A stretch of 34,378 bases of DNA from Kutzneria sp. 744 (lineage in GTDB: Bacteria > Actinomycetota > Actinomycetes > Mycobacteriales > Pseudonocardiaceae). Below are positions 1 to 34,378 of the stretch, piece after piece (position 1 is the first letter of the stretch; the number at the start of each line of letters is the position of its first letter). The notes below the pieces were generated by a model, which had not been told where the DNA came from, ran no database searches, and saw only the letters and a list, made by a program, of their open reading frames with translations. A program made the position numbers and the translations under genes. The DNA is taken from positions 3,603,836 to 3,638,213 of the forward strand of contig NZ_KK037166.1 of NCBI RefSeq assembly GCF_000568255.1, written 5' to 3'.

Positions 1-484
1 CGCCCTCGGGGTCGAGGCCGTTGGCCGGCTCGTCCAGCATCAGGGCCTGCGGGTTGCCCAGCAGCGCGCCGGCCAGGCCGAGCCGCTGCGCCATGCCGAG
101 GCTGAAGCCCCCGGCTCGGCGGTCGGCGACGTCCAGCAGGCCGACCCGCTCCAGCGCCTGGTCGACGCGATCGGCGGGAATTCCGGCCCCGGCGGCGATC
201 ATGCGCAGGTGGGCGCGCGCGGTGCGGCCCGGATGCACGGCCTTCGCGTCCAGCATGACGCCGACGGTCCGCGCCGGGTGGGCCAGCTCGCCGTAGCCGC
301 GGCCGTCGAACTCGGTGCGGCCGGCGCCGTGGTCCAGGCCCAGCATCAGCCGCATGGTGGTGGACTTGCCCGATCCGTTCGGGCCGAGGAACCCGGTCAC
401 CACGCCGGGTTGCACGGTGAACGACAGGTCGTCCACCGCTGTCACCGATCCATAGCGCTTGGTCAGTCCGCGCGCGACGATCAT
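1..484 (-). CDS. ABC transporter ATP-binding protein, 5' part (runs off the left edge)
   Basis: The N-terminal 161 residues of an ABC ATPase are readable on the minus strand from an ATG at 484. The translation begins MIVARGLTKRYGSVTAVDDL. It shows the Walker A motif GPNGSGKST (about residues 35-43), a signature region FSLGMAQRLGLAGALLGNP (a variant of LSGGQ) and Walker B LMLDEPANGLDPEG at the window edge. The spacing matches the DrrA/CcmA-like exporter ATPases, usually about 300 residues, so roughly half the protein is missing. Its partner permease would lie to the left. The substrate cannot be told. Identification as an ABC ATPase is secure; the exporter class is inference. Confidence 0.93.
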   Translation of the reverse strand, partial: MIVARGLTKRYGSVTAVDDLSFTVQPGVVTGFLGPNGSGKSTTMRLMLGLDHGAGRTEFDGRGYGELAHPARTVGVMLDAKAVHPGRTARAHLRMIAAGAGIPADRVDQALERVGLLDVADRRAGGFSLGMAQRLGLAGALLGNPQALMLDEPANGLDPEG

Positions 485-612
485 CCGCTCACAACCTCGC
501 GGTCCGGCCGTGGCCCTGCTGGCCGCGGCTCCCGTGGCCACAAAGATCGCCCGTGCGGGCATGCCACGTCGTCACCACGAGGTCGAGTTCCGGGTACGAC
601 AAAAGATGTACG

Positions 613-656
613 GGCCCCTGCGGCCGCCGCGTGGCTCGCGGCCGGCCGCAGGGGCC
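613..656 (-). terminator. Strong hairpin terminator after the secreted-protein gene
   Basis: A perfect 13-bp inverted repeat (613-625 and 644-656, arm ggcccctgcggcc) encloses an 18-nt loop. It sits about 80 nt downstream of the stop of the gene at 737-1210. On the minus strand it is followed by tacatctttt, a short T-rich tract. This fits an intrinsic terminator that isolates the secreted-protein gene from the ABC gene. Confidence 0.7.
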
Positions 657-736
657 GAGTGCCGCCGCCCACCGGCTGCTGCCGGCCCTCCGCGTGCGGG
701 CGACGGACGACTTCGTCCTGCTGGTCAGAAGTCGGT

Positions 737-1210
737 TCAGAAGTACGTGATGTCCCAGTGGTTGCCCTCGTCGCAGTAGAGGTTGCCCGAGGCCGCCTTC
801 CACTGCGGGTAGCCGTCGCCGCGCAGGCCGATGTAGGTGAAGCTGTTGTGCACGTAGTTGTCGATGCAGCTGTTGTGCGCGATGTCCACCTTGTAGCCGT
901 TGTAGTGGCTGTAGGTGCCGGACGCGTGGCCGACCTCGGTGCCGCCGGTGATGTTGATGGCGCAGCCGCTGGCGTGCCGCAGCGTGATCACGCCGTTGAC
1001 CGTGCTGGAGTTGATCTGGTCGAACGAGGTGCAGTGCGAGTTGCTGCGGGTGGTGCAGTTGCCGCTGGACGACCAGGTGATGCCGGCCGCCCGCAGCTCC
1101 GAGGCGGCCTGCGACTGGGACAGCTTGGTCACGGCCGGCGCCGCGCTTGCGACACCCGCGCCGGCGACAAGGGACCCGGCGATGGCCGCGGCGACCAGAA
1201 CGGCTTTCAT
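737..1210 (-). CDS. Small secreted protein with M15-peptidase-like metal motif
   Basis: This 157-residue protein has a clear Sec signal peptide: MKAVLVAAAIAG, a hydrophobic core, and probable cleavage after ASA at residue 23. The mature part is about 134 residues and has five cysteines. Two blocks, SHYNGYKVD and EGNHWD, match the spacing of the zinc motifs of the M15 / LD-carboxypeptidase fold (SxHxxGxAxD and ExxH). A peptidoglycan D,D- or L,D-carboxypeptidase-like role is therefore plausible but inferred. It could also be a catalytically inactive secreted relative. The start is supported by a strong GGAGGAG ribosome binding site just upstream. The gene stands alone; the IS30 left end lies 117 bp upstream of its start and may have replaced distal promoter sequence. 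Confidence 0.85.
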   Translation of the reverse strand: MKAVLVAAAIAGSLVAGAGVASAAPAVTKLSQSQAASELRAAGITWSSSGNCTTRSNSHCTSFDQINSSTVNGVITLRHASGCAINITGGTEVGHASGTYSHYNGYKVDIAHNSCIDNYVHNSFTYIGLRGDGYPQWKAASGNLYCDEGNHWDITYF

Positions 1211-1327
1211 GTGCGCACTCCTCCGGTACGAGCAGGGGCGCCCAGTGAACCCACCCCCCTTAAACAGCCGCTAAACGCCACCCCGCGAGTCCCGCCCACA
1301 GTCACACCGAAAGTACGAAACAGGGTG

Positions 1328-1351
1328 GATTCAACTGGTCGTCGCAACACC
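1328..1351 (+). repeat. IS30 left terminal inverted repeat
   Basis: The arm reads gattcaactggtcgtcgcaa followed by cacc. Its reverse complement matches 2745-2768 except for two transitions. Confidence 0.88.
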
Positions 1352-1367
1352 TCGACGTCAGGGGTTT

Positions 1368-2741
1368 GTGATGGCCGGATTGAAGCAGAAACTGGCGCGT
1401 GAGTACCGCGGTCAGATGCCGTCGCCTGGGCGTCCAACGGTGGCATGGCGCGAGGATCGAGTCAGGTTTTGGGCTGCGATCGCGCGAGGCGAGAAGACCG
1501 AGGACGCGGCTACGAAGGCCGGCGTGTCGGGACCGGTCGCGTTCAGATGGTTCCGTCACGCTGGCGGCGTGAATCCAGCTCTTCCTCCGACGGTGTCGGG
1601 CCGGTACTTGTCCTTCGCTGAACGAGAGGACATCGCGATCTTGCGTGCGCAAGGCGTTGGCGTTCGTGAGATTGCTCGACAACTCGGGCGTGATGCTTCG
1701 ACGATCTCGCGCGAGTTGCGGCGCAACGCATCGACCCGAACCTACAACCTCGACTACAAGGCCTCGACCGCGCAATGGCATGCCGAGCGTCGTGCTCGCC
1801 GGCCAAAAGCCTCGAAGCTAGCCGACAATGAACCGTTGCGCGGGTACGTGCAGGAGCGGCTCTGCGGCCAGGTTCGCCGGCTGGACGGGACATCTGTGGT
1901 GGGGCCGGGGACAGCGCCTTGGAAGGGGCGGAACAAGCCACGGCGTCAGGACCGGCGATGGGTCAACGCGTGGAGCCCAGAGCAGATCTCCCAGCGGCTG
2001 AAGGAAGATTTCCCGTACGACGAGTCCATGCGTATCTCGCACGAGGCGGTCTACCGGGCGCTCTACGTTCCCGGCCGCGGCGCGCTCGAACGTGAGCTGG
2101 TTGCCTGTCTGCGCACCGGCCGGGCACTGCGCGTTCCTCGTTCCCGTGCCCGTCGACGGGCAAGCGGTCACGTGACAACCGATCTCATGATCAGCGAGAG
2201 GCCGGTCGAGGTGGAGGACCGCACGGTTGCCGGGAACTGGGAGGGAGATCTGATCATCGGCTTGAACAGCTCCGCGATCGGCACTCTGGTCGAGCGGACC
2301 ACCAGGTTTACGCTGCTGCTACATCTTCCTCGTATGCAGGGGTATGGCCACGGTCCGCGAGCGCACAACGGCCCGGCGTTGGCCGGCCGCGGCGCCGAAG
2401 CTGTCCGGAACGCGATCGCCGCAACGATCACAGCGCTGCCCGAGCAACTGCGCCGGACACTGACATGGGACCGAGGCAAGGAATTGGCCCAGCATGCCCA
2501 GTTGACGATCGACACCGGCCTGCGGATCTTCTTCGCTGATCCGCACAGTCCGTGGCAACGGGGCACCAACGAGAACACGAATGGCTTGCTGCGACAGTAT
2601 TTTCCGAAGGGCACTGACCTGGCCCGCTGGGGTCGCGACGAGCTCGATGCCGTTGCCGCCGTGCTCAACAACCGTCCACGTAAGACACTGGGCTGGAAGA
2701 CACCGGCCGAAGCGCTGAACGAACTGCTACTCTCCCAATGA
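1368..2741 (+). CDS. IS30-family transposase
   Basis: This is a DDE transposase of 457 residues (456 if the ATG at 1371 is used instead of GTG at 1368). The N-terminal third has a helix-turn-helix: YLSFAEREDIAILRAQGVGV followed by REIARQLGRDASTISRELRRN, typical of IS30. The catalytic triad is visible as D294 in GNWEGDLIIG, D368 in TWDRGKELA and E402 in PWQRGTNENTNGLLRQYFP. The C-terminus NRPRKTLGWKTPAEALNELL is the classic end of the family. The frame is unbroken and all three acidic residues are present, so the element may still be active. The stop lies only 4 bp before the right inverted repeat. Confidence 0.95.
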   Translation: MMAGLKQKLAREYRGQMPSPGRPTVAWREDRVRFWAAIARGEKTEDAATKAGVSGPVAFRWFRHAGGVNPALPPTVSGRYLSFAEREDIAILRAQGVGVREIARQLGRDASTISRELRRNASTRTYNLDYKASTAQWHAERRARRPKASKLADNEPLRGYVQERLCGQVRRLDGTSVVGPGTAPWKGRNKPRRQDRRWVNAWSPEQISQRLKEDFPYDESMRISHEAVYRALYVPGRGALERELVACLRTGRALRVPRSRARRRASGHVTTDLMISERPVEVEDRTVAGNWEGDLIIGLNSSAIGTLVERTTRFTLLLHLPRMQGYGHGPRAHNGPALAGRGAEAVRNAIAATITALPEQLRRTLTWDRGKELAQHAQLTIDTGLRIFFADPHSPWQRGTNENTNGLLRQYFPKGTDLARWGRDELDAVAAVLNNRPRKTLGWKTPAEALNELLLSQ

Positions 2742-2744
2742 GCC

Positions 2745-2768
2745 GGTGTTGCGACGACCGGTTGAGTC
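2745..2768 (-). repeat. IS30 right terminal inverted repeat
   Basis: The arm reads ggtgttgcgacgaccggttg followed by agtc and matches the left end in reverse complement at 22 of 24 positions. Confidence 0.88.
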
Positions 2769-3036
2769 TGAGCTGTTTCAGCCTTCGCGCTGGGGAGTCC
2801 CGCCCTCGCCCGGCGCGACCACTCCGAGAAATGCCCGGGGCGTGACTCGCGGCAGGAGCCAGCCAGGATCAAGACCGCCTGCTCCGGGCCGGCGGCTTCG
2901 ACCCGCCCGTTGCCGGGCACGGGGTGAAGGCTCTGCCCACCCACTCTCCGCCGGCCCCGCCAATCGCCGCCGACTCAGGCCGCTCGATGTGCCTGAAACC
3001 GTATTTCGCCCTGCCCGACAGCGTGACTCGCGGGGG
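2769..3036. other. Intergenic stretch between IS30 and the SARP gene
   Basis: No credible gene is seen. A 13-bp direct repeat, gcgtgactcgcgg, occurs at 2840-2852 and 3021-3033. The second copy overlaps a short inverted repeat, gtgac (3023-3027) with gtcac (3036-3040), at the SARP stop codon. It could contribute to transcript termination for that gene. Confidence 0.4.
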
Positions 3037-5913
3037 TCACACGGCGGTGAGGAGGCGGAGGGTGCGGCGGGCTTCGGCCTGCCAGCCGGTGAAGCCCAAG
3101 CCCTTGAACAGCTTGATGGACTCCCGGACGGCGCGGCGGCCCTCGGCGGGATTGCCCGCGTGGTGTCGAAGCTGACCCAGGCCCAGCAGGGCATACGCCC
3201 GGCCGCGGCGGTCGTCGATGCCCTCGAACACCGCGAGGCTGGCCCGCAGCAAGGCATCGGCCCGGTCGTCCTGGCCCCGACGGCGATGCCACTCCCCCAA
3301 CGACCGCAAGGCATATCCGCTGGCGTGCTCGTAACCGGACGCCTGGAACATCTCCAGGGCACGGGTCAACGGATCCTCGGCGTCGGACAGCTCCCCGAGG
3401 CTGCGCAACACATGCGCTTCCCAATGCCGGTCGGCCAGACGGACGCTGGCGGCCAGCGCGGACTCCAGCAAGGCGCCGGCACGGCCGTGTTCACCGTTGC
3501 GCCGCAGGACATCCGCCAGCTGTTTGCCGGCATAGGCCTCGCGGCGGCGGTCACGGAGGCCGCGGGCGAGGCGGAGGCTGTCCTCGAAACACCGGATGGC
3601 CTCGCCGGGACGGCCGCGGTCGGCGAGCAGGGCGCCGAGCTGGCGCAGGACATCGGCCTGCCCGGTCTGGTCGTCGACCTGGCGCAGCATGGTCAGGCCG
3701 TCGGCCAGGGCGACCTCGGCCCGTTCGATGTCGCCGCGTTCGACGTCGATGTCGGCACGGGCGGCGAGCGCTCGGCCGAGCCCGGACTGGTCGTCGAGCC
3801 CGGTGAAGATCCGGCACGCCATGTCGTAGTAGACGCGAGCCCGGTTGGCCCGGCCGTGCGCGTCCCAGTGCAGGTCGCCGAGCCGGCACAGGCTGACGGC
3901 CTGCGCCCGGCGGTCGCCGGTGTGCCGGGCCGAAACCAGGCCGATGACCTCGATCCGCCGGTCGCCGGGGCGAGCCGTGCAGACCTCGGCCAGCCGCCCG
4001 GCCAGCGCCCACCGGCCGAGGCGGTGGGCCAGCCGCGTCAGGCAGTGCAGCATGCCGGCTTCCGCGTCCCGCCAGCCCAGCGGATCCGCCTCGGCCCGGC
4101 GGACCACCGCCGGATCGGCCACCTTGTCAGCCGGGGCAACGGGAAAGCGCCCGATCGGCAGCTTGCGGTCGGCACGGACGGAAACGTCCAAATAGGACCT
4201 GAGCAGACGGTCGAGCGTCTCGTCACGGGACGGTTCCTCGGCCAGCAGGCGCTCGTAGCCGAAGACCCGGATCAATTCGTGCGGACGATAACGCAGCTGC
4301 CCCAGGCGATCCCGGCCGACGACGGCGACCAGCTGGGCCTCGACCAGGCCGGCGAGGGCGGCCGAGGCGTCGACTCCGAGCAGCGTGGTCATGGCCCACT
4401 CGGGCAGGTCCACGGAGTCGAACCAGCCCAGCAGCCGCAACAGCTTGCGCTGCACCGGATCGCACGAGCGGTAGCCGATCTCGACGCCGGCCCGCACGTC
4501 CAGGTCGCCGACCTTGAGCTCGGCCAGCCGGCGCCGCTCGTCGGCGATCCGCTCAACTAATTCCCGCACCAGCAGATACTTCGTCGACGCCAGCTTGGCG
4601 CCGGCCACCCGCACGGCCAGCGGCAGATGCCCGCACAGCCGAACCAGCTCACGGGACGATTCCTCTTCCGCCGCAACACGATCCGCGCCGGCAACGGCCG
4701 AGAGCAGCGCCAGCGCGTCGGCCGGCGACAGCTCGCCCACCTCGGCGACGACGGCGCCCTCCAACCCGGAGAGGCGGCTTCTGGACGTCACGAGCACGGC
4801 GCAGCGGGCGCCGCCGGGCAACAGCGGCCGGACCTGCGCCTCGCAGGCGGCGTCGTCCAGCACCACCAGGATCCGTCGATCGGCCGTCACGCTGCGGAAA
4901 AGCTGTTGTCTTTCCAGGAGGCCGTACGGGACCTCGCTGCCGAGCGAGGACAGGAACGAGCCGAGCACCTCGGCGGTCCCCACCCCACGCAGCTGGGCGA
5001 ACAGTTGGCCGTCCGGAAAGTCCGAACGCCGGTCATGGGCGATCCGCACCGCCAGCGCGGTCTTCCCGGCCCCCGACGGTCCACACAGGACAGTGAATGC
5101 GCCGTCACGCGGGATCTCTTGGCGTCCAACGAAGTCCGGCACGGCCGGCGGCAGCTGAGCGGTTCTGACCACGGTCCGCGGCAGCTCCCACGCGGACGGG
5201 TCGGTCACCAGCCGACGCAGCACCGGCCCGGGATCGGCATCGAGGAACGCGGCGACCCGGTCGACGACCTCGGCGGTCTCGGCCGACCGGCCGGCCTGGT
5301 GCAGCGCCACCATCAGCGAGCCGGCCAGCACCTCCCGCCCGGGATCCCGGGCCAGCAACACGGTCAGCTCGGCGATCACGTCATGGCAGCGGCCGAGGGC
5401 CAGGTCGATCCGAACACGACTGTCCACAGTGGATAATCGAAGCTCCTCCAGCCACCGCGCATGCCCGTCGAGCACCGGCCCGCGCACGACATCGCACAGC
5501 GCGTCCCCGCGCCACCGGCCCAGCGCCGCGGCCAGCAGCTCTCGCGCGGGCCCCAGCCGACCGGCGCCCATCAGCTCGCGGCCGCGCCGGGCCTCGGCGA
5601 CGAACTCGGACTGGTCGAACTCGGCCGAAGGCGCGAAAGAACCGTCAAACGTCAACAAGTAGCCCGAGGGCCCGGTGCGGATCGCGTTGGCCGGCAACAC
5701 CTTGCGCAGCTTGGACACCGCGACCTGGACGATGACCCTGGCACTGCGCGGAGTCTGCGACGGCCACAGCTCGTCGACGATCGTGCTCAGCGACACCCAG
5801 CTGCCGGCGTTGGCCAGCAGCAGGGCCAACACGGTGCGCTGCTGCGGCGTGGTGGGCGTGACCGCCTCCCCGGTACGGGTGACCTCCAGTGGGCCGAGGA
5901 TCCCGTACCGCAT
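3037..5913 (-). CDS. AfsR/SARP-family regulator (DNA-binding/BTAD, NB-ARC ATPase, TPR)
   Basis: This 958-residue regulator belongs to the AfsR type. Residues 1-95 form the OmpR-like winged helix (MRYGILGPLEVTRTGEAVTP, then SKLRKVLPANAIRTGPSGYLL). A bacterial transcriptional activation domain follows to about residue 240. The NB-ARC ATPase has Walker A GPSGAGKTA near residue 280, Walker B RILVVLDDAA near 350, and GLPLA-like GHLPLAVRVAGAKLAS. The last 300 residues are TPR repeats. The gene begins 12 bp after the cvnD stop and is therefore probably the last gene of the conservon operon. Codon 452 is TTA (plus-strand taa at 4558-4560), which in actinomycetes makes translation depend on the bldA tRNA. 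SARPs usually activate specialised-metabolite genes, but no such cluster is visible here. Confidence 0.95.
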   Translation of the reverse strand: MRYGILGPLEVTRTGEAVTPTTPQQRTVLALLLANAGSWVSLSTIVDELWPSQTPRSARVIVQVAVSKLRKVLPANAIRTGPSGYLLTFDGSFAPSAEFDQSEFVAEARRGRELMGAGRLGPARELLAAALGRWRGDALCDVVRGPVLDGHARWLEELRLSTVDSRVRIDLALGRCHDVIAELTVLLARDPGREVLAGSLMVALHQAGRSAETAEVVDRVAAFLDADPGPVLRRLVTDPSAWELPRTVVRTAQLPPAVPDFVGRQEIPRDGAFTVLCGPSGAGKTALAVRIAHDRRSDFPDGQLFAQLRGVGTAEVLGSFLSSLGSEVPYGLLERQQLFRSVTADRRILVVLDDAACEAQVRPLLPGGARCAVLVTSRSRLSGLEGAVVAEVGELSPADALALLSAVAGADRVAAEEESSRELVRLCGHLPLAVRVAGAKLASTKYLLVRELVERIADERRRLAELKVGDLDVRAGVEIGYRSCDPVQRKLLRLLGWFDSVDLPEWAMTTLLGVDASAALAGLVEAQLVAVVGRDRLGQLRYRPHELIRVFGYERLLAEEPSRDETLDRLLRSYLDVSVRADRKLPIGRFPVAPADKVADPAVVRRAEADPLGWRDAEAGMLHCLTRLAHRLGRWALAGRLAEVCTARPGDRRIEVIGLVSARHTGDRRAQAVSLCRLGDLHWDAHGRANRARVYYDMACRIFTGLDDQSGLGRALAARADIDVERGDIERAEVALADGLTMLRQVDDQTGQADVLRQLGALLADRGRPGEAIRCFEDSLRLARGLRDRRREAYAGKQLADVLRRNGEHGRAGALLESALAASVRLADRHWEAHVLRSLGELSDAEDPLTRALEMFQASGYEHASGYALRSLGEWHRRRGQDDRADALLRASLAVFEGIDDRRGRAYALLGLGQLRHHAGNPAEGRRAVRESIKLFKGLGFTGWQAEARRTLRLLTAV

Positions 5914-5925
5914 GCCGCACCTGCC

Positions 5926-6519
5926 TTAATGTGTGGCGCTGACCTGGGGCGGAGCTGTCAACCGGGCCAACAGTACCTGTTCGATGACCGTGACCAGGAC
6001 GTCTTTGACAGATTCGCGGTCGCGGGCGTCGCAGGCGACCAGCGGGATGGCCTCGTCGACGCCCAGGGCCTCGCGCACCTCGTCCAGGTCGAACGACTGC
6101 TGCCCCGGGAAGTGGTTGACGGCCACGATGAACGGCGTGTCCCGGCGCTCGAAGTAGTCCAGCACCGGGTAGCAGTCCTCGATGCGGCCGGTGTCGACCA
6201 GGATGACCGCACCCAGCGCGCCCTCGACCAGGTCGTCCCACAGGAACACGAACCGGTCCTGGCCGGGCGTGCCGAACAGGTACAGGATCAGCGAGGAGTC
6301 CAGCGTGATGCGGCCGAAGTCCAGCGCCACGGTGGTGGTGTGCTTGTCGCTGAGGCTGCCCGGGTCGTCCACGCCGACCGACCGCTCGGTCATGGCCGCC
6401 TCGGTGACCAGCGGCTCGATCTCCGAGATGGCCCCGATCAGGGTGGTCTTGCCGACACCGAAGCCGCCACTGATGACGATCTTCACCGACGTCGGCCCGT
6501 GTTCAGAGCGCCCGGACAA
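5926..6519 (-). CDS. cvnD: Conservon small GTPase CvnD
   Basis: This 197-residue Ras/MglA-like GTPase shows the P-loop GGFGVGKTT (residues 18-26), the switch-II region LFGTPGQDRF, and VNHFPG in place of the usual NKxD, as is normal in CvnD proteins. In conservons, CvnA-D assemble at the membrane as a heterotrimeric-G-protein-like complex. Its start overlaps the end of cvnC by 17 bp, so translation is coupled. The SARP gene follows after 12 bp. Confidence 0.95.
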   Translation of the reverse strand: MSGRSEHGPTSVKIVISGGFGVGKTTLIGAISEIEPLVTEAAMTERSVGVDDPGSLSDKHTTTVALDFGRITLDSSLILYLFGTPGQDRFVFLWDDLVEGALGAVILVDTGRIEDCYPVLDYFERRDTPFIVAVNHFPGQQSFDLDEVREALGVDEAIPLVACDARDRESVKDVLVTVIEQVLLARLTAPPQVSATH

Positions 6520-6937
6520 GGTCCCTGATCCTCTCGATGGTCGCGACGGTCAGCTCCGTCGGCTGGTGCACGGTCACGTGCCCGGCGGCCATCAGGTCGC
6601 CGACCACGACCTTGGCCACGCCGAGCGGCACGTGCAGGTGGGCGGCGACCTCGGCCACCGACATGGGGTGCTGGCACAGCCGCACCACCGTCAGCAGCTC
6701 GAAGCGCAGCGGCGCGGTCAGCGCGGCCCGGTCGGCCACGACCAGCGTCTCGATCCGCAGGTCGTCGCGCAGCGGCATGGTGCGCCCGCCGGTGACGATG
6801 AAGGGCCGCACGAACGACTCGGCCGGTTCGGACGGGGGCTCGTGCGGGGACGGCACGGGCGTGTTCGGCGCGAACCAGGTCGGCGCGGGCTCGACCCGGA
6901 TCATCCGCGGGTCCGGCAGGCGCGGCTGGTCGCTCAT
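6503..6937 (-). CDS. cvnC: Conservon protein CvnC (DUF742)
   Basis: This 144-residue protein starts at ATG 6937 (MSDQPRLPDPRMIRVEP). A proline-rich N-terminus precedes a DUF742 winged-helix-like region: VRPFIVTGGRTMP, LVVADRAALTAPLRFE, HLHVPLGVAKVVVGDL. A longer upstream reading in the same frame is only the shadow of cvnA and cvnB. It overlaps the cvnB stop by 4 bp (ATGA) and overlaps cvnD at its 3' end. Conservon context makes the assignment firm. Confidence 0.94.
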   Translation of the reverse strand: MSDQPRLPDPRMIRVEPAPTWFAPNTPVPSPHEPPSEPAESFVRPFIVTGGRTMPLRDDLRIETLVVADRAALTAPLRFELLTVVRLCQHPMSVAEVAAHLHVPLGVAKVVVGDLMAAGHVTVHQPTELTVATIERIRDLVRAL

Positions 6938-7362
6938 CGCCGCAGCGTCTCTCTCAACTCGGAGATCAGCGCCGGGGTGAGCAGCGCGCCGGCCCGGTCG
7001 GCCAGCACGGCGATCTCGTAGCCGACCAGGCCGATGTCGCAGTTGCTGTCGGCGATCACGCCGACGCAGCTGCCGCCCTCGATGGCCGAGACCAGCAGGA
7101 AGCCCCGCTTCATCTCGATCATGATCAGCTTGAGGCCCTCGAAGTCGTAGTTGCGGGCCGCGCTCCTGGCCAGGCTGGACAGCCCGGACACCAGGGCGGC
7201 CAGGCGGTCCGCGGCCGTCCGGTCGAGGCCCTCGGACATGGCGATCAGCAGCCCGTCCGACGACACCGCCACCGCGTCGCGGACACCGTCCGTGCCACGG
7301 ACGAAGTTGGCCAGCAGCCAGTTGAAGGTGTGTGGGTCGGCGTGCTGCACCTCGGCGGTCAC
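6934..7362 (-). CDS. cvnB: Conservon roadblock/LC7 protein CvnB
   Basis: This 142-residue roadblock/LC7-domain protein contains FNWLLANFVRGTDGVRDAVA, VSSDGLLIAMSEGLDR, LVSGLSSLARSAARNYDF and SCVGVIADSNCDIGLVGYEI, all standard for the CvnB family. These proteins act as regulators or scaffolds for the MglA-like GTPase. It overlaps the cvnA tail frame by 4 bp and cvnC by 4 bp. Translation may now be affected, because the preceding cvnA frame ends early at 7800. Confidence 0.94.
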   Translation of the reverse strand: MTAEVQHADPHTFNWLLANFVRGTDGVRDAVAVSSDGLLIAMSEGLDRTAADRLAALVSGLSSLARSAARNYDFEGLKLIMIEMKRGFLLVSAIEGGSCVGVIADSNCDIGLVGYEIAVLADRAGALLTPALISELRETLRR

Positions 7363-7799
7363 CGGGGCTCCTCCTCGGGAACGGTGTTGACTCGTGCGGG
7401 CAGTGGTCCGCGCTCGCCGCGCTGGTGGCCCGACCGGAAGCTGGACAGCATCGAGCGGACTTCCTCGGGCGACCGTGAGCTCCGTGTCGCTGGCGCTTGC
7501 TCCACCGCGGTGGGCGGGCGGCTGGGGGCGGCCGGCCGTGCGGCGGGCTCCTCCGGCCGGTTCCGGTTCCGCTTGACCAGGCCGTTCTTGGTGCGCTGCA
7601 CCATGGCGGGGGCCGCTGGCGCCGGCGTCGGTGTGCCGGACAGGCGCTCCTGCCGGCTGCGCACCGGAACCGACGGCTGCTGAGCCGACTGGACGGGCTG
7701 GGCGGGCGCCGGCGGCCGCGGAAGTCGCTCCTCGACCCGTTTCCGTTTTTGCTTGTCCAGTATCTTGCAGGTACGTTCCACCATTTCGGGATCCGGTGG
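7359..7799 (-). pseudogene. Severed C-terminal tail of cvnA beyond an in-frame TAG
   Basis: After the TAG at 7800-7802 the same frame continues open to 7359. It encodes about 146 residues ending PEEVRSMLSSFRSGHQRG, which is the typical conserved C-terminus of CvnA-type kinases. It therefore represents the original end of cvnA rather than a separate gene. An ATG at 7784 (MVERTCKILDKQKRK) could allow re-initiation, giving a 141-residue proline/basic-rich peptide. Whether it is translated cannot be seen. Other explanations are stop read-through or a sequence error. Confidence 0.7.
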
Positions 7800-7907
7800 C
7801 TAAAATTTCGTTGTGCCGGACAGGCGCTCACAACGGTGAGGCACCCGAACGGACGGCTGATGAGTCGACTGGACGGGCTGGGCGGGCGCCGGCGGCCGCG
7901 GTTGTCG
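7548..7907 (-). repeat. 180-bp tandem duplication inside the cvnA tail
   Basis: Two copies (about 7548-7727 and 7728-7907) align at a constant offset of 180 bp, exactly 60 codons. Shared blocks include ggacgggctgggcgggcgcc (7690s and 7870s) and tgtgccggacaggcgctc (7632 and 7812). Protein blocks RPPAPAQPVQS and ERLSGT recur. The upstream copy has drifted to lower GC and carries the TAG at the position of an alanine codon (GCG) in the other copy. Copy edges are approximate. Confidence 0.85.
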
Positions 7908-9968
7908 CTGCGGCGGTTGCACCTGCTCCGAGCGCATCGGCGGGATCTGGCCCACGCCGGTCGAGGCCAGTGGCGGGGCCTCCGGCTCGGCGCTGGGCCA
8001 CATGATCTCGGCCTGCTTGGGCGTGTCCGGCCTGGTCTCGGCCAGGATGTCCGTCGGCAGCAGCATCCGGGCCACGATGCCGCTGACCGGCGACACCGTC
8101 AGCTCCACCTCGATGCCCAGCCGCTGCGCCAGCCGGCCGACCACGTAGTGGCCGAGGAAGCGGGTGGGCGCGACGATGAAGTCCTCCTCGCCGCGCAGCC
8201 GGGCGTTGGCCTTGGCCAGCTGGTCCTTGGCCATGCCGACGCCGTGGTCGACCACCGCCAGCATGTAGCCGCCGGCCACGCGCCGGCCGTAGATCTCGAC
8301 CTCGAGGTCGGGCGGCGAGAAGGCCAGGCCGTTCTCGATCAGCTCGGCCAGCAGGTGGGCCAGCTCGCTGACCACCGCCCCGGTGATCAGGACCTCGTCC
8401 ACGCGGCGCAGCACCACCCGGCGGTAGTCCTCCACCTCGGACAGGCCGGCGCGGATGACGTCGGACAGGGCCAGCGGCTCGGCCCAGCGCCGCGGGCTGG
8501 TCTCGCCGACCAGCACCAGCAGGCTCTCGGCGTTGCGCCGCATGCGGGTGGCCAGGTGGTCCAGCTCGAACAGGTTGGCCAGCGCGGACGGGTCCAACTC
8601 CTCCTGCTCGAACTCGCTGATGAAGTTCAGCTGGCGGCGCACCAGGTTCTGGTTGCGCCGGCCCAGGTTGGCCAGCGACTCGGTGGTGTTGCGGCGCACC
8701 AGCGCCTGCTCGGAGGCCAGTTCGAAGGCGGTGGTCTGGACCCGGTCCAGCGCCTGCGCGACGGAGGCGATCTCGGCGCCGGCCTTGGGCGGGGTGCGCA
8801 CGGGCTGCGGCGGCTCCACCTCGACCTCGCCGGGCTGGTGCCAGGCGGCGATGGCGGCCGGCAGCCGTCGGCCGGCCACGTCGTCGGCCTCGGACGCCAG
8901 CGCGGCCAGCGGGCGCACGATCGACCGGATGCTGCCGATCACCAGCACCACCTCGGCGGCCACCGCGAGCAGGGCCAGTCCGAGGAAGACGGCGAGCGTG
9001 GTGCTGGCCTGACCCTGGAGGTCCTGGGCGCGGGCCGTGAGGTCGTTGCCGACCGCCTGCTGCACCTTGCGCTCGGCGTCGATGACCGAGGTCATCTGGT
9101 TCCACCAGGTGACCGGGTCGGTCCTGGTGTCGATCGGACCACGGGTGGAGCCGACGGCGACGGTCTCCGAGGCTGCGGCCTTGGTCGCGTTGTCGGTGCG
9201 CAGGGCCTCGTCCAGGGCCGCCTGCTGCGGCTGGGTGGCGTGGCGGGCGTAGTCGGTGAGGCCGGCCTGCTTGCTGGCGCGGATCTCGGTGAAGTGGACG
9301 TACTCGCCGGAGCCGAACTTGTCCGCGGCGAACACGCCGTTGAGGAATCCTCGCTCCTGGCCGGTGTACTCCTTGGCGTCGCCGAGGGCGTACAGGGCCT
9401 GGAGTCCACGCCGCAGCTGTGGGTCCTGGGCCTGGTCCAGCCCGAGCTGCAAGCCGTTCAGCGCGGCGATGCCCGCGGTGTAGTACTGGAACGTGGCGTT
9501 GCGGTCGGCCCGGCCGGCGTCGACGTTCTCCCGGGTGGACGTCAGGCCGGACAAACGTGACAGTGCGTCACGTACCTGCGCGACGCCGGGCGCACTGTCA
9601 TCGGTCAACGCCTGGTTCAGCGCGGTCTGCGCCTTGTCGGTGGCGGTGCGCTGGGTCAGCACCGTCGGCTGGAACCGGGTCTCGCCGCCGAGCATGCCGT
9701 TGGTCAGGCCGCGCTCGCGCTGCACCTCCTGGACGAAGTCCTGGACCTTCAGCGCCAGCGAGACCGAGCTCACGGTGTCGCCCGCGGCCAGGTAGCCGCC
9801 GACCTGGCCGGCGATGGTCACGCCGAGCAGCGCGAGCACCAGCACGAGTGAGAAGACCAGAATGCGCGCCAGCCGGCCGCGAATGGTGCGCGGCCGGACC
9901 AGTGTCGCAAGCCCGCCGGGCTCGGGGCCGTCGACCTCACCGCCGGCCGGCCGGTGCCGTGCGCTCAC
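7800..9968 (-). CDS. cvnA: Conservon sensor histidine kinase-like protein CvnA, truncated tail
   Basis: This 722-residue protein is read from GTG 9968, chosen because AGGAG lies 6 nt upstream; GTG 9971 is the alternative. An upstream in-frame ATG at 10094 would add an unlikely 42-residue extension. The order is: TM1 (about 36-55); an extracellular region resembling the nitrate/nitrite-sensing NIT domain (VQEVQRERGLTNGMLGGETR); TM2 (about 320-342); HAMP-like linker; and a HATPase_c domain. The ATPase has N-box ELIENGLAFSPP near 543, VVDHGVGM near 573 and FLGHYVVGRLAQRLG. The frame ends at a TAG inside a duplicated proline-rich tail, so about 140 residues of the usual end are cut off. The sensor core is intact. 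It heads the cvn operon. Confidence 0.92.
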   Translation of the reverse strand: MSARHRPAGGEVDGPEPGGLATLVRPRTIRGRLARILVFSLVLVLALLGVTIAGQVGGYLAAGDTVSSVSLALKVQDFVQEVQRERGLTNGMLGGETRFQPTVLTQRTATDKAQTALNQALTDDSAPGVAQVRDALSRLSGLTSTRENVDAGRADRNATFQYYTAGIAALNGLQLGLDQAQDPQLRRGLQALYALGDAKEYTGQERGFLNGVFAADKFGSGEYVHFTEIRASKQAGLTDYARHATQPQQAALDEALRTDNATKAAASETVAVGSTRGPIDTRTDPVTWWNQMTSVIDAERKVQQAVGNDLTARAQDLQGQASTTLAVFLGLALLAVAAEVVLVIGSIRSIVRPLAALASEADDVAGRRLPAAIAAWHQPGEVEVEPPQPVRTPPKAGAEIASVAQALDRVQTTAFELASEQALVRRNTTESLANLGRRNQNLVRRQLNFISEFEQEELDPSALANLFELDHLATRMRRNAESLLVLVGETSPRRWAEPLALSDVIRAGLSEVEDYRRVVLRRVDEVLITGAVVSELAHLLAELIENGLAFSPPDLEVEIYGRRVAGGYMLAVVDHGVGMAKDQLAKANARLRGEEDFIVAPTRFLGHYVVGRLAQRLGIEVELTVSPVSGIVARMLLPTDILAETRPDTPKQAEIMWPSAEPEAPPLASTGVGQIPPMRSEQVQPPQRQPRPPAPAQPVQSTHQPSVRVPHRCERLSGTTKF

Positions 9969-10092
9969 CACGTGCTCCTGTCGTTGAAACGCGCATGCGG
10001 GAGCGGAAACGCCGCGAATGCGTCCACCAGCCCCAGTGCAGGGAAGGTTCCACATCCCGACAAGCATTGTCAATAGGACAAACGGGCTAGCC

Positions 10093-10121
10093 ATATCACA
10101 TAGTCACGAACCTAATGACAA
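10093..10121 (-). promoter_or_regulatory. Probable promoter of the cvn operon
   Basis: On the minus strand TTGTCA (10116-10121) and TGATAT (10093-10098) are separated by exactly 17 bp, close to the vegetative sigma consensus. Transcription would start near 10086 and leave a leader of about 118 nt before the cvnA GTG. Confidence 0.55.
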
Positions 10122-10166
10122 ATGGCCGCACCATGATCTTCACGACTGGTACGTGAATGACAAATG
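10114..10166. repeat. Direct 11-bp repeat overlapping the cvn -35 box
   Basis: aatgacaaatg occurs at 10114-10124 and 10156-10166, 42 bp apart (four helical turns). The first copy overlaps the -35 element. This is a plausible operator pair for a regulator, but no factor can be named. Confidence 0.4.
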
Positions 10167-10289
10167 AGCACGCCAAGGCCGATACGGCGACTAAATCGGA
10201 CACGGACAGAACGTGATCGAAAACCTTTACAGTCAGACCTCACAGGCTCTTTTCCTCCGCTGTGCGATCGTGATAGCTTGCGTCGGCCG

Positions 10290-10322
10290 GATTGGTGGGC
10301 CCACAGCGCACAGCAACCAATC
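10290..10322. promoter_or_regulatory. Inverted repeat in the nitrate-operon leader
   Basis: gattggt (10290-10296) and accaatc (10316-10322) form a perfect 7-bp inverted repeat. The left arm is followed by the palindrome gtgggcccac. It lies about 110 bp before the nitrate reductase start and could be an operator or an RNA leader structure. Confidence 0.3.
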
Positions 10323-10434
10323 ACCCACCGTGAGGACGCCGGAACAGGCCCTTTACGCCGGATTCACGGTGCTGCGCCCATGCCGTTGAGAGGCTCCGGG
10401 TCGCCGAAGCCTCGCGAACCCGTCGGAGGTACAC

Positions 10435-12516
10435 ATGCCTGTCGACGCCCGCGTCGAGGTCGACACCCACTGCCCGTACTGCGCGCTGCAGTGCGGCATG
10501 GTCGTCCGCGACGAGCGAGCCGAGACAACCGTAGCGCCGCGCGAGTTCCCGACCAGTCGGGGCGGCCTGTGCCAGAAGGGCTGGACGGCGGCAAGCCTGC
10601 TGCGCGCGCCCGACCGGCTCACCACGCCGCTGCTGCGGGAAAGCCGGGACGCGCCGCTGCGGCCGGTCGGCTGGGCCGAGGCACTCGACTACGTGGCCCT
10701 GCGCCTGCACGAACTGCGCGACCGACTCGGTCCGGACGCGGTCGGTGTGTTCGGCGGCGGCGGGCTGACCAACGAGAAGGCCTACCTGCTCGGCAAGTTC
10801 GCCCGGGTCGCGCTGGGCACGTCGAAGATCGACTACAACGGCCGGTTCTGCATGTCCTCGGCCGCGGCCGCCGGGATCAAGGCGTTCGGCGTGGATCGGG
10901 GCCTGCCGTTCCCGGTGTCGGACCTAGCTGATGCCGACGCGATTCTGCTGGTGGGGGCCAATGTCGCCGAGACGATGCCGCCGTTCATGCGGCACGTCCG
11001 GCCGGCCGCGGACCGGGGCGGCCTCATCGTCGTCGACCCACGCCGAACCGCGACGGCCGAGGCCGCCGCCGTGCACCTCCAGCCCGCGCCCGGCACGGAT
11101 CTCGCGCTGGCGCTGGGCATGTTGCACGCGGCCGTGGCAGACGGACTGTTGGACCACCGGTACATCGCCGAGCGCACAACGGGTTTCGACGAAGTGTGGC
11201 GGATCGCCGCCGCCTGGTGGCCGGAGCGGGTGGAGCGGATCACCGGCGTGCCGGCGGCCGACCAGCGGGCCGCCGTGGCGCTACTGGCCAAGGCGCGCAA
11301 CGCATACGTGCTCACCGCCCGCGGCACCGAGCAGCACGCGACCGGCGTGGCGACGGTGTCGGCGTGGATCAACCTGTGCCTGGCCCTGGGCCTGTGTGGG
11401 CGCCCCGGTTCCGGTTTCGGTTGTTTGACCGGGCAGGGCAACGGGCAGGGCGGCCGTGAGCACGGGCAGAAGGCGGATCAGCTGCCCGGCTACCGAAAGA
11501 TCGACGACCCGGCAGCGCGGGCGCATGTCGCCGGGGTCTGGGGCGTCTCGGCCGACGAGCTGCCAGGCCCGGGGCCGTCCGCGTACGAGCTGCTGGATTC
11601 GCTGGGCACGGCCGACGGCCCGAAGGCGTTGCTGGTGTTCGGCAGCAACATCGTGGTCTCCGCGCCCCGTGCCGGTCACATCGCCGAGCGCCTGGAATCC
11701 CTGGAACTGCTGGTCACATCGGACTTCGTGCTGTCGGAAACCGCGGCCGTCGCCGATGTCGTCTTCCCCGTCACGCAATGGGCCGAGGAAGACGGCACGA
11801 TGACCAACCTGGAGGGCCGGATCCTGCTGCGCGGCAAGGCAGTCACGCCGCCGATCGGCGTGCGGACCGACCTTGACGTCCTGCACGGCCTGGCCACCCG
11901 GCTCGGCCAACCGGCGCACCGGTTTCCCACCGATGCCGAGATGGTGTTCGACGAGCTCGGCCGCGCTTCGGCCGGCGGCCCCGCCGACTACGCCGGCATC
12001 AGCTACGACCGGCTGAGGGACGGCGAGGCCCTGCACTGGCCGGTGCCGGCGGCCGATCATCCCGGCACACCCAGGCTTTTCCTGGACGGCTTCGCGCACC
12101 CGGGCGGGCTGGCCCGGTTCCAGGCCGTCGACCACACCGGCCCGGCCGAGCCTACGGACACGGAGTTTCCGTTGCACGCCACCACTGGGCGGGTGTTGCA
12201 GCACTACCAGTCCGGCGCGCAGACACGTCGGGTGCCGGCGCTGATGGAGGCCAGCCCGGAGGCCTTCGTCGAGGTGCACCCCGACACCGCCCGGCGCTTC
12301 GGCGTCCATGATGGACAGTGGGCCGCCGTGGAATCCCGGCGTGGCGCCGTGCAGGCCAGGGTTCGCTGCGTGACGACCATCAGGCCGGACACCGTGTTCC
12401 TCCCGTTCCACTTCCCCGGTGCGCAGCGGGCGAACCTGCTCACCAACCCGGCACTGGACCCGACCAGCCGAATGCCCGAGTTCAAGGTGTGCGCGGTGCG
12501 GTTGGGGGCGGCGTGA
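10435..12516 (+). CDS. nasA: Assimilatory nitrate reductase catalytic subunit (molybdopterin, [4Fe-4S])
   Basis: This 693-residue molybdopterin oxidoreductase belongs to the NasA/NarB type and reduces nitrate to nitrite in the cytoplasm. The N-terminal [4Fe-4S] ligands are C13, C16, C20 and C46 (HCPYCALQC, GGLCQKGW). C139 in YNGRFCMSS is the likely molybdenum ligand. The bis-MGD binding stretches LLVGANVAETMPPF and GFGCLTGQGNGQGGREHGQK are present, and the C-terminal dinucleotide-binding domain starts near PLHATTGRVLQHYQSG. No signal peptide is seen, consistent with an assimilatory role. GGAGG precedes ATG 10435. It is translationally coupled (GTGA) to the next gene, its electron-transfer partner. 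Confidence 0.93.
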   Translation: MPVDARVEVDTHCPYCALQCGMVVRDERAETTVAPREFPTSRGGLCQKGWTAASLLRAPDRLTTPLLRESRDAPLRPVGWAEALDYVALRLHELRDRLGPDAVGVFGGGGLTNEKAYLLGKFARVALGTSKIDYNGRFCMSSAAAAGIKAFGVDRGLPFPVSDLADADAILLVGANVAETMPPFMRHVRPAADRGGLIVVDPRRTATAEAAAVHLQPAPGTDLALALGMLHAAVADGLLDHRYIAERTTGFDEVWRIAAAWWPERVERITGVPAADQRAAVALLAKARNAYVLTARGTEQHATGVATVSAWINLCLALGLCGRPGSGFGCLTGQGNGQGGREHGQKADQLPGYRKIDDPAARAHVAGVWGVSADELPGPGPSAYELLDSLGTADGPKALLVFGSNIVVSAPRAGHIAERLESLELLVTSDFVLSETAAVADVVFPVTQWAEEDGTMTNLEGRILLRGKAVTPPIGVRTDLDVLHGLATRLGQPAHRFPTDAEMVFDELGRASAGGPADYAGISYDRLRDGEALHWPVPAADHPGTPRLFLDGFAHPGGLARFQAVDHTGPAEPTDTEFPLHATTGRVLQHYQSGAQTRRVPALMEASPEAFVEVHPDTARRFGVHDGQWAAVESRRGAVQARVRCVTTIRPDTVFLPFHFPGAQRANLLTNPALDPTSRMPEFKVCAVRLGAA

Positions 12517-13958
12517 GGATCACGATCATCGGGTACGGCATGGCCGGCGCCCGCTTGGCCGACAACCTGCACGGCTCCGGCGCGGCGATCACCGTGATCG
12601 GCGCGGAGAAGCACCCGGCCTACAACCGGATCCTGCTGTCGAACGTCGTCGCCGGTTCGATGACCCCGGACGATGTGCTGCTGCACTCGCCGGACTGGGC
12701 CCAGGACAACGGGATCGACCTCCGGCTCGGGGTCGCCGCGGCCGAGATTCTTGTGGCCGAGCATCGGGTCTTGCTGACCGATGGCTCCACTGTGGACTAC
12801 GACGCGCTGGTGCTGGCCACCGGCAGCAGCCCGTGGGTGCCGCCGACCGACGGGCTACAGGTCGATGGCGCCCTGGCACCGGGCGTTGTCGCCTTTCGCG
12901 ACCTCGACGACTGTCAGCAGATCGTCGGCATGGCCAAGGACTTCGGACCGGTGGCCGTGCTGGGCGGCGGCCTGCTCGGCCTGGAAGCCGCCCGCGGCCT
13001 GGCCGGGCGCGGCTGCCCGGTGACCGTGGTGCACCCCGTCGGCCACCTCATGGAACGTCAGCTCGACTCGGCCGGCGGACACGTGCTGGCCCGGGTCCTC
13101 GGCACCAAGGGCATCGACTTCCGACTCGGGCGTTTCGCCACGAAGTACCTGCCGGACAAGGGACTCCAGCTCGACGACGGCTCGATCGTCCCCGCCGGCA
13201 CAGTGGTCGTCTCGGCCGGCGCACGGCCCTCGACGGCGCTGGCCGAGGCGGCCGGGCTGGCCGTGGATCGCGGCGTGATCATCGACGACTGCCTCCGGAC
13301 CAGCGCGCCCGACGTGTACGCGATCGGCGACTGCGCAACGCATCCCGGCACCGTCGGCGGCCTCGTGCAGCCGGCCTGGGAGCAGGCTGCCGTGCTGGCC
13401 AAGCGGCTCGCCGGCGAGGACGCCCGCTACACGGGCACGCAGGTGGTGACCCGGCTCAAGACTCGCGACGTTGACCTGGCTTCCATGGGTGAAGTCCATG
13501 TGGAGACCCAGGATCTCGACGCGGAAGTGGTCCGGCTGGAGGATCCCAGCCGCGGCCGCTACACCAAGATCGTGCTGCGTGACGACCGGGTCACGGGCGC
13601 GATCGTGTTGGGGGCGCCCGATGTGGCCGCCGCCGTCACACAGCTGCACGACCGGGGCACACCCGCCCCCGCCGACCGGATGGCGCTGCTGTTGGGCCGC
13701 GCCATGCCCGCCGGCGAAGCCGTGGACCCCGCAACGTTGCCGGCGTCCACGCTGATCTGCCGCTGCAACACCGTGGACAAGGGCCGGCTGGTCGGCGCGT
13801 GGCACGCCGGCGCCCGGTCGTTCGACTCCCTGGTCAGCACCACCATGGCCGGCACGGGCTGCGGTGGCTGCCGGGACAGCGTGTGCGCGCTGTCCCGCTG
13901 GCTGGCCGAGCAGGACCCCCTCACCGAACCCGAGAAGTTGGGCTGCAACGCGACATGA
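12513..13958 (+). CDS. Nitrate reductase flavoprotein subunit (FAD/NAD(P)H reductase with BFD-type [2Fe-2S] domain)
   Basis: This 481-residue protein starts at GTG 12513, overlapping the nasA stop by 4 bp (GTGA). It resembles the N-terminal part of NirB and the NasB-type electron-transfer subunit. Features are an FAD-binding start VRITIIGYGMAGARLADNL, a second dinucleotide fold VAVLGGGLLGLEAARGLAGR, the FAD motif VYAIGDCA, and a C-terminal BFD-like [2Fe-2S] domain with C416, C418, C450 and C453 (CRCNTVDKG and CGGC). It probably passes electrons from NAD(P)H to the molybdenum subunit. The siroheme part of a nitrite reductase is absent, so it is not a complete NirB. The gene symbol is left open because family naming is mixed. 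Confidence 0.9.
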   Translation: MRITIIGYGMAGARLADNLHGSGAAITVIGAEKHPAYNRILLSNVVAGSMTPDDVLLHSPDWAQDNGIDLRLGVAAAEILVAEHRVLLTDGSTVDYDALVLATGSSPWVPPTDGLQVDGALAPGVVAFRDLDDCQQIVGMAKDFGPVAVLGGGLLGLEAARGLAGRGCPVTVVHPVGHLMERQLDSAGGHVLARVLGTKGIDFRLGRFATKYLPDKGLQLDDGSIVPAGTVVVSAGARPSTALAEAAGLAVDRGVIIDDCLRTSAPDVYAIGDCATHPGTVGGLVQPAWEQAAVLAKRLAGEDARYTGTQVVTRLKTRDVDLASMGEVHVETQDLDAEVVRLEDPSRGRYTKIVLRDDRVTGAIVLGAPDVAAAVTQLHDRGTPAPADRMALLLGRAMPAGEAVDPATLPASTLICRCNTVDKGRLVGAWHAGARSFDSLVSTTMAGTGCGGCRDSVCALSRWLAEQDPLTEPEKLGCNAT

Positions 13959-15322
13959 CGACAACAACCGAGGCACCTGTTCGCGGCGGACGCACCTGGA
14001 TCCAGCAGTGGGATCCCGAGGACGCGGGGTTCTGGGCGGCGACCGGCCGCCGCATCGCCAACCGCAATCTCATCTTCTCCATCTTCTCCGAGCACCTGGG
14101 CTTCTCGCTCTGGTCGATCTGGAGCGTGGTGGTGCTGTCGCTGCCCGCCGCCGGCTTCAAGTTCGGGGTGGACCAGCTGTTCTGGCTGACCGCGCTGCCC
14201 AACCTGGTCGGCGCCGCGCTGCGGCTGCCCTACACGTTCGCGGTGCCCCGCTTCGGCGGCCGCAACTGGGCGATCGTCAGCTCGCTGATGCTGCTGATCC
14301 CGTGCGCGCTGCTCACGGTGGCCGTCACCTCGCACGCCAGCTTCGGCTTCTTCCTGTTCGCCGCGGCCACCGCCGGCTTCGGCGGCGGCAACTTCGCGTC
14401 GTCCATGACGAACATCTCGTTCTTCTATCCCGAGAGCCGCAAGGGTTTCGCCCTCGGTCTGAACGCGGCCGGCGGCAACCTCGGGGCCGCGCTGGTGCAG
14501 CTGGTCATCCCGCTGGTGATCGCCGCGGCCACCGGGTGGAGCCTGGCGGTGGCGGGCCTGTTCTACATGCCGTTCGTGATCGCGGCGGCCATCTGTTCCG
14601 CGCTGTACATGGACAATCTCGCCACCGCGCGGTCCGACTTCCCGGCGCAGATCGCGGCGGCCAAGCGGACCCAGACCTGGGTCATGTCCTTTCTGTACAT
14701 CGGCACCTTCGGCTCGTTCATCGGCTTCTCGGCCGCCCTGCCGCTGCTGATCAAGACGCAGTTCCCCACCGTGCACGGGACGTGGTTCGCGTGGCTGGGT
14801 GCACTGGTCGGCTCGGTGGCGCGGCCGGCGGGCGGCTGGCTGTCCGACCGGATCGGCGGCAGCCGGGTCACGCTGTGGAACTTCGTGCTGATGGGCGTGG
14901 CCGCCGCGTTCGTCGTGGTGGGCGAGCGATCCGGCAGCTTCGGGCTGTTCTTCGGGGCGTTCCTGGTGCTGTTCGTGACGGCCGGCGTCGGCAACGGCTC
15001 CACGTACCGAATGATTCCGGCGATCTTCGTGGCGCAGGCCAAGCGGGAGGTCTCCGAAGGGGTCGACTCGGCCGAGGCCGTGCGCAAGGGCAAGCGGGAG
15101 GCCGCGGCGGCGATCGGCATCGTGTCGGCCATCGGCGCGTTCGGCGGGTTCTTCGTCACGCGGATCATCGCCAGCTCGGTCGCCGCGACCAAGGCCGCTG
15201 ACAACGCCTTCTACGGCTTCATCGCGTTCTACGTGCTGTGCTTCGCCATCACCTGGTGGTTCTACCTGCGGCGCAGCTTCGCCGTGGCCAAGGTGCCCAG
15301 CCTGGCCCTGTCGAACGTGTAG
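13955..15322 (+). CDS. narK: NarK-type nitrate/nitrite transporter (MFS)
   Basis: This 455-residue, roughly 12-helix major-facilitator protein starts at ATG 13955, overlapping the previous stop by ATGA. Both nitrate-signature regions are recognisable: GNFASSMTNISFFYPESRKG in the fifth helix region, and GVGNGSTYRMIPAIF near helix 11. LGALVGSVARPAGGWLSDRI is the typical MFS loop. Uptake of nitrate, possibly with nitrite export, fits its place at the end of the nitrate operon. A strong hairpin terminator follows 41 bp after the stop. No nitrite reductase gene is seen in the window. Confidence 0.95.
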   Translation: MTTTTEAPVRGGRTWIQQWDPEDAGFWAATGRRIANRNLIFSIFSEHLGFSLWSIWSVVVLSLPAAGFKFGVDQLFWLTALPNLVGAALRLPYTFAVPRFGGRNWAIVSSLMLLIPCALLTVAVTSHASFGFFLFAAATAGFGGGNFASSMTNISFFYPESRKGFALGLNAAGGNLGAALVQLVIPLVIAAATGWSLAVAGLFYMPFVIAAAICSALYMDNLATARSDFPAQIAAAKRTQTWVMSFLYIGTFGSFIGFSAALPLLIKTQFPTVHGTWFAWLGALVGSVARPAGGWLSDRIGGSRVTLWNFVLMGVAAAFVVVGERSGSFGLFFGAFLVLFVTAGVGNGSTYRMIPAIFVAQAKREVSEGVDSAEAVRKGKREAAAAIGIVSAIGAFGGFFVTRIIASSVAATKAADNAFYGFIAFYVLCFAITWWFYLRRSFAVAKVPSLALSNV

Positions 15323-15362
15323 CCGGCTCACACACAGTTCCCAGCTAACGACCCTTCGCTCA

Positions 15363-15404
15363 CAGGCTGCACTCAGTCGCGCCCGGTTGACTGAGTGCAG
15401 CCTG
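15363..15404 (+). terminator. Terminator of the nitrate operon
   Basis: A perfect 16-bp stem (15363-15378 and 15389-15404, caggctgcactcagtc) with a 10-nt loop is followed by aactttgtctt. It lies between narK and the next gene on the same strand. Confidence 0.85.
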
Positions 15405-15435
15405 AACTTTGTCTTGAGCGGAGAGGACCTCCAGC

Positions 15436-16842
15436 ATGGCGACCGTTCTCGCGGCCACGGCTGCCCCGCCGCGCCGGCCCCTGTTGCGGATCGGCGTCGT
15501 GGCCGTGGTGGTGATCGCCGCGGCCGCGCTGCGGATGGCGTTCCTGGACTACCAGACCGGGGACGCGCGGATCTTCCTGTCCTGGTACCAGCACATCGCG
15601 TCCAACGGCGGTTTCGCGGCGCTGAAGGACATCAGCTTCGCCAACTACAACGTCACCTACCTGTACCTGTTGGCGGCGTTGAGCTATCTGCCGGTGACGC
15701 CGCTGCTCGGGATCAAGATCCTCTCGGCGGCGTTCGACTTCCTGCTCGGGTACTTCGTGTACCGGCTGGTGGCGCTGCGCTATCCCGGCAAGTGGTGGCC
15801 GGTGCTGGCCGGGGCTCTCGTGTTGTTCCTGCCGACCGTGGTCGTGAACGCCTCGATGTGGGGGCAGGCCGATGCCATGTACGCCGCCTTCGCCGTGGGC
15901 GGCGTGTATTTCCTGCTGCGCAGGCGTCCTTGGCTGGCATGCGCCTTCATCGGCGTCGCCTTCGCGTTGAAGCTCCAGACCGTGTTCCTGTTCCCGTTGC
16001 TGCTTCTGTTGGTGCTGCTGCGGTTCATCCCGTGGAAGTCGGTGCTGGCGATTCCCCTGGTGTACCTGGTGCTGGACATCCCGGCGCTGCTCATCGGCAC
16101 CAGTCCTTCGCAGCTGGTCTCCGTGTACGTGGCGCAGACGGGGACCTTCGACCTGCTGACCCTCAACGCCCCCAACGTGTATCAGTACCTGGGCACCTCG
16201 GTGACGTCGTCGGCGCTGCGGATCGCCGGCATCGCGCTGACCGGATTCCTGGTGCTGGCCCTGGTTGTGGCGGTGTGGTGGCGTCGGGTGGAGATGTCGT
16301 CCACGCGGATCGTCCTGGCGGCCACGGTGTCCGTGCTGTTGGTGCCCTACTTCCTGCCGGCGATGCACGAGCGGTACTTCTTCCTCGCCGACGCGTTGAC
16401 CGTGGTCGCGGCGTTCTACCTGCCGCGCAAGCTGTGGGCGCTGCCGGTGCTGGAGCAGTTCGCCTCGTTCTTCGCCTACCTGCCGTTCCTGCTGGGGTCG
16501 GGCGGCGGCTTCGGCGGCGGCCGTGGCCAGCGACCCGGTGGCACCGGCGGCTTCCGCGGCGGCTCCAGCCCTGGCGGCAGCTCCGGGACTGGTGGCACTC
16601 CGCCCGCCGGCGGTTTTCCCGGCGGCGGCACCGGCTCGGGCGGTGTTGGCGGCCGCGCACCGGGCGGCAGTCTCGGCTCCGGCGGGTTCGGTGGCGGCGG
16701 CTTCGGCGGCGGCTCGGTGAACCCATCCATTGTGGACATGCGCATCCTGGCCACCGCCATGCTCGGCGCGCTGGTGCTGGCGGTGTGGGTGACCGCCCGA
16801 CAGTTCCGCCGACCAGTGCTCACGGACGACGAGACCCCTTAG
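15436..16842 (+). CDS. Polytopic membrane protein, GT-C mannosyltransferase-like, with glycine-rich insert
   Basis: This 468-residue integral membrane protein has about 9-11 hydrophobic helices. Early motifs DYQTGDARIFLSWYQHI (acidic residues in the first loop) and NASMWGQADAMYAAFAVGG match GT-C polyprenyl-phosphate-sugar transferases, which use lipid-linked sugars outside the membrane; the transferase role is inferred. Residues about 355-430 are an unusual low-complexity segment rich in Gly, Ser and Pro (GGGFGGGRGQRPGG, GGFGGGGFGGGS). It sits before a final helix (ILATAMLGALVLAVWVTA). GGAG precedes the ATG. The gene has its own terminators on both sides and no obvious operon partner. Confidence 0.8.
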   Translation: MATVLAATAAPPRRPLLRIGVVAVVVIAAAALRMAFLDYQTGDARIFLSWYQHIASNGGFAALKDISFANYNVTYLYLLAALSYLPVTPLLGIKILSAAFDFLLGYFVYRLVALRYPGKWWPVLAGALVLFLPTVVVNASMWGQADAMYAAFAVGGVYFLLRRRPWLACAFIGVAFALKLQTVFLFPLLLLLVLLRFIPWKSVLAIPLVYLVLDIPALLIGTSPSQLVSVYVAQTGTFDLLTLNAPNVYQYLGTSVTSSALRIAGIALTGFLVLALVVAVWWRRVEMSSTRIVLAATVSVLLVPYFLPAMHERYFFLADALTVVAAFYLPRKLWALPVLEQFASFFAYLPFLLGSGGGFGGGRGQRPGGTGGFRGGSSPGGSSGTGGTPPAGGFPGGGTGSGGVGGRAPGGSLGSGGFGGGGFGGGSVNPSIVDMRILATAMLGALVLAVWVTARQFRRPVLTDDETP

Positions 16843-16850
16843 ACACCAAC

Positions 16851-16880
16851 GAGTCCCGCTCTCGATCGAGAGCGGGACTC
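16851..16880. terminator. Bidirectional terminator between convergent genes
   Basis: A perfect 30-bp palindrome (gagtcccgctctcga and its reverse complement) lies 8 bp after one stop codon and 4 bp before the stop of the convergent rsr gene. It can serve both directions. Confidence 0.9.
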
Positions 16881-16884
16881 GCGG

Positions 16885-18378
16885 TCAGAACGGCCAGGCC
16901 TCGCGCTCGCCGGCTTCCAGCAACGGCACCATGCCGAAGGCCGCGTCGCTCAGGCCGCCGAAGGTGAAGCGGCCCTCGGTGTGCCCGAACTCGTAGCCGG
17001 CCAGGTTCCACGTGTAGACCGGAACCCCGCCCGGCACCACCGAAGTGGGCAGCGTGGAGCCGCTGTGCTGCTCGTCCGTCACGATGACCACGCGGTCGTG
17101 GCGACGGTAGAACTGCTTCAGCGCACCGATCGTGTCCGTGCCGCCGAGGCTGTCGAACCGGTCCCGCACCACCGGCAGCACCGACTCGCCGGCCCGCAGC
17201 TTCACCGGGCTCGCCGTGGTGCCGAACTGCACGAGATCGGCCTTGGCGGCCCGCAGCGCGATCGCCGTCCCGAACAACGCCGCCGCATCCGCCCTGGTCA
17301 GGTCGGACTTCGCGGACACGGTGCTGTAGAACATCGAACCCGAGCGGTCGACCAGCACCAGCGTGCGGCCCGGCAAGCTTGGCACGGTGGCGAGGCTGGC
17401 GTTGAGGGCCTGCTCCAGCGCCCACGCCCAGCGCAGCGACGGCGCCGCCCGGAACGCCGACAGGAACCGCATCGGCAGCTGCCGGGACCGCGCCACCTGC
17501 TCCGGGTCTGCCAGCTTCCGCGCGACCGTCGCCGCCACCTCGTCGGACACGCCGGCCCGGTCGAAGTTGCGGAGGTTGCGCAGCAACGCCATGTAGCCCA
17601 TGGTCGGGATCAGCGCCGCCCACACCTCGGCCGTCAGCGGGCCCTGCAGCCAGCCGGCGACCGACTCCCACGTCATGCCGGCCCGCTTCAGCGTCGGCGT
17701 CGCGTCGGCCGCGAACAGCTCGCGGCGGCGCTCCACCGGCCACGCCAGCAGCTCCTCGCGGGCGTTGACCATCGGCAGGCCTGTCGGAATTTCGGCGACG
17801 TTTCCGTAGCGGCGGTCGAGGGCGTGCGTGAACAACGCGCCCTGCCAGCCTTCGGCCGGCTTCGGGTGCGTCAGATTCAGCACGTCGCCCATTCGAACGC
17901 CACGCGCCTCACTATCCCATTTCAGCAGCGCACGCTCGTCGTAAAGCCGACAAACGGCGTCACCAATGCCGCGCTTGACCGGCTTAGGAATTACACGGCC
18001 ATACATGGCAAGCCAATAGGACAGGAATTCACCCGGCTCGTCCGCGCGCTGCAGCACCGAATTCACGACCTGTCGCGTCATACCCGGCTCGGTGCGCGCG
18101 TGCGCGAATTCCGCGGCACCGACGATCGAGGCCGAGCGCATGTTGGCGGAGCCGCGCAGCCAGCCGAGCAGGCGCGCCGTCCATTCCGGGTCAGCGACCG
18201 TCGCGGACCGCACGAGCTGCGCAAACCGGTTGTCGCGCTCGCCCGCGGTCTCGTAGAAGGTGTGCTCGCCGACCATGTTCGCCACGGCGAGCAGGAACAG
18301 CTCCCGCTTGACGTCACGCTTGACGCCGACGCCACCCTCGTGCGTCTTCGGCCGACGCAGCACGTTGAACTTCGCCAT
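16885..18378 (-). CDS. rsr: Ro60 orthologue Rsr: TROVE-domain RNA-binding protein with vWA domain
   Basis: This 497-residue TROVE protein is an orthologue of eukaryotic Ro60 and Deinococcus Rsr. It opens MAKFNVLRRPKTHEGGVGVK and contains ELFLLAVANMVGEHTFYE, LLGWLRGSANMRSASIVGA and EFLSYWLAMYGRVIPKPVKR, all HEAT-like TROVE ring segments. The C-terminal vWA domain has a MIDAS motif LVLVDRSGSM near residue 346 and VTDEQHSG near 434. Rsr proteins form a ring that binds Y RNA on the outer face and misfolded or 3'-tailed RNA in the centre, and help RNA decay or repair. Two Y RNA candidates lie upstream on the same strand beyond an IS110 element. GGGGGAA precedes the ATG. Length and motifs are normal. 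Confidence 0.95.
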   Translation of the reverse strand: MAKFNVLRRPKTHEGGVGVKRDVKRELFLLAVANMVGEHTFYETAGERDNRFAQLVRSATVADPEWTARLLGWLRGSANMRSASIVGAAEFAHARTEPGMTRQVVNSVLQRADEPGEFLSYWLAMYGRVIPKPVKRGIGDAVCRLYDERALLKWDSEARGVRMGDVLNLTHPKPAEGWQGALFTHALDRRYGNVAEIPTGLPMVNAREELLAWPVERRRELFAADATPTLKRAGMTWESVAGWLQGPLTAEVWAALIPTMGYMALLRNLRNFDRAGVSDEVAATVARKLADPEQVARSRQLPMRFLSAFRAAPSLRWAWALEQALNASLATVPSLPGRTLVLVDRSGSMFYSTVSAKSDLTRADAAALFGTAIALRAAKADLVQFGTTASPVKLRAGESVLPVVRDRFDSLGGTDTIGALKQFYRRHDRVVIVTDEQHSGSTLPTSVVPGGVPVYTWNLAGYEFGHTEGRFTFGGLSDAAFGMVPLLEAGEREAWPF

Positions 18379-18428
18379 GAGTTCCCCCGTTACCTTCTTC
18401 GTAGCTCCTGATCAAGGAGTCGTGGTCG

Positions 18429-18496
18429 CCAGGTCCGGCATGACTAACGCCCCCAGTCGAACCCATGATCCGGGGGGGTGGTGTCACCGGACCTGG
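18429..18496 (-). ncRNA. Structured RNA candidate in the rsr leader
   Basis: A perfect 10-bp stem (18429-18438 ccaggtccgg with 18487-18496) continues inward as tgac/gtca and then as CCCCC (18450-18454) against a run of seven G. The apical loop includes ggttcgac. A second small hairpin, ctcct/aggag, lies nearer the rsr start. It may be a third Y-like RNA, a cis-acting leader of rsr, or a decayed remnant. No sequence identity to the two Y RNA candidates beyond a GTCCG-type stem is evident. Confidence 0.4.
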
Positions 18497-18515
18497 TGGC
18501 ATCGAAGGACCGCTG

Positions 18516-18525
18516 ATAGGGACAC
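18516..18525 (+). repeat. IS110 left boundary repeat
   Basis: atagggacac is identical to 19831-19840 and marks the left edge. Confidence 0.65.
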
Positions 18526-18616
18526 GGCCGCCCACCGGGCAGGTCTCGTCGTAACGTGGGTGCCGGCCATCGATGCTCGACCGGCGACCACCCACAACGA
18601 ACGAACGGCCTGACAG
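18526..18616 (+). ncRNA. Candidate bridge RNA region in the IS110 left end
   Basis: IS110-group recombinases are known to use a bridge RNA encoded in the non-coding end next to the recombinase gene. This 91-bp stretch forms a good hairpin: GTGGGTG (18556-18562) plus ccgg (18563-18566) pairs with ccgg (18581-18584) and CACCCAC (18589-18595), leaving a 4-nt bulge and a 14-nt loop. It is shorter than the best-studied bridge RNA, so the RNA may extend into the coding region, or the copy may be minimal. No target-pairing loop could be proved by eye. Confidence 0.35.
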
Positions 18617-19823
18617 ATGACCAGCGGTTTCAGGGTGTTCCTCGGCCTGGACGTCGGCAAGGACGCCCATCACGCCGTCGGCCTGGACCCCACCGGCAAG
18701 CGCCTGCACGACGCCCCGCTGCCCAACAGCGAACCCAAACTCCGGGCGCTGTTCGACAAACTCGCCCAACATGGACCGCTGCTGGTCGTCGTCGATCAAC
18801 CAGCCACGATCGGCGCGCTGCCCGTCGCGGTCGCCCGCGCCGCCGGCCACCAGGTCGCTTACCTGCCCGGCCTGGCCATGCGCCGCATCGCCGACCTCTA
18901 CCCCGGCCGCGCCAAGACCGACGCCCGGGACGCGTTCATCATCGCCGACGCCGCCCGCTCGCTGCCCCACACCTTGCGCCCGGTCGACGTCGGCGACGAC
19001 GCCCTGGCCGAGCTGGACGTGCTGGTCGGGTTCGACGACGACCTGGCCGGCGAAGCAACGCGCATCAGCAACCGCATCCGCGGCCTGCTCACCGGCATCC
19101 ACCCCGCACTCGAACGCGCGATCGGCCCACGGATCAGCCACCCAGCAGTGCTGGAGATCCTGTCCCGCTGCGGCGGCCCGACCGGCATCCGCGCCGCCGG
19201 CCGCCGCCGGCTCGCCGCGATCGCCACCGCGCACGCCCCCCGCATGGGCGACAAACTGGTCACCGCGATCATGACAGCGCTGAACGAGCAGACCGTCACC
19301 GTCCCAGGCACCACAGCAGCGGACACCGTGCTGCCCCGAAAAAAAAAACAGTCTGAAAACCGTGCTCCAGCAACGCAAACAGATCGCCTCCGAGGTCGAG
19401 GAGATACTCGATGCGCACCCTCTTGCCGGGGTCCTGACCTCGATGCCCGGCATTGGGGTCAGGACCGCCGCCCGGATCCTGCTGGAGATCGGCGACGCCT
19501 CGGCGTTCAAGTCCTCCGGTCACTTGGCCGCCTACGCCGGCATCGCCCCGGTCACCCGCAGTTCCGGCTCCTCCATCAAGGGCGAACACCCAGCGCGCAC
19601 CGGCAACCGCAAGCTCAAACGCGCGTTCTTCCTCGCCGCGTTCGCCGCGCTGGCCGACCCCACCAGCAGGGCCTACTACGACCGAAAACGGGCTGAGGGC
19701 AAGAAACACAACGCCGCCCTGATCTGCCTGGCCAGGCGCCGCTGCGACGTGCTCTACGCGATGCTGCGCAACCGCGCCTGCTACCGGCATCCCGAGCCGC
19801 TTCCCGCCCCGGCCGCGGCTTGA
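18617..19823 (+). pseudogene. IS110-family transposase, frameshifted at an A10 tract
   Basis: The N-terminal RuvC-like DEDD half reads from ATG 18617: FLGLDVGKDAHHAVGLDPTG with D12, then YPGRAKTDARDAFIIADAAR. The C-terminal half is in another frame from about 19350 to 19823: GVLTSMPGIGVRTAARILLE, and SSGSSIKGEHPARTGNRKLK with the expected serine cluster. The break is a run of ten A at 19339-19348. One A fewer would join the halves as LPRKKNSLKTVLQQ. The total would be about 400 residues, normal for the family. A homopolymer this long in such a GC-rich gene could mean programmed slippage, a decay mutation, or a sequencing error. Confidence 0.88.
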
Positions 19824-19830
19824 CAACAAC

Positions 19831-19840
19831 ATAGGGACAC
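19831..19840 (+). repeat. IS110 right boundary repeat
   Basis: atagggacac is identical to 18516-18525. It lies 8 bp after the transposase stop and 11 bp before the Y RNA stem. Confidence 0.65.
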
Positions 19841-19851
19841 CCCCCTTCGGC

Positions 19852-19999
19852 GACCGCGGACGCGTCCGAGATCGAAGTCGGTGACGGTGATGTCAATTGC
19901 TCTGCCAGCTGAGCTATCGGGTCACCCCGAGCGGGATTCGAACCCGCGACCGATTGATCCGAAGTAACCGTCGCCTGCGCACCAGACACGTCCGCGATC
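19852..19999 (-). ncRNA. yrlA: YrlA-type bacterial Y RNA with circularly permuted tRNA mimic
   Basis: A 15-bp stem (19852-19866 with 19985-19999, including G.U pairs) closes a 148-nt RNA. Inside, gacggt/accgtc (19883-19888 with 19967-19972) leads to a tRNA-like module at 19893-19957: an anticodon-type stem ATTGA/TCAAT, D-arm GCTC..GAGC with the loop GG, and a perfect T-arm GCGGG-TTCGAAT-CCCGC. The acceptor stem TCGGG/CCCGA is closed by a GTGA tetraloop instead of having free ends. The T half comes before the D half, so it is not an ordinary tRNA. Published bacterial YrlA Y RNAs have this design and bind Rsr. The rsr gene lies on the same strand, 1.5 kb downstream across IS110. Confidence 0.82.
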
Positions 20000-20079
20000 A
20001 GCACTCCCGAGATCGAGGCGTCCCACGGCGGGATTCTTCGTGACAGGAAGTAACCGTCGGACTTCGCACCGGGAGTGCT
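20000..20079 (-). ncRNA. Second Y RNA candidate, directly upstream of yrlA
   Basis: A perfect 10-bp stem (20000-20009 with 20070-20079) closes an 80-nt RNA. It shares a 13-mer with yrlA, gaagtaaccgtcg (20047-20059 and 19961-19973), plus cgcacc a few bases on. Near the other end it shares ccgagatcga (20007-20016 and 19866-19875). These common parts lie on the two strands near the base, where Ro/Rsr binds in known Y RNAs. The 5' strand reads GTCCGACGGTTAC, similar to the conserved GGUCCGA region of animal Y RNAs. It lacks the tRNA-like module. The two RNAs abut and may come from one transcript. Confidence 0.6.
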
Positions 20080-20084
20080 TCGCC

Positions 20085-20090
20085 AGCGTA
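20085..20090 (-). promoter_or_regulatory. Possible -10 box for the Y RNA transcript
   Basis: TACGCT on the minus strand ends 5-6 nt before the first base of the 80-nt RNA, the expected distance to a start site. A convincing -35 box is not seen. Confidence 0.35.
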
Positions 20091-20123
20091 GATCGTTCCG
20101 TGTCACGGACGCGACGAATTAAT

Positions 20124-20735
20124 TCAGGCGCCGACCAGCAGCCCTACCCCGACGACCGCCATCGTCGCCGCCACCAGCCCGTCCAGCACCCGCCACGACG
20201 ACGGCTTCGCGAAGAAGGAACTCAGCAGCCGCGCCCCGAAGCCGATCGCCGTGAACCAGCACAGGCTGGCCAGCACCGCGCCGATGGCGAAGTCCCAGCG
20301 CAACGCGCCGTAACCGGCGGCGATCGAGCCCACCAGCAGCACCGTGTCCAAGTAGACGTGCGGGTTCAGCCAGGTCATGGCCAGGCAGGTCAGCGCCGCC
20401 CGCTTGCGGGAGCCCGTCGTCACGCCCTCCGCCGTCATGCTCGACGGCTTCAGTGCCCGCTTCGCCGCCAGAAATCCGTAGCCCAGCAGGAAAACCCCGC
20501 CGACGACGGCCACCGTGGTGACCGCCGCCGGCCAGGCCTGCACCAGCACCCCCACGCCGCCCACGCCCAGCCCGATGAGCACCGCGTCCGAAGCGCCGCA
20601 GATCGCCACCACCGTCAGCACCGCGTCTCGTCGGATGCCTTGGCGCAGCACGAATGCGTTCTGCGCGCCGATCGCCACGATCAGGGACAGGGAGGTGCCG
20701 AAGCCCGCCGCCACGACGAGCACCACGTTGGTCAT
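20124..20735 (-). CDS. argO: LysE/ArgO-family amino acid exporter
   Basis: This 203-residue membrane protein has about six helices. It shows the family start GFGTSLSLIVAIGAQNAFVL, then LRQGIRRDAVLTVVAICGASD and the mid-protein MTWLNPHVYLDTVLLVGSI. Such proteins export basic amino acids (lysine or arginine) to prevent toxic build-up. It is divergent from a LysR regulator of the ArgP/LysG type, its usual partner, with 69 bp between the starts. Substrate choice between lysine and arginine is open. Confidence 0.93.
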   Translation of the reverse strand: MTNVVLVVAAGFGTSLSLIVAIGAQNAFVLRQGIRRDAVLTVVAICGASDAVLIGLGVGGVGVLVQAWPAAVTTVAVVGGVFLLGYGFLAAKRALKPSSMTAEGVTTGSRKRAALTCLAMTWLNPHVYLDTVLLVGSIAAGYGALRWDFAIGAVLASLCWFTAIGFGARLLSSFFAKPSSWRVLDGLVAATMAVVGVGLLVGA

Positions 20736-20804
20736 GGTTCGGACGTTAGGTTCGGCCTTGTCAACAGTCCAGCTAAGGATTCTTACGTATCATTAGCACC
20801 TGTG
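20736..20804. promoter_or_regulatory. Divergent promoter region for exporter and regulator
   Basis: This 69-bp AT-richer gap must hold both promoters and the regulator's binding site. tatcat (20789-20794) is a possible -10 for the regulator gene. No exact operator can be defined by eye. Confidence 0.5.
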
Positions 20805-21653
20805 ATGGCTGATCTGCCCGCCGACCACGTGCGGACCCTCCTGGCGGTCGTCGACGCCGGCACCTTCGACGCCGCCGCGGCGGCCCTGCACGTCACCCCG
20901 TCCGCCGTCAGCCAGCGCGTCAAGGCCCTCGAACAGCGCACCGGCCGGGTCCTGCTGATGCGCACCAAACCCGTGCAGCTCACCGAGTCCGGCCAGGTCG
21001 TCGTCCGCTTCGCCCGGCAGCTGGCCCAGCTCGAACGCGATGCCCGGGCCGAGCTCGGCATGACCACCCCCGGCGAGCCCGCCCGCCTGTCCATCGCCGT
21101 CAACGCCGACTCGCTCGCCACCTGGTTCCTGCCCGCCCTGACCCAGGTCCCCGGCGTCTGCTTCGAGCTGCACCGGGAGGACGAAGGTCACACCACGCAG
21201 CTGCTGCGCGAGGGCCTCGTCATGGCCGCCGTCACCTCAACCCCCGACCCCGTTCAGGGCTGTTCCGTCCGTTCCCTCGGCTCCCTGCGTTACCTCGCCT
21301 GCGCCTCACCGCGCCTGGGGTTCACCACCTTCGCCGACAGTCCGGTCGTCGTGTTCGACCGCCATGACCAGCTCCAGGACCGCTTTGCCGGTGGCGCCAG
21401 CGCTTTCCGGCACCAGATGCCGTCTTCCACCGCCTACCTCGACGCCGTCGTCGCCGGTCTGGGCTGGGGCCTCATTCCCGTCGCCCACGCCCGCGCCGGT
21501 TTCGCCGCCGGCACCCTCGTCAACCTCGCGCCCACCCGTCACATGGACGTCCCTCTCTTCTGGCAGCAGTGGAAACTCGACTCCCCCGCCCTCGCCGCCG
21601 CGGCCACCGCCATCCTCGCCACCGCCGCGGCCACCCTCATTCAGGCTGATTGA
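20805..21653 (+). CDS. argP: LysR-family regulator, ArgP/LysG type
   Basis: This 282-residue LysR-type regulator starts at ATG 20805 (GTG 20802 is the alternative). The N-terminal helix-turn-helix reads FDAAAAALHVTPSAVSQRVK followed by ALEQRTGRVLLMRTKPVQLT, close to ArgP/LysG/IciA. The effector domain follows (SIAVNADSLATWFLPAL). In this family basic amino acids are the co-inducers and the divergent exporter gene is the target. The C-terminal 20 residues are alanine-rich, a normal high-GC feature. Confidence 0.93.
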   Translation: MADLPADHVRTLLAVVDAGTFDAAAAALHVTPSAVSQRVKALEQRTGRVLLMRTKPVQLTESGQVVVRFARQLAQLERDARAELGMTTPGEPARLSIAVNADSLATWFLPALTQVPGVCFELHREDEGHTTQLLREGLVMAAVTSTPDPVQGCSVRSLGSLRYLACASPRLGFTTFADSPVVVFDRHDQLQDRFAGGASAFRHQMPSSTAYLDAVVAGLGWGLIPVAHARAGFAAGTLVNLAPTRHMDVPLFWQQWKLDSPALAAAATAILATAAATLIQAD

Positions 21654-21680
21654 CGGCGCTTTTCCTGGTCGTTCGCTACC

Positions 21681-21701
21681 CTCGGCACGGCGTGTGCCGA
21701 G
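21681..21701 (+). promoter_or_regulatory. Hairpin in the RHS gene leader
   Basis: ctcggcac (21681-21688) pairs perfectly with gtgccgag (21694-21701) around a 5-nt loop, 25 bp before the RHS start. TACCCT (21677-21682) just ahead could be a -10 box. The hairpin could be an operator, a transcript leader, or the terminator of argP. Confidence 0.4.
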
Positions 21702-21726
21702 CGGGGACAACTGGGGGCGAACCGGC

Positions 21727-24700
21727 GTGAGCAAGATCCACACGCATCCCGATCACCTGAGGCGGTCCGGCGGCAAGCTCAGCAGTTTCGGCGGCATCGG
21801 CGCGGTGTTGGCCAAGGCCATGGGCAAGGGCGTGCAGATCACCGGCAAGGTGTTCAGCGAAGGCGGTCGGGTCGTCGAGGGCGCCGGCAAGCGGCTGCAC
21901 ACCACCGCGGATCTCCACGAAGAAGCCGATCACAAGGGCGCCAGCGGCCTCAAGCGGCTCCACCCGGACCACGATCCGGGTCATCTGCCCAAGGGCTCGA
22001 CCGCGAAGAAGCATCCGGTCGGCACGCAGAACGCACCCGGCAACCACCATCGTCCCAAGGACTTGCACTCCACCAAGACCCCCGAACCCGAGCGAGTCTG
22101 CGAGAACGACCCGATCGACGTCGTCAGCGGTGACGTGGTGCTCGCCCACGTCGACGTCGAACTGGCCGGTGTCCTGCCGCTGGTGCTGCGTCGCACCCAC
22201 ATCTCCAGCTACCGCGCGGGCCGGTCGTTCGGGCCGAGCTGGGCGTCCACTGTGGACCAACGGCTGGAGTTCGACGAACAGGGCGTCGTGTTCGTCGCCG
22301 AAGACGGTATGATCCTGGCCTATCCACACCTTTCCGGCACCGATCCGGCACCGCCGCAACTGGGTCCGCGTTGGCCGTTGTGCCGTACCGACTCCGGCTT
22401 CGCCATCACGCAACAAGGCACTGGCCGCACGCTCCACTTCGCCGACTCCGACCAGGTCGCCGCGCTGGTCGCGATCACCGACCGCAACGACAATCGGATC
22501 GACTTCGACCGCGACGACTCGGGCAACGTCACCGCCGTGCGGCATTCCGGCGGATATCACCTCGACGTGCTCAGTGAGGACGACCGGCTGACCGAACTGC
22601 GCATGCGGTCGGACGGCGGTCACGTCACCGTTGTGCGGCATCGCTACGACCAGGGTCGGCTCGCCGAGGTTGTCAACTCCTCCGACCGTTCGCTGCGGTT
22701 CGAGTACGACCACGCGGGCCGTATCGCGCAGTGGACCGACCGCAACGGCCTCTGGTACCGCTACACCTACGACGCGCAAGGTCGTTGCATCGCCAACGAG
22801 GGGTCCGGCGGCTTCCTCAACGGAACCTTCGATTACGACGACCACGTCACGGTTTTCACCGACGCGCTCGGCGGCGCCACGACGTACCGCTTCAACGACC
22901 GGCACAAGATCGTCGCCAGGACCGACGCGCTCGGTCACACCACCACCCAGGAATGGGATTCCGCCGACCAGCTGGTGGCGACGACCGATCCGCTCGGCAA
23001 CACCACCAGGCGCACCTATGACGACGCCGGCCGGCTCGTAGCCACGACCCGGCCCGACGGCGCGCAGGCGCTGGCCGAGTACGACAGCCACGGCCAGGTG
23101 ACTGTCTTCGTCGGTCCGGACGGCGCGGTGTGGCGCCAGGAGTTCGACGAGCACGGCAACCTCATCACCGAGACCGATCCGGCCGGTGCGATCAACCGCT
23201 ACACGTACAACGACCGCGGCCATCGGATCGCGGTCACCGACGCAGTCGGCGCAACGCGGCGCATCGAGACCAATGCCGGCATTCCGATCGCCATCACCGA
23301 CCCGACCGGCGCGATCACGCGCTATACCCGCGATTCGTTCGGGCGCGCATCGGCGATCACCGATCCGCTCGGCGGCGTCACGCGCTACTCGTGGACCATC
23401 GAGGGCGCGATGCTCAGCCGGACCCGCCCTGACGGCGCGACCGAACATTGGCGGCACGACTCCGAGGGCAACGTCGTCGAGCACGTCGACTCGATGGGGC
23501 GACTCACCCGCACCCAGGTCACGCACTTCAACCTGCCCGCAGTCGAGAATCGCCCGGACGGGACCCGCCTGGTCTTCGGCTACGACCCGACGCTGCGGCT
23601 GACCTCCGTCACCAACGCCCAGGGCCTGGTGTGGCACCACGAGTACGACGCGGCCGGGCAACTGGTTCGCAAGGTCAACGGCGCCGGCCAGGCCACCACG
23701 ATCGTCCGCGACGCGCTCGGCCGGATCGTCGAACGCCACTCCGGCGATCAGGTCACCACCATCGAGTACGACCTCGTCGGGCAGGTCAGCCGGGCCCGCA
23801 ACGCCGTCGCCGACCTGAGCTACACCCGCGACGCCTTGGGGCGGGTGCTCTCGGAGTCGGTCAACGGCCGGGCCGTGCGCTCGACGTACGACCTGTTGGG
23901 GCGGCGGGTCCGCCGAACCACACCGTCCGGAATGGACAGTGTGTGGAGCTACGACGCCAACTCCCGGCCCACCCATCTGATCGCCGGGACGGCTTCGCTG
24001 TCGTTCGGCCACGACCCCGTCGGCAACGAAGTCACCCGGACACTGGGCAACGGCGTCGTCCTCGATCAGGCTTGGGACGCCAACCGCCGGATGACCGTGC
24101 AGGCTCTACGTTCGGGGGACCGGGTCGCTCGCCGGGGCTTCCACTACCGGCCCGACGACAACCTCGTCGCCGTGGACGATGTGACCGGAAGTGCCCGCCG
24201 CTACCAGGTCGACGTCATGGGCCGGGTGACCGGCGTCGAGAGCCCGAACCGCCGCGAGCAGTACGCCTACGACGCCGACGGCAACATCGTCTCGCCCGAT
24301 ACCGCCTATGCCGGCACTCTCGTGCAAACCGCGGACGACACAAGGTATTCGCACGACGCGCAGGGACGAGTCGTGGTGCGGCAGCGCAAGCGGCTGTCCC
24401 GCAAGCCGGACACGTGGCACTACGAATGGGATGCCGACGACCGCCTTGTCACCGTCGTCACCCCTGACGGCACCCGGTGGTCCTATCTCTACGACCCGCT
24501 GGGCCGGCGCATCGCCAAACTCCGCCTGGCATCGGACAACTCCGTCGTCGAGCGGATCGACTTCGCGTGGGACGGCGCCGTTGTCGCCGAGCAGACCGGC
24601 ACGGACGGCCGGACCACGACGTGGGAATTCGACCCGACCAGCTTCCGCCCGCTCACCCAGACCGAGCAGCGCGGTGTCGACCAGCGGTTCTACGCCATCG

Positions 24701-25407
24701 TCACGGACATCGTCGGCACCCCCACCGAGCTGGTCGACGAGCGGGGCGAGATCGCTTGGCGGCAGGAGTCGACCCTGTGGGGTCAGGCGCTCGGCACGCT
24801 GACCGGCCGGGCCGACACGCCCCTGCGGTTCCCCGGCCAGTACTTCGACCCGGAGACCGGGCTGCACTACAACTATCTGCGCTACTACGACCCGGTGGCC
24901 GGGCGCTACACCAGCGCCGACCCGCTCGGTCTGTTCGGCGGGCTGTCGCCGCACGGCTACGTGCACAACCCGACCGGATGGACCGACGCCCTCGGCCTCA
25001 CCGAGTCGGGCGACATCGAGTTCCTCGACCCCAACGACATCAACTTCTCGCAGCGATCGATCACCGAGAACACCTACAGCGATGCCATGCGCAACGGCCA
25101 GCGGGACTGGAACCAGTCGCCGGTGCACGTGATGGAGATCGACGGACAGCTGGTCAGCTACGACAACCGCCGGCTCGACGCGGCCCGGGAGGCCGGGGTC
25201 CCCGTCGGCGTGGTGCGGGTCCGGCCCGACGATCCGCATCCCGAGTCGACGACGGGCAAGACGTGGTCGGACAAGTTCCAGGAACGGTTCCGCGACCCGC
25301 GCAACCGGCTGGACGGTCAACCGGTGCCGAACACCGGACTCAGCGAGCGGCCGACAGCCATGCCACCGGGCTCCTGCGGTGGCGGCCGGCGAAGGAGAAG
25401 GCGATGA
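21727..25407 (+). CDS. RHS-repeat polymorphic toxin
   Basis: This 1226-residue protein starts at GTG 21727. There is no signal peptide; residues 1-120 are basic and histidine-rich. A DUF6531-like block (VCENDPIDVVSGDVVLAHVD) begins near 124. About 900 residues of RHS/YD repeats follow (for example YEYDHAGRIAQ-type units, DPLGNTTRRTYDDAGRLVAT). The conserved core end RYYDPVAGRYTSADPLGLFG is near 1053-1073. The variable tip (about 1095-1226) contains INFSQRSITENTYSDAM, SPVHVMEIDGQLVSYDNRRL and AAREAGVPVGVVRV. This resembles a ParB/sulfiredoxin-like toxin fold, which is inference. The last residues are a run of six arginines created by the next gene's ribosome binding site. Confidence 0.93.
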   Translation: MSKIHTHPDHLRRSGGKLSSFGGIGAVLAKAMGKGVQITGKVFSEGGRVVEGAGKRLHTTADLHEEADHKGASGLKRLHPDHDPGHLPKGSTAKKHPVGTQNAPGNHHRPKDLHSTKTPEPERVCENDPIDVVSGDVVLAHVDVELAGVLPLVLRRTHISSYRAGRSFGPSWASTVDQRLEFDEQGVVFVAEDGMILAYPHLSGTDPAPPQLGPRWPLCRTDSGFAITQQGTGRTLHFADSDQVAALVAITDRNDNRIDFDRDDSGNVTAVRHSGGYHLDVLSEDDRLTELRMRSDGGHVTVVRHRYDQGRLAEVVNSSDRSLRFEYDHAGRIAQWTDRNGLWYRYTYDAQGRCIANEGSGGFLNGTFDYDDHVTVFTDALGGATTYRFNDRHKIVARTDALGHTTTQEWDSADQLVATTDPLGNTTRRTYDDAGRLVATTRPDGAQALAEYDSHGQVTVFVGPDGAVWRQEFDEHGNLITETDPAGAINRYTYNDRGHRIAVTDAVGATRRIETNAGIPIAITDPTGAITRYTRDSFGRASAITDPLGGVTRYSWTIEGAMLSRTRPDGATEHWRHDSEGNVVEHVDSMGRLTRTQVTHFNLPAVENRPDGTRLVFGYDPTLRLTSVTNAQGLVWHHEYDAAGQLVRKVNGAGQATTIVRDALGRIVERHSGDQVTTIEYDLVGQVSRARNAVADLSYTRDALGRVLSESVNGRAVRSTYDLLGRRVRRTTPSGMDSVWSYDANSRPTHLIAGTASLSFGHDPVGNEVTRTLGNGVVLDQAWDANRRMTVQALRSGDRVARRGFHYRPDDNLVAVDDVTGSARRYQVDVMGRVTGVESPNRREQYAYDADGNIVSPDTAYAGTLVQTADDTRYSHDAQGRVVVRQRKRLSRKPDTWHYEWDADDRLVTVVTPDGTRWSYLYDPLGRRIAKLRLASDNSVVERIDFAWDGAVVAEQTGTDGRTTTWEFDPTSFRPLTQTEQRGVDQRFYAIVTDIVGTPTELVDERGEIAWRQESTLWGQALGTLTGRADTPLRFPGQYFDPETGLHYNYLRYYDPVAGRYTSADPLGLFGGLSPHGYVHNPTGWTDALGLTESGDIEFLDPNDINFSQRSITENTYSDAMRNGQRDWNQSPVHVMEIDGQLVSYDNRRLDAAREAGVPVGVVRVRPDDPHPESTTGKTWSDKFQERFRDPRNRLDGQPVPNTGLSERPTAMPPGSCGGGRRRRRR

Positions 25408-25805
25408 GCGTGATCTCGGACCTGTGGCGGGACGGGCGGCTGCCGATCGAGGACGGCGTGTTCTTCGCCGACGGCCGGTCGTACGCCGTCGACGTCGTCG
25501 GCTCCGCCCTGCAGGTCGTCGAGCCGGTCGACCTCGCCGAGATCCTGGCCGAGGATCCCGACTGGCTCACCTCCATCGACATCACCAGTGAGGCCGCCGT
25601 CCCGGACGGCTTCGTCTGCGCCGGCGAAGGCTCCCATGGCTCCGAGGGCTTCTTCGCCCGCCTGACCGCCGACAAGGAGCTGGTCTGGGTCTGCTACCTG
25701 TCCGAGTCGAACCCGTTCACCAAGCTCACCGTCATCGACCACAACCTGACGGCCGTCTCCACCTCGGGCGTGACGATCACCGTCGACCTGGACACTCCGG
25801 TGTAG
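25404..25805 (+). CDS. Candidate immunity protein for the RHS toxin
   Basis: This 133-residue acidic protein starts MSVISDLWRDGRLPIEDGVF at an ATG that overlaps the toxin stop (ATGA). A strong AGGAGAAGG site lies inside the toxin's last codons. No catalytic motif is recognised. Small, acidic, unrelated and directly coupled to the toxin tip is the usual pattern of a cognate immunity protein, here neutralising a basic toxin tip. The function is inferred from position. Confidence 0.75.
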   Translation: MSVISDLWRDGRLPIEDGVFFADGRSYAVDVVGSALQVVEPVDLAEILAEDPDWLTSIDITSEAAVPDGFVCAGEGSHGSEGFFARLTADKELVWVCYLSESNPFTKLTVIDHNLTAVSTSGVTITVDLDTPV

Positions 25806-25954
25806 CTGAGACCGCCGCGGCCACGCTCATTCAGCGACGGCAAGGACAAAAACGGGACAGAAGCGGTGCTGGCTTTTTGCGCCGTAACAACTGATCCATA
25901 CTCGACGACTACTCGGACGCCATTGCCCAAATCTTGAGCAGACGGAGTGCGAGT

Positions 25955-26533
25955 ATGGGGATCAGCCTGTCCAAGGGCGGAAATGTATCGCTCACGAAGG
26001 AGGCTCCCGGCCTGTCGGCGGTCACCGTCGGCCTCGGTTGGGACGAACGCACGACCAGCGGCGAGGATTTCGATCTGGACGCCAGCGCGATCGCGCTCGG
26101 CACGGACGGAAACGCCGTCTCGGATCAGCATTTCGTATTCTTCAACAACCTGACGACCCCGGACGGCTCCATCCAGCACACCGGCGACAACCTGACCGGC
26201 GGCGGGGACGGGGACGCGGAGCAGATCAAGGTCGAGCTGGCGGCCGTGCCGACGGCGGTCGACCGGGTGGTGTTCCCGGTCTCGATCTACGACGCGGATC
26301 GCCGTGGCCAGGCGTTCGGCCAGGTCCGCAACGCCTTCATCCGCGTGGTCGACCAGGCCGACGGGCGCGAGCTGGCCCGGTACGACCTGTCCGAGGACGC
26401 GTCCACCGAGACGGCGATGATCTTCGGCGAGCTCTACCGCAGCGGCGGCGACTGGAAGTTCCGCGCGGTCGGCCAGGGCTACGCGTCCGGATTGGCCGGC
26501 ATCGCCAAGGACTTCGGCGTCAACGTCGGCTGA
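25955..26533 (+). CDS. terD: TerD-family stress protein with intact calcium-binding residues
   Basis: This 192-residue TerD protein begins [20 protein letters not shown] at ATG 25955 (GGAG 8 nt upstream). An ATG-less extension further upstream is less likely, since TerD proteins nearly always start with MGxSLxKG. The acidic calcium sites are present: [11 protein letters not shown] and [15 protein letters not shown]. TerD proteins bind calcium and act in membrane-linked stress or tellurite-resistance complexes with TerC and TelA. This is the first gene of an operon of seven Ter-type genes plus the TIR gene. A weak CATACT (25897-25902) upstream could be its -10. Confidence 0.95.
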
Positions 26534-26553
26534 ATCCCGGCCAAGGGAGCGAG

Positions 26554-27627
26554 ATGTTAGTCAGGACGTTCGGACCCGCGTTCGCGGTGACGGTGGCAGG
26601 GCTGGTGCTCGCACTGTGCTACGGCGGGGCGACCGGAATCGGCGGCGCGGCCGTTCTCGCGGTTCTGGAGATCTCCCTTTCGTTCGACAACGCCGTGGTC
26701 AACGCGACGGTTCTCGGCCGCATGAGCGAGAAGTGGCAGCGCCTTTTCCTTACCGTCGGCGTACTCATCGCGGTCGTCGGAATGCGCCTGCTCGTCCCGC
26801 TGCTGGTCGTGTGTCTCACCGCCGGAATGTCCCCGGTGCAGGCGTACGAACTGGCGATGCGAGGCGGCGAACCGACAACACCGGGCAGCTACGGCTGGAC
26901 GCTGCACCAGGCCCACCCAGCGATCGCGGCCTTCGGCGGCGTTTTCCTGCTCACCCTGTTCCTCAACTACATCTTCGAGGAACGCGAGATCACCTGGCTG
27001 TCCTGGATCGAGCGGCCGCTGGCCAAGCTGGGCCGGCTGCGGCAGCTGTCGGTGATCGTCGCCGCCGGCGCGCTCGTGTTCACGGCCAGTGTGCTGGCGC
27101 TCGGGCACGACCCGGGCAACGTGATGGTCGCCGGCGCGCTCGGGCTCATCACGTACCTGCTGGTCAAGGGTCTGGGCGACCTGTTCGAGCCGGACAGCTC
27201 GGCGAGCCGGCTGACAAGGGCGACCGGCCGGGCGGCGCTGCTGGTGTTCCTCTACCTGGAGGTCGTGGACGCGACGTTCAGCTTCGACGGCGTCATCGGC
27301 GCCTTCGCGATCACGTCCGACCCGGTGCTCATCGCGATCGGTCTGGGCATCGGCGCCATGTACATCCGGTCGCTGACGGTTTTCCTGGTGCGTAGGGGAA
27401 CCCTCAACGACTACGCCTACCTGGAACACGGCGCGCAGTGGGCGGTCGGCGCACTCGCGGTGCTGCTGCTCTGCACGATCAGGTACGACGTGCCGGAACT
27501 GGTCACCGCACTGGTCGGCATCGGCTTCATCGGGACGGCGCTGCTGTCCTCCGTCATACGAAACCGCAACACCCGCGCGGATGCCTTGGGCCAGGACGAG
27601 CTGCTGGCGCACCACACCGCCGGGTGA
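26554..27627 (+). CDS. TerC-like integral membrane protein (DUF475)
   Basis: This 357-residue membrane protein has about nine helices and belongs to the DUF475 branch of the TerC family. Motifs are AVLAVLEISLSFDNAVVNAT and VVDATFSFDGVIGAFAITSD, the duplicated acidic FDN/FDG motifs thought to bind a metal ion. It probably anchors the Ter complex in the membrane. Codon 2 is TTA (26557-26559), an extreme position for a bldA-dependent codon. AAGGGAG precedes the ATG. It follows terD by 20 bp. Confidence 0.93.
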   Translation: MLVRTFGPAFAVTVAGLVLALCYGGATGIGGAAVLAVLEISLSFDNAVVNATVLGRMSEKWQRLFLTVGVLIAVVGMRLLVPLLVVCLTAGMSPVQAYELAMRGGEPTTPGSYGWTLHQAHPAIAAFGGVFLLTLFLNYIFEEREITWLSWIERPLAKLGRLRQLSVIVAAGALVFTASVLALGHDPGNVMVAGALGLITYLLVKGLGDLFEPDSSASRLTRATGRAALLVFLYLEVVDATFSFDGVIGAFAITSDPVLIAIGLGIGAMYIRSLTVFLVRRGTLNDYAYLEHGAQWAVGALAVLLLCTIRYDVPELVTALVGIGFIGTALLSSVIRNRNTRADALGQDELLAHHTAG

Positions 27628-27652
27628 CCGGTCCCCAGAGGAAGTGAGCACG

Positions 27653-28294
27653 ATGGCCATCGACTACAGCAAGTCCATGGGCCGCGGCACGGTCACGCTG
27701 ACCAAGTCCGTGCCGACGGTGTCCCTGACCAAGCCCGCCACCAGGTCGGGCACGCTGCGGGTGAACCTGAACTGGAACGCCCGGCCGGAGGGCGGCGGCG
27801 GCCTGTTCCGGCGCGCGCCCGCGCCGATCGACCTGGACCTGGGCTGCCTCTACGAGTTCACCGACGGCCGCAAGGGCGTGGTGCAGGCGCTGGGCGACTC
27901 GTTCACGGCGAGTCCGAAGGACCTCGACGCCCCGGTGATCCGGCTGGACGGCGACGACCGCTCCGGGTCGAACACCGAGGGCGAGAACCTGTTCATCGAC
28001 CTGGCCCACACCGACCGGATCCGGCGGATCCTGATCTTCGCCTTCATCTACGAGGGCGCGGCCAACTGGGCGGCGGCCGACGGCGTGGTGACCTTGTACC
28101 CGGTCGACGGACCGCCGGTGGTGGTGCGGCTGGACGAGGCGCAGCATGGCGCGCGCATCTGCGCGATCGCGATGCTGGAGAACTCGGGCGGCGGCCTGGC
28201 GGTCCGGCGCGAGGTCAACTACGTGCACGGTTTTCAGTCCACATTGGACAAGGCCTACGACTGGGGCCTGACGTGGACGCCGGGCAGCAAATGA
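27653..28294 (+). CDS. TerA/TerD-like tellurium-resistance family protein
   Basis: This 213-residue protein of the wider TerD fold contains TVTLTKSVPTVSLTKPATRS, LRVNLNWNARP, APIDLDLGCLYEFTDGRKG, and acidic loops LDGDDRSGSNTEGENLFIDL. It is close to proteins annotated TerA or as stress proteins in actinomycetes. Acidic metal-binding positions are kept. It lies 25 bp after the TerC-like gene and 25 bp before telA. Confidence 0.88.
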   Translation: MAIDYSKSMGRGTVTLTKSVPTVSLTKPATRSGTLRVNLNWNARPEGGGGLFRRAPAPIDLDLGCLYEFTDGRKGVVQALGDSFTASPKDLDAPVIRLDGDDRSGSNTEGENLFIDLAHTDRIRRILIFAFIYEGAANWAAADGVVTLYPVDGPPVVVRLDEAQHGARICAIAMLENSGGGLAVRREVNYVHGFQSTLDKAYDWGLTWTPGSK

Positions 28295-28319
28295 TCACCC
28301 ATCGCCGAGGAGGCGGAAC

Positions 28320-29507
28320 ATGTCGGAGTCGATGACCGGTGGCGCCTCGCTGACCCTCACCCCACCGGCACCGGTGCAGCTCGTGGCCGAGGACGCGGCG
28401 GTCGGCGCCGTCCCGCTGGACGAGGCCAAGCAGGCCGAGCTGCGGGCGAAGGCGCGGGCGTTCGCCGCCGAGCTGGCCACGCTGGACGTGAACTCGCCGG
28501 CGTTCAGCCAGAAGGTCAACGGCATCGCCACGATGGGCGCGCAGGACATGCGGGCCTCGGCGAACATCTCCAACCGCATCCTGGAGCGCCCGGCGGCGGC
28601 CGTCGGGCACGCCCGAGGCCGGCCGGGCGCGGACGCGCAGAACCAGGTCTCGAACACCCTGCTCGACCTGCGCAACACGATCACCGAGCTGGATCCCCAG
28701 CGCGCCGATCTGACCGGCGTCCGCAAGCTCCTGAAGTTCCTGCCCGGCGGTTCGCGGATCGACCGCTACTTCGCCAAGTACCGCTCCGCGCAGTCGCACC
28801 TGAACGCGATCATCCGGGCGCTCGAGTCGGGCCAGGACGACCTGCGCAAGGACAACGCCAGCATCGAGACCGAGAAGTCGAACATGTGGACCGCGATGGG
28901 CCGGCTCACCGAGTACAACACGCTGGCCCGGGCCCTGGACGACGAGCTGACACTCAAGATCGACGAGATGCGGGCGCTGGGCAAGGGGCGGGACGCGGAC
29001 ACGCTCAAGGCGGACGCGCTGTTCCCGGTGCGGCAGCGGCGGCAGGACATCATGGCCCAGCTGGCCGTCGCCGTGCAGGGCTACCTGGCTCTGGACGTGG
29101 TGCGGCGCAACAACCTCGAACTGATCAGGGGCGTCGACCGGGCCCAGACGACAACGCTGTCGGCGCTGCGCACGGCGGTGATCGTCTCCCAGGCGCTGGC
29201 CCGGCAGCGGCTGGTGCTCGACCAGATCACCGAGCTGAACACCACCACGTCCAATCTGATCGAGAGCACCTCGCAGCTGTTGCGGGGCCAGGGTGCGGAG
29301 ATCAACCAGCTGGCCGCCTCCTCGATGATCGATGTCAACAAGCTCCAGTCGGCGTTCGACAACGTCTTCGCGACGATGGACGCGCTGGACACGTTCCGCG
29401 TGCAGGCCACCGACTCGATGGCCCAGACGGTCACCGCCCTGGAGGGGCAGATCGCCCGGGCCAAGCCGTACCTGGAGCGGACCAGGCGAGGCGAAGTCAG
29501 GCCATGA
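28320..29507 (+). CDS. telA: TelA/KlaA-family toxic-anion resistance protein
   Basis: This 395-residue, largely helical, soluble protein of the TelA (YaaN) family contains NSPAFSQKVNGIATMGAQDM, KYRSAQSHLNAIIRALESGQ, LFPVRQRRQDIMAQLAVAVQ and NNLELIRGVDRAQTTTLSAL. TelA proteins accompany TerC and TerD in resistance to tellurite, colicins and phage, with unknown biochemistry. AGGAGG lies just before the ATG. It overlaps the next gene by ATGA. Confidence 0.95.
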   Translation: MSESMTGGASLTLTPPAPVQLVAEDAAVGAVPLDEAKQAELRAKARAFAAELATLDVNSPAFSQKVNGIATMGAQDMRASANISNRILERPAAAVGHARGRPGADAQNQVSNTLLDLRNTITELDPQRADLTGVRKLLKFLPGGSRIDRYFAKYRSAQSHLNAIIRALESGQDDLRKDNASIETEKSNMWTAMGRLTEYNTLARALDDELTLKIDEMRALGKGRDADTLKADALFPVRQRRQDIMAQLAVAVQGYLALDVVRRNNLELIRGVDRAQTTTLSALRTAVIVSQALARQRLVLDQITELNTTTSNLIESTSQLLRGQGAEINQLAASSMIDVNKLQSAFDNVFATMDALDTFRVQATDSMAQTVTALEGQIARAKPYLERTRRGEVRP

Positions 29508-29956
29508 CCTGGTTCCGCCGCGACCAGCACAGCACGCCCCCGCCGCCGGAGCCGAGTCCCGAGCAGGAAGCCGCCGCGCTGCAAGCAAAACTGCAGGACT
29601 GCTACGCGCACATCAACGGCGGCGCGGGCCGGCTGCCGGCCGAGTCCGTGCTCGCCGCACTGCACGTCTGCGACCTGCTCGCGCAGGCCGTGGACGTGGT
29701 CGGCGGGCAGCCGGTCGACGTCACCACGACGATCGCGATCGAGCGCATGCTCGACGACTACCTGCCGACGACGCTGCGCACGTGCTTGTCCGCCGGCACC
29801 GGTGATCGCGCCGACGCCCTGCGGGCGCAACTGCGCCAGCTGGCCGATGCCGCGACCGACATCCTGGACACCGCCCGGCAGCGCGACAGCGACGCCATCC
29901 GTACCCAGAGTTCTTTTCTGCACACCAAGTTCTCCCGATCCGATCTGGAGCTGTGA
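29504..29956 (+). CDS. Small helical Ter-operon protein, probable TelA partner
   Basis: This 150-residue protein (MTWFRRDQHSTPPPPEPSPE) has a proline-rich start and then helices with no recognised catalytic motif. It is coupled to telA by a 4-bp overlap. In many bacteria a small XpaC-like protein precedes or follows TelA, and this may be its functional equivalent. Similarity to XpaC is not visible, so the function is unknown. Confidence 0.8.
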   Translation: MTWFRRDQHSTPPPPEPSPEQEAAALQAKLQDCYAHINGGAGRLPAESVLAALHVCDLLAQAVDVVGGQPVDVTTTIAIERMLDDYLPTTLRTCLSAGTGDRADALRAQLRQLADAATDILDTARQRDSDAIRTQSSFLHTKFSRSDLEL

Positions 29957-30522
29957 TGATCGCCGTGCTACGGCGCGGCTCCAATGTCGCGCTGACCAAG
30001 GAGATTCCCGGCCTGACCGGAGTTGTGGTCGGCGTGCGGTGGAAGACCGGTCGAGAGGAGGTGCTCGGGGAGAACCTGGTCGTCGCCGCGGTCCTGTGCG
30101 ACGCCGGCGGCAAGGCGTTGTCCGCCGACCACTTCGTCTTCTTCAACCAGCTGTCCGACCCGGCAACCTCGGTGTCGCAGCTGGAGCAGGCCATGGGTGG
30201 CGACGACGAGCAGCTGGAGATGCGTTTCGACGGGGTGCCGGCACAGGTGAGCCGGCTCGTCGTCATGCTCTACCTCAACGAGTCGAACGGACTGCGCCGC
30301 ACTCTTGGTCGGCTGCGAGAGATCGGCGTACGGGCGTTGGACCTACGGGACAACCGCGAGCTCGCCCGTTCCGAGAACCTCGCCAAGGGCCTGGACGCGG
30401 AGACCGCGCTGGCGCTGTGCGAGGTCTACCGGCACGGCGGCGGCTGGAAGTTCAAGGTGGTGGGCGAGGGCTACACCACCGGCGTACGCGGCCTGGCCGG
30501 CGACTACGGGGTGCCGCTGTGA
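29956..30522 (+). CDS. TerD-family protein with degenerate calcium site
   Basis: This 188-residue protein has the TerD start MIAVLRRGSNVALTKEIPGL and end GWKFKVVGEGYTTGVRGLAG. The acidic site DFDLDASAI is replaced by ENLVVAAVL, and the second acidic loop is shortened to GGDDEQLEM. It probably keeps the fold and partner contacts but has lost calcium binding. Start choice is ATG 29956 (GTG 29953 would add one residue). The start overlaps the previous stop. Confidence 0.88.
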   Translation: MIAVLRRGSNVALTKEIPGLTGVVVGVRWKTGREEVLGENLVVAAVLCDAGGKALSADHFVFFNQLSDPATSVSQLEQAMGGDDEQLEMRFDGVPAQVSRLVVMLYLNESNGLRRTLGRLREIGVRALDLRDNRELARSENLAKGLDAETALALCEVYRHGGGWKFKVVGEGYTTGVRGLAGDYGVPL

Positions 30523-31175
30523 ACCTGGATCCCGCGACCGCACCGCCGAGGCCGGATCTTGTCTTCCTGCGCCGCCGGAGCCGGCCCCGAGCAACCGTCC
30601 GGACGCAGCCGCCACCCGTGCCGAAAATCGTGCCGCCGCGGCGTTTTCCGGCCACACCGGTGACAGCCGGCTCGACGACAACGCTCACGCCGTCGAACCG
30701 AATGGTCATCCTGAGCCGGGTCCAGAGTGGCGTCGGCCTGCTGACCGTCGAGGCCGGCCGGCCCGCCGCGAGGCTCGGCTGTGCGTACGTGTTGGCCGGC
30801 GGCCAGTCGTCGATCGTGTGCCACAGCGCGGGCATCGTCTCCGCGCCGAGGACCGGTCGCAACCCGATGATCCTGGCCCGGCACCACAAGCTGACCGTCG
30901 ACCTCGGACAGAGCCGCCGGCTGGCCCGGTTGATCTTCTACGGCGTCGCCGGCGTCGGCAGCCTCGTCGTGACAACCTTCGGCGGCGCACGCATCGAAGC
31001 ACCCGTCGCGGGCCCGAACGCCGGCATCACGGTGTTCTTGTCCGTCTACAACGTCGATGGCGAACTCGTCCTGCGCGCGGAGCCGCCGAACGCCGCCGCC
31101 ACGGTCCGCAACGCCTGTGACGCCTACGGTTTCGACCGCATCTCGTGGCGTGACGAGGACAATCCGGTCGCATAG
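30519..31175 (+). CDS. Ter-associated protein, possible divergent TerA/TerD-fold member
   Basis: This 218-residue protein starts at GTG 30519 (GTGA overlap). A basic, proline-rich segment (residues 20-60) precedes a domain with GRNPMILARHHKLTVDLGQS and AGITVFLSVYNVDGELVLRA, whose pattern recalls TerA/TerD beta-strands. No catalytic motif is seen. It lies 6 bp before the TIR gene and could link the Ter complex to it. Family assignment is tentative. Confidence 0.72.
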   Translation: MNLDPATAPPRPDLVFLRRRSRPRATVRTQPPPVPKIVPPRRFPATPVTAGSTTTLTPSNRMVILSRVQSGVGLLTVEAGRPAARLGCAYVLAGGQSSIVCHSAGIVSAPRTGRNPMILARHHKLTVDLGQSRRLARLIFYGVAGVGSLVVTTFGGARIEAPVAGPNAGITVFLSVYNVDGELVLRAEPPNAAATVRNACDAYGFDRISWRDEDNPVA

Positions 31176-31181
31176 CGCGGA

Positions 31182-33929
31182 TTGACCAGTATCTGTCCTT
31201 TCTCTGCCGTCGCCGTCGGCGACAGTGTGCTGGTGACGCAGTCCCACGACGTGTTCCTCAGCTTCACCTGGTCCGACATCGTCGAGGTGGAAAAGCTCGA
31301 CAAGGCGATGCGAGCCGCCGGGCTCAGGGTGTTCCGGGACAGCCTGGGCATCAAGTCCTTCGACGGCATCACGGCCGAGTTGCGCACGGCGCTGGCGGAG
31401 TCGAAGGTTCTGCTCGCCTACTACTCACGCCGGTTCCCGACGCGGTACGCGTGCCAGTGGGAGCTGACCTCGGCCTTTCTGGCGGCCCAGAGCCGGGGCA
31501 TCGACCCCCGGCGGCGCGTGCTGGTGATCAACCCGGAGCAGAACGGCGACCACATCGGGCCCGTGGAGCTCCAGGACGCCGCGTACGTCCAGCGCCCGCG
31601 CAAGGACGCCGAAATGGCCGAGATCGTCGCCCGGGTCGCGGAGGTGGTGCACGCCACGGCGTCTCCGCTCGGCACCGCGCACAGCGCCGCGCCTATGCTG
31701 CCGCGCCTGCTGCATCCACGCCGTTTTGTCGGCCGATACCGCGAACTGTGGCAGATCCACAGCGCCTTGCACGCTCGCGAGCTGCCGCCGGCCGTGCCGC
31801 GCGTCTCCTCTGCGATGGTGGTCGTACGCGGCCTCGCCGGCATGGGCAAGACCAGTCTCGCCGAGCAATACGCCTTCCTGTTCCGCGACGCGTATCCCGG
31901 CGGCATGCACTGGACCGGTCCGCTCGACGGAGCCGACACCCGCGCGCAGTTCCACGCGAGCGTGCGGGCTGTCGCGGCGGCGATGGGCCTGCGAGTGCAC
32001 GGCATGTCGCCCGAGCAGGTCCGGGCCGTGGTCGCCGCGCGCATCGAGACGGCCGGCGAGGCGGTGTTGTGGATCGTCGACGATGTGCCGTCCGGACTGG
32101 CGGCCGAGGTGCTCAACGAGCTGATCATCCCGTCGGCGCTCGTACGGACCGTGCTGACGACACGGACCAGCACCCCGCACTGGCCGGCGCCGGTCGTCGA
32201 GCTCACCGGCCTGTCCGCCGAGGAGGGTGAAGCGCTCTACGACGAAATCCTGGACGTCGCCGAGGACGAACGTGCCGCTATTGCCCGTCTCGTGGCTCGG
32301 TCCGGGGGCCATCCGATGATCATCACCAGCTCCGCGAACTCGTTGCGCGCCCGGCAGGGGGCGCTCCATGGGGCAGACTTCGTCGGCCTGCTCGACGGAG
32401 CGAGGTCCACAGTGGCCGATGTCCTCAGGGGGGACATCGACCACTGTGGGCCGACGGCTGTGCGCGTGCTGCGACTCGCGGCCGCGCTGTCGCTGGCGCC
32501 TATCCCGCCGCGACTGGCACGCGAGGTCATCATCGATCATCGGCTGCCCGAAGCGGTCGAAGAGCTGACGCTCAAAGGATTGTTGCGGCGGGTCGGCAGC
32601 GACTGGGACGTGCACGCATTGGTCCGGGACACCGCAGGCACCGAGGACGAACTGACCCGAGCGGCGGCCGAGGCCGTGATGAGGTTGTTGCCGTACAAGG
32701 AGATCGACCATCTGCATCGACACGCGGCAGCGCTCGCCGAGCAGGAGTGCGTGCCGGACGCCCAGCGCGCACAGCTGCTGCGCGCCGGGCTGGACTGGTT
32801 CCGGGAACAGGGCGACATCGTCGCCGCCCGGGCCGGCGCGAACCGGATCCTCAGGAACGGCGCGGCCTCCGCCAACGACCGGATCGCCGCCGCCGGCGCG
32901 CTGATCGACGCCGGTGACTACACGCGCGCGATCGATGTGCTGGCTGCGCCCGACACGACCAATGACGGCGTCCGGGCCCGACTGCTGCTCGCGCAAGCGC
33001 TGGATCACCTGGGCCGTTACGACGAAGCGGATCGATGGTGGCCGTCGGCGGTCCCGGACTGGATGACCGGGCGGGAACGGGTCGACGCCCTGGTGGCGAT
33101 CGCCGTCGGCCACCGCCTGCGCGGCCGCTTCCAGCCGGCCCTCGACCTGCTGGCCGACGAGCCGCTGGACGACCGGGCCCGGCTGGAACGGGCCCGGCTG
33201 CTGATCATCACGGGTCGGATCAGGCCGGCCCGGCAGCTCGCCGCCGAGGTGATCGCCGGCTTCGACGAGCCCGAGCTGCTGACCCATCCGCTGCTGCTGG
33301 CGGCGATCGGCGTGCAGGCCGAGGCCGAGTTGACCTTCGACCTGGTCGAGTTCACGTTGCACGACGAGAACTGGGATCGGGTGGAGAACGAGCTGCGGGC
33401 CACCCGCGACAAGCTGACCCGCCTGCTGGGCAAGGAAAGTCCGCTGACCGTGGCCGCGGCCGTGCGCTGCGCCCGCGCATCGGTGCCGCGGGGCCGTCCC
33501 AAGCAGGCCCTGCGCGAGCTCGGCGAACTGGAACCGGTTGTCGTCAAGGTCTTCACCGACCGGCATCCGCTGTGCCACTGGCTGCGCTACTCCACCGCGC
33601 AGGCCCACGCCCAGCTCAAGAACTACGACCGCGCCGCGGCCGTGTTGCAGGACCTGTTACGCCTCCAGCTGGCCACGATCGGCGAACACCACCCCGACAC
33701 CATGATGACCCAGCTCGACCTGGGCATCGCGCTGGCGATGACGGGTCGCAAGGCGGCGGCCGAGGAGTTGGTGGCCGTCGCCGAGCGGCGGATCGGCGAG
33801 GCGCTGTCCTGGCGCGCCGACCTGCGGGCCCGGGCCGCGGTGACCCGGCGGCTGTTCGTGCTGCCGCAGGCCGCCTGGTCCCTGTTCGGCCTCATCGACC
33901 GGAAGTGGTGGCAGCCGAAACCGGAATAG
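31182..33929 (+). CDS. TIR-NB-ARC-TPR protein (NLR-like STAND receptor)
   Basis: This protein has about 915 residues. The start is unclear: TTG 31182 is used, with GTG 31227 or 31233 as alternatives, all before the TIR domain. The TIR domain (about 20-155) opens SHDVFLSFTWSDI and keeps the candidate catalytic glutamate E94 in YACQWELTSAF, so NAD+ cleavage is possible. The NB-ARC part has Walker A GLAGMGKTS (G217, K223), Walker B VLWIVDDV near 295 and a sensor VLTTRTS near 323. Helical TPR-like repeats fill the last 350 residues. TIR-STAND proteins are known bacterial antiphage receptors. One TTA codon occurs at 33657-33659. It ends the Ter operon. Confidence 0.93.
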   Translation: MTSICPFSAVAVGDSVLVTQSHDVFLSFTWSDIVEVEKLDKAMRAAGLRVFRDSLGIKSFDGITAELRTALAESKVLLAYYSRRFPTRYACQWELTSAFLAAQSRGIDPRRRVLVINPEQNGDHIGPVELQDAAYVQRPRKDAEMAEIVARVAEVVHATASPLGTAHSAAPMLPRLLHPRRFVGRYRELWQIHSALHARELPPAVPRVSSAMVVVRGLAGMGKTSLAEQYAFLFRDAYPGGMHWTGPLDGADTRAQFHASVRAVAAAMGLRVHGMSPEQVRAVVAARIETAGEAVLWIVDDVPSGLAAEVLNELIIPSALVRTVLTTRTSTPHWPAPVVELTGLSAEEGEALYDEILDVAEDERAAIARLVARSGGHPMIITSSANSLRARQGALHGADFVGLLDGARSTVADVLRGDIDHCGPTAVRVLRLAAALSLAPIPPRLAREVIIDHRLPEAVEELTLKGLLRRVGSDWDVHALVRDTAGTEDELTRAAAEAVMRLLPYKEIDHLHRHAAALAEQECVPDAQRAQLLRAGLDWFREQGDIVAARAGANRILRNGAASANDRIAAAGALIDAGDYTRAIDVLAAPDTTNDGVRARLLLAQALDHLGRYDEADRWWPSAVPDWMTGRERVDALVAIAVGHRLRGRFQPALDLLADEPLDDRARLERARLLIITGRIRPARQLAAEVIAGFDEPELLTHPLLLAAIGVQAEAELTFDLVEFTLHDENWDRVENELRATRDKLTRLLGKESPLTVAAAVRCARASVPRGRPKQALRELGELEPVVVKVFTDRHPLCHWLRYSTAQAHAQLKNYDRAAAVLQDLLRLQLATIGEHHPDTMMTQLDLGIALAMTGRKAAAEELVAVAERRIGEALSWRADLRARAAVTRRLFVLPQAAWSLFGLIDRKWWQPKPE

Positions 33930-34062
33930 ACAAATCGCGATGTCCCGCAATTGTCCCTTCTCACGCACGAATATGCCCACTTCACGAAACGCGTAACAGA
34001 TCCCGCTGTCGAGCTGATTGCCAAAGGCGCCGGCGTTATCGGGAGAGCACGGAGGCATCAGC

Positions 34063-34378
34063 ATGGAAAAACCACTTGGCAGTCGGTACCGGCTCGGCGA
34101 GCAGCTCGGCGCGGGCGCGATGGGTCGAGTTTTCACCGTTTCGGACGAAGGGGGCGCGCGGTACGCGGCGAAGGTGCTGCGCGACGAGCTCGCCGAGGAC
34201 CAGAACCTGGTCGCCCGCTTCCTCCAGGAACGCTCGATCCTGGTCGGGCTGCGGCACCCGAACCTGGTCGCCGTGCACGACCTGGTGGTCGAGGGCGACA
34301 CCGTGGCCATCGTGATGGACCTGGTCAGTGGCGGTGACCTGCGGCGGAAGCTGGCCGCGGCGGGCACCCTGCTGCCCG
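34063..34378 (+). CDS. Ser/Thr protein kinase, N-terminal part (runs off the right edge)
   Basis: The first 105 residues of a Hanks-type kinase are readable from ATG 34063, with GGAGG 7 nt upstream. Visible features are the Gly-rich loop LGAGAMGRVF, the lysine in YAAKVL, the helix-C glutamate in RFLQERSIL, HPNLVAVHDLVV and the hinge IVMDLVSGGDL. The catalytic loop is beyond the window. A 133-bp gap separates it from the TIR gene, so it may have its own promoter yet still belong to the same island. Confidence 0.94.
   Translation, partial: MEKPLGSRYRLGEQLGAGAMGRVFTVSDEGGARYAAKVLRDELAEDQNLVARFLQERSILVGLRHPNLVAVHDLVVEGDTVAIVMDLVSGGDLRRKLAAAGTLLP

Follow-up and report, generated by a model that had tools for sequence, protein, structure and literature searches.

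A candidate pair of Y RNA genes, one with a circularly permuted tRNA mimic, at the rsr locus of Kutzneria sp. 744 and other actinobacteria

The locus described here raises the question of what is encoded by a 228-bp stretch on the minus strand of the Kutzneria sp. 744 genome (11.6 Mb), at positions 19852-20079 of the window, by which is meant the whole stretch of 34,378 nucleotides that was analyzed (genome positions 3603836-3638213). The original prediction proposed two adjacent Y RNA genes, a long one built like YrlA and a short one abutting it, in a window that also holds rsr. In published work, bacterial Y RNAs are bound by Rsr at their lower stem, and PNPase is bound by YrlA through its tRNA-like part (PMC8394870; PMC4726728). 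The sequence comparisons reported here make it very probable that this stretch encodes two bacterial Y RNAs.

The locus and the two RNAs in Kutzneria sp. 744

The short and the long RNA lie end to end (Table 1). The 148-nt long RNA has a predicted folding energy of -73.9 kcal/mol (z -4.2) and the 80-nt short RNA, which folds as a single hairpin, one of -39.8 kcal/mol (z -4.1), and in neither case was any of 200 shuffles as low. From 5' to 3' the long RNA carries a T arm, a 5-bp acceptor stem capped by GTGA and a D arm, which is a permuted order; the arms and the GTGA-capped stem were found where the original prediction had placed them. That prediction also claimed a 15-bp stem formed by the ends, and the ends do pair, but the predicted terminal helix is slightly longer than 15 bp. 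Both strands of the window were also searched for the permuted core, defined by a 5-bp T arm, an acceptor stem of 5 bp or more and a 4-bp D arm; one site was found, compared with one site across all 50 mononucleotide shuffles.

When the tRNA-like part of YrlA was looked for in the short RNA, both the T arm and the D arm were absent. Its ends pair to form a long stem that carries the base motifs of the neighboring long RNA. A 13-mer (CGACGGTTACTTC) and a 10-mer (TCGATCTCGG) are common to both RNAs, as had been pointed out, and the shared base consists of a terminal helix, a 5' element (GGTGCGnAG...CGGTTACTTC) and a 3' element (GATCTCGG).

Table 1. Features of the rsr locus in window coordinates
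Feature	Position	Strand	Remarks
rsr, Ro60-like protein, 497 aa (TROVE)	16885..18378	-	TROVE 64.9 bits (cut-off 23), E 1.1e-17
IS110-type element between Y RNAs and rsr	~18385..~19845	+	Ends from comparing two copies
Putative long Y RNA, YrlA-like, circularly permuted tRNA mimic	19852..19999	-	Fold z -4.2; RF02553 46.6 bits; covariation n=27
Long RNA 3' conserved element, GATCTCGG	19866..19873	-	
Long RNA anticodon-stem 5' strand, tRNA positions 27-30, ATTG	19894..19897	-	
Long RNA D arm, stem GCTC/GAGC	19899..19914	-	
Long RNA acceptor stem TCGGG/CCCGA, loop GTGA	19917..19930	-	5 bp
Long RNA T arm, GCGGG TTCGAAT CCCGC	19931..19947	-	
Long RNA anticodon-stem 3' strand, tRNA positions 40-43, CAAT	19953..19956	-	Pairs with 19894-19897
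Long RNA 5' conserved element	19961..19983	-	
Putative short Y RNA, no tRNA-like part	20000..20079	-	Fold z -4.1; covariation n=35 relatives
Short RNA 3' conserved element, GATCTCGG	20007..20014	-	
Short RNA 5' conserved element, GGTGCGAAG to GGTTACTTC	20047..20070	-	
LysE-type gene	20124-20735		Upstream of RNAs

The presence of rsr in the window was confirmed by a TROVE match well above its cut-off, whose best stretch spans 63 of 442 profile positions; the genome has no other TROVE match. The Rsr profile also matches solved Ro60 and Rsr chains, and the rsr of Kutzneria buriramensis DSM 45791 is 87% identical. Residues D344, S346 and S348 are invariant among 13 aligned sequences and fit the DxSxS pattern of metal-site residues in the vWA part.

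In three Kutzneria relatives the gap between the RNA match and the rsr match is 16-28 nt, and in the window this gap is filled by an IS110-type element. An ORF at 18617 within the element matches DEDD_Tnp_IS110 (E 3.2e-49), and a second copy, 99% identical, is located at 3246271-3247724 of the genome. The transposase is apparently split, with overlapping ORFs in two frames (18617-19696 and 19362-19823). On the other side of the RNAs, upstream of the LysE-type gene, the plus strand encodes an RHS-repeat protein of 1347 aa (21364-25407). In another Kutzneria genome (G002, locus L021) the rsr match begins at residue 67 and is split in two, and both Y RNAs persist upstream.

Relation to YrlA and distribution at rsr loci

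Rfam (15) at gathering scores gave no matches in the window and none at the loci of seven relatives. At low stringency the YrlA model, RF02553, aligned over its full length with positions 19875-19971 (46.6 bits, E 2.5e-9 for 551 bases searched). The search with the YrlA model that had been suggested yielded this full-length alignment, which together with the permuted order bears out the claimed YrlA design, but the score does not reach the gathering score of 69 bits, and because of this the long RNA is called YrlA-like here and kept out of RF02553. Across 297 genomes of the family no match to RF02553 reached 69 bits. Low-scoring matches to this model were found in 125 of the 297 genomes, many of them without an rsr match, and many share a single score of 29.9 bits over model positions 30-81; these are presumed to be neighboring tRNA genes. 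The same search also gave matches in 6 of 14 control genomes, including E. coli and B. subtilis. Rfam alone was insufficient for this purpose. The short RNA had no Rfam match up to E 10, and the model of the Deinococcus radiodurans Y RNA (RF01053) matched only the T arm of the long RNA (14.6 bits, E 9.4).

The long RNA resembles YrlA (RF02553; Salmonella rsr-yrlBA-rtcBA; structure 6CU1) in that a permuted T arm, acceptor stem and D arm sit on a long stem beside rsr. It differs in lying upstream of rsr, and no RNA-repair genes were found among the scanned proteins of the window, a subset of its ORFs, unlike the rtcBA of Salmonella. In many relatives the long RNA also has an added anticodon hairpin where the Rfam consensus has none. 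YrlB of Salmonella is like the short RNA in being a second Y RNA gene of an rsr operon. Judged by sequence, these are two bacterial Y RNAs of which the long one is YrlA-like, and the short RNA is not a YrlA. One source lists yrlA as predicted in some mycobacteria (PMC9569102). In the open-access literature, parts of which were covered, nothing was found on actinobacterial Y RNA pairs, and mimic-free Y RNAs may be listed elsewhere. Chen (2014) reportedly states that every species has one or more Y RNAs with a tRNA-like domain. No priority is claimed for the pair, because that statement would imply that mimic-free partners were already known.

The 228-bp stretch was found in four of seven Kutzneria genomes, including that of the window, with 81-91% identity in the other three. 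The same four genomes have an rsr match, and the remaining three have neither rsr nor the RNA pair. In the family as a whole 68 of 297 genomes have an rsr match, and upstream DNA was read for 65 of them, giving 66 loci that leave out three genomes with weak matches (G104, G121 and G186) and secondary rsr-like places in some genomes. These 66 include one weak partial match without motifs (G136) and two loci with divergent motifs (G031 and G124). The rsr protein search missed a divergent Ro60-like protein (G035, L147:3168-4748; TROVE and vWA_Ro60) that has a YrlA-model match of 46.5 bits directly upstream, so Ro60-like genes are more frequent than the 68 counted.

Loci were scored by the 5' element, CTCGG on the 3' side, and the presence or absence of T and D arms. 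Among the 66 family loci the short mimic-free RNA was found in 44, an RNA bearing the mimic, complete or with the T arm alone, in 63 and both in 44, with the short RNA immediately before a mimic-bearing one in 43. When the best 80 of 447 named loci were scored (Streptomyces, Lentzea, Saccharothrix, Nocardia, Kitasatospora, Actinoallomurus and others; 14 shared with the family set), the corresponding numbers were 72, 74, 67 and 66. A stricter arm test left an RNA with both T and D arms in 53/66 family loci and 48/80 of these best named loci. The pairing with a mimic-free RNA had been called unusual; instead, going by these sequence motifs, a short RNA together with a mimic-bearing one is the commoner arrangement at the actinobacterial rsr loci examined.

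By the same rule the short RNA is missing in 22/66 family loci, including all five of genus g17, which have the long RNA only, and all seven of genus g26 (L024, L131, L132, L136-L138 and L140), and because of these 22 loci it is regarded as dispensable. In six of the seven g26 loci the lone RNA has a T arm and no D arm was found, which makes it a half mimic. One or two extra RNAs lie upstream in 20 of 21 loci of the Lentzea group; an extra RNA that passed a loose D-arm test as a full mimic was found by the stricter test to have a T arm and no good D arm, and was rejected as such. The spacing between the motifs is 29-50 nt in 45 short RNAs, and the distance from the last RNA to rsr is at most about 300 nt in the family loci. 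A box upstream of the RNAs, TTAAATCGTTGG (up to 3 mismatches), precedes 30 of 118 short RNAs compared with 1 of 1320 background windows. This box is perhaps a promoter element in some genera, not a general one.

A separate observation is that weak YrlA-model matches in Kutzneria relatives adjoin genes for DUF7873 (PF25283). Profile comparison gave no relation between DUF7873 and Rsr (probability 0.3%), and DUF7873 is absent from the genome that contains the window. All 29 full-length bacterial DUF7873 genes examined (23 from a set in which one genome with fragments was left out, and 6 from another) are followed on their own strand, at a distance of up to 600 nt, by one or two permuted tRNA-like RNAs, compared with 0/29 upstream, 0/29 on the reverse strand and 0/29 in one mononucleotide shuffle each (L149:2206-2937 with an RNA at 3089-3197; L155-L160; L248-L270). 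There are 73 phage records with a relative of DUF7873, and in the six that were read (L273-L278) an RNA was found downstream in five by the rule, or in all six if an acceptor loop of up to 39 nt is allowed, a looser rule that has no control of its own. In four of these six phage loci ACCA follows the acceptor strand of the first RNA. The D-arm and acceptor stems of the DUF7873-linked RNAs vary and their pairing is kept. No paper naming the family was found in the open-access literature. From sequence, DUF7873 and its RNAs appear to be a second system of permuted tRNAs or of mimics of them, one that does not involve Rsr.

Covariation and the anticodon arm

Both RNA folds covary. Alignments were hand-chosen, with mainly close relatives left out: 35 of 45 short RNAs (A1) and 27 of 53 long RNAs (A3). 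In the short RNA 82.5% of cells pair, compared with 74.2% in shuffles and 32-44% with slid partners. Two-sided changes were found in 56 cells compared with 24.1 in shuffles, and the covariation score was 0.237 compared with 0.110, a value that none of 500 shuffles reached. However, the number of pairs with a two-sided change, 9 compared with 7.2, is not exceptional (79/500 shuffles as high). Of the 10 inner-helix pairs, 7 show two-sided change. In the long RNA 94.2% of cells pair, compared with 30-44% when slid, 27 of 42 pairs change on both sides and the score is 0.468 compared with 0.154 (0/500 as high). All seven acceptor-stem pairs in this alignment change on both sides, while the four D-stem pairs are invariant and are uninformative on covariation because they never vary. 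RNAalifold alone gave the same long-RNA helices minus the anticodon pairs, with two-sided change in 23 of 37 pairs. The folding and comparison of related rsr loci that had been proposed as a check on the original prediction found conserved, compensatory pairing in both RNAs, so that, of the findings named there as refuting it, the one that concerns sequence did not arise.

A covariance model (R1) was built from the short-RNA alignment and run on 66 of the 80 named loci, leaving out 14 genomes already used. It gave a match of 80-100 nt in 59 of these 66 loci, all outside its training set and drawn from the best 80 of 447. Seven loci remained: four had a 41-46-nt match only, two had matches longer than 120 nt only and one had none. 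The four loci with short matches are Streptomyces (L177, L207, L225 and L240), where a minimal Y RNA or a remnant is possible. In 60 whole genomes, nine of which have an rsr match, R1 gave 12 matches in seven genomes, and all 12 lie beside rsr. R1 also matches the window at 19995-20082 with 73.4 bits, a score for a sequence that was among its own input.

The long RNAs were then compared at the positions of the anticodon arm, using tRNA numbering with the T and D arms as reference points. By rule, 157 RNAs have a T arm and 89 of these also have a D arm; 55 were long enough to enter a first test and 87 a second (two were too short). Positions 27-28 pair with 42-43 in 85/87 long RNAs, although this count, like the other anticodon counts here, is inflated by the relatedness of the sequences. 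In 44/87 a 3-bp stem (29-31/39-41) closes a 7-nt loop, which completes a permuted cloverleaf. In the first test a hairpin with a 7-nt loop was found in 43/55, and its loop has a pyrimidine at 32 in 43/43, U33 in 43/43, a purine at 37 in 42/43 and A38 in 42/43. Positions 34-36 of these 43 hairpins show 14 different triplets, and positions 36-37 are UA in 34, GG in 4, AA in 3 and other in 2. When the register was slid, 0-9 hairpins were found and at most one had U33 and A38. Among the 24 distinct sequences of the loop class, 27-28/42-43 pair in all 24, compared with a mean of 8.4 and a maximum of 14 in 2000 shuffles. This class includes Lentzea, Saccharothrix, Actinokineospora, Actinocrispum, Amycolatopsis, Actinoallomurus, Nocardia and others, with many of the long Y RNAs outside Kutzneria at loci L019-L025, L089-L145, L163, L184, L201 and L208.

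The other 43/87 long RNAs have no such hairpin, and 37 of them have a 4-bp stem, 27-30/40-43. All four Kutzneria and nearly all Streptomyces tested belong to this class; the long RNA of the window has the stem (ATTG/CAAT) and no anticodon-like loop. Of 27 distinct sequences without the hairpin, 21 pair fully, compared with a mean of 3.1 and a maximum of 12 in 2000 shuffles. Some of the conservation in the loop may reflect inheritance, but variation among the triplets and compensation in the stems argue against inheritance as the whole cause. By sequence comparison, the mimic includes an anticodon stem in the tRNA register, and a permuted-tRNA structure with an anticodon arm is well supported.

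Proposed function and alternative readings

We infer that both genes are transcribed and that Rsr binds their RNAs, presumably through the base common to both. By analogy with the Salmonella system and with the Rsr-Y RNA-PNPase complex of Deinococcus radiodurans, in which the Y RNA is held by Rsr, the base of the long RNA would hold Rsr and its tRNA-like part would hold a partner, for example PNPase. The short RNA would sit on the same surface of Rsr without bringing in the partner, and could thereby gate or compete. The reading as a whole, two Y RNAs of a single Rsr of which the long one tethers a partner and the short one gates or competes, is considered probable. The division of labor within it, tether against gate, is an analogy that we hold tentatively, at somewhat less than an even chance. 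Counting against the Y RNA reading are the IS element that now parts the RNAs from rsr, the truncated and split rsr of G002, the RF02553 score below cut-off, the unexceptional number of short-RNA pairs with two-sided change and the loci that have no short RNA.

The anticodon arm allows a further proposal. Many actinobacterial long Y RNAs may be complete circularly permuted tRNAs, with pyrimidine 32, U33, variable 34-36, purine 37 and A38 in the loop and with the Y stem entering inside the anticodon stem. They could then act as decoys or substrates for enzymes of the anticodon loop, whether anticodon nucleases or modifying enzymes, and bring these to Rsr; the short RNA would be the mimic-free switch. 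For the Salmonella operon rsr-yrlBA-rtcBA, the authors of one paper suggest that an anticodon nuclease could be inhibited by YrlA through its tRNA-like part (PMC7790460). The proposal taken together is doubtful, and the decoy role in it is speculation.

The strongest competitor is that the structures serve above all as a cis-acting leader in rsr mRNA, to which Rsr would bind and so limit its own synthesis, with free Y RNAs being secondary. The short distance to rsr in the Kutzneria relatives, with the RNAs in the same direction, and in the other family loci is what would be expected of a leader. However, a leader would not need a conserved tRNA mimic, the long RNA has the build of published Y RNAs, and in the window the RNAs persist despite the IS element that separates them from rsr. 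A leader is therefore judged unlikely as the main role, although the two readings are not exclusive. Another reading takes the short RNA for a copy of the long one in decay, having lost the tRNA part and any role of its own; this would fit the shared base motifs, the absence of the short RNA from some genera and the 41-46-nt remnants in the four named loci without a full short RNA. Against decay, the compensatory pairing of the inner helix, the steady spacing and the occurrence in several families point to selection, and we regard this explanation as quite improbable.

The reading that a tRNA finder would suggest is a gene for tRNA-Thr, or else two tRNA remnants. ARAGORN names a tRNA-Thr at 19923-20013 and a tRNA-Arg at the corresponding place in one Kutzneria relative, which, together with the silence of Rfam at its cut-offs, bears out the expectation that such programs would miss or misname the RNA. 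The arms are permuted, though, and a core of this kind is rare in shuffled sequence; the Rfam tRNA model picks up the T arm alone (15.2 bits compared with a cut-off of 29), and across 27 relatives the helices persist through compensatory changes. The tRNA reading, to which we give almost no credence, is refuted by covariation in the permuted order.

Work on bacterial Y RNAs has covered few species. If the Y RNA reading given here holds, a short mimic-free Y RNA beside rsr in several actinobacterial families would provide a natural control that separates Rsr gating from PNPase tethering, and the anticodon arm, present in roughly half of the long RNAs tested, would make whole-tRNA mimicry by Y RNAs, and their contact with anticodon-loop enzymes, testable. 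Streptomyces strains carry the pair, which makes such tests practical.
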